The notes beneath the pieces are model-generated. The model was not told where the DNA came from and ran no database searches. It saw only the letters and a program-made list of their open reading frames with translations. Source: Balneola sp. (GTDB taxonomy: Bacteria > Bacteroidota > Rhodothermia > Balneolales > Balneolaceae). Taken from it: a stretch of 64,000 bases of DNA. The translations under genes were made by a program, and so were the position numbers. The stretch covers positions 310,001 through 374,000 of the forward strand of contig RHLJ01000001.1 in NCBI GenBank assembly GCA_003712055.1, given 5' to 3'. Positions 1-64,000 of this stretch are shown here, piece by piece. How positions within the stretch are numbered: position 1 is the first letter of the stretch; every line of letters starts with the position of its first letter.

Positions 1-381
1 TAATGCATATTCAAAGATCAGAATTGCAGCAATCTGGATCAGCATAGGCATCGATAAAACTAAACCTGCTGAATAATGTTTACCAAAAAGCCCAATTGAC
101 TCAAAAAAACCTACTCTATGCTTTTTCTTTTTGAATTCTTTACCTGAATTAGCAATCTGGTTTTGTATTTGTTCGTACACATACTCTGCCAGCTCAAAAA
201 CACTTGGATATCCATAATCCGTTTGGGCATCTATATCCCGAATCCCAAGAGACTCAATTGTAGCAGCAACCGCCCAACTACTCATAGGAATGTCTACTAT
301 TTCACGAACCTGAGAAACAAGTAACTGTTTACTCTCTAAAAAGGGAGCCGGCCCAACTTCTATGTTTACTTGGTCACCCAA
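1..381 (-). CDS. Partial membrane protein, last gene seen of the exopolysaccharide operon
   Basis: Reading from a probable TTG start at 381, the frame stays open to the window edge, giving at least 127 codons. The start lies inside the end of the upstream PelF-like gene (8-base overlap), with GAGGAG about twelve bases before it. An in-frame ATG at 285 is the alternative. The first 95 or so residues look soluble. A lysine cluster (FKKKKH) and then a hydrophobic stretch near residues 103-125 look like the first membrane helix of a longer protein. I do not recognise the family. Its place behind two glycosyltransferases suggests a membrane part of polysaccharide export or polymerisation, which is inference only. 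Confidence 0.55.
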   Translation of the reverse strand, partial: MGDQVNIEVGPAPFLESKQLLVSQVREIVDIPMSSWAVAATIESLGIRDIDAQTDYGYPSVFELAEYVYEQIQNQIANSGKEFKKKKHRVGFFESIGLFGKHYSAGLVLSMPMLIQIAAILIFEYAL

Positions 382-1954
382 CTAATTCTGGCTCCTCGGA
401 TAACGTATTCAGAAAATCAATCACTGACTTTGTTTTTATTGATTCCTTTAAAGGATTTCGTGGCAATACCATAAGTCTTTTGTAGCTCTCCAGGTATGAA
501 TCGACACTTTTCTTAGTCGTGAAATTAAGTAATACTTTTTCCCTGGATTTTTTTCCTAGCTCCAGCCTGAGATTTGTGTCTTTTAGCAATTTAATAACTC
601 CATCAGCGATTGCTCTTGGATCCCTAGGTTTGCACAGAACTCCACAACCTTCCAGTGCATCTTTAATTCCCCCAACATCAGTAGCTACAACAGGGCGCTG
701 ACAACTCATCGATTCAATTACTGTATAAGGGAATCCTTCTGAAATAGAAGTAAGAATTGAAATATCCCCCTCATTAAATACCATACTTGGTTTATCATGA
801 AAACCTCCGAACCGGAAATGGTCTCCAACATTAAGCTCTTTAATTAGCTCCTCGCATTTAGAAACATAGTCTTTGTCAACATCTAAACTGCCGTAAACAA
901 TAAACTGAACATCTGTGATTTCCTTCCTTACCAGATCACAGGTCTTAATCATCGTTTCTATATCCTTTAACGGGAAAATATGAGCTACGGCTACTACCGT
1001 TGGCTTATCAGCAGTGTGGGCGGGCTTTAGCGTTGGATTAAAGATATTTGTATCAACCCCATTGTAAATCGGTAATATTTTCTTTTCATCAGCTTCAAAT
1101 TTTTCTTCCCATTTCTGATTAGCAGTAGTAACAGGTGAAATCTGATCTGCGGTATAGTAAACCGCTCTTGTAACCAGCGTTGCCAAATTGAGAAGTAACT
1201 GTTTTGAAAAGAAAGGCATATCGGCTCGTCCAAGGTTAATCAGCCTTTCGCGAATATAAACCCCATGATCGGTGACCATACTCGGCGTGCCATATTCGTA
1301 TTTAGCTACAATTGATGCGAGTGCAGGGAAACCTGCTATTGTTGCATGACAAACATCTATTTCTTTAGGTATACTTACCGCCAGAGGCATCAAAAAATGA
1401 TATAACCACCTCATCCCAAAAGTGACGTCAAAAACCATGGGTTCTTTTGGATCATCTTTGATGTGCTTGAATCTTTCCATCAGATGATCTTTAAAGTTTA
1501 ACCATAGAGAAGATTCTCTCATGGTTTGTTTGTAGTCATATACCTGGAAGTATTTCCACATCCCATAGATAATTTCACTTATCTCGTCTGGATCTCGAAA
1601 CGGATCAAATAGAGTCTCTACAAAATCATAGAATATAGGAGCGAATTGTTCATTGATTACCGCTTTTGTAGTTCTGGACTTCCTCATTATCTGATAAGAA
1701 AAAAGTTCGTCCTTATCGTAGTACTGAACCGGTTCTTCTACCCCCCAAAGCGGAATATGGATAATCTTTTTAACATTCTCAGTAAGCTTATACCTGCTTT
1801 CAACAAAGGGTTGGCCAGTAATGGTATAAATATATAAATCTACGGTATCAACCAACTCAGAGCAAAGAATATGAGCCCAGGTTGATACACCACCCCCACT
1901 GTATGGGTAAGAACCCTCTGTCTCGAACAATACAATGGGTTTCTCATTGCTCAT
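374..1954 (-). CDS. PelF-like GT4 family glycosyltransferase
   Basis: A 526-residue retaining glycosyltransferase. The N-terminus carries the PelF/DUF3492-type motif GSYPYSGGGVSTW, and residues of about 1-290 match that domain. A GT4 nucleotide-sugar domain follows (about 300-490), with the acidic motif SEGFPYTVIES near residues 405-415 and the glycine loop VATDVGG. PelF of the Pel polysaccharide system is a cytosolic GT4 enzyme, so a cytosolic role in building an exopolysaccharide is likely. The start overlaps the end of the upstream GT4 gene by four bases (ATGA), so the two are probably translationally coupled. The other Pel genes (pelA-E, pelG) are not visible here, so the exact polymer is unknown. 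Confidence 0.85.
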   Translation of the reverse strand: MSNEKPIVLFETEGSYPYSGGGVSTWAHILCSELVDTVDLYIYTITGQPFVESRYKLTENVKKIIHIPLWGVEEPVQYYDKDELFSYQIMRKSRTTKAVINEQFAPIFYDFVETLFDPFRDPDEISEIIYGMWKYFQVYDYKQTMRESSLWLNFKDHLMERFKHIKDDPKEPMVFDVTFGMRWLYHFLMPLAVSIPKEIDVCHATIAGFPALASIVAKYEYGTPSMVTDHGVYIRERLINLGRADMPFFSKQLLLNLATLVTRAVYYTADQISPVTTANQKWEEKFEADEKKILPIYNGVDTNIFNPTLKPAHTADKPTVVAVAHIFPLKDIETMIKTCDLVRKEITDVQFIVYGSLDVDKDYVSKCEELIKELNVGDHFRFGGFHDKPSMVFNEGDISILTSISEGFPYTVIESMSCQRPVVATDVGGIKDALEGCGVLCKPRDPRAIADGVIKLLKDTNLRLELGKKSREKVLLNFTTKKSVDSYLESYKRLMVLPRNPLKESIKTKSVIDFLNTLSEEPELVG

Positions 1955-3135
1955 CCGGAAACCTCATTTAGAACCACATCCGAAAGCAATGTTTCGTACT
2001 TCCTAAAAATTGATTCCCAAGTATGCTCATCAACAACTTTTTGATAACGCTCAGTCACATAATCCTCGAACTCTGTAGACGCCTTCCATTTTTGTTTTAT
2101 ATGTTGAACTATGGATTTAAGACTGTATGATTTAGGAAAAGTCAGGCCATAATTATCAGTTAAATCACCCACTTTACGACCAGATGGCAGGACCTTGTTT
2201 GCCAGTGCCTCAAACATAACCAGGGGTTGAGATTCATTATGGCTCGTGATCATTAGTATATCCATTTCAGGATAGTATTCCCTGGACGGCATATTCCAAA
2301 CCATCCTCACATATGGATGTTTTTTTGCTTCACTTCTAACCTGATTTTCCAGCTCTTCTTCGTTTGCTCCACTTAACAACATGAGAAAGTCAGCTTCAAA
2401 CTCTTCGGAATTAAAGGCCTTAACATATTCAAAAAATTGTAGAGGGTTCTTCATTTCTGCACACCTCCCTACCCAACCTATAACTGGTTTTTTTGTTCTT
2501 TTTTTCTCATCAATTATCCAGGAACTATCAACTCCATTTGGTACATACCTTACTGATTTAGCACCAAGCTTTTTCTGAAGCGGAATATTTGTTTCTGATA
2601 CCGTCATGATATAGTCAGCTTTTTCATAAACCTCAGCAGCTATATCTTGAAATAAAATCTCTATCTCTTTTTTTGAAGTCCCGTCATCAGGAATCTCATA
2701 TCCGCATTCTAATGCAACTGCCCCTTTTTGTACCTCCAGCCAGTATACTGCGTGTTCGGTAAGCACTAATGGACGTTTAGATTCTTCTGAAAGCTTTGTA
2801 CTAAGCCAACCTGCAAATCCCGTATTTGTAGCATGAATCAGGTCATGAGACTCCATCAATCCATTGAACTCTGAGCTGCTCTCGTTATACCAATCTAAAA
2901 GACTATTTGACCAGTTGGTATTAAATTCTGGTGGTGGGATACGAACAAAATCGACTACATTTTCAGGGATTGGATATAATGCAGAATCTAGTGAAAGTGG
3001 TCGATAGTTATCAGTGGCAATTTGAAGTATGCTGAACTCAAATGATCTGCAGTGCTTTAGATACTGAAAAATCCATTCACTTACTCCCCCCCTGTACCAG
3101 GGATAAGTTCCTTCGATTACAAGCAATACTTTCAA
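1951..3135 (-). CDS. GT4 family glycosyltransferase, PelF-like N-terminus
   Basis: A 394-residue glycosyltransferase related to the next gene: its opening GTYPWYRGGVSEW parallels that gene's GSYPYSGGGVSTW. The middle part has ATNTGFAGW and VLTEHAVYW, also typical of PelF-like enzymes, but the protein lacks the longer PelF N-terminal insert. The C-terminal half holds the nucleotide-sugar domain (VGWVGRCAEMKNP and ESQPLVMFEALANK). The family transfers a sugar from an activated donor to a growing glycan in the cytosol. It lies 17 bases after the receiver/GAF-like gene and overlaps the PelF-like gene by four bases. The pair probably adds successive sugars to one polymer, or arose by duplication and divergence. 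Confidence 0.85.
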   Translation of the reverse strand: MKVLLVIEGTYPWYRGGVSEWIFQYLKHCRSFEFSILQIATDNYRPLSLDSALYPIPENVVDFVRIPPPEFNTNWSNSLLDWYNESSSEFNGLMESHDLIHATNTGFAGWLSTKLSEESKRPLVLTEHAVYWLEVQKGAVALECGYEIPDDGTSKKEIEILFQDIAAEVYEKADYIMTVSETNIPLQKKLGAKSVRYVPNGVDSSWIIDEKKRTKKPVIGWVGRCAEMKNPLQFFEYVKAFNSEEFEADFLMLLSGANEEELENQVRSEAKKHPYVRMVWNMPSREYYPEMDILMITSHNESQPLVMFEALANKVLPSGRKVGDLTDNYGLTFPKSYSLKSIVQHIKQKWKASTEFEDYVTERYQKVVDEHTWESIFRKYETLLSDVVLNEVSG

Positions 3136-3152
3136 ACTTCCTCCAGAAAAAA

Positions 3153-4091
3153 TTACCCTGCATTTTTCTTATATAACCTCCACAAGATGGAACCGGTTTG
3201 AGTTATCAATCTTGATATTAGTGAGAACTCGTTTGATGAAAAAAGCACATTACGTTTAATTACTATTACTCCAAAAAGATCTGTCTTATCAGGAACTTTC
3301 AAGTTGTTCATTAAAAGACTTTTTTCGTTCACAGAGAAGAGTGGTACGGCAATTTCGGCAGACAATTTATTTGCTTTAGAAAACTCTGTAAAAAAGCCCA
3401 GTTCCTCATTATATATATGATTGCTCAAATACGGTGTTTGGGTTTCCAGTAAATGATGGAAGGATTGTTCAGTTGTAATTGAATCTACAATTGTATCGTC
3501 AGGTTTTTCATCACCGTAAAAATGAACCAATTCTGAACTATCTCCTTTAACTATCCAGAAGCCAAGAAAATTTGAATCAAGAATAGCTTTTAGCTCTGTA
3601 CTTAAAACATCAACTGTATCTGAGAAAGAACCCGAAAGAGCACTCTCCATTAATTTCATCACCAATCTATTCTTATTCTCGGCAAGATCTTCCTCTAAAT
3701 CGGATACATCGATATTTGTAACCAATTTCATTCTTACTAGCTCGAGAATTCGGTCTCTATCTGAAGTAAATAGCTCTTTCTTAATAAAATCTGCGGCTCC
3801 CAATTGAAGAGCTCTTTGCTCTTTCTCAATGGTTGGGAGGTTAGTCATAATCAGAACAGGAATCTGACTCTTCTCATTATCTTGTCTCACCGATTCCAAT
3901 AATTCCAAACCGGTAAGGCCAGGCATATGGATATCAGAGAGAATCAGGTTGATCTTAGTATTAGACAGGATATCGATGGCCTCTTGAGCATTCTTTGCAT
4001 GAACTAAATTAAATTCACCGCCCAGTAAGTTTTTAGTCATATAATGAATTGGTTCATCGTCATCAATGACCAAAACGGTATATTGAATCAT
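3153..4091 (-). CDS. Response regulator with C-terminal GAF-like sensor domain
   Basis: A 312-residue protein with an N-terminal CheY-like receiver (about 1-120): acidic pocket D10-D12, phosphoacceptor D53 in LILSDIHMPG, T83 and K104. A helical linker (about 125-150) joins it to a C-terminal domain of about 160 residues that looks GAF-like (AVPLFS and FGVIVIKRN strand patterns). There is no DNA-binding or GGDEF domain, so output is probably through protein contact rather than transcription. The gene follows the hybrid kinase by 15 bases and precedes the glycosyltransferases, so it probably controls polysaccharide synthesis after translation. The GAF assignment is less certain than the receiver. 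Confidence 0.8.
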   Translation of the reverse strand: MIQYTVLVIDDDEPIHYMTKNLLGGEFNLVHAKNAQEAIDILSNTKINLILSDIHMPGLTGLELLESVRQDNEKSQIPVLIMTNLPTIEKEQRALQLGAADFIKKELFTSDRDRILELVRMKLVTNIDVSDLEEDLAENKNRLVMKLMESALSGSFSDTVDVLSTELKAILDSNFLGFWIVKGDSSELVHFYGDEKPDDTIVDSITTEQSFHHLLETQTPYLSNHIYNEELGFFTEFSKANKLSAEIAVPLFSVNEKSLLMNNLKVPDKTDLFGVIVIKRNVLFSSNEFSLISRLITQTGSILWRLYKKNAG

Positions 4092-4106
4092 CTTGTAGAG
4101 ATTAAA

Positions 4107-5261
4107 CTATTGATTAATAGGAAGCTCGATAAAGAAAGTCGAGCCCGCACCTTCTTGCGACTCTACCCATACTTTACCCTTGTGCATATTAACATATTTT
4201 TCAACAACCTCTAAACCCAAACCCGTTCCTACTTCCCCTTCAGTTCCTAGATCTGAATGATTATTACCCGAATCAAGACCTCCAAACATGGCATTTTTGA
4301 TTTTATCAGATATCCCAACCCCGTTATCCTCTACTTTAAAAAGAACCTTATCTTGGTCCGAATTAATATGAAGCGCTACAATCCCTTCTCTTGGAGTAAA
4401 CTTTAAAGCATTAGACACCAAATTATTAAGCGCTATTTCGATCTTGGTATGGTCAAGGATCACTTTTGGAACAGCAAGTTCTTGAATTAGATTTAATGTT
4501 ATATCTTTCAAGATGGCCTTGGGTTGATTAACCGATATCACTTTTTCTCCAAGATCATTTAAATATGACTCAGATAGCTTCAAATTATCTTTGCTTGAGG
4601 ATTCAGATTCTGAGTCGAGAACCTTTTTTACCAGATCCATTAACTTTTTACCGCTTGATTCCATTACACCAAGCATCTTATTTACTTCTTCTTCAGGAAG
4701 ACTTGGAGTATTCCTGATCAAATTGGCTAGTCCAACAATTCCAGTTAACGGATTTTTAATATCGTGACTGACTATTCTTACCAGCTGATCTTTTTTCGAG
4801 TTAAGCTCTTGAAGCTCCAGCTCCCTATTTCTTAGGATCTCAATCCTCTCTTCGCGCTCCTTTTGAAGTTTACCCAAAACTAAATGAGTTCGAATTCTAG
4901 CTAAAACTTCGTCTTTTTGATAGGGCTTAGTAATATAATCAACTCCGCCAGCCTCAAAACCCTCTACTTTATCGCTCGTTTCGGAAAGAGCACTTAAAAA
5001 GATTATCGGGATCGAACTCAAACTCTCGTCGGCTTTTATAATTCTACATACCTCATAACCAGTCATATCGGGCATCATAATATCCAATAAAACAAGCTCA
5101 GGTTTTCGGCTTTTGATTAGTTCAATTGCATCAGTACCGTTAAAAGCAACAATAGGTGTAAACCCTTCCCCCCTAAGAACATGGGATAATAATTTTATGT
5201 TAGTTTCCGTATCGTCAACTATAAGAATTAAAAATTCTGACGGATTTAGTTGGAAGTGCAT
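4107..5261 (-). CDS. Receiver-histidine kinase hybrid
   Basis: A 384-residue soluble sensor kinase. The receiver occupies about residues 10-128 (D16, D17, phosphoacceptor D60 in LVLLDIMMPD, K112 in TKPY). A coiled-coil linker (about 130-158) leads to a HisKA domain with H166 in IVSHDIKNP. The HATPase domain has an N box (NNLVSNALKF), G1 (VEDNGVGIS) and G2 (GTGLGLEVVEKY). There is no membrane segment, so its input is cytosolic or comes from another kinase through the receiver. It is the first gene of the minus-strand exopolysaccharide operon. The 137-base gap to the divergent plus-strand gene should hold its promoter. The downstream receiver/GAF-like protein is a likely partner. Confidence 0.92.
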   Translation of the reverse strand: MHFQLNPSEFLILIVDDTETNIKLLSHVLRGEGFTPIVAFNGTDAIELIKSRKPELVLLDIMMPDMTGYEVCRIIKADESLSSIPIIFLSALSETSDKVEGFEAGGVDYITKPYQKDEVLARIRTHLVLGKLQKEREERIEILRNRELELQELNSKKDQLVRIVSHDIKNPLTGIVGLANLIRNTPSLPEEEVNKMLGVMESSGKKLMDLVKKVLDSESESSSKDNLKLSESYLNDLGEKVISVNQPKAILKDITLNLIQELAVPKVILDHTKIEIALNNLVSNALKFTPREGIVALHINSDQDKVLFKVEDNGVGISDKIKNAMFGGLDSGNNHSDLGTEGEVGTGLGLEVVEKYVNMHKGKVWVESQEGAGSTFFIELPINQ

Positions 5262-5398
5262 TTTATGTAGTTACTGCTAGTGAGCTGTAGAATTTTTTAA
5301 ATTATCTGATTAATATCTAATACCGTGAAACTAATATAGAACTATTTACGTCTTATAGTAGTTATATTTTAGAATTCGGGATTAAAGTACTTTTAAAT

Positions 5399-5893
5399 AT
5401 GAAAAATCTAACCTTTCCAAAATTCTTGAGTTTCTTCGGAGTTGCTCTATTCTATCTATTTATCTCTCACTCAACTTTAATTGCCTCCGAAACTCCAAGT
5501 ACAGATAAGATTCTCTTCGAAATCTCTGACAAATTCAATGAAGTACGACTGGGAATTACTGAGACATCGATATATATGGTCGTAAGTGAACGAGTTAGAG
5601 ATATAGCAAACAAAAATTTTCAAGATCAAAACTCCATCGAAGAAAACAATTTCAAAGATTCTGAAGGAAATTTTATTTCAAGCTACACCACATATCTAGA
5701 AAGTAATAAAATCGAATATTCACACGATGAAATAATTGAAGTAAAATTTTTAAACGGTAAACTCTCTTTCAATTATTTAAATACCCCAGAAATTGGATTT
5801 GAGGACATTTTTTCTACTAATGGAATAAAGGCTCTAAATAACTTTTACGTAGAAGACTTAGAGGCATTTATATTAGCCTATCACGACCTCTAG
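5399..5893 (+). CDS. Hypothetical secreted protein
   Basis: 164 residues starting with MKNLTFPKF and a hydrophobic signal segment (about 10-30, ending near LIASE). The rest is acidic and shows no motif I recognise. A regular mix of charged and aromatic residues suggests a small folded periplasmic protein. The ATG lies 137 bases from the divergent kinase gene, and no strong Shine-Dalgarno sequence is visible. It is A+T-rich like its neighbours. Coding is supported by the clean signal peptide and by codon use, not by family knowledge. Confidence 0.6.
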   Translation: MKNLTFPKFLSFFGVALFYLFISHSTLIASETPSTDKILFEISDKFNEVRLGITETSIYMVVSERVRDIANKNFQDQNSIEENNFKDSEGNFISSYTTYLESNKIEYSHDEIIEVKFLNGKLSFNYLNTPEIGFEDIFSTNGIKALNNFYVEDLEAFILAYHDL

Positions 5894-5967
5894 GATATTT
5901 CTCTCAATTAAATTAATGTAACATATAGGATAAGTCTCCCCTCTTTCAAGAAAAGAAGGAGAACGCG

Positions 5968-6555
5968 ATGCTGAGGTTTATACTGCTAGGTATAGTGGCA
6001 TGTTCAAGTTTTTATGTTTGGACTATTTTCCCAATTAATCATGGACCAGGACAGCTGGTAAATACCCCACCTACTATTGAACGACTTAGTTGGGAGAAGC
6101 CCTTCTCTTTTAAATACTCGACTGTCACACCTTTGAGAAAGATTTCGGGAGAAGTAAGAGTACTTAAAAAAAGAAGGTACTATTTTGATTCAAAGAGAGA
6201 ATACTCACCAGTAGATATTTTAGTTGGATGGAAAGAACTTTCCGACGAACGAAACCTTGAGTACTTACACTTTTCATTAAGCGATAGATATTATGATCTG
6301 AATTATTCATCACCACCCCTACCTTTAAATGATGTATACAAACAAATTGATCTATGGCATCTTGTTCCGTCTTCAAAAGAGATTGCCAAACAAGTAAAGA
6401 GTATAAGAGAGGGAAGTATCGTCGAAATAGAGGGGCTTATTGTAAATATGGAATTTGAAGACGATTTCCCTTGGGAATCAGAACTCGTTAATAGTTCTAG
6501 ATCCGGACAACTTAAAACAAATATTATCTGGATCAATAAGATTAGTATTCACTAA
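5968..6555 (+). CDS. Conserved hypothetical membrane-anchored or secreted protein
   Basis: 195 residues with an N-terminal hydrophobic segment (about 2-22) that acts as signal or anchor. Residues around HGPGQLVNTPP, then SPVDILVGWKELSD and LHFSLSDRYYDL, resemble a widespread family of small exported proteins of unknown function with the pattern SPVDxxxGWxxxSD. A strong Shine-Dalgarno (AAGGAGA) lies just upstream of the ATG, which fixes the start. It stands 74 bases after the previous gene. No enzyme motif is visible, and I cannot assign a function. Confidence 0.7.
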   Translation: MLRFILLGIVACSSFYVWTIFPINHGPGQLVNTPPTIERLSWEKPFSFKYSTVTPLRKISGEVRVLKKRRYYFDSKREYSPVDILVGWKELSDERNLEYLHFSLSDRYYDLNYSSPPLPLNDVYKQIDLWHLVPSSKEIAKQVKSIREGSIVEIEGLIVNMEFEDDFPWESELVNSSRSGQLKTNIIWINKISIH

Positions 6556-6648
6556 TAATTTGAAATACTAAATTCTAACTTGATATCCATAGGTATTAGC
6601 GTTTTATTTGTTTACTGTCTTTGTCGGGCCAGAAATAAGGAAAAAAAT

Positions 6649-6891
6649 ATGTCGTCTAAGGAAAAACAAACCGGAACTGTTAAGTGGTTTCACAACATTA
6701 AAGGTTATGGTTTTATAAGCTCTGAAATGGATGAAGAAATTTTTGTTCATTATTCTGAAATTAATTCTGAGGGCTTTAAAAAGCTGAAGCGCGGTGAAAA
6801 AGTGGAATTCTTTTTGGATTCGGGCGATAAAGGTTTACTAGCCAGAGATGTTTCTTTGGTAGGAACTTCTGAAGAAGAGGATTACTTTTAG
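6649..6891 (+). CDS. Cold-shock domain protein
   Basis: 80 residues forming a single cold-shock domain (OB fold) that binds single-stranded RNA or DNA. The opening GTVKWFHNIKGYGFIS contains RNP1 (KGYGFI), and RNP2 appears as EEIFVHYSEI. A short acidic tail (SEEEDYF) follows. I chose the ATG at 6649 because AAGGAAAAAA precedes it and the domain begins there; an in-frame TTG at 6580 would add a hydrophobic stretch foreign to the family. The 93-base untranslated stretch before the ATG could serve as a cold-responsive leader, as in other csp genes, but I found no specific structure. Confidence 0.93.
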   Translation: MSSKEKQTGTVKWFHNIKGYGFISSEMDEEIFVHYSEINSEGFKKLKRGEKVEFFLDSGDKGLLARDVSLVGTSEEEDYF

Positions 6892-6896
6892 ATTAA

Positions 6897-7229
6897 ATGA
6901 GTTGGATTAAGTATGTCGTAATCGACATTCTTGCTTTACTAATAATCAGCCTTTTTTGCTTTACTAACAGTACCGGACTTGAAATTACAATCTGGATTTA
7001 TACAGGGATTTTGCTACTTGGCAGAATCCTTTTCCTTTTTGTTGATTTAATAAAAACGAAATCAACAAAAAAAAAAGTACCAATCTGGTTCTATCATGTT
7101 ATTTATTTTCTTTCGTCCCTAATCTTGTTTATTTGTCAAAACTATTATCTGGGGTCAGCCTGGATTTTGATTTGGGCACTCTCTTCCATTGAACACTTAA
7201 AAAAAATTAAACAAGATTCTAATGCCTAA
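6897..7229 (+). CDS. Small multi-spanning membrane protein
   Basis: 110 residues with about four hydrophobic helices (roughly 5-22, 27-46, 60-78 and 80-98) separated by short charged loops such as KTKSTKKK. The ATG lies five bases after the cold-shock stop codon, and the end overlaps the next gene by eight bases, so it belongs to a compact transcription unit. I do not recognise the family, and no functional residues can be named. Confidence 0.6.
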   Translation: MSWIKYVVIDILALLIISLFCFTNSTGLEITIWIYTGILLLGRILFLFVDLIKTKSTKKKVPIWFYHVIYFLSSLILFICQNYYLGSAWILIWALSSIEHLKKIKQDSNA

Positions 7230-7833
7230 TTGTAAGGGTTCAGTATTATTTGTTTTAATACTGACATTAGTACTTACCGATACTCTGATAGCACAAGAAA
7301 AAATATCACTTAATAAAGATCATAAATTTTCTATTCTGGCTGGGTACTCTCCTATTTCTATTAAGTTTTTTGGAAAAACACCCAATACTCAAACCTCGAT
7401 CAGTCAGGTTCGTTATCAAAAAAAAACGAAGTATTCCTACAAGAAGTTACCTATCTATTATCAAGTCAGTATTTCTCCATATATCTACTATGATTACGAG
7501 AAAAGAGATGATGGAGGGAAAAAGGATATCGCATCGGGATTTGGGTTCTCTCCTATTGGCTTTGCTACCTTTTATGAGCTCAATCGTCACATTGATTTTC
7601 AATTAAGTACTTCAGGAGGATTTATGATAATGAATCAGGACTTCCCAACAGATAAAGGACAGCAGCTTAATTTTACTTATGAATTAGAGCCCTCATTAGT
7701 AATAAGAAATAACCACTTTTTTTCTTTTGCTGCCGGCTATAAATTCCATCACATTTCAAACGCTCAAACAGGTACCGAAAATCCTGGAGTAGATTCGAAT
7801 TTTATTTTTTTTTCAATCATTCTATCTAGTTAA
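7222..7833 (+). CDS. PagL-like lipid A 3-O-deacylase (acyloxyacyl hydrolase)
   Basis: 203 residues with a signal peptide (about 1-24, ending TLIAQ) and an antiparallel strand pattern typical of an eight-stranded outer-membrane barrel. The C-terminal motif [12 protein letters not shown] matches the PagL family, in which a His and a Ser two residues later are catalytic. A Glu in TENPG may be the third member of the triad. The family removes an acyl chain from lipid A in the outer leaflet. The protein is somewhat longer than typical PagL and has a divergent N-terminal half. The start overlaps the previous gene by eight bases, and the cyclophilin gene follows within three bases. Confidence 0.72.
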
Positions 7834-7835
7834 TC

Positions 7836-8336
7836 ATGTCATTAAAAGCTGAAATCAATACATCAAAGGGAACGATTAATCTCACCCTCTTCCCAGAAAA
7901 AACTCCTAAAACTGTGGCGAACTTTGTAAACCTCGCTCAAAGGGGTTTCTACAATGACTTAATTTTTCATAGAGTAATTCCAGACTTTATGATTCAGGGT
8001 GGGTGCCCTAACGGAGATGGAAGAGGCGGCCCCGGATACCGATTCGAAGATGAATTCGACCCAGAGCTTTTACATGATACCCCAGGTAAGTTATCTATGG
8101 CTAACGCTGGGCCTGGTACTAATGGAAGCCAGTTTTTTATAACACATGTAGCGACTCCATGGTTAGATGGAAGGCATAGTGTTTTTGGTAAAGTTGAATC
8201 AGAAGGAGATCAGGAAATCGTTAATAAGATTGCTCAGGGTGATATAATTAATTCGATCACTATTGTAGGAGACACTGAAAATCTTTTGGCGGAAGTCCAA
8301 GAAGTATCACTATGGAATGAAGTCCTGGATGGGTAG
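7836..8336 (+). CDS. Cyclophilin-type peptidyl-prolyl isomerase
   Basis: 166 residues covering one complete cyclophilin domain. Recognisable active-site elements are [13 protein letters not shown] (catalytic Arg, Phe, Met, Gln), [16 protein letters not shown] and [12 protein letters not shown]. The family speeds cis-trans isomerisation of prolyl bonds during folding. There is no signal peptide, so the enzyme is probably cytosolic, unlike the exported product of the gene just upstream. It begins three bases after that gene and is probably co-transcribed with it. Confidence 0.95.
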
Positions 8337-8437
8337 CTCAAAAAAGTAAAATACTGTTATAAGTTAGTAGTGCTGAAACTTTTAATAAAAGCATCGTAGT
8401 GCTTTCGGTTACTTAAAAACTAAAAAGCACCATAGTG

Positions 8438-9907
8438 ATGCAATTTACTTTACGGGCACTTCTTCTATCATTATTTACGGTTTTTCTAAGCTTACCAACT
8501 TTCGGGCAAACCTATCCCTCTGATCTGGAATATCGAAAATGGCGAGTAACCCTTTTCCCACCAATTAGTACCAATGGAACAAAAACCCTTGATTATTCTG
8601 CACGTTACTCTATTAATCTATTAGCAGGATATCATGGAGCTCTTGATGGTTATGAGATCGCTCCGCTTTTCAATTACAATAGATATTATGCAAATGGTTT
8701 CCAGTTATCCGGCTTAGCCAATATAACTAGTGGAGATATGGCCGGATTCAATCTTTCCGGGCTTACAAATTTATCAAAGGGAGATATGACTGGAATTCAA
8801 GTTTCCGGATTTGCTAATTTTTCTGATGGATGGCTTGAAGGTTTCCAAGTAAGTGGAGCTGTGAACTACTCCAGAAGAGGATCATCTGGTTTACAACTTG
8901 CGGGCATCGCAAATATAAGCCAAAGAGATATTGAGGGCTTGCATGCAGCCGGAGTATTTAACTATACAAAACGCGATTTATCGGGACTACAAGCTGCGCC
9001 ACTTTTCAATTACGCAGGAGACGATGTAGAAGGTCTTCAGGCTACTGGAGGGATTAATTTTGCTGATAACGATATATCGGGTTTACAAGCAGCGGGCATT
9101 GCAAATATTTCCAGAGGATCTATCGAAGGTCTTTTAGCATCTGGCGTTCTTAATTACGCTGAATATAATGCAAGCGGACTTCTAGTATCAGGAGGCTTCA
9201 ATATTAGCAGAAATATAGAAGGTTTATCGGCAGCAGCGATAGCGAATATTGCTCGAGATTTAGAGGGTTTACAGTTTGCCGCAATAAATTATTCACGTGA
9301 AGCTACTGGTCTTCAAATAGGCTTGTTAAATATCGCAAGGGAATTCCAAGGGGTTCCAATTGGTCTTTTGAGTATTTATGGAAATGGAAGAGCCAACGTT
9401 GAAACACGCTTTTCAGATGCAGGCTTTGTTGACCTCGGTATCACAACAGGAACACACAGAGTGTATAATTCTTTCCTATTTGGATATAACTCTTTGTTAG
9501 ATAGAGATGTTTATAGAATTGGAGTTGCTGTTGCATTGGAGAAAAATATTCAGGATTCATTCGAAAATATTGAAAGTACTTCCCTTTTTGTGAATCAGGA
9601 ATTTAGTGTATTCCACCTATTTGAAGGAGATTGGGATAAGACTAAAAATCGAATTTTCACCTACAAATATATGCTTGGTAAGAGGTTTGGAAGCGGAGCT
9701 TCTGTTTTTGGTGGCCCAAGCATAAATATGCAGGTTACCAGGGTTGATAATACCAATGACTACACCTGGTACAGCGTATGGTCTCCTTCAGCTGGAGGTC
9801 GTCAATATAGATTTTGGGTTGGATTCACAATCGGTGTAAGAGTATTTCATCAAAAGAATCTCCCATTACTTGAAGATGATTTTAATAACTGGGAAATAGA
9901 TTGGTAA
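8438..9907 (+). CDS. LA_2272-like surface protein with 16-residue repeats
   Basis: 489 residues. A signal peptide (about 1-24, ending TFGQ) precedes an N-terminal region and then some 10-15 tandem repeats of about 16 residues (roughly residues 86-310) of the form GLQAAGIANISxxDIE. A C-terminal part of about 180 residues, rich in aromatic alternating strands, could be an outer-membrane barrel. The repeats resemble the LA_2272 surface-repeat family, whose function is not established. The 16-residue period suggests a stacked beta structure. A GTG codon directly before the ATG is an alternative start. The gene stands alone, with about 100 bases on each side. Confidence 0.75.
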   Translation: MQFTLRALLLSLFTVFLSLPTFGQTYPSDLEYRKWRVTLFPPISTNGTKTLDYSARYSINLLAGYHGALDGYEIAPLFNYNRYYANGFQLSGLANITSGDMAGFNLSGLTNLSKGDMTGIQVSGFANFSDGWLEGFQVSGAVNYSRRGSSGLQLAGIANISQRDIEGLHAAGVFNYTKRDLSGLQAAPLFNYAGDDVEGLQATGGINFADNDISGLQAAGIANISRGSIEGLLASGVLNYAEYNASGLLVSGGFNISRNIEGLSAAAIANIARDLEGLQFAAINYSREATGLQIGLLNIAREFQGVPIGLLSIYGNGRANVETRFSDAGFVDLGITTGTHRVYNSFLFGYNSLLDRDVYRIGVAVALEKNIQDSFENIESTSLFVNQEFSVFHLFEGDWDKTKNRIFTYKYMLGKRFGSGASVFGGPSINMQVTRVDNTNDYTWYSVWSPSAGGRQYRFWVGFTIGVRVFHQKNLPLLEDDFNNWEIDW

Positions 9908-9997
9908 GCGTACTGTAAATTGTTATGGTTTTGTGATGCTAAGAAGTGACAGGAATGATTAATTAAGTCATAACTGTTAAATCAAAAAATTAAAACA

Positions 9998-10549
9998 ATG
10001 TATAAACACGTCTACTTTTTATTGCCCGTGGTTCTATTGGCGATGTTTGCCTTCACGAAATCTCCTGAAGCGGATCATCACCATGAAGGCCATGAACATA
10101 CATTTGAAACTATGCTCGATACAGTTCCTACTTTTCCATATCAAAAAACGGAAGCTGAATGGAAGGAGATTTTGACTCCCTCTCAATTTCGTATTCTTAG
10201 AAAGAAAGGAACCGAATTTCCATATGTGAACGAATATTTCGACTCGAAAGAGGACGGAATATATGTTTGTGCTGGATGTGGTCAGGCTCTTTATGATTCT
10301 GATCATAAATATAAAAGTGGTACAGGCTGGCCAAGTTTTTGGAAACCTATCGACGATTCATTAGTTGTTGAGCTTGAAGATCGAAGTTTATTTATGGTAC
10401 GTACTGAAATTGTTTGCTCGAATTGCGGCGGACATTTGGGACATGTATTCGATGACGGGCCCCGCCCTACTGGATTGAGGTACTGTATGAATTCGGCTGC
10501 CATGAAATTGGTAGATAGAGACAAAGTACCTGAACTAAGTGAAAACTAA
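9998..10549 (+). CDS. msrB: Exported methionine-R-sulfoxide reductase B
   Basis: 183 residues. An N-terminal hydrophobic segment (about 5-20) is followed by a His-rich linker (HHHEGHEH) and then the MsrB domain (about 48-178). Zinc-binding pairs are C91/C94 and C140/C143, and the catalytic cysteine is C163 in LRYCMNS. SGTGWPSFW and GHLGHVFDDGP are family signatures. It reduces methionine-R-sulfoxide in proteins. The signal segment places it in the periplasm or on the membrane, where it would repair exported proteins. The His-rich linker might bind metal, which is inference. A clear terminator follows. Confidence 0.95.
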   Translation: MYKHVYFLLPVVLLAMFAFTKSPEADHHHEGHEHTFETMLDTVPTFPYQKTEAEWKEILTPSQFRILRKKGTEFPYVNEYFDSKEDGIYVCAGCGQALYDSDHKYKSGTGWPSFWKPIDDSLVVELEDRSLFMVRTEIVCSNCGGHLGHVFDDGPRPTGLRYCMNSAAMKLVDRDKVPELSEN

Positions 10550-10581
10550 ATTTCATCTTACTTCAAAAAAGGAGTTATTTG

Positions 10582-10605
10582 AGGCGTTCTAAGAACGCCT
10601 TTTTT
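10582..10605 (+). terminator. Rho-independent terminator after msrB
   Basis: Stem AGGCGTTC / GAACGCCT with loop TAA, followed directly by a run of T. It ends the msrB transcript before the PH-domain gene. Confidence 0.9.
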
Positions 10606-10624
10606 GTTTAATAAAGATCATATC

Positions 10625-11155
10625 ATGTCCCAAAAAGCTGTAGTCCTAAAAGAAGCGGAGTTTAACCCAAAGCTAAAGACCTATCTTAACCTATATGGTC
10701 TTTTCATACTGCTAGTCTCATTTATTACGATTCCACTAATTCCTTTTTGGTTGATCATCGCTCCTTTCTTTATAAATAAATACTACGAGCGGCTTGACTG
10801 CGAACTTACTACGCGCTCATTGCGATTTAAAAAAGGATTGCTAGTAAAGATTGAAAAGACCATTCCTCTCGATAAAATTCAGGATATAACCTTTAGAGAG
10901 GGCCCACTGTTACGAAAACTGGGATTAAGTATTCTTAGAATAGAAACAGCAGGGAATTCGGCTTCCGCTGCTGCTGATCTGAGCCTAATTGGTATTGTAG
11001 ATGCTCACGAGTTCAGGCAATTGGTTTTTGACCAACGAGATAAAGTAACCGATAATCAAAGTACTGGAACGCTTTCACAAGGCGATGAGTCAATTGTAGA
11101 AGTACTAAAAGATATACGAGAGTCTTTAAAGCGTATTGAAGGTAAAATTAACTAA
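10625..11155 (+). CDS. Bacterial PH-domain (YdbS-like) membrane protein
   Basis: 176 residues from the ATG. A pair of hydrophobic helices (about 28-60) precedes a bacterial pleckstrin-like domain with the signature IPLDKIQDITFREG and LRIETAG. The C-terminal tail (about 135-176) is charged and probably helical. The family is membrane-associated, and its molecular role is poorly known. An in-frame TTG at 10604 lies in the T tract of the upstream terminator, so I prefer the ATG. The 3' end overlaps the convergent transporter gene by eight bases. Confidence 0.85.
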   Translation: MSQKAVVLKEAEFNPKLKTYLNLYGLFILLVSFITIPLIPFWLIIAPFFINKYYERLDCELTTRSLRFKKGLLVKIEKTIPLDKIQDITFREGPLLRKLGLSILRIETAGNSASAAADLSLIGIVDAHEFRQLVFDQRDKVTDNQSTGTLSQGDESIVEVLKDIRESLKRIEGKIN

Positions 11156-12638
11156 CTTCTGCTTTCGCGATTATTCTTTTGTTAAAGTAATAAACCAGTC
11201 CTATTGCAATAGCCCATTGCACTAATACAGTTGCAACTGAAAAGGGACTAAACGGGTTGTACCACGTGTCTGGTGCATATTCTGTGGCGCTTAAATACAT
11301 CCACCAAATCAGCAGTGTGATCACTTCAACAGGAACGATGTAACGAATTATGATCGTCCACCAGGATCCTAATTTCGTTTTCGATTCTTCAGTATTAACC
11401 AGGTTGTTTCTAAATTTTTCAGCTCCATATGAAATGACTGCATAGGAAATAAAGGCACCTGAAACCATCAAACCTACCCCCCAAACAAAATCCTGATTAG
11501 CAAAAAATGTAAGGTTCAATGCTGACGGTATGCCAAAAAGAAAACCTGCACTAGCGATATAAATTGTTGCTTTTTTGCGCTCCATACCAAGCTCTACAAA
11601 TACTTTAACTGCGAGTTCAATCATAGAGATAAGTGAACTAAAAGCAGCGAAAGTAAGCCCCAGGAAAAACAGAACGGAGAAAATACCTCCACCTGTCATT
11701 GAAGCAAATAATTGAGGCATCCATATAAATGTAAGCCCTGTGCTTGCCGGACCTGATGTCTTCATTACATCCAATATCTCAGAATTACTCATGCTAGATC
11801 CAAGCGTACCAAAAACGGTAGAGAAGATTATTACCGCAGCTAATAGTGAGATTACATTATTCCCAATTCCCGTTTGAAAAGCACTGATGGTTACATCATC
11901 CGATTTTCTCATATAACAAGCATAGGTTAGGATTAATCCCCATGCCGCCCCGGTATCCCAGGCATTTTGTGTTAATGCTTCTAACCAAATTTTAGGACTT
12001 TTAAGAGTCGCCCAATCAGGTGTAAACAAATACTTTAAACCTTCACCACTTCCCTCAAGGGTTAACGACTTTACCAAAGAAACGAGAATTACTACGAGCA
12101 AAGAGGGAATAAGAATCTTGTTAACCCGCTCAATCGAGGATATTCCTTTAATAACAACAAAGCCTCCTACAAGCATAATCACACCGTGAAATAACACCGG
12201 TAATCCATTGCCTTGGAAAGACTCCCATACCTGAAGTGAAGCTGTATAAGTATCAGGAAGACCACCCGAAACTGATTGGATTAGATAGAACAAACACCAT
12301 CCTGCAACTACGCTATAATAGAACATTATCGCTGTTGCAACGAAACCAATAAATCCGCCCATCCAGCCTTTATTCTTACCAATCAATTCAGAAAAAGACC
12401 CTATTACCCCTTTTCGACCATTCCTTCCAATACCGTATTCAGCGATAATTAAAGGTATTGACCAAAGAAAAAGGAAGCATAACCAGGCTACAAGGAATGC
12501 CCCTGCCCCATCTTCACCTCCATTTTGAGCAGCAATTCGGGGGAATCTCCAAATATTTCCGGTACCAATTGCTATACCTAGTACACTTAAAATGAGTCCG
12601 AGTTTGGATGAGAAACGTTCTTGTGAATTCGCTGCCAT
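11148..12638 (-). CDS. Sodium-dependent NSS-family transporter
   Basis: 496 residues with 11-12 membrane helices, the LeuT-type fold of the neurotransmitter:sodium symporter family. The N-terminal signature GIAIGTGNIWRFPRIAAQNGG is the sodium- and substrate-binding unwound helix 1. NAWDTGAAWG near residue 225 and the SSLISM helix 8 region also fit. The family imports amino acids or related amines with Na+. The substrate cannot be read from the sequence. The protein lies in the inner membrane. The gene is monocistronic, with 168 bases of intergenic DNA upstream shared with the divergent DUF2723 gene. Confidence 0.94.
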   Translation of the reverse strand: MAANSQERFSSKLGLILSVLGIAIGTGNIWRFPRIAAQNGGEDGAGAFLVAWLCFLFLWSIPLIIAEYGIGRNGRKGVIGSFSELIGKNKGWMGGFIGFVATAIMFYYSVVAGWCLFYLIQSVSGGLPDTYTASLQVWESFQGNGLPVLFHGVIMLVGGFVVIKGISSIERVNKILIPSLLVVILVSLVKSLTLEGSGEGLKYLFTPDWATLKSPKIWLEALTQNAWDTGAAWGLILTYACYMRKSDDVTISAFQTGIGNNVISLLAAVIIFSTVFGTLGSSMSNSEILDVMKTSGPASTGLTFIWMPQLFASMTGGGIFSVLFFLGLTFAAFSSLISMIELAVKVFVELGMERKKATIYIASAGFLFGIPSALNLTFFANQDFVWGVGLMVSGAFISYAVISYGAEKFRNNLVNTEESKTKLGSWWTIIIRYIVPVEVITLLIWWMYLSATEYAPDTWYNPFSPFSVATVLVQWAIAIGLVYYFNKRIIAKAEVS

Positions 12639-12806
12639 GCAAATAAATGTTAATTAGAAAATAGTGCTCAAAAAGCTTCGTTTTGAAGGGCAATTGCTTT
12701 GTAAATTCATACTATCAATTTTGAATAGATTAAGGCTATTCCTATCATTGTTAGCTAAATAAAAGGTTATTGCTCGACTTCAAAAAATCAGCCGGATAAT
12801 ACATAC

Positions 12807-15791
12807 ATGTTTTCAGATCATAAAGCGACGAATAAATATTTAGCCCTTTTTACGTTCCTCGTTTCCCTCATCATCTACTCGCTAACTTTAGCACCTACTG
12901 CCAGCTTCTGGGATGCTGGTGAATTTATTGCTGTTGCCCATGGCTTGCAGGTAAATCACCCCCCTGGCGCTCCATTGTACTCACTTATTGGACGATTGGC
13001 ATCAATGTTTATGCCTGCAGAATACGTTGCTGTAAGCATCAACTTCATCAGCGCGCTTTCTTCTGCACTAACCGTGATGTTGTTGTATTTAATTGTTGTT
13101 CGATTGGTTCGTGAGTTTAGAGGGCACCCCGATGATATGTCGCTAATTGACAAAGTAGGCATGTATGGAGGAGCAGTTGTAGGCGCCCTAACTTTTTCTG
13201 TCACAGATACATTCTGGTTTAATGCAGTTGAAGCGGAAGTTTATGCCATGTCGATGTTTTTTACAGCAATCGTAGTGTGGCTTGCTCTGAAATGGTCAGA
13301 AAATCATGAGAAACCTTATAATGAGCGGTGGTTGGTACTCATAGCCTATATGTTTGGGCTCGCAATTGGAGTCCACCTCTTAAACCTGCTGGCTATCTTC
13401 TTTGTCGCTCTGATTGTGTATTTCAAAAAGCGGGATTTTACGCTTATTTCCTTTACGATAATGGGAGCAATTGCCGTTCTCTCATTCCTGGTAGTCTATC
13501 CTTTTACAATTCAGATATTACCTGATTGGTCTGGAAAAGTAGGTGATGTAACCTATGGTCTCATTGGCCCCCTCCTATTTGTTGTGATAGTGCTGGCATC
13601 ACTCGCAGGTGGCATTTACTACACACATAAAAACAAGTACCGACTCGCGAATATCGCCCTGATCAGTTACGCGATGATTGTAATTGGTTATTCCTCTTAC
13701 TCAGTGATTATGATCAGATCTATTGCTGATCCTCCGATTGATGAAAATGACCCTGAAACTGTAGAGGATTTCGTTAAGTACCTAAAAAGGGAACAATACG
13801 GAGACACCCCAATTTTTAGCGGAAGGAATTTTGATAATGTAACGGGACAGATAGATCAAAACGCTGAAGCACTGTTCCCACGTCGCCACTCTCCCGACCC
13901 ACGGGATTTAGCATTCTACTCCAGATATGATAGTGATTGGGATTTCTTTTGGGAATACCAAATCAACCATATGTACATCCGCTATTTTAATTGGAATTTT
14001 ATAGGCAGGGAAGCAGATATACAGGATACTGGATGGCGATCTGGTTTTGAAGAAGCTAAATACCCTAACAATAGGGCCAATAATGCTTATTTCTTCATTC
14101 CTTTCATCTTAGGCTTATTTGGAATGGTATTCCATTTCTCCTCAGACTGGAGGAGGGCCTCGGCTATTTTAGCCTTATTCGTAGTAACAGGTCTTGCAAT
14201 CATTATCTTCCTTAATCAGGATCCCTATCAACCCAGGGAACGGGATTATGCCTACGTCGGATCTTTCTTTGCCTTTGCTATATGGATAGGTATGGGGGTT
14301 ACCGGGGTCATTGATCTCCTTAAAAAATATACTAAAGAGAATGTTGCAGTAAGTTATGCCTTCATTGCCCTCTGTATTGCTGGTTCTCCGATACTAATGG
14401 GAGCACAGAATTGGGATGATCATGACAGAAGCAACAGGTACGTTGCTCCAGATTATGCAAAGAATCTACTCAACTCTCTTGCACCTAATGCAATCGTATT
14501 TACAAATGGAGATAATGACACCTTCCCTCTTTGGTATGCCCAGGAAGTTGAAGGGGTTAGAACAGACGTACGCATAGTTTGTTTGAGCTTATTGAACACC
14601 GATTGGTATATCAAGCAGCTAAAGAACCAATGGTCTCACGAATCTGCTCCATTACCAATCAATCTTACAGATGAAGAAGTGGATATAATCACTTCAAGAA
14701 TTGATCGATGGCAACCAAAGAACATTAATATTCCTGTTGATAAAGAAATGCTTAGGCAGGCTTTCTCAGGAGATTATGAGTACAAAGAAGCAATTGGTGT
14801 AAAACCCGATACTTCCCTCCCTATTCTCCAAACAGGCACTGATTTCGAAATTCCTGTGGATTCTCTAGATAATAGTATGAACTGGAGAGTGAACGGGAGG
14901 CTTTATGGTCAAGATGCTCAAGGTAATGGCGTATACTATATGCAGGTTCAGGATTTAATGATTCTTGAAATACTTGAATCTAACGATTGGTTACGCCCTG
15001 TATATTTTGCTAACACTGTTTCTACCCCAAGTATGCTTGGGATGGAAGATTACTTCAGAACCGAAGGTAAAGCTTACCGCATTATTCCGAAGAAGACTGA
15101 ATCAAGATACACAGGGTATATCGATCCTGAGATCCATACAAGAAGGCTTCGAAATTTTAGCTTTACAGAATGGAATAACCCTGATGTTTATTTTGATGAG
15201 AACATCCGCAGAATGCTTGGAAATTACCGGTATACCTTCCTTCAACTGGCTGAAACTTTCAAGTCGCAGAATCAACCAGACAGCGCCGCTCATTATTTAA
15301 AAATGGCAGAGGAAAAACTTCCATTTAGACCTGATGAAGAGAATTTCAACCTGCAGGCACTTTTTGCTACCAATTACATCACTCTGAATAGAATGGAAGA
15401 TGCCGGTAGGTTAGCGTTGAAAATCAAAGATAATATTGAAAGGGAGTTCACAAATAGTTTTGAAAATTTCATGAGCGCTCAACTTAGAGTTGAAGAACTA
15501 AGTGCAGAATTTGATGCAGCTCGCCGAAATGGAGATATCAACAAACAGCGCAGGCTTCGTCCTCAAATCAATGCACTCGCTCAACAAGCGCAATCCTTTG
15601 GAGACGAAGTAATGCAGGTCAGACAATATCTTGCCATTACACAGTTTGCCTTGTATCGATCCGGAAATATTGACGAAGCTAATGAACTTGTCACTACCAT
15701 AAATACTTTAGTGCAAGGTAGCCCATTTCCTCTACTTCCTGCTGACGAACAAGAAAGTACAGCAGAGATAACCAGATATGGACTTCTTTAA
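12807..15791 (+). CDS. DUF2723 (GT117-type) membrane glycosyltransferase
   Basis: 994 residues. The N-terminal half has about 12 membrane helices with SFWDAGEFIAVAHGLQ and NHPPGAPLY near residues 32-60, the acidic and histidine-proline motifs of DUF2723. A large periplasmic part follows, ending in a helical TPR-like region (about 800-990). The fold resembles protein O-mannosyltransferases, and the family is nearly confined to Bacteroidota relatives, where it is linked to glycosylation of exported proteins. Transfer of a lipid-linked sugar to periplasmic protein is the likely role, inferred from the family. The start ATG lies 168 bases from the divergent transporter gene. Confidence 0.9.
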   Translation: MFSDHKATNKYLALFTFLVSLIIYSLTLAPTASFWDAGEFIAVAHGLQVNHPPGAPLYSLIGRLASMFMPAEYVAVSINFISALSSALTVMLLYLIVVRLVREFRGHPDDMSLIDKVGMYGGAVVGALTFSVTDTFWFNAVEAEVYAMSMFFTAIVVWLALKWSENHEKPYNERWLVLIAYMFGLAIGVHLLNLLAIFFVALIVYFKKRDFTLISFTIMGAIAVLSFLVVYPFTIQILPDWSGKVGDVTYGLIGPLLFVVIVLASLAGGIYYTHKNKYRLANIALISYAMIVIGYSSYSVIMIRSIADPPIDENDPETVEDFVKYLKREQYGDTPIFSGRNFDNVTGQIDQNAEALFPRRHSPDPRDLAFYSRYDSDWDFFWEYQINHMYIRYFNWNFIGREADIQDTGWRSGFEEAKYPNNRANNAYFFIPFILGLFGMVFHFSSDWRRASAILALFVVTGLAIIIFLNQDPYQPRERDYAYVGSFFAFAIWIGMGVTGVIDLLKKYTKENVAVSYAFIALCIAGSPILMGAQNWDDHDRSNRYVAPDYAKNLLNSLAPNAIVFTNGDNDTFPLWYAQEVEGVRTDVRIVCLSLLNTDWYIKQLKNQWSHESAPLPINLTDEEVDIITSRIDRWQPKNINIPVDKEMLRQAFSGDYEYKEAIGVKPDTSLPILQTGTDFEIPVDSLDNSMNWRVNGRLYGQDAQGNGVYYMQVQDLMILEILESNDWLRPVYFANTVSTPSMLGMEDYFRTEGKAYRIIPKKTESRYTGYIDPEIHTRRLRNFSFTEWNNPDVYFDENIRRMLGNYRYTFLQLAETFKSQNQPDSAAHYLKMAEEKLPFRPDEENFNLQALFATNYITLNRMEDAGRLALKIKDNIEREFTNSFENFMSAQLRVEELSAEFDAARRNGDINKQRRLRPQINALAQQAQSFGDEVMQVRQYLAITQFALYRSGNIDEANELVTTINTLVQGSPFPLLPADEQESTAEITRYGLL

Positions 15792-15845
15792 GCTAATTTT
15801 TAGTTAATCAGTTGTGTTGTATATTCACCGCAAAGAAATTGACTT

Positions 15846-16292
15846 ATGATTCACCAGTTCACAAAAGAGAATATTGATACTATCGGAAAGGTATTGGGGG
15901 CTACTCCTAAACCTCTCGGGGAAGACGTTTTTAGAATTGAAGTAAAAAACGAAGAGGAAAACCGGAGACTTGCACTTGAAATCCACCTAGGATTAGATGT
16001 TAATGGTGAACAGATGAATATGGTTTCTGTTTACTCTTACAATACCTTCCTTCAACTCCATAATTGCACTGCCTTTGTTGCAAGCGATATCCTTCAACAA
16101 GTTACTTTTTTTGGTAAATCAGGAGATAAAACTTCGGGTCTTATTGTTGAACAGGCAGCAGGTTGCAGCCTTTATGCGAATGTGGATGAAACAATTATCT
16201 CCGGAGATTTCACTTCTCTTCCAGAAGATTTAATGATGTGTGGTATTGCTTTATCACTCACTGAAAGTATGGACGACGATTTCAGCTTCTAA
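15846..16292 (+). CDS. Conserved hypothetical protein upstream of ybeY
   Basis: 148 residues, cytosolic in character, with no signal or membrane segment. The sequence is a mixed alpha/beta pattern with two cysteine-containing stretches (LHNCTAFV and AAGCSLYANV) and an acidic C-terminus (MDDDFSF). I do not recognise a named family. It begins 54 bases after the DUF2723 gene and ends nine bases before ybeY, so the two are probably co-transcribed. No function can be assigned. Confidence 0.7.
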   Translation: MIHQFTKENIDTIGKVLGATPKPLGEDVFRIEVKNEEENRRLALEIHLGLDVNGEQMNMVSVYSYNTFLQLHNCTAFVASDILQQVTFFGKSGDKTSGLIVEQAAGCSLYANVDETIISGDFTSLPEDLMMCGIALSLTESMDDDFSF

Positions 16293-16301
16293 CTAAAGCT
16301 G

Positions 16302-16751
16302 ATGGAAGAATCTGCATCCATCCTCCAACTTTTCAACGAACATGATTTCGCTCTTCCTTTCAGTGAAATTGAAGCTGAAAAACTATTAGAAATAATTTCT
16401 AAGGACCAAAAAGTTACCTTTTCTTTTGTTGAAGTAGCCTATGTAGATGAAAAAGAAATCATCAAGGTAAATCAAGAATTCCTATCCAAAGACTATGTGA
16501 CCGATATTATTTCCTTCCGCTATGATGAAGATGAAACCAATCAATCAATTGAAGGAACCTTGTACTGTTGCGCCCCAAGAATTGAAGAACAAACCAGCGA
16601 ATTTGGAGAATCAACAAAACGGGAATTTTTAAGAGTATTGGTTCACGGCCTTATTCATTTAATTGGTTTTGATGACCAAACTGAGACTGAGAAGGCAGAA
16701 ATGACCCGCTTAGAGGATAAGTACCTTGACCTTTTCTATAAGTCATACTAA
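16302..16751 (+). CDS. ybeY: Endoribonuclease YbeY (rRNA maturation)
   Basis: 149 residues matching the YbeY/UPF0054 family, a zinc-dependent endoribonuclease needed for 16S rRNA 3'-end maturation and ribosome quality control. The metal motif reads HGLIHLIGFDD, with H115 and H119 present. The third ligand, normally His ten residues after the first, is D125 here. TDIISFRYDED and LYCCAPRI fit the family's beta strands. The start is nine bases after the previous gene. The Asp substitution also occurs, to my knowledge, in related lineages, so the enzyme is probably active. Confidence 0.92.
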   Translation: MEESASILQLFNEHDFALPFSEIEAEKLLEIISKDQKVTFSFVEVAYVDEKEIIKVNQEFLSKDYVTDIISFRYDEDETNQSIEGTLYCCAPRIEEQTSEFGESTKREFLRVLVHGLIHLIGFDDQTETEKAEMTRLEDKYLDLFYKSY

Positions 16752-16817
16752 GACTGGAAAACCAAACTTTTTTTAATCCCCTTAAACTTTAATATTGCCT
16801 TAACGTAATCGGCGGGC

Positions 16818-17957
16818 ATGGAAGAAATACAGGAAACGAAAAACAACAGCATCACAGAAAACAGCAAGAAGTATGCTGGCAAGCTTTGGTCGTTGATAAA
16901 TGAACGTATTGAAAGCAAATCAAAGGAATTGGATGCTTCTCCAGTTCATATAGCTCCACCAAAATCTGAATCAAAGTTTAAGTGGCTTATCAAGCTTCTT
17001 TATGTATTCCCTCTCTTTCTCTTAGCAGGTTTTACAACCTCCTTTTTTTGGGATTTTAATTCTATCACAGGATCCATTTTTGGGTACTCTCTTAGTTTTG
17101 AAGGGCTTCTTCGAGTTCTTAGTATTAGCGGCTTTATTGGTTTCCTTACTAACTGGATTGCTATTAAAATGCTTTTCCGCCCTACGCATAGAAGACCCAT
17201 TCTCGGTCAGGGTCTGATACCAGCACAAAAAGAAAGAATTGCGTTTCGGTTAGCCAGAGCGGTTTCTGAGGATTTAATTAATCCTGAGATTATTAAAAAG
17301 AAAATCCATGAGTCTCAGGCGATCACAAAATACCGGGAGAAAGCTACTGGTTATATAAAGGATATTATAGATGATCCTGATTTCCGTGACGATCTTAAGG
17401 AATTGGTTGTAGGTTATGTGGATGAAATGATTGCGGATCCTGAAGTCCGAACTACTCTTGCACAAACTGTAATCGACCAAATTGAAGGCGCTATCGAGCA
17501 AAATTCCTTTGAACGAGTGGCTCTGAAAGCATATAGTTTCCTCAAGGGCCAGGAAATGCAAGATATTGTAGAGGAAGCTCTGATTAAAGTACCCGTAGGT
17601 GTTGAACAGGGACTCAACAAGCTGGATATCTTCCTGGATGACCTTCCCAATCGCATCGAAAAACACAGTGGTACAATTGAAGATGTAATCACTTCCCTCC
17701 TTTATAAACTCATCAATCAACTAGATGTTCATGCACTTGTAGAGGATAACCTTCGCCAATACGATGAAAAAAGACTAGAAATACTTATCAAAAATGCGAG
17801 CAACGACCAATTGCAGTACATCCAGTATCTTGGTGCATTACTGGGCACCCTTGGTGGTTTTGTGATATGGGAGCCTCTTGTAAGTTTAAGTGTATTGGCC
17901 TTTATAATTCTTTTTACGCTCGGCCTTGATGCATTGCTGATAAAAGTAAAAGCTTAG
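16818..17957 (+). CDS. DUF445 family membrane protein
   Basis: 379 residues. Two N-terminal hydrophobic helices (about 55-75 and 95-115) carry the DUF445 signature GFLTNWIAIKMLFRP, followed by RPILGQGLIPAQKERIA. A long helical, charged soluble region (about 150-340) leads to a C-terminal helix pair (about 345-376). The family is widespread and membrane-bound, and its biochemical role is unknown. It stands 66 bases after ybeY. An inverted repeat directly after its stop may end transcription. Confidence 0.9.
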   Translation: MEEIQETKNNSITENSKKYAGKLWSLINERIESKSKELDASPVHIAPPKSESKFKWLIKLLYVFPLFLLAGFTTSFFWDFNSITGSIFGYSLSFEGLLRVLSISGFIGFLTNWIAIKMLFRPTHRRPILGQGLIPAQKERIAFRLARAVSEDLINPEIIKKKIHESQAITKYREKATGYIKDIIDDPDFRDDLKELVVGYVDEMIADPEVRTTLAQTVIDQIEGAIEQNSFERVALKAYSFLKGQEMQDIVEEALIKVPVGVEQGLNKLDIFLDDLPNRIEKHSGTIEDVITSLLYKLINQLDVHALVEDNLRQYDEKRLEILIKNASNDQLQYIQYLGALLGTLGGFVIWEPLVSLSVLAFIILFTLGLDALLIKVKA

Positions 17958-17965
17958 CCTCTTTT

Positions 17966-18018
17966 GAAGTAAGAACATTGATCAATTATCAATTTTTCAA
18001 TGTTCAATTTCTTACTTC
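17966..18018. repeat. Inverted repeat after the DUF445 gene, possible terminator
   Basis: Arms GAAGTAAGAA (17966-17975) and TTCTTACTTC (18009-18018) are perfect, with a second nested pair ACATTGA / TCAATGT. It is A+T-rich and resembles other imperfect inverted repeats in this window. It may act as a terminator or be a mobile palindromic repeat. Confidence 0.6.
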
Positions 18019-18067
18019 TTATTTCCTTGTTCTTTATTCCTGATTTTCAGCCTATGCTCTTCTCCAA

Positions 18068-18440
18068 GGTCATCCTGAACTTGTTTCAGGATCTTTGTAA
18101 GGCTTAGCTCTGTAAAGCATCTTACAGAATATGAACAAAGGCTATGTATATTTTGTAACTAATTCTAAAAGATCAACGCTTTATATAGGGGTAACAAACG
18201 ATCTTTCCAGAAGAATATGGGAACATAAAATTGGAAGCAGCTCTACTTTCACATCCAAATACAAACTTACTGTGCTTGTATATGCAGAAGAATTTGATTC
18301 GATCACAGATGCTCTTGCAAGAGAGAAACAGTTAAAGAATTGGCATAAAGACTGGAAATGGAATTTAGTAAAAGAGCAGAATCCTAAATTAATAGATTGG
18401 TATGAGACATTACAGGTATAGCTACAAGTTCAGGATGACC
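18068..18440. mobile_element. Candidate mobile element: GIY-YIG gene between perfect 16-bp inverted repeats
   Basis: The unit starts GGTCATCCTGAACTTG (18068-18083) and ends with its exact reverse complement (18425-18440). Between them lies only the GIY-YIG gene plus a 50-base leader. The left end also folds into a small hairpin (CCTGAA / TTCAGG) followed by ATCT. The same GTCAT...ATGAC ends bound several gene-free repeats elsewhere in the window. No target duplication is obvious in the immediate flanks. That it moves is inference. Confidence 0.6.
18131..18421 (+). CDS. Small GIY-YIG endonuclease
   Basis: 96 residues forming a single GIY-YIG nuclease domain: GYVYFVTN for the GIY part, LYIGVTNDLSRRIWEH for the YIG part with the conserved Arg, and AREKQLKNWHKDWK with the catalytic Glu region. 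It belongs to the small single-domain COG2827/UPF0213-like proteins, which have no attached DNA-binding domain and mostly unknown roles. The coding region ends four bases before the right 16-bp inverted repeat of the element that contains it. This suggests a nuclease that acts on the element's own ends or hairpins. The family call is firm; the mobile role is a hypothesis. Confidence 0.9.
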   Translation: MNKGYVYFVTNSKRSTLYIGVTNDLSRRIWEHKIGSSSTFTSKYKLTVLVYAEEFDSITDALAREKQLKNWHKDWKWNLVKEQNPKLIDWYETLQV

Positions 18441-18565
18441 TATGAGTAGTGTAGCCTTGAGAAACACTTTAAAACCATTTTACGAGTCTTGAGTAGATTT
18501 CTTATCTCCGTTAAGTACTTTTATTCGTTATCTTAGACGATATTTTTCTCAATAATTCTTTAGGT

Positions 18566-20218
18566 ATGTACTCACACTATCGATTTATATTCATCTTTTT
18601 GTTTATTGTAACCCTGGCATGTTCTTCTTCAAGAGAAGCGACAAATACTGCTTCACTGGAAGCACTATTATATGAAGCAGCCGAGTCAATTGAGCTGACT
18701 GCAACTGAGGATTGGCACCTCACTGGAACAGACCGGATTCCCTACTATGGTACCGGAGTTGAAAGAGCATATACTGAGCTACTCAAAGAGAAAAGTCCTA
18801 AGCAGGAAGTAATAGTAGCAATCATTGATTCAGGTACCGATGTAGAACATGAAGACCTTGCAGAAAATGTTTGGGTAAATGAAGATGAGATTCCTGGAAA
18901 TGGGATCGATGACGATGGAAACGGCTATATCGATGACATTCATGGATGGAATTTTATTGGCGGACCGGATGGTAGAAGCGTTGATGAAGATACCTATGAA
19001 GTAACACGATTATATACTAAGCTTTCTGATATATACGCCGGAATAGATCCTGAAAAATTATCAGCCGAAGAAAAAGAAGAATATGAGTACTACCAAAAAA
19101 TCGTAGCTGAATATGAGTACGAAAAGCTAGATGTACAGCAAAACCTAACTCAGCTCAAGAATATAGAGCAAGCCGTAATGGGTGCTAAACAAATACTTGG
19201 GGTATCAAGTATGGATTCACTCACAGCTGATCAAATCGAACCAAAGGTAACCGACGGCCCCTACCTTACTCAGGCTAAACAATTAGCTACCGTATTAAGA
19301 GAAAATGATATAACCGAAAATGATTTAAAAGAAGCTGTAGAACAATTCCAGGGACTAAACGATTATGGCATGAATCCTGACTTTGATCCAAGAGATATTG
19401 TTGGAGACGATTATGAAGATTTGACCAATCGTTTTTATGGAAATAATGATGTTAAAGGAGCTAGCTATGAGCACGGCACTCATGTAGCAGGAATTGTAGG
19501 AGCAGTAAGAAATAATGAAGTAGGCATAAATGGTGTTGCTGATGTTAAACTCATGATTTTACGAGCGGTACCGAATGGAGATGAACGTGATAAGGATGTT
19601 GCCAATGCTATCCGCTATGCGGTAGAAAATGGTGCGAAAGTGATTAATATGAGCTTTGGTAAAGGATACTCTCCGCAAAAATTCTATGTAGATGAAGCCG
19701 TTAAATTCGCCGATGAGCAAGGTGTTTTGTTAGTAAACGGAGCGGGAAATGATTCCGAAAATATTGACAGTACTGATTCTTACCCCAACAAATATTATGA
19801 GTCAGGTGGTTATGCAACTTCATTTATTACCGTTGGAGCGTCTTCTTGGGAACGAGGTGCAGACCTAACAGCAGTATTCAGCAACTATGGAGTTGAAAAT
19901 GTAGATATCTTTGCTCCGGGAGTAGAGGTGTATTCTACCTACCCTTATGATGAATACAAAGCAAATGATGGAACCAGTATGGCTTCGCCAGTGGTAGCCG
20001 GAGTAGCTGCTTTAGTAATGAGTTATTATCCGGAACTGACTGCAGCACAAGTAAAAGAAATCATAATGAATACTTCCACCAAACCAAAAAATGGAGAAGT
20101 CTACTTACCGGGTACAGAACAATTGGTTCCCTTTTCAACACTTTCGGTTTCCGGTGGAATTGTTAATGCCTATGAAGCATTAATAAAGGCAGAGGAAATA
20201 ACGAGCGGAACCAATTAA
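18566..20218 (+). CDS. Subtilisin-like S8 family protease, lipoprotein
   Basis: 550 residues. A lipoprotein signal ends in VTLAC with lipidated C19. The catalytic triad is D88 (AIIDSGTD), H303 (YEHGTHVAG) and S471 (NDGTSMASPVVAG), with oxyanion N395 (GAGNDS). Between D88 and H303 lies an unusually long insert. It begins with an Asp-rich stretch (GIDDDGNGYIDD, about 113-124, probably calcium binding) and continues as a helical, acidic region (about 145-280). It is anchored in a membrane facing the periplasm or cell surface and degrades or processes proteins there. It ends six bases before the next gene. Confidence 0.95.
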   Translation: MYSHYRFIFIFLFIVTLACSSSREATNTASLEALLYEAAESIELTATEDWHLTGTDRIPYYGTGVERAYTELLKEKSPKQEVIVAIIDSGTDVEHEDLAENVWVNEDEIPGNGIDDDGNGYIDDIHGWNFIGGPDGRSVDEDTYEVTRLYTKLSDIYAGIDPEKLSAEEKEEYEYYQKIVAEYEYEKLDVQQNLTQLKNIEQAVMGAKQILGVSSMDSLTADQIEPKVTDGPYLTQAKQLATVLRENDITENDLKEAVEQFQGLNDYGMNPDFDPRDIVGDDYEDLTNRFYGNNDVKGASYEHGTHVAGIVGAVRNNEVGINGVADVKLMILRAVPNGDERDKDVANAIRYAVENGAKVINMSFGKGYSPQKFYVDEAVKFADEQGVLLVNGAGNDSENIDSTDSYPNKYYESGGYATSFITVGASSWERGADLTAVFSNYGVENVDIFAPGVEVYSTYPYDEYKANDGTSMASPVVAGVAALVMSYYPELTAAQVKEIIMNTSTKPKNGEVYLPGTEQLVPFSTLSVSGGIVNAYEALIKAEEITSGTN

Positions 20219-20224
20219 TACCTT

Positions 20225-21664
20225 TTGAGCAAAATCACCAATCCAGAATTCGACGCAGTAGTTGTAGGTTCGGGACCCAACGGACTTTCAGCAGCGATTC
20301 GCTTAGCCCAGGAAGGCTTATCCGTTAAGGTGATTGAAGCTGAGGATACCATTGGTGGAGGTACTCGCACTAAAGAGCTTACAGAACCTGGATTTCATCA
20401 TGATGTTTGCTCCGCAGTACATCCAACTGCTGTTGCCTCCCCTTTTCTCTCTACCCTCCCATTAGATCAATATGGACTAGAATGGATCCATCCTGAAGTT
20501 GGAGCGGCTCATCCTTTGGAAAATGGAGAAGCTGTTCTTGGGTATCGCTCCATGACCAAAACATTGGAAGGCCTCGGAACAGATGCTCAAAGTTACGAAC
20601 GACTTTTTAAAGACTTTATTGAGGTTTGGGATTCTCTAAGAAATGATTTGTTCGGGACTCTTCGCAATCCTCAAAGCCCACTTACCATGGCTCGTTTTGG
20701 ATGGTATGGAATGTTTTCAACTACGCATTTAGCTAACTCACTCTTTAAAACTAAAGAGGCCAAAGCCTTTTTTGCGGGAATGGCTGCCCATAGTATTATT
20801 CCACTCGAAAAAGCCTTCTCAGCCTCTTTTGGATTAGTTCTCTCTATTACCTTGCATGCGGTAGGCTGGCCGATCGCAAAAGGTGGTTCTTCGAGAATTA
20901 CTACGTCCATGGCAGAGTACTTTAAAAGTCTAGGTGGAGTGATTGAAACCGGAAACCGAATTACAAAACTAGCCGAAGTACCTAAAGCAAAAGCGGTACT
21001 CTTTGATTTAACTCCTCATCAAATCGCTCGGATTTGTGCTGATGAATTACCCGATGGATTTAAGAAGAAATATGAAAATTACACCTATGGTCCGGGCTGT
21101 TTTAAAATCGATATCGCACTTTCTGAACCAGTGCCCTGGTTAAATGAAGGCTGTGGTAAAGCAGGCACTGTACATCTTGGAGGAACACTGGAGGAGCTTG
21201 CTCATTCAGAACGGGAAACATGGAAAGGTAATTACGCCGAAAAACCTTATGTACTTCTCTCCCAGCCTAGTTTATTTGATGCCACAAGAGCTCCAAAAGG
21301 TAAACATACCCTTTGGGCCTATTGCCATGTACCAAATGGCTCAGACCGGGATTGCACCAAAGACATCCTAAATCAAATCGAGCGCTACGCTCCTGGGTTT
21401 CGGGATACCATCATCTCTTACAATACCATGAATGCGCAACAAATGAATGCCTATAATGAGAATTATATCGGCGGTGATATTAATGGTGGAGCGCAATTCT
21501 TTAAGCAGCTTGTTGGTCGTCCAATCATAAAATGGAATCCCTATACCCTCCCCATTGATGGAGTTTATATCTGCTCCTCCTCTACTCCTCCTGGTGGTGG
21601 TGTACATGGAATGAGCGGCTATCATGCAGCCATTTCCGCTTTGAAAAGCGAATTCAATTTTTAA
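20225..21664 (+). CDS. CrtI-like FAD-dependent oxidoreductase
   Basis: 479 residues. The N-terminal dinucleotide-binding motif VVVGSGPNGLSAAIRLAQEG with a following acidic residue binds FAD. GGGTRTKELTEPGF and the C-terminal motif GVHGMSGYHAA are typical of the phytoene desaturase/carotenoid isomerase-like amine-oxidase superfamily. The substrate is unknown, and no other carotenoid gene is near. The start is a TTG six bases after the protease stop; no ATG gives a complete Rossmann motif. It is probably cytosolic or membrane-peripheral and ends only 18 bases from a convergent gene. Confidence 0.85.
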   Translation: MSKITNPEFDAVVVGSGPNGLSAAIRLAQEGLSVKVIEAEDTIGGGTRTKELTEPGFHHDVCSAVHPTAVASPFLSTLPLDQYGLEWIHPEVGAAHPLENGEAVLGYRSMTKTLEGLGTDAQSYERLFKDFIEVWDSLRNDLFGTLRNPQSPLTMARFGWYGMFSTTHLANSLFKTKEAKAFFAGMAAHSIIPLEKAFSASFGLVLSITLHAVGWPIAKGGSSRITTSMAEYFKSLGGVIETGNRITKLAEVPKAKAVLFDLTPHQIARICADELPDGFKKKYENYTYGPGCFKIDIALSEPVPWLNEGCGKAGTVHLGGTLEELAHSERETWKGNYAEKPYVLLSQPSLFDATRAPKGKHTLWAYCHVPNGSDRDCTKDILNQIERYAPGFRDTIISYNTMNAQQMNAYNENYIGGDINGGAQFFKQLVGRPIIKWNPYTLPIDGVYICSSSTPPGGGVHGMSGYHAAISALKSEFNF

Positions 21665-21682
21665 TCAACTAAAGATCAATCA

Positions 21683-23410
21683 TTAAACCATTGAACTCAG
21701 ATATTCCTTTAACTCTGTGTCTTGCGAAATATCGAGTTTCTTTTTCAGTCGGTACTTTGCTTGAATAACGCTTCTTGGATCAATACTCAGAATTGTAGCG
21801 ATTTCCTTGTTTCCCAAATCCATTTCTACCAAAGAAGCTATTCGAATATCGTTTGCAGTAAGTCCACGCTCCAGGTTTTCCAGTTTTGCAAAGAAACCTG
21901 CATTAGCCTGTTCTATTTTTGAAAAGAGAATTGGCTCGTCATCCGTAAGTTTCATGTTCGAATGCATAGAAAAAATAAGATCAGAAAACTCTTTCCTACC
22001 CTGAGAAGTAGAGACATGTCTTTTAATTCTCTCAAGGTCGCTTTGTACTTCAGAAATAAACCTGTTTTTCTCGGTGATAAGAACTCCATAATGCTTGAGT
22101 TCTGTTTTTAATGAATCCATTTGTAATCGTTTCTTCTGAGCTTTTCTTCGGAAATAAAGCAGTGTCAGAAGAGAAACCGAAATAATAAGAACAAAGCCTA
22201 CAACCCCTATAACAATGCTGCGTAAGTTGGCTAGTTCATTTTCAGCTTCCAGTATTCTTATTTGAGCTTCTTTCTTTTCGGTTTCGTAAATAGTTTCAAT
22301 CTCCGAAATTCTTACCGCCATTTCTTCTGAATACATACTATCTGACAACACACCAGCTTTCTCAGAATTAAGATAAGCTTCACGGTAGTTTCCAAGCTTG
22401 AACTCGAGTTGGGCCATAAAATCAAAAGCTTCTAACTCCAGTTCTGAATCTTTATCCTCGTCTTCACCAATAGTTTTAAGTACAATTGTAAGCTGTTCTT
22501 TTGCTTCTTCTGGTCTTCCCAGTTTGTCTTCAATAATAGCAATGTAATATAAAATTTCTGCTTCCTTAGCCTGATTTCCAATGTCTCGGGAGTATATAAG
22601 CCCCTGATTGAAATCCTCAAGCGCTCCATCAAAATCTTCAGTGTCTTTCTTGATCCTTCCACTTGTGGTATAGAGGCCAGGTAAATAGACCAAACGCCTA
22701 TATTCCAATGCATTCTCAATTCCCAGATCAACAGAAGTACGAGATTTTCCAAGTTCCCCCATCTCATATTGTGTGATTGCTAAATTTGAGTAAACCATCG
22801 ATAAGACTGGTTCAGATTGAGGATTACTTAATACCTCTAATGCATTTTGATAATGCTCCATTGCATTGGAATACAGCTCCTGTTCCAAAAACAAATTCCC
22901 AACATTGTTATACATAATCCCCATTGACTGTGTATTTCCGAACTTCTCAAAACTATCCAGTGCTTCCAAAAAGCTTTCAATAGCTGGCTCATAATTATCC
23001 GTAACAGCATAAATAGTTCCTATTGAAGCATTGATGATAGCAATCCCTACCGGATCATTAAGCTCCTCATACAGTTCAAGTGACTTTTCAAAATAGAACA
23101 TGGAACTATCATTTTTATCCTGAGAAAAATAGGTACTCCCTAGTCTTCTGTATGCATTAGCTTCTCCTTTTAAGTAACCAAGTTGTTCTGCTAATCTCAG
23201 AGCCTGAAAGGCGTAAGATCTTGCAGAATCCGGATACCCTCTATAAATCTGGCGAACGATCTCGTTAAGATTGTCCACCCGAGAAGTATCTATACTATTA
23301 TCAGTTTGGAGCCACTGAATAAGCGAATCGGCTACAGGTTGACGTGCCTCAACTCTGTTACCCCCTAATACCAGAAGTAATACTAATACCAGACCTACGT
23401 ATTTTTTCAT
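21683..23410 (-). CDS. TPR transmembrane regulator with LuxR-type helix-turn-helix
   Basis: 575 residues: signal peptide (about 1-23), periplasmic TPR repeats (about 60-370), a coiled coil, one membrane helix (about 397-418), a second coiled coil (about 420-450), and a C-terminal LuxR/GerE-like helix-turn-helix (LTANDIRIASLVEMDLGNKEIATILS, written across about residues 505-530). Such one-protein regulators are frequent in Bacteroidota. They are thought to sense through the TPR part and bind DNA or a partner in the cytosol. The TPR units are of the NVGNLFLEQELYSNAMEHYQ type. No target is evident from the neighbours. Confidence 0.88.
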   Translation of the reverse strand: MKKYVGLVLVLLLVLGGNRVEARQPVADSLIQWLQTDNSIDTSRVDNLNEIVRQIYRGYPDSARSYAFQALRLAEQLGYLKGEANAYRRLGSTYFSQDKNDSSMFYFEKSLELYEELNDPVGIAIINASIGTIYAVTDNYEPAIESFLEALDSFEKFGNTQSMGIMYNNVGNLFLEQELYSNAMEHYQNALEVLSNPQSEPVLSMVYSNLAITQYEMGELGKSRTSVDLGIENALEYRRLVYLPGLYTTSGRIKKDTEDFDGALEDFNQGLIYSRDIGNQAKEAEILYYIAIIEDKLGRPEEAKEQLTIVLKTIGEDEDKDSELELEAFDFMAQLEFKLGNYREAYLNSEKAGVLSDSMYSEEMAVRISEIETIYETEKKEAQIRILEAENELANLRSIVIGVVGFVLIISVSLLTLLYFRRKAQKKRLQMDSLKTELKHYGVLITEKNRFISEVQSDLERIKRHVSTSQGRKEFSDLIFSMHSNMKLTDDEPILFSKIEQANAGFFAKLENLERGLTANDIRIASLVEMDLGNKEIATILSIDPRSVIQAKYRLKKKLDISQDTELKEYLSSMV

Positions 23411-23491
23411 ACATATTCTAATAATGACCCGCCATAAAATAGAAAAAGAACTCCACTCATTCCAAAGAACAGATATAATTTTAACAAAGTG

Positions 23492-23836
23492 CTAGGACTT
23501 TTCTTGAGGATCAAGCATCCTAAGCGTTTCCCAACGGTACATTCCCGCATTATGTCCATCCAGCCAGGTGATTTGTATAGCATGATTCCCAATAGGTTTT
23601 ATGCCTTTAATATCCATTAATGGGGGATTTTCGATGAGAAAAGCTTCAGGTTCAAATTCATTCATTTTTGCATGGCCTCCCCTGCAAGCAACACAAGGGC
23701 AGTTTTTTCTAAGTCCGTAAAGCGGGTATTCAGACTTATGTCCATCCTCCCAGGTAATCTCCAGGAGCTGTTGCTTGTTATCTACCTCAATGTTCGTAGG
23801 TGTTGTAGAATTCATGGTGATAAATATAGCAATCAT
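23492..23836 (-). CDS. DUF971 (GBBH-like) domain protein
   Basis: 114 residues covering one DUF971 domain, related to the N-terminal domain of gamma-butyrobetaine hydroxylase. Features are ITWEDGHKSEYPLYGLR, the cysteine cluster CPCVACRGGH, probably metal binding, and WLDGHNAGMYRWETLR. The same domain is found with iron-sulfur cluster assembly proteins, so a role in Fe-S handling is plausible. The ATG at 23836 has AGAGGAAA at good spacing. A second ATG at 23815 would fit the domain equally well but has no ribosome site. Confidence 0.9.
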   Translation of the reverse strand: MIAIFITMNSTTPTNIEVDNKQQLLEITWEDGHKSEYPLYGLRKNCPCVACRGGHAKMNEFEPEAFLIENPPLMDIKGIKPIGNHAIQITWLDGHNAGMYRWETLRMLDPQEKS

Positions 23837-23853
23837 TTTGTTTCCTCTTAAGA

Positions 23854-23960
23854 GTTCATCCTAAGCATACCTGCCTGTCCTCCGTATGAGCACTTCGGAA
23901 GGCGGGCGAAGGATCTAGTCATAGACCCATTTAGATTCTTCGGTAAGCCTCAGAATGACC
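23854..23960. repeat. GTCAT/ATGAC-type palindromic element
   Basis: It begins TTCATCCTAAG and ends CTCAGAATGACC. Inner blocks GGCGAAGGATCTA and TAGATTCTTCGG pair imperfectly. It belongs to the dispersed hairpin family also found at 28733, 30754, 43431 and 44730, with an extra insert of about 35 bases in its left arm. Confidence 0.75.
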
Positions 23961-24033
23961 AGGAAAAGAGATTAGTTGAGCTACAACAAATTTCTCGCTT
24001 ATATTTATCAATAGTTTTCAGTCCAAAAAAACA

Positions 24034-24711
24034 ATGATCTGGATAATTTTATCTACTCTTATTACATCTCTTTTAAGCCTTTGGTTTGGGTATAAAAGAC
24101 TCCTCCATATTCATGACCTTAGCATCCGGAATGTATTAGTATCGATCACTATAGGAATACTGACCTACTCGATCATGCTTTATCTATTTAAAGTTGACCT
24201 TCTTTCTGAAGCTGTTTCTGGAGCAATTATAACCAATGTTTATGCTTCTATTTTTGGGTTTTTCTCAGGAGCCGCGTTAAATCAATATCAAATCCGCACT
24301 AAATCTGGCAAAATCGTTTATGTGCATCGTAGTTTTATTTCGGAATATGTCCCGGTTATTATAGCCCTGGCTCTTATCCTGTTTAGTCTCTATCGATCCG
24401 GATTACTTACCGATCTTGCCATTACGCCCATAAGGGTTACTTCAGGTCTCTCCTTCCTGGGAATTGGCTTATGGGGAATCACGTTAAGACTGGTTCCTGA
24501 ATTCAGAGAACAGGGAATCATCTTACTCGATACTTGCATTAACTGGGAAAATTTGATTAACTATCAATGGTTCTCCGAAGTAGTCCTTGAAATTGAATAT
24601 GAATTAGAAGGCTCAATTAAGCATTTCAAAACACTCATCCCTCCCGAAGACCAACCTGAGGTCGAACGCCTACTTTCTAAAAAAATGAGAGAGAAGGTTG
24701 AAGAATTTTGA
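24034..24711 (+). CDS. Hypothetical membrane protein
   Basis: 225 residues with about five hydrophobic helices in the first 155 residues (near 2-20, 33-52, 62-82, 105-122 and 132-152). A soluble C-terminal part of about 70 residues ends in a charged helix (LLSKKMREKVEEF). I do not recognise the family. It precedes yajQ by 59 bases, but an inverted repeat lies between, so co-transcription is uncertain. No functional motif is visible. Confidence 0.7.
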   Translation: MIWIILSTLITSLLSLWFGYKRLLHIHDLSIRNVLVSITIGILTYSIMLYLFKVDLLSEAVSGAIITNVYASIFGFFSGAALNQYQIRTKSGKIVYVHRSFISEYVPVIIALALILFSLYRSGLLTDLAITPIRVTSGLSFLGIGLWGITLRLVPEFREQGIILLDTCINWENLINYQWFSEVVLEIEYELEGSIKHFKTLIPPEDQPEVERLLSKKMREKVEEF

Positions 24712-24756
24712 ATTTTAAATTTTGAATTATCTATATCTTAATTCAAAATTTAAAAT
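24712..24756. repeat. A+T-rich 18-bp inverted repeat before yajQ
   Basis: Left arm 24712-24729 and right arm 24739-24756 are exact reverse complements over 18 bases with a 9-base spacer. A similar A+T-rich inverted repeat lies on the other side of yajQ (25278-25319). Confidence 0.85.
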
Positions 24757-24770
24757 CAAAAATTCTAACC

Positions 24771-25259
24771 ATGGCTTCATTCGACATCGTTAACGAAATC
24801 AATGCGCAGGAAGTAGATAATGCGGTTAATAATACACTCAAAGAGATCAACACTCGCTATGATTTCAGGGGGTTAACTACTGAAGTAAACTATCAAAAGA
24901 AAGAAAACAGAATTCACCTGGTGGCAGCAGAAAGCATGAAGATGCAGGCAGTAAAAGAAATGCTGATCCGGAATTTTGTGAAGCGGGGCATTGACTCAAA
25001 AGTACTGGAGTTTGGAACCGAAGAAGGAACTTCTCATGGAGCAGTTAAGATGGATGTTATCCTTAAAGAAGGGATCGATCGGGAAACGGCAAAAAAGATT
25101 GTGAAAGAGATCAAGGATCAGAAAATGAAAGTTCAGCCACAAATCCAGGACAACCAGGTTCGTGTGACTGGCAAAAAGATCGACGACCTTCAATCTGTAA
25201 TCCAGTATATGAAAGGCAAAGATATGGGTGTGCCACTTCAGTTCGTGAATTTTAAGTAG
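24771..25259 (+). CDS. YajQ family nucleotide-binding protein
   Basis: 162 residues, the full length of the family, starting MASFDIVNEINAQEVDNAV. It also has NTRYDFRGL and the C-terminal VRVTGKKIDDLQSVIQ. The fold is two RNP-like domains. YajQ proteins bind nucleotides or RNA, and a homologue in Xanthomonas binds cyclic di-GMP and acts with a transcription factor. Whether this copy binds cyclic di-GMP is unknown. It is cytosolic. Its ATG directly follows the A+T-rich inverted repeat, and a second inverted repeat follows its stop. Confidence 0.95.
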   Translation: MASFDIVNEINAQEVDNAVNNTLKEINTRYDFRGLTTEVNYQKKENRIHLVAAESMKMQAVKEMLIRNFVKRGIDSKVLEFGTEEGTSHGAVKMDVILKEGIDRETAKKIVKEIKDQKMKVQPQIQDNQVRVTGKKIDDLQSVIQYMKGKDMGVPLQFVNFK

Positions 25260-25277
25260 GGCAATTAAAAATGAAAG

Positions 25278-25319
25278 ATGAAAAATTTAAAATGAGCTCC
25301 TCTATTTTAAATTTTTCAT
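25278..25319. terminator. Inverted repeat between convergent genes, likely bidirectional terminator
   Basis: Perfect 16-bp arms ATGAAAAATTTAAAAT (25278-25293) and its reverse complement (25304-25319), with a 10-base loop. It lies between yajQ (plus) and the CoA-binding gene (minus), where it could stop both transcripts. Confidence 0.7.
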
Positions 25320-25337
25320 TTTGAATCCCTAATTCAC

Positions 25338-25763
25338 TCACCGCAGATGATCCAGTTCTACCATGATACACCGATTGCGGATATAAGGAAGGCTTTCCTT
25401 CTCGGCTAATAGTTCTGCTCCAGGAAAAGAAACATCCAACTGAGTCCATATTACAGGATTTTGTCCCGTCTTTTTTTTCCACTCAATCACTTCTCTAACT
25501 ACTCCTTCAGTATGAATAGATCTCCGAAAAATATTCACAATATCAATGGTTATATCGCCTGGAATGTCTCCTAGTTCCGAATAGCATACTTCACCCAGGA
25601 TTTCCTTTTCCTTCGGATTCACAGGGATAACCTGATACCCTTTTCTCTTCAAATAACTTGCTGCATAATTACTGGTTCGATATGGATCAGGTGAGCAACC
25701 GATGACCGCTACGGTTTTGGATTCTTTTAGTACTTCCTGTGGATTTACTCTTAACATGGGCAT
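25338..25763 (-). CDS. CoA-binding domain protein
   Basis: 141 residues forming one CoA_binding_2 (Rossmann-like) domain. Signatures are KTVAVIGCSPDPYRTSNYAA, YQVIPVNPKE and VDIVNIFRR. The final part has the usual WTQLDV and RCIMVE strands. Related stand-alone proteins such as YccU bind coenzyme A or act as protein switches, but no reaction is known. It is cytosolic. It faces yajQ convergently and the FKBP gene divergently, so it is probably transcribed alone. Confidence 0.92.
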   Translation of the reverse strand: MPMLRVNPQEVLKESKTVAVIGCSPDPYRTSNYAASYLKRKGYQVIPVNPKEKEILGEVCYSELGDIPGDITIDIVNIFRRSIHTEGVVREVIEWKKKTGQNPVIWTQLDVSFPGAELLAEKESLPYIRNRCIMVELDHLR

Positions 25764-25844
25764 AATTCGGTAACAAATATCTAAGAGCGAAGTTCCGTAT
25801 CTTTGACACTCATTTCAATTGCTAATATTTAATACACGAATAAT

Positions 25845-26273
25845 TTGTCTACTATAAAAAACGGAGACACCGTTCAGGTCCATTACAAGGGCACTCTTGA
25901 AAACGGTGAAGTATTTGATTCTTCAGAAAACAGAGACCCGCTACAATTTACTATGGGAGCTGGGCAACTCATCCCAGGATTTGAAAAAGCGGTGATGGGA
26001 CTACAGGTTGGAGATACTACTAAAGCAGAAATTCCTTGTACTGAAGCTTATGGAGAGCACAATCCTCAGATGGAAGTAACCATCCCGAAATCACAACTTC
26101 CTGCTGATATGGAACCAGTTGTTGGTTTACAGCTACAACTCAACCAACCAGATGGACAACCTATTCCCTGCCAGGTTACCAAAGTTGAAGATGAAGAGGT
26201 TACTATTGATGCTAACCATCCACTTGCAGGCAAAGACCTCATCTTTAACATCGAGATCGTTTCAATCAACTAA
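25845..26273 (+). CDS. FKBP-type peptidyl-prolyl isomerase (SlyD/FkpB-like)
   Basis: 142 residues: an FKBP domain with an IF (insert-in-flap) chaperone domain. Signatures are VQVHYKGTLENGEVFDSSE, GAGQLIPGFEKAVMGLQVGD and EAYGEHNP. The C-terminus returns to the FKBP strand HPLAGKDLIFNIEIVSIN. It lacks the His-rich tail of E. coli SlyD. It catalyses prolyl isomerisation and assists folding in the cytosol. The start is a TTG; no ATG precedes the domain. A hairpin follows its stop. Confidence 0.93.
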   Translation: MSTIKNGDTVQVHYKGTLENGEVFDSSENRDPLQFTMGAGQLIPGFEKAVMGLQVGDTTKAEIPCTEAYGEHNPQMEVTIPKSQLPADMEPVVGLQLQLNQPDGQPIPCQVTKVEDEEVTIDANHPLAGKDLIFNIEIVSIN

Positions 26274-26283
26274 TTCATAAAGT

Positions 26284-26306
26284 GATGAGGAGAAACTCTC
26301 CTCATC
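26284..26306 (+). terminator. Hairpin after the FKBP gene
   Basis: Nine-base arms GATGAGGAG and CTCCTCATC with a 5-base loop. There is no T tract, so it may be a weak terminator or an mRNA-stabilising hairpin between the FKBP and methyltransferase genes. Confidence 0.5.
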
Positions 26307-26327
26307 GCCTCTCACCTTTCCAGACTC

Positions 26328-27476
26328 TTGGCCGACTTCTCCCTCTCTTCCACCATTTCCGTTACCTGTCCTAAAGGCATCAATTCTTATTTAAAGAAAG
26401 AATTAGAACTATTAGGACATAAGGTTCTTAAAGAAAGAATCGCAGGTGTTGAAATTGAAGGCTCTCTCAGAGATTGTATGAAGCTGAATCTAATGCTAAG
26501 AACAGCTCATAGGGTTCATTTTCTATTGGACTCTTTCAAAGCGGAAAATGCTGAGCAGTTAGAACAAGCCTTAAAACGTATCGCCTGGGAAAACTTTATC
26601 GATAAGCATGGCTATGTAAGCGTGACTTCTTTCATCAAGAATAAAAGTATCACAAATACCCAGTTCGCTAACCTTAAAGTAAAAGATGCCATTGTAGATC
26701 GAATCAGAATGACTCGTGGCGCTCGCCCGGATTCCGGTGCCGATTTATCCAAAGCAGTGGTGTTTCTGTTCTGGAAAGGAGATTACGCCTCTATCTACCT
26801 GGATACTTCCGGGGAATCCATTTCAAGGCGTGGCTACCGGATGAATAATCATACGGCTCCTATGAAGGAAACTCTGGCGGCTTCTATCCTTCTGGCAAGT
26901 AATTGGGAGCCGGGGCAGCATCTTATTAATCCTATGTGTGGAAGTGGAACCATTGCCATTGAAGCAGCACTGATGGCTCTAAACCGGCCACCAGGACAGC
27001 TTAGGCCGAATTATGGGATTAAGCACCTTCTGGGATTCAAAGAAGCAGAATGGAATGAGCTTCGATCAGAACTAAAGCAACAATCTCTTAAGGATTTCCC
27101 AAATCATAGCCGGATTCTAGCTACTGATAATGATCCAAAAGCCATAGATGCTGCTCAACGAAATGCTAAGACTGCCGGAGTTGACCATCTTATTGAATTT
27201 AGGGTGTGTGATTTCCAGGATACAGAGGTCCCTTATGGTGATGGAGCTGTTATTCTCAACCCTCCTTATGGTGAACGTATTGGTCAGGATCTTGAGCTTG
27301 AAAGTCTTTATCGGGCGATTGGGGATTTCTTCAAAAGAGATTGTCAGGGTAAATGGGGTTATGTATTCACCGGGAATTTTGGATTAGCCAAAAAAGTAGG
27401 CCTTCGCTCAAACCGCCGTTTAGAATTCTACAACTCTACTATTGAGTGCCGTTTGTTGGAGTATGAGTTGTATTAA
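26328..27476 (+). CDS. THUMP-domain 23S rRNA (guanine-N2)-methyltransferase, RlmL-like
   Basis: 382 residues. An N-terminal ferredoxin-like/THUMP region (about 1-165) is followed by a class I SAM methyltransferase domain with INPMCGSGTIAIEAAL (motif I), ILATDNDPKAIDAAQRNA (motif II) and the catalytic motif ILNPPYGERIG (NPPY). It methylates the N2 of a guanine in rRNA and corresponds to the N-terminal half of E. coli RlmL. The start is a TTG. The last 92 bases recur, diverged, at 28629-28720, on the far side of the next gene, so the present 3' end may have been replaced by recombination. Confidence 0.9.
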   Translation: MADFSLSSTISVTCPKGINSYLKKELELLGHKVLKERIAGVEIEGSLRDCMKLNLMLRTAHRVHFLLDSFKAENAEQLEQALKRIAWENFIDKHGYVSVTSFIKNKSITNTQFANLKVKDAIVDRIRMTRGARPDSGADLSKAVVFLFWKGDYASIYLDTSGESISRRGYRMNNHTAPMKETLAASILLASNWEPGQHLINPMCGSGTIAIEAALMALNRPPGQLRPNYGIKHLLGFKEAEWNELRSELKQQSLKDFPNHSRILATDNDPKAIDAAQRNAKTAGVDHLIEFRVCDFQDTEVPYGDGAVILNPPYGERIGQDLELESLYRAIGDFFKRDCQGKWGYVFTGNFGLAKKVGLRSNRRLEFYNSTIECRLLEYELY

Positions 27477-27491
27477 TAGTACACTCGTATT

Positions 27492-28631
27492 ATGAAAATC
27501 TGGAAAAAAGTTTTTCTCGCGATATCTATAGTCCTAATAGCATGGATTACAATATTATCTTTTCTGGAGTACTCATATCCATCAAAAGAAGAGATTAAAC
27601 TTAGGGTAAATTATTTGGAGCGGGTAATTACAGAACCTTTAGATTCTAACTCTGAAATCGAAGAATTGGGATATGAAAATCATGAATGGATGCTCTTTTC
27701 TTATTCTTTCTCGACCTATGCCTTTACTAATATTGCCCAAAATGATTCTACATTTAATGCACAAGTAGTTCCACTAATTAAAGAATCAATAAATAAAGTT
27801 CTGGATAACAAGATATATGGGAATTATGGGATAGAATATGAGAAACTAATTTCTGACTCTATTCCTGACTATTCTGTTTTGTACCTGGGGCATTTGAATT
27901 TGATGCTGGGTAACCTAAGATTGATATCTAATGATACTACTTACAACAGGTTAAACGACAGAATATCAAAGTCGCTGTATGAGCGATATAGAGATACTGA
28001 GTTCTTAAGTCTTGAGTCTTATCCCTACTCTATCTGGATTCCAGATAATACCGTTGCACTAGCCTCGCTTAAGCTACATGATATGAACACAGGAAGCTCA
28101 TATGATAGTGTGAGTGATGATTGGGTAGAGTATTCAAAGAAGCATTTTATTAATGAGGAAACCGGTGTTCTTTACAGTACTATTGACCCTCATAGCGGTG
28201 TAGCTGAAGAAGAGCCAAGGGGATCAATGCTTGGTTGGAGCATCATGTTTATTTATCAATTTGATGCAGATTATGCCAAAGATTTATATGCCAACTATAA
28301 GAGACATTTCAGTAGAAACTTTGGAGTCCTAAGGTTATTTAAAGAGAGGCATAATGTTTCAACTACAGATATTGGTGATATCGACTCAGGGCCAATATTA
28401 GCAGGGTTTAGTATTCCGGCAAATGAGTTTGCTCTTGGTAATGCTGTCTTGGCAGAGGATTATAAAACAGCAAGGAAACTTCAGAGGCTGATTAGATTAG
28501 GTACCTCCAGCATAAAGGAGGAGAATGAATTCCGATACGAGCCTAGGCTTATCGATTTTACTATTAGCCCAATGGCTGAAGCTTTGGTTCTTTATTCATC
28601 CACCATTACTCAATGGACTAAGTATAACTAG
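27492..28631 (+). CDS. Membrane-anchored alpha-helical toroid-like protein, in a recent insertion
   Basis: 379 residues with one N-terminal membrane helix (about 5-25) and a large periplasmic helical domain. The stretch EEPRGSMLGWSIMF and later GDIDSGPILAGFSIPANEF resemble the alpha/alpha-barrel of linalool dehydratase-isomerase-like proteins, but I cannot name a substrate. The start is 15 bases after the methyltransferase stop. The gene is bracketed by two copies of the methyltransferase 3' end (27385-27476 and 28629-28720); its own last codons and stop overlap the second copy by three bases. It was therefore probably acquired as a cargo gene. Family assignment is tentative. Confidence 0.75.
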   Translation: MKIWKKVFLAISIVLIAWITILSFLEYSYPSKEEIKLRVNYLERVITEPLDSNSEIEELGYENHEWMLFSYSFSTYAFTNIAQNDSTFNAQVVPLIKESINKVLDNKIYGNYGIEYEKLISDSIPDYSVLYLGHLNLMLGNLRLISNDTTYNRLNDRISKSLYERYRDTEFLSLESYPYSIWIPDNTVALASLKLHDMNTGSSYDSVSDDWVEYSKKHFINEETGVLYSTIDPHSGVAEEEPRGSMLGWSIMFIYQFDADYAKDLYANYKRHFSRNFGVLRLFKERHNVSTTDIGDIDSGPILAGFSIPANEFALGNAVLAEDYKTARKLQRLIRLGTSSIKEENEFRYEPRLIDFTISPMAEALVLYSSTITQWTKYN

Positions 28632-28720
28632 CCAAAAAAGTAGGCCTTCGTTCAAACCGCAGACTGGAATTCTACAACTTTACTATTGAGTGCCGTTTGC
28701 TGGAGTATGAGTTGTATTGA
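28629..28720 (+). pseudogene. Displaced second copy of the methyltransferase 3' end
   Basis: 92 bases match 27385-27476 with about eight differences. Both copies read in the same frame to the end (LLEYELY then stop, TGA here and TAA in the intact gene). Of the differences only one changes an amino acid (Ser to Phe). This pattern shows that the two copies diverged while under selection as a real gene end, so this is a remnant of an allele rather than a fresh duplication. Confidence 0.85.
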
Positions 28721-28732
28721 TTCTTTTTTAAA

Positions 28733-28833
28733 GTCATTCTGAGCCCGCCTACGCGAAGCCGCTTCGGCAAAGGCAGGCGAAAGCGAAGAATCAACTAGTT
28801 CCGTTGATCCTTCGGCAGTAGCCTCAGGATGAC
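28733..28833. repeat. GTCAT/ATGAC-type palindromic element
   Basis: It begins GTCATTCTGAGC and ends CCTCAGGATGAC. Inner blocks include GCGAAGAATCAA and TTGATCCTTCGG. It carries an extra G+C-rich hairpin in the left arm (CGCCTACGCGAAGCCGCTTC). It belongs to the same family as the copies at 30754, 43431 and 44730. Confidence 0.8.
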
Positions 28834-28861
28834 TCTTTTTTTTCTTCTCATTCCCCTCTAC

Positions 28862-28998
28862 GTCATCCCGGGCCTGTCCGCCGAACAAGTCTTTGGAAGG
28901 CGGGCTTGACCCGGGATCTGTAGAGAATTGAACGTTGATATAGCACTAGCTTTATCAAAGCATTTCCTTTAACAGATGCTGAAACGAGTTCAGCATGA
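28862..28998. repeat. Composite GTCAT...ATGAC element with two hairpins
   Basis: The left part (GTCATCCCGGG ... CCCGGGATCT) is a G+C-rich palindrome. The right part ends with hairpin ATGCTGAA / TTCAGCAT (28976-28996) and then GAC. About 55 bases between them match nothing else seen here. The right hairpin recurs identically at 34971-34991. Confidence 0.7.
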
Positions 28999-29044
28999 CC
29001 TGATTAATTGAGTCTTGAATAAATGAATAAATCAACATATTTTA

Positions 29045-29064
29045 ACTATTGTACATACAATAGT
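29045..29064. promoter_or_regulatory. Palindromic operator before marR-type gene
   Basis: Perfect 9-base arms ACTATTGTA and TACAATAGT around a CA centre, ending ten bases before the preferred ATG of the MarR gene. MarR dimers bind such short palindromes, so this is the likely autoregulatory site for the four-gene operon. Confidence 0.7.
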
Positions 29065-29073
29065 TGTATACAT

Positions 29074-29496
29074 ATGAGTAAACAATATTATTCAGCGATT
29101 TACCAAATCATAACCACTGGCCATTGGATTACCGACCAGGTTACGAAAGAACTCAAAGAGTTTGGGATTTCGGAACCTCAATTCAATGTGCTTAGGATTC
29201 TAAAAGGAGCTAAAGGCTCCCCCTTAACTGTTGAAACCATCCAAAAAGGCATGGTTCAAAAAAGCAGCAACATAACCCGTCTTATTGATAAACTAATTAT
29301 CAAAGGACTTGTGGATAGAAAAGAATGTGCTGAAAACCGTCGAAAGATGGACATAACTATTACCGAAGAAGGAAGCTCACTCCTGGAAACATTAAATAAA
29401 AAAGTAGACGAGCTCCATCACCCCATGATGGACAACCTTAGCCCGGAGGAATTGGATAGTCTCTCCTCTCTTATTATTAAACTGAAATCAAACTGA
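29074..29496 (+). CDS. MarR family transcriptional regulator
   Basis: 140 residues from the preferred ATG. The winged helix-turn-helix is complete: EPQFNVLRILKGAKG, then the recognition helix region MVQKSSNITRLIDKLIIKGLVDR and the wing CAENRRKMDITITEEG, with dimerisation helices at both ends. An in-frame ATG at 29023 would place a perfect palindrome inside the coding region, so I reject it. The regulator heads an operon with an FMN reductase, an iron-sulfur protein and a cupin. It probably represses them until an aromatic, quinone-like or oxidative signal appears, as other MarR proteins do; the signal itself is inference. Confidence 0.9.
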   Translation: MSKQYYSAIYQIITTGHWITDQVTKELKEFGISEPQFNVLRILKGAKGSPLTVETIQKGMVQKSSNITRLIDKLIIKGLVDRKECAENRRKMDITITEEGSSLLETLNKKVDELHHPMMDNLSPEELDSLSSLIIKLKSN

Positions 29497-29497
29497 T

Positions 29498-30058
29498 ATG
29501 AAGAAACGAATTCTTGCTTTCGGAGCAAGCAGCAGTAAAACATCTATTAATAAAGCATTCGCCGAATTTGCAGCTAATACTATTGAAAATGCTGCGGTAA
29601 CTATGTTAGATCTCAATGACTTCGAAATGCCAATCTACAGCATCGACAGAGAACGTGAATCAGGTATTCCTGAACCTGCGAAAAGATTTAAAGAGGAAAT
29701 AAAACAAGCTGATGGCCTGATCATTTCCTTTGCTGAGCATAACGGCTCTTATACTGCTGCCTTTAAAAATATTATGGACTGGATTTCCAGGTTAGAAGGA
29801 AGTACCTGGGAGCATAAACCGATGCTGCTTTTATCTACTTCACCAGGAGGCCGGGGAGCAAAAACGGTACTAAATACGGCCTCAACGAGCTTTAAATTCG
29901 GAAATAGTAAGCCTATTTCTTCCTTCTCTCTCCCCTTTTTCAACAAGAATTTTGATAGAAATGAAGGAATTCTCGATCAAGAACTTGGAGAGAGCTTTAA
30001 CTCTGAGCTTGAAGCTTTCGTTACCGCAACTGATGCAGAACAATTAATCACCACCTGA
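29498..30058 (+). CDS. NADPH-dependent FMN reductase family protein
   Basis: 186 residues with a flavodoxin-like fold. The phosphate loop FGASSSKTSINKAFAEF binds FMN phosphate, SFAEHNGSYTAAFKNIMDW is the family signature, and LLLSTSPGGRGA lines the isoalloxazine. These enzymes reduce quinones, azo compounds or FMN with NAD(P)H. The gene starts one base after the MarR stop and is clearly in the same operon, consistent with a role in detoxification or redox balance. It is cytosolic. Confidence 0.93.
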   Translation: MKKRILAFGASSSKTSINKAFAEFAANTIENAAVTMLDLNDFEMPIYSIDRERESGIPEPAKRFKEEIKQADGLIISFAEHNGSYTAAFKNIMDWISRLEGSTWEHKPMLLLSTSPGGRGAKTVLNTASTSFKFGNSKPISSFSLPFFNKNFDRNEGILDQELGESFNSELEAFVTATDAEQLITT

Positions 30059-30068
30059 TTTTAGAATT

Positions 30069-30281
30069 ATGAAAACTTACCGCAAAGGAGATATAAAAAT
30101 TGGTTGGGATCCATCTATTTGTGTCCATGCTGGAAATTGTGCCAGAGGGTTACCAGAAGTATTCAAACCTAAAGATAAACCCTGGATTACTCCTCAGGGA
30201 GCTACCAGAGATCAAATCATTGAGCAGGTCGCGCAATGCCCTTCTAAAGCATTAACTATTATTTATAACAACCATGAGTAA
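30069..30281 (+). CDS. YjdI-like 4Fe-4S mono-cluster protein
   Basis: 70 residues of the divergent ferredoxin family (Fer4_19/YjdI). Conserved cysteines are C18 and C24 (SICVHAGNCARG) and C57 (QCPSKA). The protein is probably a small electron carrier or sensor in the cytosol. In other bacteria YjdI-like proteins often sit with an N-acetyltransferase-type partner; here the partners are a flavin reductase and a cupin. It lies ten bases after the reductase gene and overlaps the cupin gene by eight bases. Confidence 0.88.
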   Translation: MKTYRKGDIKIGWDPSICVHAGNCARGLPEVFKPKDKPWITPQGATRDQIIEQVAQCPSKALTIIYNNHE

Positions 30282-30744
30282 TTCGATAACTGTTGTTCAG
30301 CCAAATGATGACCATAAAGTGATTTATGGTGCGGGTGATGAATATCATTACCTGGCAACCGGTAAAGAAACAGACGGACAATACTTTGCCAATTTAAGCG
30401 TGGTTCCTCCCGGAGGCGGCCCTCCTCCTCATATTCAAACCAGGGAAGAAGAGTTGTTTTATATCCTGGAAGGTGAAATCACCTTTTATGCAGAAGGTAA
30501 AACCGCTGTTGCTGATCCTGGAACTTTTCTGAATGTACCCAAAGGAGTACGGCACAGATTCAGGAATGAATCAGATAAGGATGCGAAGATGATTATCCTG
30601 TTTTCTCCAGCTGGTCTTGAGGAAATGTTTGACGAGATGGGAACCAATGAAGCTTCTTATAAGGAACATCCTAAAGGGGTACTTTACGCGTTGAATGAAG
30701 CAGGTGCGAAGTACGGTGTTCAGTTTTTTGAAGAGGATGAGTAG
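30274..30744 (+). CDS. Cupin domain protein
   Basis: 156 residues with one cupin beta-barrel. Motif 1 reads PPHIQTREEELFYILEGEITF (His and Glu metal ligands) and motif 2 reads VPKGVRHRFRNES (last His). This metal set suits a small dioxygenase or isomerase, but such single cupins have many roles. It is last in the MarR operon and overlaps the iron-sulfur gene by eight bases. A palindromic repeat element follows and may terminate the transcript. Confidence 0.9.
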   Translation: MSNSITVVQPNDDHKVIYGAGDEYHYLATGKETDGQYFANLSVVPPGGGPPPHIQTREEELFYILEGEITFYAEGKTAVADPGTFLNVPKGVRHRFRNESDKDAKMIILFSPAGLEEMFDEMGTNEASYKEHPKGVLYALNEAGAKYGVQFFEEDE

Positions 30745-30753
30745 TATTTATAG

Positions 30754-30828
30754 GTCATTCTGAGCGAAAGCGAAGGATCTATATGGGTTGAAGCCGCTTA
30801 GATCCTTCGCAGGTATGCTCAGGATGAC
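30754..30828. repeat. GTCAT/ATGAC-type palindromic element between convergent genes
   Basis: It begins GTCATTCTGAGCG and ends GCTCAGGATGAC. Inner arms GCGAAGGATCTA and TAGATCCTTCGC pair perfectly over 12 bases. It lies between the cupin gene (plus) and the TPR gene (minus), where the folded RNA could end both transcripts. Confidence 0.85.
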
Positions 30829-30839
30829 AAATAAAAAAC

Positions 30840-32423
30840 CTAAAACCTACTCCCTCTTATCCAGGTATCGGATCGGGCCCAGCTTTTTTCGAAGGCTTCT
30901 TCTAGTTCTGAATCGGTTTTCCCTTGCCCTTCCAATGCTTCTAACAACCCGAAGTAAGACCACCCATTATTCGGATGATCTTCCAGTTCAGCCCGAAAAA
31001 CCTCCTCTGCTTTTGCGTAATCACCTGATTCGAGAAGTGCAGCTCCCAGCCAATGCCTGGCTGCAAAGGGTAATGGTTCAGGCTCATCATACTGTAAGGC
31101 GTCGTCGAACTCAACGGCTCGCTCAAAGGCTTCGATTGCTTTGAGAGTATCTCCTTTTGTTAAGTGGATCTCTCCTTCCAGGATTCCACCAACAGTTCCC
31201 AGCAAGTTATCCGCAGGGTGAAAACGAAATCTTGAGGTAGACTCTTCGGCTTTTTTCAATACTTCCTCTAAATATTCTTCAGCTTCTTCGATGTCACCTT
31301 GCTTTAAATGAGCATAACCCATTGAAAACTCCCACATACCCTCGGGGATATCTTTGTCGTCTGTTTTTTCGACCTTTAGGGCTTCATCAAACCGACCAAA
31401 CCGAATGAGTGTAAGTGATTCGTACATATGATTTCCAGTCAGCTTGGTGTAATCACGACCGCCTTGAGTGGCTACCCCACTTTGTCCATCCATAGAAGCC
31501 GCAAATAGTAGCATATGAAGGTTATGACTTGGGTAAATTGCAAAGCCCTCGCCTACCGCTGCTTTTTGATCAGAATGCCAGGCCATAATATTAGCACGAA
31601 CAGCATCACCCCAACGCCCAATCTCATTCCAGGTATGAGAAGGCATATGATTGATATGGCTGGCTCCCGGAATCGAAGTACCAATATATTCCGAACAAGG
31701 CTCTGCTAACCCAGGATCAGTGGTAGATTCTGTAGCATGAATGTACAAATGACAGGCTCCGACATGCTTAATATCCTGTTCTAATACACTTTCCAATACC
31801 TCATGGATTTTTTGTAAATCAGGGTCATTCAAATCTCTGGTCCCTCTTCTGGGTTCTAACAGGAATAATGCTTCTCCATAAAAGGTACCAGCATCCAGGT
31901 CATCCGGATATTGCTCATACACTTCTCTCATCGCATTAGCATAAGCAGTATCTCTTCTGGTTTGTTCATCAGAATCGAAGTCTTCGGCATAGCGAACCAA
32001 CATAGCATCTATAAAAGCCTTCTCATTTTCTGAGGCATGTCCCTGATCTGCCAGTTCTTTCGCCTTTTGGATAGCAACATAAGCTCTTGGAGACTCCGAG
32101 GCCCTCATTTTTCCATTTAAATAGGATCCCCAGGCCCAGGCTTCTCCCCAATAACAGATTGCACAATTCGGATCATTTTTCCATGCCTCTCTGAACGCCC
32201 TAGCTCCATCCTCTTTGGTAAAGGCGTACATCATTTGAAAACCCTGGTTAAAATACTTTTGAGCCATCTCGTTGGTCGAAGAAATAGGACGCTCAAAGTC
32301 ACCAAGTGCTTTTGTATACAACGGAAATGGTTCGTCAAACTCAGGAGGGTAAGTAACATCCGAATCTTGAGCGAATATTGATGAGCTGAATAAAAACACT
32401 GCTAGCAAAAAAATTCGAGGCAT
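30840..32423 (-). CDS. Exported TPR-repeat protein
   Basis: 527 residues. A signal peptide ends at SSIFAQ (about residue 19). The body is helical throughout, with TPR-like pairs such as ARAFREAWKNDPNCAICYWGEA (about 85-105) and further repeats near residues 350-500 (YAKAEEVFRAELEDHPNNGWSY). Two short cysteine/histidine stretches (CAICYWG and VGACHLYIHATES) are conserved-looking. It is probably a periplasmic protein; the family occurs in several environmental phyla without known function. It is transcribed alone, divergently from the aldo/keto reductase gene. Confidence 0.85.
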   Translation of the reverse strand: MPRIFLLAVFLFSSSIFAQDSDVTYPPEFDEPFPLYTKALGDFERPISSTNEMAQKYFNQGFQMMYAFTKEDGARAFREAWKNDPNCAICYWGEAWAWGSYLNGKMRASESPRAYVAIQKAKELADQGHASENEKAFIDAMLVRYAEDFDSDEQTRRDTAYANAMREVYEQYPDDLDAGTFYGEALFLLEPRRGTRDLNDPDLQKIHEVLESVLEQDIKHVGACHLYIHATESTTDPGLAEPCSEYIGTSIPGASHINHMPSHTWNEIGRWGDAVRANIMAWHSDQKAAVGEGFAIYPSHNLHMLLFAASMDGQSGVATQGGRDYTKLTGNHMYESLTLIRFGRFDEALKVEKTDDKDIPEGMWEFSMGYAHLKQGDIEEAEEYLEEVLKKAEESTSRFRFHPADNLLGTVGGILEGEIHLTKGDTLKAIEAFERAVEFDDALQYDEPEPLPFAARHWLGAALLESGDYAKAEEVFRAELEDHPNNGWSYFGLLEALEGQGKTDSELEEAFEKSWARSDTWIRGSRF

Positions 32424-32540
32424 TTTAAGTCAATTGATTGCAAATTTCGATTGGAAGCTAGCTCAAAATGTGGGCATCAACAAGTATTCAAATAACAATC
32501 AATTTAAAATTGTAGTATTGATAATTGAGAAATCACACAA

Positions 32541-33422
32541 ATGAACTATAATCAACTTGGCAATTCCGAAATTCGAGTAAGTGAACTCAGTTTTGGGTGT
32601 ATGTCGCTTGGGACAGATGACTCCTATAATGCCAACTTGCTTCGATATGCCTTCGAAAAGGGGATTAACTTTTTCGATACAGCTGATCTATACAATAAGG
32701 GACAGAACGAAGAAACGGTTGGCAAAGCATTAAGGGAGATACGCAGTGATGTAATTATTGCATCCAAAGTCGGAAATCAATGGAGAGAAGATGGCTCAGG
32801 CTGGGACTGGAACCCTTCAAAAGAGTATATCCTCTCCTCTATTGACAAATCCCTTAAACGCCTTCAAACGGACTACCTTGACTTGTACCAATTACATGGA
32901 GGCACCACTGATGATCCTATCGATGAAACCATTGAAGCCTTTGAGCTCCTCAAGGAACAGGGAAAAATTAGGGAGTATGGGATTTCATCTATTCGCCCGA
33001 ATGTAATAAGAGAATGGATTAGCCGGTCTAATATGATAAGTGTGATGAGTCAATACAGCTTGCTAGATCGAAGACCTGAAGAAGAAACCTTCAAACTTCT
33101 TAAAGAAAACAATATCTCCGTACTTGTACGTGGAGCTGTAGCTCAAGGTCTTTTGATTGATAAACCCCCAAAAGAATACCTGGGATATACAGAAAAGCAA
33201 GTACTTGCCATGCAACGATTATTGAAGGAATTAGGGAACCCTGTTTCTCAATCAATGGCTTTTGTGTTAGATAATCCTGCTGTAACTGCAAGTGTATTAG
33301 GCTTGCGAACGGAAGAACAATTGGAACAAAGCTTAGAAGCTCTTGCTGAAAGCATTATTCCCGAGCAAATTGAGTTAATCCGGTCATTGCTTTTCCCAAA
33401 TACATATCAAATTCACAGATAA
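32541..33422 (+). CDS. Aldo/keto reductase
   Basis: 293 residues forming a TIM-barrel aldo/keto reductase. The catalytic tetrad is visible: Asp in NFFDTADLY, Tyr in the same motif, Lys in IIASKVG and His in LYQLHGG. The C-terminal NADPH-binding loop (ASVLGLRTEEQLEQSLEA) is typical. It reduces an aldehyde or ketone with NADPH in the cytosol; the substrate is not predictable. It stands 117 bases from the divergent TPR gene and is followed by a decayed gene. Confidence 0.94.
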   Translation: MNYNQLGNSEIRVSELSFGCMSLGTDDSYNANLLRYAFEKGINFFDTADLYNKGQNEETVGKALREIRSDVIIASKVGNQWREDGSGWDWNPSKEYILSSIDKSLKRLQTDYLDLYQLHGGTTDDPIDETIEAFELLKEQGKIREYGISSIRPNVIREWISRSNMISVMSQYSLLDRRPEEETFKLLKENNISVLVRGAVAQGLLIDKPPKEYLGYTEKQVLAMQRLLKELGNPVSQSMAFVLDNPAVTASVLGLRTEEQLEQSLEALAESIIPEQIELIRSLLFPNTYQIHR

Positions 33423-33445
33423 TTATAACTCGTTAGATTAAAAGC

Positions 33446-33675
33446 ATTGAGAAGATTCTCATACCGTCCATACTTATCATCTTATTTCCTTTTGCGGATA
33501 TCGAAGCACAAGATGTAATTGAAGAGCAGGTTCCTTGTAATCAAATGAGTACACCCTCGATTGTGATAAAGGATGGTTCTCACTGAGAATTACTTTAGAT
33601 TTTAACGTAAATATTAGTCCAAGTTATAGTATGTTTGGTCTTGGGTTTTCTCTTGCAATAGAAGGGCATAAATAG
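33446..33675 (+). pseudogene. Remnant of a small secreted or outer-membrane protein gene
   Basis: The stretch reads as a signal-peptide-like segment (EKILIPSILIILFPFADIEAQ) and some 25 further residues to a TGA at 33584. The neighbouring frame then continues as LDFNVNISPSYSMFGLGF to a TAG at 33673. No good start codon is present for the first part. The break is best explained by a frameshift and 5' loss in a small exported beta-rich protein. The original function is unknown. Confidence 0.5.
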
Positions 33676-33687
33676 TAGATCATCACA

Positions 33688-34851
33688 TTGTCGAATTATA
33701 AATACGTAAACTCTTCAGATACATTTCTCCAGGTTTGTTCTTCACTAACACAGAAAAAGGAATTCGCAATAGACCTTGAATTCGATAAAAACCGATTTCG
33801 ATATGGGTTTAATCTGTGCTTAATGCAAATATATACCGGGGAAGAATGCTTCTTAATAGATCCTTTATCAGTAGATGTTTCAGCTATTTTTCCTGTACTT
33901 GAAGATCCTTCGATTAGGAAAATCTGCTTTTCCTTCAGCGAGGATTTGAGACTTCTACATTTGCTTGGGTGTAAACCAAAAGGTCTTTATGATCTCAAAA
34001 TTGCAGCTTCGTTATTAAACTTCCCTCCTACTTCTCTCAATACGCTGCTCAATCAGATTCTTGAGATTAATATAGATAAAGGTTCTCAACAGAGTAACTG
34101 GTTTACCCGACCTTTAAGTAAGGATCAACTAAAATATGCAGCTAATGATGTACTCTTTTTATTGGATCTAAAAAAGATGCTTGTTGAAAATGTAGAGAAG
34201 AAAAAAATGCAAGATTGGGTAATCCAGGAGAATGAATCAATTGAAGCTTCTGATTATTCCGGTGAAAAACACAAATCTGTGTTAAAGGAAAAGGATAAGA
34301 AAGGGTTTTCCGAATTTCACTGGTATGTATACACCAAACTCATTGAACTCAGAGAACAAAAGGCAGAGAACTTAAACCGTCCCTCCTTTAAAGTACTTGA
34401 TAAGCAGTGGTTACATAAATTAGCCCATCAACCTGACGCCGTAAATAAATGGCTAAAACAACATGGAATTCATCCAACTCTAAAAAATCAAACTACACAG
34501 GAAGAGTTTAACCTGGTATTACAGAAGTCTATCTCTGAAGCTTCCGAGAAAGGATTATCAAAAAAGAAAAAAGCCTTCAATTCATTATCCAGAGAAGAAT
34601 ATCAAAAGGTTCAGGAATTTCAGCGGGCTCTTAAGCAGGCTAAAAATAAATACTATTCCCGCATCCAAAAGCTTATGAAAGAAGAATTTGGTGAATATGC
34701 TCAAAATTTCATACTCAATAACCGCTTGATTCAAGAACTTTTCGAGGGCAACCAGAAAAACCTCCTTCCTTACAAGAAAGATCTAATTGATCAATTTTCT
34801 TCAGAACTTGGATTGTCTTTATCAGGCTTTACTTACTCAAAACCCGGATAA
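33688..34851 (+). CDS. Ribonuclease D-like 3'-5' exonuclease with HRDC domain
   Basis: 387 residues. The N-terminal DEDDy exonuclease domain has D29 and E31 (FAIDLEFDKNRF), D86 (FSFSEDLRLL), and Y150 and D154 (LKYAANDVLFLLDL). One HRDC domain lies near residues 200-285 (RELREQKAENLNRPSF-like pattern and LDKQWLHKLA). A basic, helical C-terminal region follows. RNase D trims the 3' ends of stable RNAs such as tRNA precursors. The start is a TTG, 12 bases after the decayed gene. It is cytosolic and apparently monocistronic. Confidence 0.9.
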   Translation: MSNYKYVNSSDTFLQVCSSLTQKKEFAIDLEFDKNRFRYGFNLCLMQIYTGEECFLIDPLSVDVSAIFPVLEDPSIRKICFSFSEDLRLLHLLGCKPKGLYDLKIAASLLNFPPTSLNTLLNQILEINIDKGSQQSNWFTRPLSKDQLKYAANDVLFLLDLKKMLVENVEKKKMQDWVIQENESIEASDYSGEKHKSVLKEKDKKGFSEFHWYVYTKLIELREQKAENLNRPSFKVLDKQWLHKLAHQPDAVNKWLKQHGIHPTLKNQTTQEEFNLVLQKSISEASEKGLSKKKKAFNSLSREEYQKVQEFQRALKQAKNKYYSRIQKLMKEEFGEYAQNFILNNRLIQELFEGNQKNLLPYKKDLIDQFSSELGLSLSGFTYSKPG

Positions 34852-34888
34852 AACTAAATAGCTTTGGTAATGCAGGTCTTCCCTTAAC

Positions 34889-34994
34889 CGTCATTCCGAA
34901 TTCATTTCGGAATCTTAAGAAAAGGCTCTGTTCAATCATAAGCCCTAATAAGTATTGAGGCATCACTAAGATGCTGAAACGAGTTCAGCATGAC
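34889..34994. repeat. Composite GTCAT...ATGAC element
   Basis: The left hairpin is ATTCCGAA / TTCGGAAT followed by CT. The right hairpin ATGCTGAA / TTCAGCAT (34971-34991) is identical to one at 28976-28996 and is followed by GAC. The two are separated by about 55 bases. It lies between the RNase D and amidase genes. Confidence 0.75.
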
Positions 34995-35087
34995 AGAAAG
35001 TGAACGAAAATATTTTTTAACCCCGGCTTTCTTGATTCACAAGCACTAAGTGAGTTTATTCTTCAAAATTGTAACTAACCCGGACTT

Positions 35088-36665
35088 GTGAAAAAACTCT
35101 CTGTTGCGCTATCACTGCTGCTACTTCTAACTCTTTCTAACTGTGAATTAAACTCTACAAGCCAATACGAGCGACTTGGTCTGGAGGAGATTACTATCGC
35201 TGAACTCCAGCAAGGATTTGATAATGGAGATTTTACTATTGAACAGGTTGTGTCAACATATTTAGAGAGAATTGAAGCTGTAGATAAAAACGGACCTGCT
35301 ATAAATTCTATCATAGCTACTAATCCAGATGCCATTGAAATTGCTCGGCAGTTAGATGAAGAACTGGCTTCAGGAAATAAACGCGGACCAATGCATGGCA
35401 TTCCCGTAGTTCTAAAGGACAATATCGACACATATGATCAAATGCCAAATACAGCGGGAGCCCGTGCTATGGAAGGTTCAATGCCTCTTCAGGATGCCTT
35501 TATTGTTGAAAGACTTAGAGAAAGTGGCGCTGTAATTATTGCAAAGGCCAACCTTAGCGAGTGGGCGAATTTTCATTCAAGCTTCTCTTCAAGTGGCTGG
35601 AGTGGTTTAGGTGGGCAGACCAAGAATCCATACGATATTACCAGAAACCCATGTGGATCAAGTGCCGGATCAGGGGCTTCTGCATCAGCAAACTTAACCG
35701 TAATTGCTATCGGAACTGAGACCAACGGCTCAATAACCTGCCCTTCTAGTGCGAATGGACTCGTAGGGATAAAACCTACTGTTGGACTATTAAGTCGATC
35801 AGGAATTATTCCTATTTCATTCACACAAGACACCCCTGGCCCAATGACCAGAACTGTGACTGATGCTGCAATTGCTCTTGGAGCAATGATTGGAATTGAT
35901 GAAAAGGATGCTAAAACACTTGAGAGCGAAGGAAATTTCTATACTGACTATACTCAATTCTTAAACGAAGGAGCACTAGAAGGAAAACGTATTGGGGTAT
36001 TCAATGGGCCAAGAAACAGGCATTTTAGAGTAGATACCCTTTTTAATGAAAATCTGCGGCTACTAGAGGCTCAGGGAGCTACTCTTATCGAAATTGATCA
36101 AATAGGTGGTTCCGGAGCAGGTGGAGACTCCTTCCAGGTACTTCTATATGAATTCAAAGACGGATTAAACCATTATTTTGCTTCTCTAGGAGAAAATGCG
36201 AAAGTCACTGACATGGATGATCTTATTGAAAAAACGATGAATGATCCTGTTGAAATGAAATACTTCGATCATAACTTGCTAATCACTGCCAATGAAAAAG
36301 GTGACTTAGAATCCAAAGAATACAAAACTGCTCTGGCCGATCTAATGAGGAAAACCAGAGACGAAGGTATTGATAAAGTAATGGAAGAAAATAACCTGGA
36401 TGCTTTTGTATCAATTACAGGCGGGCCAGCATGGAAAACTGATCATACGAACGGGGATAATTTTGGACTTTCTTCAAGTTCTCCAGCAGCAAGAGCAGGA
36501 TACCCAAACATCACGGTTCCAATGGGTTATATTGATGGTCTTCCAGTTGGAATTAACTTTTTTGGAAAAGCGTGGAGCGAACCGCAACTCATTGAACTCG
36601 CCTACTCTTTTGAGCAACTTACCAAAGCCAGAAAAGCTCCTGAATTCAGGAATTATGAGTTTTAA
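35088..36665 (+). CDS. Amidase signature family protein, lipoprotein
   Basis: 525 residues. A lipoprotein signal ends LTLSNC with C19. The amidase signature shows the Ser-cisSer-Lys triad: K110 (PVVLKDNID), the cis-Ser at about S191/S192 (NPCGSSAGSGAS) and nucleophile S215 (GTETNGSITCPS). Such exported amidases hydrolyse amides or amino-acid linkages outside the cytosol. The substrate is unknown. The start is a GTG. It converges with bioA, with an inverted repeat between them. Confidence 0.93.
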   Translation: MKKLSVALSLLLLLTLSNCELNSTSQYERLGLEEITIAELQQGFDNGDFTIEQVVSTYLERIEAVDKNGPAINSIIATNPDAIEIARQLDEELASGNKRGPMHGIPVVLKDNIDTYDQMPNTAGARAMEGSMPLQDAFIVERLRESGAVIIAKANLSEWANFHSSFSSSGWSGLGGQTKNPYDITRNPCGSSAGSGASASANLTVIAIGTETNGSITCPSSANGLVGIKPTVGLLSRSGIIPISFTQDTPGPMTRTVTDAAIALGAMIGIDEKDAKTLESEGNFYTDYTQFLNEGALEGKRIGVFNGPRNRHFRVDTLFNENLRLLEAQGATLIEIDQIGGSGAGGDSFQVLLYEFKDGLNHYFASLGENAKVTDMDDLIEKTMNDPVEMKYFDHNLLITANEKGDLESKEYKTALADLMRKTRDEGIDKVMEENNLDAFVSITGGPAWKTDHTNGDNFGLSSSSPAARAGYPNITVPMGYIDGLPVGINFFGKAWSEPQLIELAYSFEQLTKARKAPEFRNYEF

Positions 36666-36666
36666 T

Positions 36667-36742
36667 CAATGTTCAAATTCTAATCATTAATGGAACACTC
36701 AACTTATTCTAGTGAGCTTCTCTAAATGGAATTTGGACATTG
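36667..36742. terminator. Inverted repeat between amidase and bioA genes
   Basis: Arms CAATGTTCAAATTC (36667-36680) and GAATTTGGACATTG (36729-36742) match except for one G-T pair, with about 48 bases between. The position between convergent genes suggests a bidirectional terminator, though it could be a mobile palindrome. Confidence 0.55.
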
Positions 36743-36762
36743 GACATTGGAATTTTAATAAT

Positions 36763-38034
36763 CTAAGAGACCAGCTCCATAATCGCATCATAAACGCCAT
36801 CCAACTCTTCTTCTGATACACAATAAGGAGGCATTAGATATAGCACATTGCCAAGCGGCCTTATCAGATACCCCAAATCAAGAGAGTTCTTTTTTATGTC
36901 CTGTGCAACAGTATTGAAGTATCCAGCTTCTTCATCATTTACAATATCCATAGCAACAACAGTCCCTTTTACTCGAAAGTGTTCCAGGTTTGGTAAATCC
37001 TTTAGCCGTTCGAAATTCTTCAGATGAATCTGTTCCATATTTTTAAAAACAGAATCATTTTCAACAAGCAGTTTCCAGGAAGCTACCCCTGCTGCACAGC
37101 CTAATGGATTGCCGGTATAGCTATGCCCATGCCAGAAGGTTTTAATAGGGTCTGCAGAATTAAATACATCATAAATATCATCACTGCAAACTGTTGCTGC
37201 CAAAGGCATAAAACCACCAGATATCCCTTTGCTTAGACAAATAATATCCGGCTCAACCTGTGCCTTCAGACAGGCAAAATAATCCCCTGTTCTTCCAAAA
37301 CCGGTCATTACTTCATCAAAAATAAGCAGCACATCAAACTGACGATTTACCCAATGTACCTTTTGTAGAAATTCCTCGGAACACATCCTCATCCCTCCTG
37401 CCCCCTGGATTAAAGGTTCCATCAAAATACCAGCGTATTTACCTGGGTTTTCATCTAATAAATTCTCAAGGTGTTCAATAATGGCATCCTCTTTTTCTCC
37501 CCTTTCATTGTCGCCAATCCAGGTTTCGGGGTAATGAATAACCTCCACATCGAACATAAGCTCCTTAAATACCTCTGTCCACAAAGATCGCTCTCCAGCC
37601 GACATAGCGCCAAGGGTATCTCCATGATAGGCTCCGTCAAAGCAAATAAAGGTCTTACGCTCCTCTCCTAGGTTCTTCCAATACTGATATGCCATCTTCA
37701 TAGCTACTTCAACGGCAGTGGAGCCATTGTCGGAGTAAAACAGCCTGTTTAGGTTTTTAGGAAGCTTATTAGTTATTAATTCCGCTAACTGTTCCGCAGG
37801 ATCATGGGTAAAGCCAGCAAATATTACATGCTCTAATGTTTTTGCCTGCTTATAAATTGCTTGTGCTATATCGGGATGGGAATGACCATGCATATTCACC
37901 CACCAGCTTGAGATACAATCAAGCACTCTGCGTCCGTCTTCTAGCTCTAAATAAGCTCCATCCCCTTTTAATACTTTTAGAGGCTCAGGACTGCCCTTTA
38001 TAATGGTAAAAGGATGCCAAATATTCTTGCTCAT
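36763..38034 (-). CDS. bioA: Adenosylmethionine-8-amino-7-oxononanoate aminotransferase
   Basis: 423 residues, class III PLP aminotransferase. It opens with IWHPFTIIKGSPEPL, the family's usual N-terminus. LDCISSWWVNMHGH, YSDNGSTAVEVAMKM, LLIFDEVMTGFGRTG and CLSKGISGG (PLP lysine) are clear. It converts 7-keto-8-aminopelargonate to 7,8-diaminopelargonate using S-adenosylmethionine as amino donor. It is the last gene of the bio cluster, separated from bioD by about 230 bases that hold a palindromic element, so it may have its own promoter. bioB is not in the window. Confidence 0.97.
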   Translation of the reverse strand: MSKNIWHPFTIIKGSPEPLKVLKGDGAYLELEDGRRVLDCISSWWVNMHGHSHPDIAQAIYKQAKTLEHVIFAGFTHDPAEQLAELITNKLPKNLNRLFYSDNGSTAVEVAMKMAYQYWKNLGEERKTFICFDGAYHGDTLGAMSAGERSLWTEVFKELMFDVEVIHYPETWIGDNERGEKEDAIIEHLENLLDENPGKYAGILMEPLIQGAGGMRMCSEEFLQKVHWVNRQFDVLLIFDEVMTGFGRTGDYFACLKAQVEPDIICLSKGISGGFMPLAATVCSDDIYDVFNSADPIKTFWHGHSYTGNPLGCAAGVASWKLLVENDSVFKNMEQIHLKNFERLKDLPNLEHFRVKGTVVAMDIVNDEEAGYFNTVAQDIKKNSLDLGYLIRPLGNVLYLMPPYCVSEEELDGVYDAIMELVS

Positions 38035-38111
38035 ATATCAATTTTAATTTTTGTTATTTCGACAAAGAAACTGGAAATAATTACACATAAATTAAGATAC
38101 AAGTTATAAGA

Positions 38112-38208
38112 AACCCACCCCTTTCCCCTCCGTGGAGGGGAACTCTTTAACCTGAATAAATTCTGAACAACGAACTTCCCCTCCGCGGAGGGGATTGAGG
38201 GGTGGGTT
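38112..38208. repeat. Nested inverted-repeat element between bioD and bioA
   Basis: Outer arms AACCCACCCC (38112-38121) and GGGGTGGGTT (38199-38208) enclose two similar small palindromes, CCCCTCCGTGGAGGGG and CCCCTCCGCGGAGGGG. The structure is a short gene-free element unrelated in sequence to the GTCAT family. It sits inside the bio operon and could attenuate bioA expression. Confidence 0.8.
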
Positions 38209-38267
38209 CGACCTTATCAATACGGACTTCTAGAACGGTCTTGTAAACCAAAAGACGAAAAATATTT

Positions 38268-38888
38268 CTATTCAAAAATCTCATTAAAAGCACCATCCAG
38301 AGATTCATAACTAACTTCTTCAAGTCTTTCGAGCTCAAAAACAGGTATTCTCCCAAAGTGCGCAATCGTTTCCCTGTTACTATCATGAATATCACCGCTT
38401 AGAATAACTCCAAATACATCAATATCCCGATCTTTCAGAGCTTTCAGGGAGAGCAGTGTATGATTCAACGTGCCTAACGAACTACGAGCCACTAGCAACA
38501 CCGGAATGTTGAATTTTTCGATTAGATCGAGCACGGTTTCCTTCCAGTTAATCGGGACAATAAGTCCTCCAGCCCCTTCCACTATCAAGTGCTTTGTATG
38601 AAATTCGGGAAGCTCAAAATCTGAAAGTGAAATAGAGACTCCGTCAATATCTGCAGAAGCATGAGGGCTCATTGGAGTATTCAATCGATATCTTTCAGGA
38701 ATAATCCGATCATTTCCCGATTCAGAAACGCGTTGAACAAACTGGGTATCTGTCTCCTCTTCCAGTCCAGACTGAATAGGCTTCCAATAAGTAGCATCCA
38801 ATCCGCACATTAACATTGTTGATACTACTGTTTTACCGATTTCGGTATCCGTTCCAGTCACAAAAAATCGCCCAGGAAAATTGATCAT
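38268..38888 (-). CDS. bioD: Dethiobiotin synthetase
   Basis: 206 residues with the P-loop variant FVTGTDTEIGKTVVSTML, the KPIQSG motif (WKPIQSGLEEETD) and VEGAGGLIVPIN. It forms the ureido ring of dethiobiotin from diaminopelargonate, CO2 and ATP. It is cytosolic. The start overlaps bioC by four bases, so translation is probably coupled. Length is slightly short but complete for the family. Confidence 0.96.
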   Translation of the reverse strand: MINFPGRFFVTGTDTEIGKTVVSTMLMCGLDATYWKPIQSGLEEETDTQFVQRVSESGNDRIIPERYRLNTPMSPHASADIDGVSISLSDFELPEFHTKHLIVEGAGGLIVPINWKETVLDLIEKFNIPVLLVARSSLGTLNHTLLSLKALKDRDIDVFGVILSGDIHDSNRETIAHFGRIPVFELERLEEVSYESLDGAFNEIFE

Positions 38889-39688
38889 CTCATTTCTTTT
38901 TTAACTGCAAGATATACCACATGCCATTTCACTTTAACATCTCCATTTTTCTTTTTATCCCAAAATGAAGTGAGCAGACGTAATTGTTTTGTATTTAGAG
39001 ATTTACCTGTTTTCGATGTATGAGCACCAATCTTTTTAAGATGCTGAAAGAAACCCAATGAGGACTCAAATTCCTGATATAAATCATTTTCGTAATAGTC
39101 GATCTGAACGGGATTAAGAGACAGCTTAACAACTACTTCCTCAACATCAGGCAAGGTATTGGCCGTAAAAGGTAATCCCAGTTCAAGACAACATTCATAC
39201 CACTCAGCGAAACTGTGATTTCCAGGAAAAGCAGTAATGAGCAATCCACCTGGTTTTAAGGATTTTGTTAACCGATCCAGTCCTGTTGCCGGATCATCAA
39301 ACCATTGAGCAGCAAAATTACTAACAATCAACGCGTATTTGTATTCCTGGATATTAAAATCATTTACATCCAGTACTTCAAAAACTACCCCGTCCCTTTT
39401 TCCAATCTTGTTTGAAGTAAAATCCACCATATCTGCGGACAGATCTGAAATTACTATTTCGCGATTTGGGAATTCATTTACAATATGCTCTGAAACGAAG
39501 CCCGTTCCACATCCTACTTCTAAAACAGGACCTGGAGGGATGATGTCTTTCCAGGGCTTTATAGAAGCTATGAGCCCTTCTGCTACCTTTTTCTGAATCA
39601 CTGCATGTTCGTGGTAATAGCTTACCGAAGCGGAAAAATTCTTCCTCACCTGAGACGTCTGTATAACTTGCTGATCGATGCTGTTCAT
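38885..39688 (-). CDS. bioC: Malonyl-ACP O-methyltransferase
   Basis: 267 residues, SAM-dependent methyltransferase. VLEVGCGTGFVSEHI is motif I, IVISDLSADMVDF motif II, and IVSNFAAQWFDDP is typical of BioC. The N-terminus (VRKNFSASVSYYHEHAVIQ) matches the family's FxxAAxxYxxxAxxQ pattern. BioC methylates malonyl-ACP so that fatty-acid synthesis can build pimeloyl-ACP methyl ester. It overlaps the upstream esterase gene by one base and bioD by four. Confidence 0.93.
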   Translation of the reverse strand: MNSIDQQVIQTSQVRKNFSASVSYYHEHAVIQKKVAEGLIASIKPWKDIIPPGPVLEVGCGTGFVSEHIVNEFPNREIVISDLSADMVDFTSNKIGKRDGVVFEVLDVNDFNIQEYKYALIVSNFAAQWFDDPATGLDRLTKSLKPGGLLITAFPGNHSFAEWYECCLELGLPFTANTLPDVEEVVVKLSLNPVQIDYYENDLYQEFESSLGFFQHLKKIGAHTSKTGKSLNTKQLRLLTSFWDKKKNGDVKVKWHVVYLAVKKEMR

Positions 39689-40365
39689 TACCTGTCAAAA
39701 ATAGGGAAAGTGTCTGTTAGAATCTTGATACAATCCCCGGGATTACTATTCGGTAAGCTATGAGTTCCCGACTGAACCACTTCATAAGAAGCTGAGTTCA
39801 AACCTACCGACAATTCTTCTCCTCTTTTACCAGGAACAATGAAGTCGTTACTGGAGTCGATGATTATCCAGTTAGCTTTTTCCTTTTTGGACAGCTTTAG
39901 TTTTGTACTATGTAGTGCAGATAAATCCTTTCGTAATATGGATTGATTCATCCATTGTAAGCTGGGATTTGCAATCTCATTCTTTATAAAACAATTCTTA
40001 TAAAAAGCGGTCAATACCTCTCTGGGGGTTTGCCTGAATTGTTTCTCCATCAGCTTGAGCGTTTTTTTTGAACGAGATTTATCAGGGTTTTTAAGAGGAT
40101 GAAAACTATCAAAGCCATTAAATACTACAATAAGATCTACCTCTTCTCTCTTTTCTAGAGGACACCAATGCACTCCATAGGAATGAAGAAATAAAACCTT
40201 TCTTTTGACACCGACTCCATATTCAGGTTCAAAACTGCCTCCGAAATATCCTCGATCGGCGGGTTTTAAAAGTACGTGTTCAGGTAGTCGGTTTTGAATA
40301 GGAGTCCAAAATGTTGAATCAAATCCCCAACCGTGATAAGCATGAATTTCTATCTGTTTCTCCAT
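39688..40365 (-). CDS. BioH-like pimeloyl-ACP methyl ester esterase (alpha/beta hydrolase)
   Basis: 225 residues with an alpha/beta hydrolase core: nucleophile S62 in LHSYGVH, acid D174 in IDSSNDFIVPG and H202 in SGTHSLPNSNP. AYHGWGFDSTFW near the N-terminus is the oxyanion region. The nucleophile elbow lacks the usual Gly before the first variable position (HSYG), so it is not a standard BioH. Its place between bioF and bioC, overlapping both, argues that it removes the methyl group from pimeloyl-ACP methyl ester, the step done by BioH, BioG, BioK or BioV elsewhere. Function is inferred from context plus the triad. Confidence 0.8.
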   Translation of the reverse strand: MEKQIEIHAYHGWGFDSTFWTPIQNRLPEHVLLKPADRGYFGGSFEPEYGVGVKRKVLFLHSYGVHWCPLEKREEVDLIVVFNGFDSFHPLKNPDKSRSKKTLKLMEKQFRQTPREVLTAFYKNCFIKNEIANPSLQWMNQSILRKDLSALHSTKLKLSKKEKANWIIIDSSNDFIVPGKRGEELSVGLNSASYEVVQSGTHSLPNSNPGDCIKILTDTFPIFDR

Positions 40366-41525
40366 GCCTTAAGAACTTCTATTAATTGATCAACTTCTTC
40401 TTTTGTGTGGTTTGTAGTTAATGTAACCCTTATTCGTGATGCTCCTGCCTCCACGGTTGGTGGACGAATTGCTGAAGCCAAGAATCCATGACTTTCCAGG
40501 AAAACCGAAAGTTTTACTGTCTCTTCTTCTGTACCAATGATTATCGGGATAATCTGGGAATTTGAAACTCCGGTCTCGAAGTCAGCTTTTGCGAGCTCTT
40601 CCTTCAAATAAGCCACATTCTCCATTAAAAAAGTGCGCTGAATATCCATTGAAGGAATTAAATCCAAGGCAGCATCAACTGCACCGATTACTGAAGGTGG
40701 CAAAGCGGTGGTATAAATAAAACCGGGACAAAAATTAATCAGGTAATCCTTTAAATCCCGGGAACACCCCGCAAATGCTCCAAAAGCACCAAAGGCTTTA
40801 CCGAAAGTACCTAGCGATAATTCTATTCCCTCTCGTTTGTAGTTCAACCCAAGTCCATTCTCGCCCAAAACTCCCAATGCATGTGCATCATCCAGGTAAA
40901 GCATTACTGAATACTTCTCACACAGACCAACAAGTTTCATACTATCCGATCGATCTCCATCCATGCTGAAAACGGTTTCTGATACCACCCAAATCTGGTC
41001 ATACCCTTCCGATCTAGATTCTATGAGCATATTCTCCAGATGTTCGTAATCGTTGTGCCTGAATCTCTTGAATGTTGCCCTACTCAATAGGGCACCTTGA
41101 ATCAGACTATTGTGGCACTTCTTGTCAGCAAGTATTAAAGAACGCTTTCCTGCTATTGAAGAAAGAATGGTTGTATTTGCCTGGAAGCCTGAATTGAATA
41201 ACAGTACTGCATCCAGATCCAGAACAGTGCTTAGTTTTTCTTCCAATTGCTGATGAATATCAAGGCTACCTGAGACGAGTCTGGAAGCTCCTGATCCTGT
41301 ACCAAATCTGGCTGTAAATTCCTTTGATCTTCTTATTACTTCCGGGTGAGTAGCTAAGCCGAGATAATCGTTTGAACAGAAATTGATGTACTCTTTGCCA
41401 TTAAACTCTATCCTCGAAGTTCCCGGAATGGGAGATAGCGATTTAAGCGATCGAAAACGATGCTCCTTTTTACGCTCTGAAAGCGCCCTTTTGATCGATT
41501 CCCTGAATGTTCGTCTGTTGCTCAC
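40350..41525 (-). CDS. bioF: 8-amino-7-oxononanoate synthase
   Basis: 391 residues, alpha-oxoamine synthase family. Signatures are FCSNDYLGLATHPEV, GTGSGASRLVSGS, LYLDDAHALGVLG and the PLP lysine in SLGTFGKAFGAFGAF. It condenses pimeloyl-ACP with alanine, releasing CO2. The start is GTG, six bases after the stop of the DUF4837 gene, and the end overlaps the esterase gene by 16 bases. The short spacing to the trp-side genes suggests read-through from the trp operon. Confidence 0.96.
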   Translation of the reverse strand: MSNRRTFRESIKRALSERKKEHRFRSLKSLSPIPGTSRIEFNGKEYINFCSNDYLGLATHPEVIRRSKEFTARFGTGSGASRLVSGSLDIHQQLEEKLSTVLDLDAVLLFNSGFQANTTILSSIAGKRSLILADKKCHNSLIQGALLSRATFKRFRHNDYEHLENMLIESRSEGYDQIWVVSETVFSMDGDRSDSMKLVGLCEKYSVMLYLDDAHALGVLGENGLGLNYKREGIELSLGTFGKAFGAFGAFAGCSRDLKDYLINFCPGFIYTTALPPSVIGAVDAALDLIPSMDIQRTFLMENVAYLKEELAKADFETGVSNSQIIPIIIGTEEETVKLSVFLESHGFLASAIRPPTVEAGASRIRVTLTTNHTKEEVDQLIEVLKAWRNR

Positions 41526-41531
41526 AAATAG

Positions 41532-42614
41532 TTATGAACTACTTAACGTCCATGTTGAATCACTCTCGAATGTACGCCCCTTTGCTCTGAATTGACGTAC
41601 AAAAGGAAGCTTTTGACGAACAGCAGGGGCAAATTGTGTGTACTCAATCATGAAGAGCCTTCTTGTAGCAGGATCATAATAGGTGAAATTCACAAAAGGT
41701 CCTCCCATGGCACCATTTATCATTTGCCAGGTCCCCAAAGTCTCATAACCAAGCAATCTTCCTTCCTGGAAGGTTGTTGTTTCTACCGGACGACGATATT
41801 CTGTAGAAACATACTGATCAGTAGTACTACCTTTTATGTATTGTTGAAGAAGTGAATCTCTGGTTGCATTAATCCAGGTATCGTCCAAAAAGCTGATATC
41901 ATTTACCCCGTCTTTCCACCAAACCCACATCCATCTGTCGTTTTCAGGAAGGTATCTTCGATATGTTTGAAAATCGGTTGTATCTACACTCTTAATATAA
42001 TCGTGCTGAATACGAATTTTAAATCCATGATCTTCCCATAGCGAATCTGAATATTGAACCTGCTCTTTCTTTTCATATACATCGTAGTTCCATCGGGTTA
42101 ACTCTTTCTGAAGTGCACTATTAAGTAAAGCCAGTTCTGAATTTTTGATTTTCTGAGCCAGTGCTGAGTCTGAAGATGATGAAAGGATAAGGGCGTATTG
42201 ATCTTTATACCATTGATCTTCTAGAGGAAATGCAAAGCTCTCCCCGCTCCTTACCCTTGCTTCTACCCCGTCATCTAGGAAAGCACGAACCTGCCTTCCA
42301 ACATTATTGTCCGCATCAATAGGTGAAGCAAAAATGATATTCTTTGTTCTGCGAATGCGCTCAAGTTGTTGGGTAGACCGAATAGGCATGAAGGTAAGAT
42401 TGAAATATGGCTCCGGATTTGGGAGTGTAAATACTGCTTTCCCAAAAGTATCGCGAATGGCCTGGGCTGTTTCACTATTCCATTCTGTGGAATCCATTAC
42501 TACCACAAACTCTCGTATGTTCCCTTGAGCAACCGGGCGATAGTCTCCGCTACATGATATTGTTAGCACAAGAATAGCCGCTAAAAATAAGCTAGAAATA
42601 ATATTTGATCTCAT
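41532..42614 (-). CDS. DUF4837 family lipoprotein
   Basis: 360 residues from the ATG at 42614. A lipoprotein signal ends LTISCSG. The body has the DUF4837 pattern IREFVVVMDSTEWNSE, then NIIFASPIDADNNVG and DRWMWVWWKDG, found almost only in Bacteroidota relatives and of unknown function. It is anchored in a membrane facing the periplasm. A TTG at 42632 would overlap trpA and lengthen the signal; GGAAAG before the ATG supports the shorter form. It sits between trpA and bioF with spacing of only a few bases on each side. Confidence 0.88.
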   Translation of the reverse strand: MRSNIISSLFLAAILVLTISCSGDYRPVAQGNIREFVVVMDSTEWNSETAQAIRDTFGKAVFTLPNPEPYFNLTFMPIRSTQQLERIRRTKNIIFASPIDADNNVGRQVRAFLDDGVEARVRSGESFAFPLEDQWYKDQYALILSSSSDSALAQKIKNSELALLNSALQKELTRWNYDVYEKKEQVQYSDSLWEDHGFKIRIQHDYIKSVDTTDFQTYRRYLPENDRWMWVWWKDGVNDISFLDDTWINATRDSLLQQYIKGSTTDQYVSTEYRRPVETTTFQEGRLLGYETLGTWQMINGAMGGPFVNFTYYDPATRRLFMIEYTQFAPAVRQKLPFVRQFRAKGRTFESDSTWTLSSS

Positions 42615-42621
42615 ATCGGTA

Positions 42622-43419
42622 TTACTTTCCAAATTTCAGTGAATGTACAAAAGAAAAAACGTCCTGTTTCCAGTTTTCAACTGGGTACGTTTTTTTAATG
42701 GTATCAATTAAGGCACTTCCAACAATAAAGCCATCGGCATTTGATGCGATCTGCTGAGCGTCTTCATACGATTTAATACCAAAGCCAACCATTTTTGGAT
42801 TCTTTGTTACATTCGTATTTACCCGCTCTATGAATCGGCTTACGGAATCGGAAACTTCTTTTCCATCTCTTGCGCCTGTAACGCCTGTAACTGAAACACA
42901 GTACACAAAACCTTCCGATTTCTGGTCCGCTAATCTCATTCTTTCATCAGAGGTATTAGGAGCGACCAGATAGATAATTGGCAAATCATTTTTCATAGCT
43001 TCTGCCTCAATGATTCCACTCTCTTCTACAGGGATATCAGGAAGAATGAGACCGTCAGCTCCAGCCTCACCAGCTTTTTTGCAAAACTCTGACACCCCGT
43101 ATCTCAATACCGGATTCATATAACCCATCAAAATGATGGGTATCTCTGAACTTTTCCGTATTTCCTGCACCATCTCAAAAATCTTATCGATGGAAATGCC
43201 ATTAGCGATGGCAACTTCACTGGAATACTGAATGGTTGGGCCATCGGCTAACGGATCGCTGAAAGGCATTCCCAGCTCAATTACATCGGCTCCTTCCTTT
43301 TCGAAGCCAAGGATAAGATCAACGGTTGATTCTAAATCAGGATATCCTGCCGTAATAAAGAGGCTCATTAGTTTCTCACCTGAGCCTTTGTCTTGAAATT
43401 TTTTAGTGATTCTGTTCAT
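42622..43419 (-). CDS. trpA: Tryptophan synthase alpha chain
   Basis: 265 residues, TIM barrel. IELGMPFSDPLADGP carries the catalytic Glu and Asp, and LILPDIPVEES and VSVTGVTGARDG (phosphate loop) are clear. It cleaves indole-3-glycerol phosphate to indole, which is channelled to TrpB. A 72-base palindromic element separates it from trpB, which is unusual for two genes whose products act 1:1. Confidence 0.97.
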   Translation of the reverse strand: MNRITKKFQDKGSGEKLMSLFITAGYPDLESTVDLILGFEKEGADVIELGMPFSDPLADGPTIQYSSEVAIANGISIDKIFEMVQEIRKSSEIPIILMGYMNPVLRYGVSEFCKKAGEAGADGLILPDIPVEESGIIEAEAMKNDLPIIYLVAPNTSDERMRLADQKSEGFVYCVSVTGVTGARDGKEVSDSVSRFIERVNTNVTKNPKMVGFGIKSYEDAQQIASNADGFIVGSALIDTIKKTYPVENWKQDVFSFVHSLKFGK

Positions 43420-43430
43420 TTCTTCTCATG

Positions 43431-43502
43431 GTCATTCTGAGCGAAAGCGAAGAATCTAATCGGGTATTCGACTAGATCCTTCGGCAGTAGCCTCAGGATG
43501 AC
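43431..43502. repeat. 72-bp GTCAT/ATGAC element between trpB and trpA
   Basis: It begins GTCATTCTGAGCGAAAGC and ends GCCTCAGGATGAC. Inner arms GAAGAATCTA / TAGATCCTTC pair with one mismatch. The loop contains CGGGTATTCG. Its twin at 44730-44801 has the same length and the same arms, but its loop holds the exact reverse complement of this decamer. Confidence 0.9.
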
Positions 43503-43513
43503 TATTTATTCTG

Positions 43514-44725
43514 TTACAAATTCTCTGAAATAGTCTTCATGTCTTTATCTCCTCTTCCGGAACAGTTGATAAGAACAATCTCGTCTTCACTTGTTGTTGG
43601 CATTAACTGTTCCAACCAGGCAAAGGCATGAGCAGTCTCCAGCGCCGGGATGATTCCTTCTTTTCGAGATAATAACTTTACTGCTTCCATTGCTTCCGCA
43701 TCGGTAACTGAATGATATTCCACTCTTTCTGAATCGTGTAAGTAAGAATGCTCCGGACCAATCCCGGGATAATCTAGCCCTGCGCTAATAGAATGGGCTA
43801 ATTCAATCTGACCATTTTCATCATGGAGTAAGTAGCTCAACGAACCATGCAGTATACCAGGAGTTCCTTTGGTGATGGTCGCTGCCGTCTTTCCGGAATC
43901 AACCCCATAACCAGCCGCTTCAATACCAATGATCCTTATATCATCATTAATGAAAGGATAAAAGATCCCCATGGCATTAGAGCCTCCTCCAACGCAAGCC
44001 ATAATATAGTCCGGAAGCCTTCCCTCCTTTTCCAGGATTTGCTGCTTGGCTTCATCGCCAATTACTCTGTGGAAATTCCGAACCATCATCGGATATGGAT
44101 GAGGTCCTACTACAGAACCAATGATATAGAACGTATCCTCCGGATTCGTCACCCAATCTCGAATGGCTTCGTTAGTAGCATCTTTGAGGGTTTTTGAACC
44201 ACTATGCACACTTCGAACCTCCGCACCCATAAGCTGCATGCGATCTACATTCAACTTCTGACGTTCGGTATCCTCAGCACCCATATATACGATACACTCA
44301 AGCCCGAATTTAGCACAAGCTGTTGCAGTAGCTACACCATGTTGTCCGGCTCCGGTTTCGGCTATAATTCTGGTCTTACCCATTCGCTTCGCCAAAAGGA
44401 TCTGACCTATAGCATTATTGATTTTATGGGCACCGGTATGACAAAGGTCTTCTCGCTTTAGATAGATCTTGGCTTTTCCATAGTGCTCCGTAAGCTTATC
44501 TGCGAAGGTGAGTTTGGTGGGTCGTCCAACATATTCTTCCAAAAGAGCATGATATTCAGCCAGGAATTCAGGGTCATCTTTAGCTTTAAGATATTCTTCT
44601 TCTAATGCCTGAACCACCGGAATGAGAATTTCCGGAACGAATTTCCCTCCGTAATCGCCAAAATATCCTCTTTCGTTGGGTTGATTGTAGGTTTTAGTTT
44701 CTGGTACTGTTGTTTCCATAGTCAT
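43514..44725 (-). CDS. trpB: Tryptophan synthase beta chain
   Basis: 403 residues from the ATG at 44725. [28 protein letters not shown] (PLP lysine), [14 protein letters not shown] and [13 protein letters not shown] are diagnostic. It joins indole and serine to make tryptophan. A longer in-frame start at 44773 would translate the palindromic repeat into sixteen extra residues (LDSSLSLRM), so I reject it; an ATG six bases further in is also possible. Confidence 0.97.
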
Positions 44726-44729
44726 AAAT

Positions 44730-44801
44730 GTCATTCTGAGCGAAAGCGAAGAATCTAGACGAATACCCGTCAAGATCCTTCGGTAGTAACCTCAGGATGA
44801 C
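44730..44801. repeat. 72-bp GTCAT/ATGAC element between trpF and trpB
   Basis: Same arms as 43431-43502 (GTCATTCTGAGCGAAAGC at left, CCTCAGGATGAC at right). The loop contains CGAATACCCG, the exact reverse complement of the loop decamer in the other copy. It lies entirely between the trpF stop and the trpB start. Confidence 0.9.
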
Positions 44802-44811
44802 CTTTAATTAA

Positions 44812-45450
44812 TTATTCAAGAGCGCTTATAGCCTCCATTAATTGTTCAATTTTTTCAAAATCTTTCAAGCCTGGCTCCTCCTCTACCCCGCTCGATACAT
44901 CAATCCCAAATGGCTGAACAGTCTCGATAGCTTGTTTTACATTTTCGGGAGTGATTCCCCCTGAGAGGAAGAATGGATGCACTTTTTCAATGTCTCTCAG
45001 GATACTCCAGTCAAAGGTTTTTCCCGTTCCACCCCATTGATCTCCAATTTTTGAATCGAACAAATAGTAAGAAGCTACTTCAGAATAGAGCGCTACTTGT
45101 TCTTTCAGGGATTCAGAAGTGGTTTCGCTAGTAATATGAAGCACTTTGATAATCGGTTTATCAATCAATTGGCAATATTCTACCGATTCGCTTCCATGAA
45201 GCTGAACATAATCGAGCCCTGTTTCTTTGGCTATTTGATTTACTTCATCCAACGACTGATTTACAAAAACCCCTACCTTTTCCGGGCCTTCTAACCAATT
45301 GATGATAGCTCCAGCTTCACCGGGTTCAATATATCGCGGACTTTTAGGATAAAATATAAATCCCAGGTAATCGGCCATTGCTCCGGAAGCAAACCGGGCA
45401 TCTTCAAGATTTGTAAGCCCACAAATTTTCACTTTAGTCCGATTATCCAT
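44812..45450 (-). CDS. trpF: Phosphoribosylanthranilate isomerase
   Basis: 212 residues, TIM barrel. KVKICGLTNLEDARFA (catalytic Cys), VGVFVNQS, YVQLHGSE and the C-terminal phosphate loop LSGGITPENV and FGIDVSSGVEE are clear. It performs the Amadori rearrangement of phosphoribosylanthranilate. The start overlaps trpC by eight bases. It is cytosolic, and length is normal. Confidence 0.97.
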   Translation of the reverse strand: MDNRTKVKICGLTNLEDARFASGAMADYLGFIFYPKSPRYIEPGEAGAIINWLEGPEKVGVFVNQSLDEVNQIAKETGLDYVQLHGSESVEYCQLIDKPIIKVLHITSETTSESLKEQVALYSEVASYYLFDSKIGDQWGGTGKTFDWSILRDIEKVHPFFLSGGITPENVKQAIETVQPFGIDVSSGVEEEPGLKDFEKIEQLMEAISALE

Positions 45451-46255
45451 GAATTACTCCTCGCTCAATCACTTCCTGACCTTGCTCTAATAGTTCAGAA
45501 ACCGCCTTTCCGGGATCTGATTGACGCATGAAGTGTTCTCCTATCAATACTGAATGAATTCCTTCTTTTTGAAGAAGGGCGATGTCCTCACCAGTCGAAA
45601 TTCCACTTTCTGACACTAATACCGTTCCATCAGGAGCCTGTTTTAAGATGGATGTCCCGCGATGAACGTCTACATTGAAATACTTTAGATCTCGGTTATT
45701 AACTCCCAGAATATCAATTTCATTAAAATTCAGACGATCGAAATCTTCCTGGTCATAGCATTCTACCAATGCTGAAAGCCCAAACTCTTTTGCAGATGCA
45801 ATTAATTCGTAGAGCTGATCGCCTTGGGTGATAGCAACGATTATCAGAACTGCATCTGCTCCATATGCCCTGGCTTCTTTAACCTGGAATGGATCAATAA
45901 CAAAATCCTTTCTGAGAAGCGGGACCTGGACTCGCTTTGAAATAGCAGATAAATACTCGAGACTTCCTTTGAAAAAGGGTTCGTCCGTTAATACAGAAAT
46001 AGCTGATGCCCCACCATCTTCATATCTCAGGGCTATATCCAATGGGTCAAAATCTTCTCGAATGATTCCTTTTGAAGGTGATGCCTTTTTGACTTCAGCA
46101 ATTACAGATACACCATCTCTTTGAAGCGCACTTTTAAAATCTATTCGTTCTTTCTCATAACCCTCTAAGGAATGCAGGTCGTTGAAAGAGATCTTTTGCT
46201 TTCGTTTAGAAAGATCCGATTTAGTTTGCTCTACTATCTTCTCGAGTATATTCAA
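45443..46255 (-). CDS. trpC: Indole-3-glycerol phosphate synthase
   Basis: 270 residues, TIM barrel. VSVIAEVKKASPSKG (catalytic Glu and Lys), LRKDFVIDPFQV, LGVNNRDLKYF and LVSESGIST are signatures. It closes the indole ring. The start is a TTG three bases after trpD ends; no ATG is available in a fitting place. It is a separate gene from trpF, unlike the fused enzyme of enteric bacteria. Confidence 0.96.
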   Translation of the reverse strand: MNILEKIVEQTKSDLSKRKQKISFNDLHSLEGYEKERIDFKSALQRDGVSVIAEVKKASPSKGIIREDFDPLDIALRYEDGGASAISVLTDEPFFKGSLEYLSAISKRVQVPLLRKDFVIDPFQVKEARAYGADAVLIIVAITQGDQLYELIASAKEFGLSALVECYDQEDFDRLNFNEIDILGVNNRDLKYFNVDVHRGTSILKQAPDGTVLVSESGISTGEDIALLQKEGIHSVLIGEHFMRQSDPGKAVSELLEQGQEVIERGVIHG

Positions 46256-46258
46256 TGT

Positions 46259-47287
46259 TTAGGCCTCAACATTGTTTGTAGCTTCAACAAAGTTCTTGAA
46301 CAGTTTTTTAGCTTTCCCGGATTCAAGGCTATCAATTGCCAGTTCTTTAGCTTCTTTTAGGGTATCCACTTTTCCTGATGCCTGGATTGCAAAGGTTGCA
46401 TTTAGCAACACGATATCTTTTTGAGCATTTGTAGCGGTGTTATTCAAAATACCAGAGAATATTTCGGCATTTAATTCAGGTGTACCCCCTGTTAAGGTAT
46501 CCATCCCAACTCTTTGGAATCCAAGTGATTCGGGAGCAAATGAAAATGCTTGTGAAGCTACACTATCTTTGACTTCAAAAATCTCTGCGTCTGAGGTTGT
46601 ACTGATTTCGTCCAACCCATCATAAGAATTAAAAGTATAAGCAAACTCGGTGTCCAACTTAGCTAGAATGCGAACCATTTTTTGGGCCACATCTTTACTG
46701 AAAGCCCCAATCACATAACGGTTTACACCTGCAGGGTTAGAAAGTGGCCCCAGAATATTAAAGAAGGTTCTGAACCCAAGAGCTCTCCGTGCCGGCATCA
46801 CATATTTCATAGCAGGGTGAAACATCGGAGCAAACATAAAGGCCATGCCTACTTCATTAAAAACCTTCTCAACCTCAGAAGCCCCCAATTCGATATTAGC
46901 TCCTAATTGAGCCAATACATCTGCACTCCCACATTGGCTTGATGCACTTCTATTACCGTGTTTAATAATAGGAACCCCAGCTCCAGCTGTAATTACCGCA
47001 GAAACAGTTGAAATATTGAACGTCCCGGACTTATCTCCACCTGTTCCAACTAAATCCACTGCTCCGGTAACATCCACATTTACTTTTGTGGATTTATTCC
47101 TCATTACCCGAACAAAGGAAGTGAGTTCATCAATGGTTTCACCCTTTATTCTCATAGCCGTTAAGAAACCTGCAACCTGCTCAGAACTAACTTCCCCATT
47201 CATTATCAGGTTTAATGCCAGTTCTGCCTCTTCAGAAGTAAGATCTTCTCCAAATGAAAGCTTTTCTAGTATCTCTTTAATTGTCAT
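46259..47287 (-). CDS. trpD: Anthranilate phosphoribosyltransferase
   Basis: 342 residues. The phosphoribosyl-pyrophosphate motif DLVGTGGDKSGTFNIST, KHGNRSASSQCGSADVLAQLG and PARRALGFRTFFNILGPL identify the family. It transfers phosphoribose to anthranilate. The start shares one base with the trpG stop (TAATG). Not fused to trpG. Confidence 0.97.
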   Translation of the reverse strand: MTIKEILEKLSFGEDLTSEEAELALNLIMNGEVSSEQVAGFLTAMRIKGETIDELTSFVRVMRNKSTKVNVDVTGAVDLVGTGGDKSGTFNISTVSAVITAGAGVPIIKHGNRSASSQCGSADVLAQLGANIELGASEVEKVFNEVGMAFMFAPMFHPAMKYVMPARRALGFRTFFNILGPLSNPAGVNRYVIGAFSKDVAQKMVRILAKLDTEFAYTFNSYDGLDEISTTSDAEIFEVKDSVASQAFSFAPESLGFQRVGMDTLTGGTPELNAEIFSGILNNTATNAQKDIVLLNATFAIQASGKVDTLKEAKELAIDSLESGKAKKLFKNFVEATNNVEA

Positions 47288-47847
47288 TATTGCCTTAACC
47301 AGTTTTTTAACATTTTTGGTCCTTCCGTAGTCAAAATACTTTCCGGGTGAAATTGGATTCCTTCTATTGGAAATTCTTTGTGCCTAACTCCCATTATGAC
47401 CTCTCCTGATTTAGCTGTTACTTCTAAATCATCAGGAATAGTTGAAGGATCTAATACCAGAGAATGATAGCGGGTAGCAACGAAGTTTTCATCTACATTC
47501 TCAAAAATAGATTTGCCATCATGATCTACGTTAGACACCTTACCATGCATTAAGGTAGGAGCGTAAACTACTTTAGCTCCAAACACTTCACCAATAGCCT
47601 GATGCCCTAGACACACTCCTAATATTGGCGTTTCTTGTCCAAGTTCACGAATAATCTCTTCCGTTACACCAGCTTTATCTGGTCGGCCGGGACCTGGAGA
47701 AATGAGAATCTTATCCGGATTCAGAGCCTTGATTTCTTCCAAGGTCATCGCATCGTTTCTTACTACCTGATAATCATCTGTTTCAGCAGCTACTAGATGT
47801 ACCAGGTTATAAGTGAAAGAATCATAGTTATCGATTATCAATACCAT
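47287..47847 (-). CDS. trpG: Anthranilate synthase, glutamine amidotransferase subunit
   Basis: 186 residues, class I amidotransferase. The catalytic Cys is in ILGVCLGHQAIGEVFG and the His-Glu pair in IQFHPESI. It supplies ammonia from glutamine to TrpE and may also serve 4-amino-4-deoxychorismate synthase. The ATG at 47847 overlaps the trpS stop by one base (TGATG), with AAGGAG at good spacing. A TTG codon just before it could start one residue earlier. Confidence 0.95.
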   Translation of the reverse strand: MVLIIDNYDSFTYNLVHLVAAETDDYQVVRNDAMTLEEIKALNPDKILISPGPGRPDKAGVTEEIIRELGQETPILGVCLGHQAIGEVFGAKVVYAPTLMHGKVSNVDHDGKSIFENVDENFVATRYHSLVLDPSTIPDDLEVTAKSGEVIMGVRHKEFPIEGIQFHPESILTTEGPKMLKNWLRQ

Positions 47848-48833
47848 CAAAAGCTCCTTACGATTCCAGTAACTTCTCTTATTGGCTGCATCACACTTTC
47901 TGCCCTTTCTCTGGCTTTCTTTCCACCTTCAGCAAGTACATCTTTTACATAGCTCAGATCTTTTTCCAGTTCTTTCCTTTTCTCTAATGCAGGACCAAAA
48001 TAATCTGTTATCATTTGATATAACTCAGTTTTTGCATGTCCATACCCATAGCCTCCCACTCGATATTTCTCAGCGATTACTTCCTGTCTGGATTTATCAG
48101 CAAAGAGCTTAATTAAAGCGAAAACATTATCGTTCTCAGGATCTTTTGGGTCTTCAAGGGGTGTTGAGTCCGTTTGGATACTCATTATGGTCTTTTTAAA
48201 AGCTTTTCCTCCTCCAAAAATTGGAATGGTATTCCCGTAGCTCTTACTCATTTTCTTGCCATCGGTACCTGGAACTACCGCAACGGATTTAACAATATAA
48301 TCCTCTGGAATCACGAGGTATTCACCATCGTACATTCGGTTAAACTTTCCTGCCAAATCCCTGCAAATCTCGATATTCTGTTTCTGATCCTCTCCAACAG
48401 GTACTACATCCGAGTGGTAAATAAGAATATCAGCTGCCTGAAGGATTGGATAGGTAAACAATCCAATATTTGAGCTTAATCCAGCTGCGATCTTATCCTT
48501 ATAAGAAACACCTTTCTCCATCAAACTTACCGGAGTAAGTGTACCTAGCATCCATGCTAACTCAGTAACCTGAGGCACATCTGATTGGGCAAAGAATGTG
48601 GCTTTATTTGGGTCTAATCCAAGAGCAAGGTAGTCCAGTGTTACATCTAACGTATTCTGGTACAAAACCTCTCCTTCTCTTAAAGAAGTAAGAGAATGAT
48701 AATTGGCGATAAAAAAGAAGGCATCGCCTTCATCCTGCATGGCAATATGCTGTCGGATGGCTCCGAAATAATTACCTATATGAAGCTTTCCTGAAGGCTG
48801 AATACCTGATAGAATGGTTTTCTTCTTTGTCAT
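47847..48833 (-). CDS. trpS: Tryptophanyl-tRNA synthetase inside the trp operon
   Basis: 328 residues, class Ic synthetase. LSGIQPSGKLHIGNYFGA holds the HIGH-type motif and KKMSKSYGNTIP the KMSKS loop; VPVGEDQKQNIE is the usual tRNA/ATP region. It charges tRNA-Trp in the cytosol. It overlaps trpE by four bases and trpG by one, so it is translated with the biosynthetic genes. The gene therefore lies under the leader attenuator that itself senses charged tRNA-Trp. This placement between trpE and trpG is unusual. Confidence 0.97.
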   Translation of the reverse strand: MTKKKTILSGIQPSGKLHIGNYFGAIRQHIAMQDEGDAFFFIANYHSLTSLREGEVLYQNTLDVTLDYLALGLDPNKATFFAQSDVPQVTELAWMLGTLTPVSLMEKGVSYKDKIAAGLSSNIGLFTYPILQAADILIYHSDVVPVGEDQKQNIEICRDLAGKFNRMYDGEYLVIPEDYIVKSVAVVPGTDGKKMSKSYGNTIPIFGGGKAFKKTIMSIQTDSTPLEDPKDPENDNVFALIKLFADKSRQEVIAEKYRVGGYGYGHAKTELYQMITDYFGPALEKRKELEKDLSYVKDVLAEGGKKARERAESVMQPIREVTGIVRSF

Positions 48834-50290
48834 TGAATATCTAGTGCTACGCTTAATGCCTGAACTAACGCTCCGGCTTTGTTTTGAGTTTCTTCAAATT
48901 CTTTTTGTGGATTGCTATCTGCAACTATACCTGCTCCGGCCTGAATATACACCTTGTTTCCGGTTACAACCATGGTTCTAATTGCAATACATGTGTCCAT
49001 ATTTCCGGAAAAATCGAAATAGCCTACCGCTCCTGCATAGATACCACGCTTAGTGGGTTCCATTTCATCGATAATTTCCATAGCTCGTATTTTAGGAGCT
49101 CCGCTTACCGTGCCAGCAGGGAAACCCTGCATTAATGCGTCTACCGAAGTCATACCATCCTGAAGACGCCCAACTACATCACTTACAATATGCATTACAT
49201 GCGAATACCGTTCAATAACCTGGTTTCTTTCCAGTTTAACTGTACCTGCATCGCATACTCTGGAAAGGTCATTTCTACCCAAATCAACCAACATGATATG
49301 CTCTGCAACTTCTTTAGGGTCTGCTTTCAGATCTTCTTCTAGGGCCAGGTCTTCCTCATGTGTTTCTCCTCGGGGCCTGGTTCCGGCAATGGGCAGAACC
49401 CTTACCTCTTTATTCTGTACGCTCACCAAAACTTCAGGAGATGAACCAACGATTGTAAAACCTTCAAAATCGAGATAGAATAGATATGGAGATGGGTTAA
49501 CCATTCTTAGTGCCCTATAAAGCATAAAAGAATCTCCTTCCATATCTGCTTCAAACCGTTGCGAAAGTACTACCTGGAAAATATCCCCTTCGTAAATGTA
49601 TTCCTTTCCTTTCTCTACAATAGATTTAAAGTATTCCGGGTCAAGATTACTTTTTAAGGAATCCGGAAATATTTGGAAGTCCCGCCTTGAATAATCGGAA
49701 TGCATTGCGGAAGCTTCCATCTTATCAAGGCAAGCTTGAGCATCATCAAAAGCTGCTTCTAGGTCATCTACCTCTTCTGTGAAAACGGTTTTAATCATTA
49801 CAACCTGATGCTTTACATGATCGAAAGCAAAGATTTCATCATAAAATGACCAAATAGCTTCGGGAAGGCCCAGTTCATCTTCTGGTACATTTGGTAAGTG
49901 TTCTACCAGTCGAAACGTATCATAAGCAGAAAATCCAACTGCTCCTCCTGTAAGTCTGGGTAAATCGGGTATAAATGGCTCTGAGTAGGCAGTAGTAAGT
50001 TCTTTGAGCGTTTCGAAATACCCTTTTTCTAGCTCTACATGTTCACCCCTTTTTGTAAGACTAACTGATTCCCCGTCATACCCAAGTTGTTGATATGGAT
50101 TCCTCCCAATAAATGAATAACGAGCCAGTTGCTCTCCTCCCTCTACCGATTCAAGAAGAAATGGAGCATCTGCCCCTTCTCTAATATTCAGAAACAATGA
50201 AACCGGCGTTAATACATCAGCTAATAGCCTTCGGTATACCGGAATAGCCGTATATGTGTTGCTGAGTTTTAAAAATTCGTTTTTGGTCAT
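48830..50290 (-). CDS. trpE: Anthranilate synthase component I
   Basis: 486 residues, chorismate-utilising enzyme. FLLESVEGGEQLARYSFIG contains the LLES element of the tryptophan feedback site, and LPIAGTRPRGETHEED, HIMLVDLGRNDLSRV and GTVSGAPKIRAMEII form the active site. It makes anthranilate from chorismate with TrpG. It is the first structural gene after the leader peptide and attenuator and overlaps trpS by four bases. Confidence 0.97.
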   Translation of the reverse strand: MTKNEFLKLSNTYTAIPVYRRLLADVLTPVSLFLNIREGADAPFLLESVEGGEQLARYSFIGRNPYQQLGYDGESVSLTKRGEHVELEKGYFETLKELTTAYSEPFIPDLPRLTGGAVGFSAYDTFRLVEHLPNVPEDELGLPEAIWSFYDEIFAFDHVKHQVVMIKTVFTEEVDDLEAAFDDAQACLDKMEASAMHSDYSRRDFQIFPDSLKSNLDPEYFKSIVEKGKEYIYEGDIFQVVLSQRFEADMEGDSFMLYRALRMVNPSPYLFYLDFEGFTIVGSSPEVLVSVQNKEVRVLPIAGTRPRGETHEEDLALEEDLKADPKEVAEHIMLVDLGRNDLSRVCDAGTVKLERNQVIERYSHVMHIVSDVVGRLQDGMTSVDALMQGFPAGTVSGAPKIRAMEIIDEMEPTKRGIYAGAVGYFDFSGNMDTCIAIRTMVVTGNKVYIQAGAGIVADSNPQKEFEETQNKAGALVQALSVALDIQ

Positions 50291-50377
50291 GCTTTAATGT
50301 TCAATCCTCTCTTCTTAACGCCATTAGTACGTGCCCGTAATGACGATGAGATTGTCCAGTATTTATTTCAAAAAAAA

Positions 50378-50404
50378 ACCCACTCTTCCAGAGGAACAGT
50401 GGGT
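50378..50404 (-). terminator. trpL attenuator: Attenuator terminator of the trp operon
   Basis: In the trp mRNA the stem ACCCACU / AGUGGGU is extended inside by UUCC / GGAA around a UCU loop with one G-G mismatch. A run of eight or more U follows (T tract of the minus strand at 50370-50377). It lies between the leader peptide gene and trpE. Confidence 0.92.
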
Positions 50405-50456
50405 ATTAATAAATTCATGATGTTAATTTCGAAAATGCAATTCGCCCACTGCTCTG
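50389..50456 (-). promoter_or_regulatory. Antiterminator pairing of the trp leader
   Basis: RNA from 50456-50445 (CAGAGCAGUGGG) can pair with 50403-50389 (CCCACUG, a UUC bulge, then CUCUG), giving 12 base pairs. That helix uses the left half of the terminator stem and so excludes it. Region CAGAGCAGUGGG begins just after the leader stop codon, so a ribosome stalled at the Trp codons would leave it free to form the antiterminator. Confidence 0.85.
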
Positions 50457-50507
50457 TTAAGCGTTAGGCCACCACCAAGTACTGATATTTGCATTTCTGA
50501 TTTTCAT
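50457..50507 (-). CDS. trpL: trp leader peptide with three consecutive Trp codons
   Basis: A 16-residue reading frame, MKIRNANISTWWWPNA, then TAA. Three adjacent TGG codons near the end, followed by alternative RNA hairpins and a T tract, are the classical design of a transcription attenuator. When charged tRNA-Trp is scarce, ribosomes stall at the Trp codons. No strong ribosome site precedes the ATG, as is common in this phylum. A further pairing, AAATGCAA (codons 4-7) with TTGCATTT downstream, may shape the leader when no ribosome is present. Confidence 0.93.
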   Translation of the reverse strand: MKIRNANISTWWWPNA

Positions 50508-50513
50508 CGTGGA

Positions 50514-50544
50514 CGAATATAGCGGGGCACTTTTCTAAATGCAA
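50514..50544 (-). promoter_or_regulatory. Possible trp promoter
   Basis: TATATTCG (50521-50514) resembles the Bacteroidota -7 box TAnnTTTG, and a TTG lies 20 bases upstream (50544-50542). It would start transcription just before the leader peptide. This is a weak call made by eye. Confidence 0.35.
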
Positions 50545-50610
50545 TGCAAAAAACGAACAATTTTAATTGATCAAAGTCGTAGTGGACTTGGCATGAACTA
50601 ATGCGTAACA

Positions 50611-51450
50611 TTGGTTACAAAAAATCAAGAAGCTGTAGAATTGACCCCAAAGCCTGGCTATTCATTCCTGTATTTGTCCCTGCTCTTTTTATGGGCTTGT
50701 GATGCAACCACGAATCCTATTGATAATCTAGCATTATTCCCTGAAGTAGCAGGTATAGAGATCCCTATAGACTCTGTTGTATTTACTCGTTCTAATGGAT
50801 TCGTTGACACTACTATCACTTTGCCTATCGAAGCCACCATCTATAATATTGACGGATCTTCTATTTTTGGATTTGTAGTAAGAGATATAAGCTCGTTGGC
50901 GGTGACCATAGAGGGGAGCTTAGATGCCTCATCAGAAGAAAACATGTTTACTGGTGAAGCAAATATTCCTACTTCTACCACAACCATCGAAAACCTTCTG
51001 ATTGAAGTTTATGCTTTTGATGAATCCGGAAGAGGCGGTTACGCTCAAACTCCATTTTATATAGTTGGTTTCTCAAGTGAACCTCCAACAATAGTTAGAA
51101 CTACAAGTCCTGGTACTATTATCAGACCAACTTCGGGATCTGTTCCTGCAGTCTTTACCGCTGAAGTTGCTGATTCTGATGGTAACGAAACTATTGAGAG
51201 AGTTTTTCTAAGAATAATCGATTTTGAAGATGGTGAGGTAGAAGGTTCACCTTTTGATATGGCTGATGATGGAGCATCACTTGGAGATAGTACAGCAAAT
51301 GATAATACCTTTACTTGGTCGCTAGAAGTACCAGCAAATCCTTCAAGCGGAAGAATAGAACGTGATTTTGATATTGAATTCTTTGCACTTGATCAAGGTG
51401 GCTTATATAGCGACACAGTGAGAACCACCTTTAGCATAAGAGGGAATTGA
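50611..51450 (+). CDS. Lipoprotein with Ig-like domains, first gene of secretion/polysaccharide operon
   Basis: 279 residues from a TTG start. A signal segment ends LLFLWAC, a lipobox with C30. The body has repeated beta-rich blocks; residues of about 160-275 (SVPAVFTAEVADSDGNETIERVFLRI, with acidic DSDGNE) resemble an Ig-like domain with calcium-type loops. It is probably outer-membrane anchored. The next gene overlaps by four bases. The start region is uncertain, because a shorter form beginning nearer the hydrophobic core would also give a lipoprotein. Confidence 0.7.
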   Translation: MVTKNQEAVELTPKPGYSFLYLSLLFLWACDATTNPIDNLALFPEVAGIEIPIDSVVFTRSNGFVDTTITLPIEATIYNIDGSSIFGFVVRDISSLAVTIEGSLDASSEENMFTGEANIPTSTTTIENLLIEVYAFDESGRGGYAQTPFYIVGFSSEPPTIVRTTSPGTIIRPTSGSVPAVFTAEVADSDGNETIERVFLRIIDFEDGEVEGSPFDMADDGASLGDSTANDNTFTWSLEVPANPSSGRIERDFDIEFFALDQGGLYSDTVRTTFSIRGN

Positions 51451-53024
51451 TGAAAAAGATTTTATTTGCAATCGCATCATTATTCTTCATTAGTCCTTCT
51501 TTCGCTCAAGTTGTTGGACCATCTCCATCAACCTTCAATAGCATCCGACAAAACGGGGTATCCTCTATCTCAGCGAATGGAGATACGGTCTGGACTAGCC
51601 CAGCACTTACCAGAAATATTGGAAATAGCCCTGACTGGTTTCGCCCTTCTGGTATCGATAGTATAGATAATGGTATTGGCAGGGTATTTTCGTTGTCCGT
51701 AAACCAAGATACTGTAGTTTCAGGTCTAGGATTTACCTCAGAAACACTAGCTGGTACTCAACCCGCGGGATATGGATACTATATTTCTGTTGATGGAGGC
51801 GAAAATTGGAGATTCAGTGAGTTTCTACTTGACCGGTTTATAGAAGGCGATACTACGTTTACTTATGGAGGTACTCTTTATACCCGAAAGAGAATCATCG
51901 TTCCTGAACAGTCCCCTCCTTATAATGTAGATTTTAAAGGGGATGTAATTTTTTCTGCTAACTGGGCTTCCGGATTATTAAGGAGTACAGACTTTGGACA
52001 AAGCTGGGAAAGAGTTGTACTTCCTCCTTTTGGAGAGTCTGAGTTAACTCCTGATAGAAACGATTATGTATGGATGGATTGCAGTGCAGTTCAGAATGGG
52101 ACATGTATAGAATTCGAGAATATTTATAATAGCGTAGATGACGATAATCTCAAGGGGTTCGCGGTACATATCGACTCGCAAAATCGCGTTTGGTATGGTG
52201 GAGCTGGAGGAATTAATGTTTCAGAAAACGCACTCACCGCCCCTCTCGATAGCATTTCATGGAGAAACTCAAATACTGATGGATCTTCAACTGGAATTTT
52301 AGGAAGATGGATTATTGAAATCCGTGAAGACACTTCTAACGGAAGAATATGGATGACAAATTGGATAGCCGACTCAAATGATAGATTCGGAATTGTATTT
52401 ACGGATGACGGAGGCCAGACTTTCGGACAGCGGCTTATCGGTCAAAAGATATTGGGAATAGGTTTTAAAGATGGGTATGTGTTCGCTGCAGGAGAAAACG
52501 GGCTATTTATATCACCCGATGGAGGAGATACCTGGCAGAAGAAAGGCCAGATAAAAAATCCTAATACTTTTCTTAAGAGTAGTGCTGAATTTCAGGCAAT
52601 AACTGTAACTAATAACAGAGTTTGGATCGGAACTACTGATGGAATTATTTCTACGGATGATTTAGGAGAAACCTGGGAAATTACTCGTGTTAACTTCCCC
52701 CTATCCGGGGGGAACCAATATGATACTGATGCCGGAAGTGTAGATACCTACGCCTACCCTAATCCATTCTCTCCTACTCAGCACGAACTTGTCCGTATTC
52801 GATTTGAGGCTTCTAACTCTGGTGACATACAGGTAAGAATCTTTGATTTTGGAATGAACCTTGTCAGAGAGTTGGATTCATATACCGCCACAAGTCCGGG
52901 GAGCTATGAAGCGATTTGGGATGGAGTAGACGGAAAAGGCCGAAGAGTTGCCAATGGACCCTACTTCTACCAGGTGAAAACATCCGGAAATACTGTCAAT
53001 GGTAAAATATTACTCATCGAATGA
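51447..53024 (+). CDS. Secreted BNR-repeat protein with FlgD-like C-terminal domain
   Basis: 525 residues. Signal peptide (about 1-20, ending SFAQ). The body has sialidase-like BNR/Asp-box blades: SVDGGENW, STDFGQSWERV, TDDGGQTFG, SPDGGDTWQKKG and STDDLGETWE. The C-terminal 85 residues (YPNPFSPTQHELVRIRF to YFYQVKTSGNTVNGKILLIE, given as separate parts) form a FlgD-like/type IX-style domain. In related phyla such C-termini direct proteins through the type IX secretion system. The next gene encodes a PorV/PorQ-like barrel and overlaps by four bases, which fits. Confidence 0.88.
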   Translation: MMKKILFAIASLFFISPSFAQVVGPSPSTFNSIRQNGVSSISANGDTVWTSPALTRNIGNSPDWFRPSGIDSIDNGIGRVFSLSVNQDTVVSGLGFTSETLAGTQPAGYGYYISVDGGENWRFSEFLLDRFIEGDTTFTYGGTLYTRKRIIVPEQSPPYNVDFKGDVIFSANWASGLLRSTDFGQSWERVVLPPFGESELTPDRNDYVWMDCSAVQNGTCIEFENIYNSVDDDNLKGFAVHIDSQNRVWYGGAGGINVSENALTAPLDSISWRNSNTDGSSTGILGRWIIEIREDTSNGRIWMTNWIADSNDRFGIVFTDDGGQTFGQRLIGQKILGIGFKDGYVFAAGENGLFISPDGGDTWQKKGQIKNPNTFLKSSAEFQAITVTNNRVWIGTTDGIISTDDLGETWEITRVNFPLSGGNQYDTDAGSVDTYAYPNPFSPTQHELVRIRFEASNSGDIQVRIFDFGMNLVRELDSYTATSPGSYEAIWDGVDGKGRRVANGPYFYQVKTSGNTVNGKILLIE

Positions 53025-54061
53025 TTAAGCATTTTAGACACATATTAATCATTGGACTATTAGGCGCTTGTTTTTCAACAAGCGTGATTGCACAAAATGG
53101 TGGATTCGCCGGAGCTGCCAGCAGGTTGGGCTTTGGGCCAAGAGGTATTTCGATGGCTAATGCTTTCTCTGCTTCAACATCAGAAGGTATTTACCCATAC
53201 TATAATCCGGCATTAGCTGCTGAAACTGTAGGATTCAACCAATTAGACCTTGCTGTTTCGTCCCTGGAATTCGACCGGGTTTACCAAAACCTGGGAGCAA
53301 ATTTTAAACTCCCTCCCAATGCAGGAATTTCATTCGGAATTATAAGATCAGGGGTAAAGGATATCGATGAACGTACACTGAGCGGCTATCCACTAGGCAA
53401 TTTTGATGTTTCGGAATATCAGATATTCACCACCTTTGGGATAAAATTCAGCAACAAATTTAACGCAGGTATCGGTTTTAAATTGAACTATGCAAATTAC
53501 CATGAAGATCTCCAGGCAGCAACTGCGGTCGGCATAGATTTCGGCATACTCTACAAAATCAGTCAAAAGCTTAACGCTGCCTTTGTGATACAGGATATGT
53601 TTGCCAATTATACCTGGAACTCCTCTGAGTTGTATGGACTGGCACAATCAAGAAATGTAGTTAATACCTTCCCTACCCGGTTTAAATGGTCATTATCCTA
53701 TGAAACTAATGATTTTGCTGTAGCTGGTGAATATGAGATCCAGTCTTATCTCTCGGAAAGAATTAATTATGATGTATTTGTTCAAGGAACCACGACTTCG
53801 ATTATTGAAACTACCGAAGAAATCTCGACAAGCTCAGGAATTTTCAGGATGGGTGGATCATGGAAAGCTCATAAGCGGTTTTCACTTAGAGGAGGATACA
53901 GATTTAGTGATTTAACGAATTCAAATAGCGGTTCTTTAAGTACAGGATTCTCCGTGTACTTACCGTTTGATGCTTTATCTCCTTCCATCGACTACGCTTT
54001 TGTAATTGAACCTTATCAGGTTGCAAACATGCATGTTTTTGCCCTACGTTTACATTTATGA
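53021..54061 (+). CDS. PorV/PorQ-like outer-membrane barrel protein
   Basis: 346 residues. Signal peptide (about 1-24, ending VIAQ). GFGPRGISMANAFSAS and YPYYNPALAAETV match the N-terminal pattern of PorV/PorQ and the UPF0164/FadL-like barrels. Alternating amphipathic strands run to a C-terminal Leu-rich end (HVFALRLHL). PorV proteins shuttle type IX substrates at the outer membrane. It overlaps both neighbours by four bases, so it probably serves the secreted protein encoded just upstream. Confidence 0.82.
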   Translation: MIKHFRHILIIGLLGACFSTSVIAQNGGFAGAASRLGFGPRGISMANAFSASTSEGIYPYYNPALAAETVGFNQLDLAVSSLEFDRVYQNLGANFKLPPNAGISFGIIRSGVKDIDERTLSGYPLGNFDVSEYQIFTTFGIKFSNKFNAGIGFKLNYANYHEDLQAATAVGIDFGILYKISQKLNAAFVIQDMFANYTWNSSELYGLAQSRNVVNTFPTRFKWSLSYETNDFAVAGEYEIQSYLSERINYDVFVQGTTTSIIETTEEISTSSGIFRMGGSWKAHKRFSLRGGYRFSDLTNSNSGSLSTGFSVYLPFDALSPSIDYAFVIEPYQVANMHVFALRLHL

Positions 54062-54999
54062 GAATCATAATAGTCACATTAGTACTTATAGTTATCCCCC
54101 ACTATTCAATGGCTCAGGAAAGTGGATTAAAGCTATTGAATATTGGACCGACTGCATTCGAACTTGCATTATCGGAAGCTACAGTTGCAACCCCAAATGG
54201 AGCTCCTTCTCTTTATTCCAATCCGGCTTTATTATCAATGGCAGAAACTACCACACTAGGTTTGGGATATACCAACTGGATTTCTGATTCAAATAACTTA
54301 TTTGGCGGGATAAATCTTAAAAAGAATCGTCGTGCCGTCGCTTTTTCATTTTATACTTCTGGAGTTTCAGGATTGGAGCAAAGAAATGGACCAGGAGAGT
54401 CTAACGGTGATTTTTCAATTCAATATGTTGCTATATCAGGTGCTTACTCTTATGATTTTGATTACTTCTCGGCAGGCATTTCGGGACACTATCTAAATGA
54501 AGAAATATTTCCTTTTAGGGCTACTGGATACGCAGTTAGTCTTGGGCTTGCAAGTGAACTCTTTAATGATAGACTTACTTTAGGAGCTTCTCTGCTTAAC
54601 CTTGGCGAAATGGAAGAGTTGAATCAAATTGCCACTGATTTACCAAGTAGTTTCAATGCTGGTTTCGCCATAGACTTAATCAGCTTCACCCATAAAAAAG
54701 CAAAAGAATTGCCTGTCTCTATTAGGATGATGGCCGACTATGTAATGCCATTAGACACAGAAGACCAAACCAATGTACAAGACTATAACCCTGACGAAAG
54801 CTACATAAATGTGGCTGCTCTTTTTGAAGTTGCTGAGGTTGTTCAAATCCAAACGGGCTATAAAACCGGAGATAATACCCGCCCTATTTCATTTGGTATT
54901 GGACTTATTACCGAGAAAGTAACATTCAATTATGCATTAATTCCTTTTAATACCGGTTTTGGCACTGTACATTCTGTTGGCTTGCAATATCAATTGTAG
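54058..54999 (+). CDS. Second PorV/PorQ-like outer-membrane protein
   Basis: 313 residues. Signal peptide (about 1-19, ending YSMAQ). GPTAFELALSEATVATPNGAPSLYSNPAL is the same family pattern as the preceding gene (given as positions about 28-56), and strands continue to the C-terminal GLQYQL. The two proteins are similar in design but not close in sequence. They may form a pair at the outer membrane. A gap of only 12 bases leads to the glycosyltransferase genes. Confidence 0.82.
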   Translation: MRIIIVTLVLIVIPHYSMAQESGLKLLNIGPTAFELALSEATVATPNGAPSLYSNPALLSMAETTTLGLGYTNWISDSNNLFGGINLKKNRRAVAFSFYTSGVSGLEQRNGPGESNGDFSIQYVAISGAYSYDFDYFSAGISGHYLNEEIFPFRATGYAVSLGLASELFNDRLTLGASLLNLGEMEELNQIATDLPSSFNAGFAIDLISFTHKKAKELPVSIRMMADYVMPLDTEDQTNVQDYNPDESYINVAALFEVAEVVQIQTGYKTGDNTRPISFGIGLITEKVTFNYALIPFNTGFGTVHSVGLQYQL

Positions 55000-55011
55000 T
55001 ACAGACGGTTT

Positions 55012-56016
55012 ATGGAAGTATCTTCTCTAAAGGAGATGTATCAAAAGGTTAATGAAAAAGCACATACAGTTTTTGTAGTGCCGTTAATTCGATACAATTT
55101 TCCTAAAACAGATTATCTATTCCTGCTATATGAATCTTTATTCTCTGAATACAAGATTTTAAGTATTAGTGTATTCGCGCATATTCGGTTTGCGATCACT
55201 CCCTTATTTAATAGGAAGACTATCTTGCATTACCACTGGGTTGAATTTCAGGATGCTAAGTCATTATTTGGCATGCCTTATAAGCTGCTATGTATTGCAC
55301 TTTACAGGCTTTTTGGGGGCAAAATTGTGTGGACGGTTCACAATCTAAAACCACATGATCAAAAATTTCTCGCCTTACATCATACGATTCATAAGTGGAT
55401 GGCTAAGATATCGTCGGTTATCCATGTACATTCAAAGCATCAGATACCTCAGGTAAGTGATTACTATCAACAGCCTAAAGAAAAATTTGTAGTCTTACCT
55501 CATCCCGTGTTTCCATCCGAAATTAAACCACAGCAAGAAGCAATCGATAAGATCAGGAGAGAGTATTTCCTTGGAACAGATATGTTCAAAAGTCCCATTT
55601 TTTTGATTTTTGGTGGAATTAGTGAATACAAAGGTATTCAGGATGTTATTGATATTCTAAAAGAGCAAAACGAAGAGTTTACGCTTATTCTGGCTGGATA
55701 TATGAAAAAAGGCCAGGAACATGTTCATAGGTATATAATGCAGCATACCAGCCAGGATGAAAGAGTAAAATACATACCCAGATTTATCCCCGAGGAGCAC
55801 TACCCTTTTCTTCTAAGTGCCGCCGATATATGTGTATTCAATTATAATGAGATTTTAAACTCAGGTGGAATTCAAATGGCTCTTTCCTACCAAAGAAAGA
55901 TAATAGCACCCATGAAACCTGGCTTATTGGATTTTAAAAAACATCCCCTGGTTTCTCTTTTCGAGACAAAAGAAGAGTTAAAAGAATTACTGAGTTCAAC
56001 CCTTAGCCGTGGTTAA
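55012..56016 (+). CDS. Glycosyltransferase of GT4-like fold
   Basis: 334 residues. The N-terminal half has ILHYHWVEFQDA and KIVWTVHNLKPHD, typical of GT4-like exopolysaccharide enzymes related to beta-glucuronosyl or mannosyl transferases. The C-terminal nucleotide-sugar domain contains IFGGISEYKGIQDVI and DICVFNYNEILNSGGIQMALS. It has no membrane helix and works in the cytosol. It starts 12 bases after the barrel gene and ends directly before the flippase gene. Confidence 0.88.
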   Translation: MEVSSLKEMYQKVNEKAHTVFVVPLIRYNFPKTDYLFLLYESLFSEYKILSISVFAHIRFAITPLFNRKTILHYHWVEFQDAKSLFGMPYKLLCIALYRLFGGKIVWTVHNLKPHDQKFLALHHTIHKWMAKISSVIHVHSKHQIPQVSDYYQQPKEKFVVLPHPVFPSEIKPQQEAIDKIRREYFLGTDMFKSPIFLIFGGISEYKGIQDVIDILKEQNEEFTLILAGYMKKGQEHVHRYIMQHTSQDERVKYIPRFIPEEHYPFLLSAADICVFNYNEILNSGGIQMALSYQRKIIAPMKPGLLDFKKHPLVSLFETKEELKELLSSTLSRG

Positions 56017-57420
56017 TTGCCGACTATAAAAGAAAAAATAACCCACATTTTTCTTGGTGATTTCATAGGAAAGGGAATCGGATTTATTACAAGTATCTAT
56101 TTAGCAAGGGTATTAGGAACTGAGGCCTTTGGTATTATTACGATCGCTCTTTCCTATGCAGGGTACTGTGCATGGGCTTCAGATATGGGCCTTAGTACTA
56201 TTGGATCAAGAGAAATAGCAAAGCCTGTTGATCAAAGAAACTATAACAGTAAACAAGTGTTGCTGGCCAAATTTATGCTGGGGATTTTAATTTCCCTCCT
56301 TGGTTTTGCGATCATCGAATTCCTAAATCTATCGAACGAAGAGAAAAAGATTTTCCAGTTATATACGCTTTCTATCATACCTATTTCATTGATACTTGAG
56401 TGGCACTATAACGGCTTACAACGGTACGGTACGGTAGCTATTTCAAGAGTATTGACCTCTTCGGTATATCTTATCCTTGCTGTCATTTTTATCCATTCCG
56501 CTACCGATATTGAAAAAGTGCCCCTCTTTTTTATTGCTGGTTTAATTGCTTCTGCCGTTTTTCTCGGACTCATAAACTTGAAGCAACCTATACTCAAACT
56601 CCCATTCGGAGATTTTGGGCAACTAAAAAAATTATACCATAATGGTTTTCAAGTAGGTATTGGCTCTTTTTTCACTAATATGATGCAATACTTACCTCCT
56701 ATAATCATAGGATGGTTTTTAACCGCTTCTGACGCCGGACTATATGGAGCGGCAATGCGCATGATACTTGCCGCAATGATTATTGACCGAATATTTGTTC
56801 AGTTACTCCTACCAAATTTATCTTCTCAATGGGTTGTAAACCGGGATCTTGCTATAGAAAACATGCAATATACTTCTACCTGGTTAATCGTAATTGGAAC
56901 AAGTTTATCAATAGGAATAGCCATATCCGCTCCTTTTATCATCGATCTTTTTTATGGTCTGGAATATGCTGAAAGTACTGTGTTACTTTCCACATTATGC
57001 ATTTTCCTCTTTCTCACTTTCCTGAACAGCCTAAGTGCATTTGGATTAGTAGCCATTGGAAGAGACCATGAATTCCTTAAATCTACTCTGCTAGCTGGAG
57101 CAGTGGCATTAATTCTTTATGTAGGTGCGGGATTCTCTAAAAATCTTACTCTGATCGTAGCTATGGTGTCGGTTGCAGAGTTGATTTTTGTGATCGCTTC
57201 ACTATACTACTTCAAAAAGTATGTCAAGATCAGCATCATACATCCAATTATTTTCACCATCTCTTTAGGAATCGGTCTGTATTATCTTAGCACGTTAGTT
57301 TCGATGCCTCCCTTGGTTGAGGGATTCATTGCCGCTATAGTTATGGTACCTATCCTTTGGCTTGTAAGAGTATTAGATCATGATCACTTTAACTGGTTCA
57401 AATCAAAAATTCTTAGATGA
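56017..57420 (+). CDS. Oligosaccharide flippase (Wzx-like)
   Basis: 467 residues with about 12-14 membrane helices, MATE/Wzx superfamily. The N-terminus GKGIGFITSIYLARVLGTEAFG (about residues 18-39) and DAGLYGAAMRMI are typical polysaccharide exporter motifs. It moves lipid-linked oligosaccharide across the inner membrane. The start is a TTG immediately after the preceding stop codon. It overlaps the deacetylase-like gene by four bases. Confidence 0.93.
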   Translation: MPTIKEKITHIFLGDFIGKGIGFITSIYLARVLGTEAFGIITIALSYAGYCAWASDMGLSTIGSREIAKPVDQRNYNSKQVLLAKFMLGILISLLGFAIIEFLNLSNEEKKIFQLYTLSIIPISLILEWHYNGLQRYGTVAISRVLTSSVYLILAVIFIHSATDIEKVPLFFIAGLIASAVFLGLINLKQPILKLPFGDFGQLKKLYHNGFQVGIGSFFTNMMQYLPPIIIGWFLTASDAGLYGAAMRMILAAMIIDRIFVQLLLPNLSSQWVVNRDLAIENMQYTSTWLIVIGTSLSIGIAISAPFIIDLFYGLEYAESTVLLSTLCIFLFLTFLNSLSAFGLVAIGRDHEFLKSTLLAGAVALILYVGAGFSKNLTLIVAMVSVAELIFVIASLYYFKKYVKISIIHPIIFTISLGIGLYYLSTLVSMPPLVEGFIAAIVMVPILWLVRVLDHDHFNWFKSKILR

Positions 57421-58925
57421 GTAGAAGGCTTTGCATAGGAGTTTTAGGTCTTACCTCAGGGTGGAAAACCATTCTGGATCAAATTGGATGCTGGTTTGAA
57501 GAACTCCATGAGGTACCTGAAGACTCAACTTCTTATTCTCTTCTTATAATTAATAAATCACCTTCTGAGAAAGAGCTTCATTCTATACAATTATTTATTT
57601 CCAGTGGAGGGGCAGTACTTAAGACTATAAAAGCTCTTGACGATTATACACCAGCAAATAAATTAACGAGGATATACAATAACGATTCTCCTCTATTTCT
57701 TACGCACCTTCCCTACCTGGATATTTACCACCAGCAGAGCAATGATTCACTTGCTGATTTATATGACTTTGAGAATGATTTTATTTGTTCTCTTAAAATA
57801 GCACCGGATGACCAGGTAACTGATCGAAGTTATACAAGAAAACGCTTCTTCTATAAACAAGGTAGACATCCAGATGAACTGGTCAGCAAAACTTCTAAGC
57901 ATGAGCTAACAGAGCTTGTTCTTTCTTTAATCAAAGAACTTCATTTTAGCCAATCTCTCCCTTTTATCAATAAATGGCATTCTCCTGAAGTAACACCTGT
58001 TTTCGCATTCCGAATCGATAGTGATTATGGCGATAAAACTTCCATAGAGAAACTTTATGAACTCGGCGCACAACACGAGATTCCAATCACGTGGTTTCTA
58101 CATGTCGAGGCTCATGAAGATTGGCTTTCAACATTTAAAGATTTCGAAGGACAGGAATTAGCTCTTCATGGCTACGAACATGGGACTTCTACTTCTTATG
58201 AGCATGTGATCAATAATATCGAACTCGGATTACAAAAATTAATTGATGAAGGTATTGAGCCAAAAGGTTTTTGTGCTCCTTATGGAATCTGGAATTCGAC
58301 TCTTGAGGAAGTTCTTCAAAAATACTCTTTCGAATATACTTCAGAGTTCACAGTTGGTTATGATGGACTCCCTTTTTATCTGGATTCGAATTCAGATACC
58401 CTCCCTATTCAAATTCCCATCCATCCTATTTGCACCGGGAGCTTAAGTAGAAAACGGGTTTGTGAAAATGAGATGACTATCTATTTTGAAAAGGTTCTAG
58501 AAAGCAAATTAGTACGCTCCTTCCCTGTTATATTTTATCATCACCCACTCCAACAGGGATTAGCTGTTTGGGATACGATTTTCAAAAAGGTAAATAAGCT
58601 AGGCTTAACAAAGCTTAGCTTTTTGGAATATTCAGGATTCTGGAAGGAACGTTTATTGAATAAGTATGAAGCTTATTTCGACACTTCTAATCAGGAGTTA
58701 TCTTTTTCAACTGAATCTGAAGGGTTGATTTATCAAAAATCTTTTGATCATAACAACTTTGAGTTGATTTCAATAGATGAAGCAAGCAACATTGAAATAT
58801 TAGCCAGAGAATCTTATCAGAAACTTTCCCATCAACCTATTAACGAGCTCAAGGAACTTACTTCTTCAACATTCCAATTGCTTAAAACTTCTATCTTAGA
58901 CTGGAGAAATAGAAAAAAACTATGA
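57417..58925 (+). CDS. Polysaccharide deacetylase-like protein
   Basis: 502 residues. The central part (about 195-400) is a NodB-like barrel: FAFRIDSDYGD (motif 1, with Asp), LALHGYEHGTS (His-xxx-His metal pair), GFCAPYGIWN (motif 3) and VIFYHHPL (late His). N- and C-terminal extensions of about 190 and 100 residues flank it. No signal peptide is present, so it may act on cytosolic or membrane-facing glycan, or the extensions may anchor it. It could trim N- or O-acetyl groups from the operon's polysaccharide. It overlaps both neighbours by four bases. Confidence 0.82.
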   Translation: MSRRLCIGVLGLTSGWKTILDQIGCWFEELHEVPEDSTSYSLLIINKSPSEKELHSIQLFISSGGAVLKTIKALDDYTPANKLTRIYNNDSPLFLTHLPYLDIYHQQSNDSLADLYDFENDFICSLKIAPDDQVTDRSYTRKRFFYKQGRHPDELVSKTSKHELTELVLSLIKELHFSQSLPFINKWHSPEVTPVFAFRIDSDYGDKTSIEKLYELGAQHEIPITWFLHVEAHEDWLSTFKDFEGQELALHGYEHGTSTSYEHVINNIELGLQKLIDEGIEPKGFCAPYGIWNSTLEEVLQKYSFEYTSEFTVGYDGLPFYLDSNSDTLPIQIPIHPICTGSLSRKRVCENEMTIYFEKVLESKLVRSFPVIFYHHPLQQGLAVWDTIFKKVNKLGLTKLSFLEYSGFWKERLLNKYEAYFDTSNQELSFSTESEGLIYQKSFDHNNFELISIDEASNIEILARESYQKLSHQPINELKELTSSTFQLLKTSILDWRNRKKL

Positions 58926-59947
58926 AAGTCGGATTTATAGCTCCTTTATCTATTGTTGCAGTTAACGGCGGGGTAAGAACTCAAGCTCATCAAACAGCGA
59001 AAAACCTTAAAAATCAGGGAGTAGAGGTTGATTTCATCTCTCCATGGCAAGATTCTTTAGATGTAGATCTGGTTCATATTTTTACTGCAAGCCCTGAAAC
59101 ATTAGGGATAATTAAAAGGTGTTCTGAAATTGGTATTAAAACTGTTCTTTCGCCGGTGTTCTTTTCTACAAGACCCGCAAAGGATATCTCTCTTAAGCTT
59201 AAGCTAGAGAGAACTGCTTCAAAATTAGGCTCTGGCATTAGTTCGGAATACGGAATTAAAGCTCAGATATGTAATCTTGCCGACAAAGTGGTCCCAAATA
59301 CACAGGAAGAAGCTGACTTGATAATCCAGGCTTTTGATGTTTCAGCTAAAAAAGTTCATGTAGTTCCAAATGGCGTTGAAGAACGATTTAAAGATTCTAG
59401 CCCGGATCTCTTCATAAAAGAGTATGGCCTGAAGGAATTCGTTCTTTTTGCAGGTCATGCCGGGGCACAGCGCAAAAATGTAATCAAGCTTCTGGAAAGA
59501 GCGAAAGACATACCAGAACCAGTTGTTATTATTGGTTCCTTTTATGATGACGACTATGGAGCTTCGTGCAAAAAACTTGCTCAAACTTCTAATGTTACGC
59601 TTATCGAAACTCAGGAACATGACTCTGAGCTTCTTGCTTCAGCTTATGCTGCTTGTAATACCTTCATCCTACCTTCCTTGTTCGAAACTCCCGGGATTGC
59701 TGCTATGGAAGCTGCACTAGCCAAGGCCAATATTGTTATTACAAGGTATGGTGGAACAAAGGAATATTTCGGAGATTTGGCAGAATATATAGATCCCCAA
59801 TCCTCTGAATCGATAGTCAAGGGGATAAATAAGTCATTAACAAAGCCTGAATCATCTAATTTAAGAGACCATATTTTGCAACATTATACATGGTCAAGAG
59901 TAGCCGAACTCACTGCTGAAGTTTATAATACCGTAAGTAAGTTTTAA
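58922..59947 (+). CDS. GT4 family glycosyltransferase
   Basis: 341 residues. The acceptor half starts MKVGFIAPLSIVAVNGGVRTQAHQ at the N-terminus (glycine loop). The donor half holds VVPNGVEERF, FAGHAGAQRKN and LPSLFETPGIAAMEAALAKANIV (about residues 255-277), with the acidic EX7E motif. It is cytosolic. It is the last gene of the secretion/polysaccharide operon, 15 bases before a separate regulator gene. Confidence 0.92.
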   Translation: MKVGFIAPLSIVAVNGGVRTQAHQTAKNLKNQGVEVDFISPWQDSLDVDLVHIFTASPETLGIIKRCSEIGIKTVLSPVFFSTRPAKDISLKLKLERTASKLGSGISSEYGIKAQICNLADKVVPNTQEEADLIIQAFDVSAKKVHVVPNGVEERFKDSSPDLFIKEYGLKEFVLFAGHAGAQRKNVIKLLERAKDIPEPVVIIGSFYDDDYGASCKKLAQTSNVTLIETQEHDSELLASAYAACNTFILPSLFETPGIAAMEAALAKANIVITRYGGTKEYFGDLAEYIDPQSSESIVKGINKSLTKPESSNLRDHILQHYTWSRVAELTAEVYNTVSKF

Positions 59948-59962
59948 GAGCTTTTAAAACCA

Positions 59963-61009
59963 ATGAATATTGAAAATCCTGCGTTATTCTTCTTTAGTGC
60001 CATTGGGGCATTCAATGGACTATTCCTAAGTACCTATTTTGCGTTCTTTATCAAGGAGAAAAACCAAACTACGTTACTCCTTGCCGGTACTTTATTAATG
60101 GTGAGTATAAGAGTAGGGAAATCAGTGTTCCTCAATTTTAATCCATTAATCTCGAATATTTTCATTCAAATAGGACTTATCGCATGTGGATTAATCGGGC
60201 CATTCCTTTTTCTATATATAAAAAGTGTAATGTCGAAGAAACAGATCCATATCGGATATATACTTGGGCATATCCTCCCCTGGCTTATTGCGCTAATTAT
60301 TCTTTCCTATTACTACCCTTATCATGAGTTCAGGCATATTTGGAGAGGTTTTTTGGTACGAAGTATTTATACACAATGGGTCTTATACATTTTGCTATCA
60401 GCAGTTATAGGCAGAGGGCTCTTTATCAAGCTGTTCAAAAAAGAAGAGAAACTTTCCGTTGGTGAGGTCTGGAGTATTAACATCTTGGTGGGAATATTTT
60501 TGATTTGGCTGGCCTACTATACCAGTGGCTATACCTCCTATATCATGGGAGCACTCACATTTTCATTCATCTTCTACTTATCAGCTCTGCTCTGGTTTTT
60601 CAAAGTCAGGAATAACCCTCTTTATTTTGAGACTCCAATGAAATACTCCAATCGAAAAATCCCTGAGAATGAAGCCAAAGAATTTTCTTCCAGGCTAGAA
60701 TTGGTTTTTATTGAAGGTGAGGTTTTTAAGCAGCCTGATCTAAAAATTGCTGATGTTGCTTCTCAATTGGAAGTCTTGCCTCATTATCTTTCTCAGTTTC
60801 TTAATGATAACCTTGGTAAGAGTTTTTCGGCTTTCGTTAATGAATACAGGATCAAAGCTGCTGAAAAACTACTTAGAGAAAATTCTATCCTGACTTTAGA
60901 AGCAATTGGAAAGGAAGCTGGTTTCAGATCTAACTCATCTTTCTATAGTGCTTTTAAGAAGGTACATGGGATCACCCCGGCCCAATACAAGAAGTCTTTC
61001 GAGAGCTAA
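59963..61009 (+). CDS. Membrane-embedded AraC-type regulator
   Basis: 348 residues. Seven or so hydrophobic helices span residues 5-210. A C-terminal AraC/XylS domain follows (about 245-345), with DVASQLEVLPHYLSQFLND and EAIGKEAGFRSNSSFYSAFKKVHGITPAQY as its two helix-turn-helices (about residues 262-280 and 313-342). This 7TM-AraC layout is common in Bacteroidota and lets a membrane sensor bind DNA directly. The signal and target are unknown; the preceding operon is one candidate. A strong terminator follows. Confidence 0.92.
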   Translation: MNIENPALFFFSAIGAFNGLFLSTYFAFFIKEKNQTTLLLAGTLLMVSIRVGKSVFLNFNPLISNIFIQIGLIACGLIGPFLFLYIKSVMSKKQIHIGYILGHILPWLIALIILSYYYPYHEFRHIWRGFLVRSIYTQWVLYILLSAVIGRGLFIKLFKKEEKLSVGEVWSINILVGIFLIWLAYYTSGYTSYIMGALTFSFIFYLSALLWFFKVRNNPLYFETPMKYSNRKIPENEAKEFSSRLELVFIEGEVFKQPDLKIADVASQLEVLPHYLSQFLNDNLGKSFSAFVNEYRIKAAEKLLRENSILTLEAIGKEAGFRSNSSFYSAFKKVHGITPAQYKKSFES

Positions 61010-61010
61010 G

Positions 61011-61053
61011 GTGAATTTGGGATAAGAAAGATCTTATCCCAAATTCACTTTTT
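61011..61053 (+). terminator. Strong Rho-independent terminator
   Basis: A perfect 17-base stem (61011-61027 with 61032-61048), 4-base loop AAGA, then TTTTT. It ends the AraC-type gene and probably the upstream operon if there is read-through. Confidence 0.95.
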
Positions 61054-61145
61054 AGCAATTTTCTTCGAATTTATAAATCCGAAGTCCTTTCCTAAATAAT
61101 AAGCTTCATTTTTTGTCATTTTCCCGAAAACTAAAAATCGGAGAA

Positions 61146-61565
61146 ATGAAACAGACTATACTTCTACTCATCTTTTTTGCTGTTAGTACAACAGTCTATG
61201 CCCAAACAGAAACAGAAGCGATTCAAAATACTTTGCTGGATTATATCGAAGGCACTGCTAATGGGGAAGCAGATCGCCTCAAAAGAGCCTTTCATGAAGA
61301 GCTTAACTTATATAGTATCCAGAACGGTGAGCTCAGAGTACTTCCCGGAGAGACTTATATCACCTATTTTGAAAACGGTGAAAAGCGAGATAGAATCGGA
61401 AAAATCTTATTCATTGATTATGCGAATGATGCTGCTTCAGCAAAAATCGAGATCATTACTCCAGGACGTAAACGAGTTTATACAGACTACCTTCTTCTAC
61501 TCAAGATCAAAGGAGAATGGAAAATCATACACAAGTCATACACTTATGAGAGTTACGATGACTAA
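61146..61565 (+). CDS. Exported lumazine-binding/NTF2-like protein
   Basis: 139 residues from the ATG at 61146, which has GGAGA six bases upstream. Signal peptide (about 1-20, ending VYAQ). The rest is a single NTF2-like domain of the Lumazine_bd_2 type, with EAIQNTLLDYIEGTANGE and the final strands LLLKIKGEWKIIHKSYTY. The fold often holds a small ligand or helps an enzyme; no active residues are evident. An ATG at 61113 gives a longer form without a clean signal. It overlaps the serine hydrolase gene by eight bases. Confidence 0.83.
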   Translation: MKQTILLLIFFAVSTTVYAQTETEAIQNTLLDYIEGTANGEADRLKRAFHEELNLYSIQNGELRVLPGETYITYFENGEKRDRIGKILFIDYANDAASAKIEIITPGRKRVYTDYLLLLKIKGEWKIIHKSYTYESYDD

Positions 61566-62967
61566 AAAGACTCTTCTTCTCATACTTCTATTTTCTTACC
61601 TACCCTCTTTTTTACATCAAATCTGGGCCCAGGATTTAAGTGAGCTTGAGGCAAGGCTTGATTCAGTGATCGAGATGAATATGGAATCCAGTCACACTCC
61701 TGGATTAGCTTACATCCTGGTAAAGGATGGAGAAGTAGTATTGAAGAGAGGTTATGGTTTTACCACTCTGGGCGAGGCAATAGAACATGTCAATCCGGAT
61801 TCTACCATTTTTCGAATTGGATCTGTTACAAAGACTTTTACTGCTCTTGCATTACTCCAATTGGTAGATGATGGAAAAATAAACCTTCATGTAGATGTAA
61901 ACAAATACCTGACTTCTATTCAGGTTCCGAATTCTTATGAAGCACCCATTACTGTTCATCATTTACTGACACATACTGCTGGTTTTGATGAAATAAATGG
62001 ACGCAGAGTTTTTTCTGAAGATCAATTAATTCCACTTGATGAGTTTCTTGAAGACCGACTAATAAGAGTTAGAGAGCCAGGAGGATTCATTTCATATTCA
62101 ACCTACTCAATTGCATTAGCTGGGTTAATTGTTGAAGAGGTTTCGGGGATGGATTTAGAAAGGTATATGAAGACAAAAATCTGGGAACCTTTGGAAATGA
62201 CTATGACCAGCATTGAACCACCAGAAAGTCATCATCCATTTATTGCAGAAGGCTATGAATATAGAAACGGTGTAAATGTCCCACAACCCTGGGAATGGTA
62301 CCATACTTTTCCTGCCTCCTCAATCAATAGTACGGTTACCGATATGGCTCAATACATGTTGATGCTCCTCAATAAAGGTAGCTGGAATAACAATACTATT
62401 TTGAGCAACGAAATGGCTATGAATATGCAGACGAACCAGTCAAACATTCATCAGGAAGTTGAAGGTTTTGCCTATGGCTTTTACGAAGACTTTATTAGCG
62501 GTTTAACAGCCTACAGTCATGGCGGAGATATGCTAGGTTACAGTGGGTATCTGTCATTAGTTCCTGAACTTAATATGGGGATATATGTGGTTCACCACCA
62601 TGAAGGAAGCCGATTACGCTTCAATGTACTTTCAACAGTAATGGAGTATTTTGGACATACAAATGAATCCAATCATTCTGAATTCGAGATGAGGTTAAAA
62701 TCCGATCTAAGTAAATTCGCTGGTAATTACAGATGGAGTACCTATTGTCATTCTTGTACAAATAGCTGGCTACCAGATTTAGAAGTCTTGACCGTAAATG
62801 ATGATTATACGCTTAGTGGATTTGGGAGAACTTTTTTCCAGGTATCACCAAACCTATTTAGAAGTACTGACGGACTTAGAACTATGGGATTTAAAGAAGA
62901 GAAAGATGGGAGCATCAAATATATGTCAATGGGGAATACTAGCACTTTTGAAAAAGTAGATGATTAA
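61558..62967 (+). CDS. Serine hydrolase of the beta-lactamase (class C-like) family
   Basis: 469 residues from the ATG at 61558; an in-frame ATG at 61546 is possible. Signal peptide (about 1-24, ending IWAQ). Active-site motifs are S89-x-x-K92 (RIGSVTKTF), the tyrosine motif Y180-S-T (FISYSTYS) and HGG (YSHGGDMLGYS). A C-terminal beta domain of about 100 residues follows, with a Cys pair (YCHSCTNSW). Such exported enzymes hydrolyse peptides, esters or D-amino-acid bonds; resistance activity is not implied. The downstream neighbour encodes the same family. Confidence 0.9.
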   Translation: MTKKTLLLILLFSYLPSFLHQIWAQDLSELEARLDSVIEMNMESSHTPGLAYILVKDGEVVLKRGYGFTTLGEAIEHVNPDSTIFRIGSVTKTFTALALLQLVDDGKINLHVDVNKYLTSIQVPNSYEAPITVHHLLTHTAGFDEINGRRVFSEDQLIPLDEFLEDRLIRVREPGGFISYSTYSIALAGLIVEEVSGMDLERYMKTKIWEPLEMTMTSIEPPESHHPFIAEGYEYRNGVNVPQPWEWYHTFPASSINSTVTDMAQYMLMLLNKGSWNNNTILSNEMAMNMQTNQSNIHQEVEGFAYGFYEDFISGLTAYSHGGDMLGYSGYLSLVPELNMGIYVVHHHEGSRLRFNVLSTVMEYFGHTNESNHSEFEMRLKSDLSKFAGNYRWSTYCHSCTNSWLPDLEVLTVNDDYTLSGFGRTFFQVSPNLFRSTDGLRTMGFKEEKDGSIKYMSMGNTSTFEKVDD

Positions 62968-62976
62968 TGTGATTCA

Positions 62977-64000
62977 ATGAAATCTCTTGTACTGTTTTTT
63001 TTTCCTGATCCTTAGTAACACCCTATTTGCCCAAGACCTAGAAATTGATCAGCTGGTTAATGATCAAATCGATAACCATTCAATTCCAGGGATTGCTGTT
63101 GGAGTAGTTAAGGATGGGAATGTTATTCTTTCTAAGGGATACGGTTACTCTGATGTAGAAAACAAAACTAAAGCTAACGAACATACCATTTATCAGATAG
63201 GCTCGGTAACAAAAATGTTTACCGGGCATTTACTTTCTATTCTTATTGAGAAACAGATACTCTCCCCTTCCGATACCCTCTCTGACTTTTTTCCTGATGA
63301 CTTAAACTTTCCAAAATCTCCTTCTGGGCAAGTAGTGACCATAAAAGATATTGCCACTCATTCTTCAGAATTTCCGAGATATCCGTCTAACCTGGAGCGA
63401 ATTGACCCAGACCCTATTCAGGGTTACTCGATCGAACAAATGTTGGAAGGAATAGAGCTGGTATCCATTAAGAATAAAATCGGCGGGCATTATAGCTATT
63501 CTAATTTTGGCTATGGGATTCTTGGAATTGCAATGGAGTATCGAATGAATAAACCTCTTTCGGAGCTACTGGATGAACATATATTTTCGGCGTATCACAT
63601 GAATCATTCTTCCCTATTCTTTCGCGAAAGTTTACATGATAATCTTGCTACTCCTTACCTAGAAGTGTCTCCACTTAAAAAAACAGAACCATGGGATATG
63701 GGAACACTCGCGGGTGCGGGGAATATTTTTAGTTCTGTTTCTGATTTGAATCAATTTATGATTCACTTATTGAAGGAGAGCAAGACCAATGATATTCAAA
63801 TGAAGAAGCGCCTTTCGATAAATGAAACCTGGAGTTATGGTTTAGGTTGCTTTGTAATTGATTCTTCCAAATGGGATACGCAAATCATTTACCACGGTGG
63901 TGACATCGACGGATATGCGTCATACTTAGCTTTGTATCCTGAATTTGATTTAGGCATTGTTATCCTAACGAATTGGGGTGAAGGACAGAGAGTTGGAGAA
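62977..64000 (+). pseudogene. Second serine hydrolase gene, frameshifted in a T9 tract and cut by the window end
   Basis: From the ATG at 62977, nine T at 62995-63003 throw the signal peptide out of frame and a TAG stops it within thirteen codons. With eight T the frame would read a clean signal (MKSLVLFFFLILSNTLFAQ) and continue open to the window edge. The body keeps SVTK, YSYSNFGYG and YHGGDIDGY, the serine hydrolase motifs, and shows no other damage. It starts nine bases after the upstream homologue. This may be phase variation, a recent mutation or a sequencing error. Confidence 0.8.

Follow-up and report, generated by a model that had tools for sequence, protein, structure and literature searches.

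A GIY-YIG nuclease gene between inverted GTC-tagged hairpins as a probable REP-type mobile element in Balneola

The window analysed here is a 64,000-nucleotide stretch of the Balneola sp. genome, and one compact unit within it consists of a nuclease gene bracketed by inverted copies of a tagged hairpin with the formula GTC-ATCCTGAA-CTTGT-TTCAGGAT-CT (Table 1). The left hairpin is complete, comprising the GTC tag, an 8-bp stem, a 5-nucleotide loop and the CT tail, and in the sister copies of the unit in the host genome (L003 and L006) the hairpins are whole on both sides of the gene. The left end, GGTCATCCTGAACTTGT (18068-18084), and ACAAGTTCAGGATGACC (18424-18440) are exact reverse complements of each other. 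An earlier note on this DNA had described the ends as perfect 16-bp inverted repeats; they are indeed perfect and inverted, but they are 17 bp long, with extended arms of 26 nucleotides that match at 88%, and by nature they are halves of a GTC-tagged REP-type hairpin. Classical terminal inverted repeats were therefore rejected as the main reading, since each end is a self-complementary hairpin with a tag. Similarly, the stop codon of the gene, which the same note had placed four bases from the right end, ends 2 bases short of the right repeat and 19 bases short of the outer end. Taken by itself, the leader between hairpin and gene folds weakly in the energy model. The window also carries A-T-rich inverted repeats without a GTC tag (17973-18005, 24702-24766, 25263-25334 and 61008-61051), the first of which falls in extra sequence to the left of the unit.

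Table 1. Features of the unit and related hairpins in the window
Feature	Position	Strand	Basis or remarks
Whole REP-nuclease-REP unit	18068..18440	+	Inverted repeat; most long matches to copies elsewhere start at 18068
Complete left tagged hairpin	18069..18094	+	GTC tag, stem ATCCTGAA/TTCAGGAT, loop CTTGT, tail CT; 59 genome copies, compensatory changes, ssDNA fold
Leader with GTAAG..CTTAC inverted motif	18095..18130	+	Motif kept in nearly all of 18 aligned copies
GIY-YIG nuclease gene, 96 aa	18131..18421	+	Pfam PF01541, alignment, AF2 model, structural matches
Right tagged hairpin, cut to half (ACAAGTTCAGGATGAC)	18424..18439	-	Full hairpin at the equivalent place in L003 and L006
Single class II hairpin	23935..23959	-	
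Gene-free class II pair, left hairpin long-looped	28733..28833	.	
Single copy, hairpin family of the unit	28976..28999	-	
Gene-free class II pair (5-bp stem, tandem G.A, inner stem)	30754..30828	.	
Gene-free inverted pair, same hairpin class as the unit, tags outward	34890..34994	.	
Gene-free class II pair	43431..43502	.	
Gene-free class II pair	44730..44801	.	

That the unit encloses a complete GIY-YIG domain gene was borne out, as its product matches the Pfam family (PF01541) with E=1.2e-16 and 61.2 bits, against a curated cut-off of 22.6, and carries the catalytic residues. Among 52 aligned homologues Y7, Y18, R28 and E65 are invariant, and N84 is kept in at least 90%. The AF2 model of the protein (pLDDT 92.7) has structural matches to Slx1, UPF0213, UvrC and I-TevI, and the best of these in fold are to Slx1 (Z 6.5-7.3), tied with UPF0213. 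Slx1 nevertheless differs from the window protein, which shares at most about 25% identity with it and lacks both the Slx1 RING and the Slx4 partner. By sequence, the nearest solved structures are UPF0213 (YhbQ) proteins only (1zg2 and 1ywl, E 1.8e-11), and a match to TIGR01453 is sub-threshold. Since the protein retains the catalytic residues and its model shows the GIY-YIG fold, it very probably works as an active nuclease.

The 26-base hairpin recurs throughout the host genome, with 59 copies against 0 for the reversed pattern, counts that hinge on a pattern allowing up to 3 mismatches. In the tabulated copies GTC is kept in 57 of 58 and the CT tail in 56 of 58, the base preceding GTC varies (G, A, C or T), the first stem pair is constant, and stem changes comprise 32 double compensatory against 6 single-sided ones. 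Therefore, with stem positions varying mostly in pairs and GTC and CT retained, it is the hairpin together with its tag that is conserved. As single-stranded DNA the window-type hairpin folds with -6.1 kcal/mol (z -3.9). Many copies are arranged as pairs with their tags outward. The window itself contains 11 tagged hairpins, as compared to 0-2 in 20 shuffles, and most of them form gene-free pairs of about 72-105 bp, in keeping with the earlier claim that the ends of the unit are common to gene-free palindromes and at odds with their being unique to this locus.

Some of these hairpins belong to another class, class II, with a stem of 5 bp, GA/GA mismatches in tandem and a further stem-loop inside (GTCATTCTGAGCGAAAGCGAAGAATCT), which adjoins a different nuclease clade and folds weakly by the energy model. 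The tandem GA/GA is seen, for example, at 23935-23959, 43431-43455 and 44730-44754, sometimes with GCGAAAGC. A related sequence, d(GCGAAGC), forms a DNA mini-hairpin of unusual stability, and this would agree with single-stranded DNA being the form that acts. Besides class II, the host genome also has GCGAAGGC hairpins, which are non-cognate to the 96-residue nuclease.

The association between small GIY-YIG genes and tagged hairpins extends well outside the host genome. A profile search with these proteins yielded 80 named loci from Bacteroidota, Alphaproteobacteria, Betaproteobacteria, Chloroflexi, candidate phyla, Leptospira relatives, Fibrobacter and others. A GTC-tagged hairpin lies within 300 bp of the gene in 67 of the 80, and on both sides in 49, as compared to 5/76 and 3/71 (together 8/147, about 5%) for control windows 700-1000 bp away; the expectation that such ends would be enriched over chance beside small GIY-YIG genes thus held. 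Most of the 13 named loci scored as bare have long-loop or mismatched versions of a hairpin. When hairpins were sought blind to the tag, GTC was found on 145 of the 180 near the gene, and hairpin density there was 12.7 times that found more than 800 bp away. Plain chance was rejected by the reversed-pattern, control-window, tag-blind density and shuffle controls. Among 70 loci with hairpins on both sides, the tags point outward in 40 and inward in 15. YhbQ-type small GIY-YIG genes of the same genomes, which fall into separate clades, served as an internal control, and 15 of 16 were without hairpins. In the host genome, all seven small REP-type GIY-YIG genes adjoin GTC-tagged hairpins, which are of three types, one per nuclease clade. 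Similarly, a homologue in Neisseria gonorrhoeae is flanked on both sides by dRS3-type hairpins, CGTCATTCCCGCGCAGGCGGGAATC.

Different nuclease clades have different hairpins, even in the same genome. Within one genome, hairpin similarity is 0.71 between the two sides of one gene, as compared to 0.35 between different genes (p=1e-7). In a check of the kind proposed in the earlier note, nuclease divergence tracks hairpin divergence across genomes (Mantel r 0.34, reached in 0 of 2000 permutations; r 0.36 for named loci only). Mapped on a tree built from 141 small GIY-YIG proteins, hairpin class switches between I and II 3 times, as compared to 10 times or more in 200 shuffles. The window repeat is present in 19/19 genomes with the cognate gene and in 25/179 others among 198 sampled genomes of the phylum (Fisher 1e-14, although the relatedness of these genomes means that Fisher values overstate independence), and at least 5 copies occur in 17/19 genomes with the gene against 9/179 without it. 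One genome first taken as an exception, G012, is the clearest case of pairing, in that it has two repeat copies in all and both flank its single nuclease gene. This cognate pairing makes the hairpin the likely target of the nuclease. Seven genomes (G208, G064, G188, G129, G124, G157 and G165) hold 9-18 repeat copies but no cognate nuclease scoring over 100 bits; they may have lost the gene once the repeat had spread, or may use a more distant nuclease.

A separate lineage of YhbQ-like small GIY-YIG genes directly adjoins tRNA genes (Met, Ser, Gly, Leu, Val and Asn), with one protein clade per tRNA. It was found in the host genome (L010, G000:C6:241386) and at L041, L043, L051, L066, L069, L070, L078, L079, L080, L087 and L090. 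At several of these loci the tRNA 3′ end and terminator recur as a direct repeat at the far side of the gene, the longest being 78 bp in L070, and a single change separates REP-type from tRNA-type nucleases on the tree. This lineage looks like a second GIY-YIG element, inserting at tRNA ends.

Mobility of the REP-type unit is supported by dispersed copies whose borders lie sharply at the tags. The cognate gene has 5 copies in genome G078, while G176 has 5 that are full-length and truncated ones besides; the copies lie in unrelated places and include broken versions. For example, locus L374 is 95-96% identical to L371 and L372 from GGTC to GACC, and beyond these points they have only a few chance bases in common. 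Likewise, homology between L003 and L006 runs from -62 to +38 around the gene and ends at GTC and GAC, that is, from tag to tag. Nuclease copies are often broken by stop codons, and their distribution is patchy. At the window locus, synteny of the neighbouring genes for a DUF445 protein and an S8 peptidase is kept in all of the six relatives compared, and the unit is absent from each; no homologue was found at this position in any of them, so the refuting case named in the earlier note, a homologue there without the repeats, did not arise. The spacing between these neighbours is 36-65 bp in the three relatives for which it was estimated (G001, G002 and G052) and 608 bp in the window, so more than the unit was added here. 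In a search for empty sites, as the earlier note had suggested, presence and absence of the unit are clear, but neither an exact insertion point with a target duplication nor a fresh insertion appeared at the window locus in the six relatives, at L374 in seven genomes or in 260-310 kb of Sphingobium plasmids. On those plasmids one gene-free hairpin (site C) is bordered by a direct repeat of about 11 bp, possibly reflecting a deletion instead.

Several loci hold partial forms of the unit. In Sinorhizobium, strain Ak57 has two units where K101 has only a hairpin pair, and in Ak57 (S. meliloti, L211) the first of the two neighbouring units has kept both hairpins and lost most of the nuclease gene, and is an internal-deletion derivative. 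Pieces with the left end only, equivalent to 18067-18154 of the window, occur in G052, G088 and G176. One site on the Sphingobium plasmids carries, depending on the strain, hairpin-gene-hairpin, one doubly tagged hairpin (TYG64 and TYG74) or neither. As gene-free pairs likewise turn into a doubly tagged hairpin (W03 as compared to W01 and W02), this single-hairpin state may have arisen by deletion. The gene-free pairs on plasmids AP027312, AP027315, AP027325 and AP027328 are near-constant at about 82 bp, and one strain has a single doubly tagged palindrome instead. Units at L370, L371, L372 and L375 (G176), L366 (G078) and L381 (G052) are nested in a repeat of about 530 bp with outer inverted ends TTGTAGATGT/ACATCTACAA; since they lie inside this larger repeat, these nested copies of one genus may be moved by something else.

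With a probability of about 0.74, we read the unit as an autonomous REP-type mobile element composed of GTC-hairpin, leader, GIY-YIG nuclease gene and hairpin-GAC, which would depend on recognition of the hairpin by the nuclease and on copying by the host. The earlier suggestion of a tiny mobile element that is driven by its nuclease, perhaps works on hairpin DNA and leaves gene-free descendants is supported by flank enrichment, by pairing, by co-occurrence and stem covariation, by dispersed tag-bounded copies, by the absence of the unit from the orthologous site in relatives and by gene-free hairpins at the site in Sinorhizobium K101 and Sphingobium TYG64/TYG74. The nuclease would recognise hairpins of its own family, probably folded from a single strand, a form favoured by the conservation of the small hairpin with its tag and by the REP/RAYT-like logic, and would cut at or near the GTC tag. 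GIY-YIG enzymes hydrolyse DNA and are not known to join strands, and it would thus fall to host replication or repair to complete the copying of the tag-to-tag unit, or of a gene-free pair of hairpins, into new positions. Every clade of nucleases would serve its own hairpin family, and the scattered single and paired hairpins would be non-autonomous offspring. Counting against this reading are the failure to find a clean insertion with a target duplication, the 608 bp at the window locus, the larger repeat around copies of one genus, the nine genomes with at least 5 repeat copies but without the cognate gene (gene loss being possible), the hydrolytic nature of GIY-YIG enzymes and the weak fold of class II hairpins.

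The main rival to an autonomous element is homing-like copying, in which the nuclease cuts a gene-free hairpin site that is then repaired from a hairpin-gene-hairpin copy, such that only the gene moves between existing sites. GIY-YIG is a classic homing nuclease domain (PF01541, with TIGR01453 sub-threshold here), and Sinorhizobium K101 and Sphingobium TYG64/TYG74 do have hairpins without the gene where relatives have hairpin-gene-hairpin. However, the TYG64/TYG74 hairpin could equally be the footprint of a deletion, and hairpin and gene are jointly missing at many sites, including the window locus in the six relatives, Shinella H4-D48 and Sphingobium TYG72/TYG65. Moreover, an insertion by homing interrupts the recognition site of its own nuclease, whereas most loci have an intact hairpin on either side of the gene, and we regard this rival as unlikely.

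Quite unlikely, in our estimate, is that the nuclease is not the mover at all but a host or selfish site-specific single-strand nuclease, for which the hairpins are recognition sites, for example in limiting uptake of single-stranded DNA or in self-regulation, with the repeats spreading otherwise. GIY-YIG enzymes are known as hydrolytic nucleases, SsnA of Neisseria is reportedly a GIY-YIG nuclease that cuts single-stranded DNA site-specifically and affects transformation, and the dRS3-type hairpins lie on both sides of the Neisseria homologue. Yet the gene is multicopy, dispersed, sharply bounded from tag to tag (G176 and G078), often broken by stops and patchy, and it therefore behaves as an element and not as a host gene. 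It is very improbable that the gene merely landed among hairpins, these being insertion hot spots or being moved by a RAYT (a Y1 tyrosine transposase). The host genome does have three Y1_Tnp genes, and insertion sequences are known to target REP arrays (PMC1525189). However, GTC-tagged hairpins are lacking at the borders of all three Y1_Tnp genes, and a RAYT as mover was rejected on this ground; hot spots do not account for clade-by-clade pairing, for the similarity across phyla or for the two copies of G012, and in these genomes other small GIY-YIG genes stand without hairpins.

The element as we read it resembles REP/RAYT systems (REPtrons and REPINs, with IS200/IS605-like tyrosine transposases) in its tagged hairpins, in a gene flanked by cognate inverted hairpins, in gene-free doublets as offspring and in the pairing of enzyme with repeat. 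It differs in that the window enzyme is a GIY-YIG protein and not an HUH tyrosine transposase, that the hairpins do not flank the Y1_Tnp genes of the host, that the tag is GTC and not GTAG, and that the nuclease gene is itself multicopy and dispersed. A 2025 report is said to describe Ssn, a family of site-specific single-strand GIY-YIG nucleases from Neisseria. These share the small GIY-YIG domain, and dRS3-type hairpins flank the Neisseria homologue, which, like the window protein, may belong with them; mobility and co-spread with REPs are argued for the window nuclease and set it apart. If confirmed, Ssn would supply the biochemistry of the model and lower the novelty of the enzyme-target part, not that of the element reading.

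The hairpins themselves have close counterparts in the CGTC-tagged REPs, a large superfamily that includes dRS3 of Neisseria (a CGTC-1 repeat) and RPE-4 and RPE-6 of Rickettsia, for which no dedicated transposase or other enzyme was found and for which whether, and by what, they move was left open (Di Nocera, De Gregorio & Rocco 2013, PMC3733652). Both have an unpaired (C)GTC tag at one end, an 8-9 bp stem starting with AT, a loop of 4-5 nucleotides and a short tail, both form pairs in opposite orientation, and alphaproteobacterial hosts are prominent. Indeed, the window hairpin has the GTC tag, an 8-bp stem (ATCCTGAA), a loop of 5, a high copy number (59) and several outward pairs. In contrast to that work, which names no enzyme, a GIY-YIG nuclease gene is found here inside hairpin pairs, and a second hairpin class, with a 5-bp stem and tandem G.A, is added. 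No link between GIY-YIG proteins and REPs was found in the literature that we searched. The small GIY-YIG nuclease is the natural candidate for the enzyme of CGTC-tagged REPs, and the pairing offers, for every hairpin family, an enzyme that can be tested. More tentatively, and at somewhat less than even odds, small GIY-YIG nucleases may move the whole CGTC-tagged superfamily in many phyla; they would then join the HUH and DDE transposases as a third type of enzyme for mobile elements, one that would cut the hairpin hydrolytically and leave joining to the host. If so, some of the commonest short bacterial repeats, dRS3 of Neisseria included, would be the offspring of a 100-residue nuclease, and bacteria would be a source of numerous small nucleases, each paired with a hairpin target and differing in specificity.
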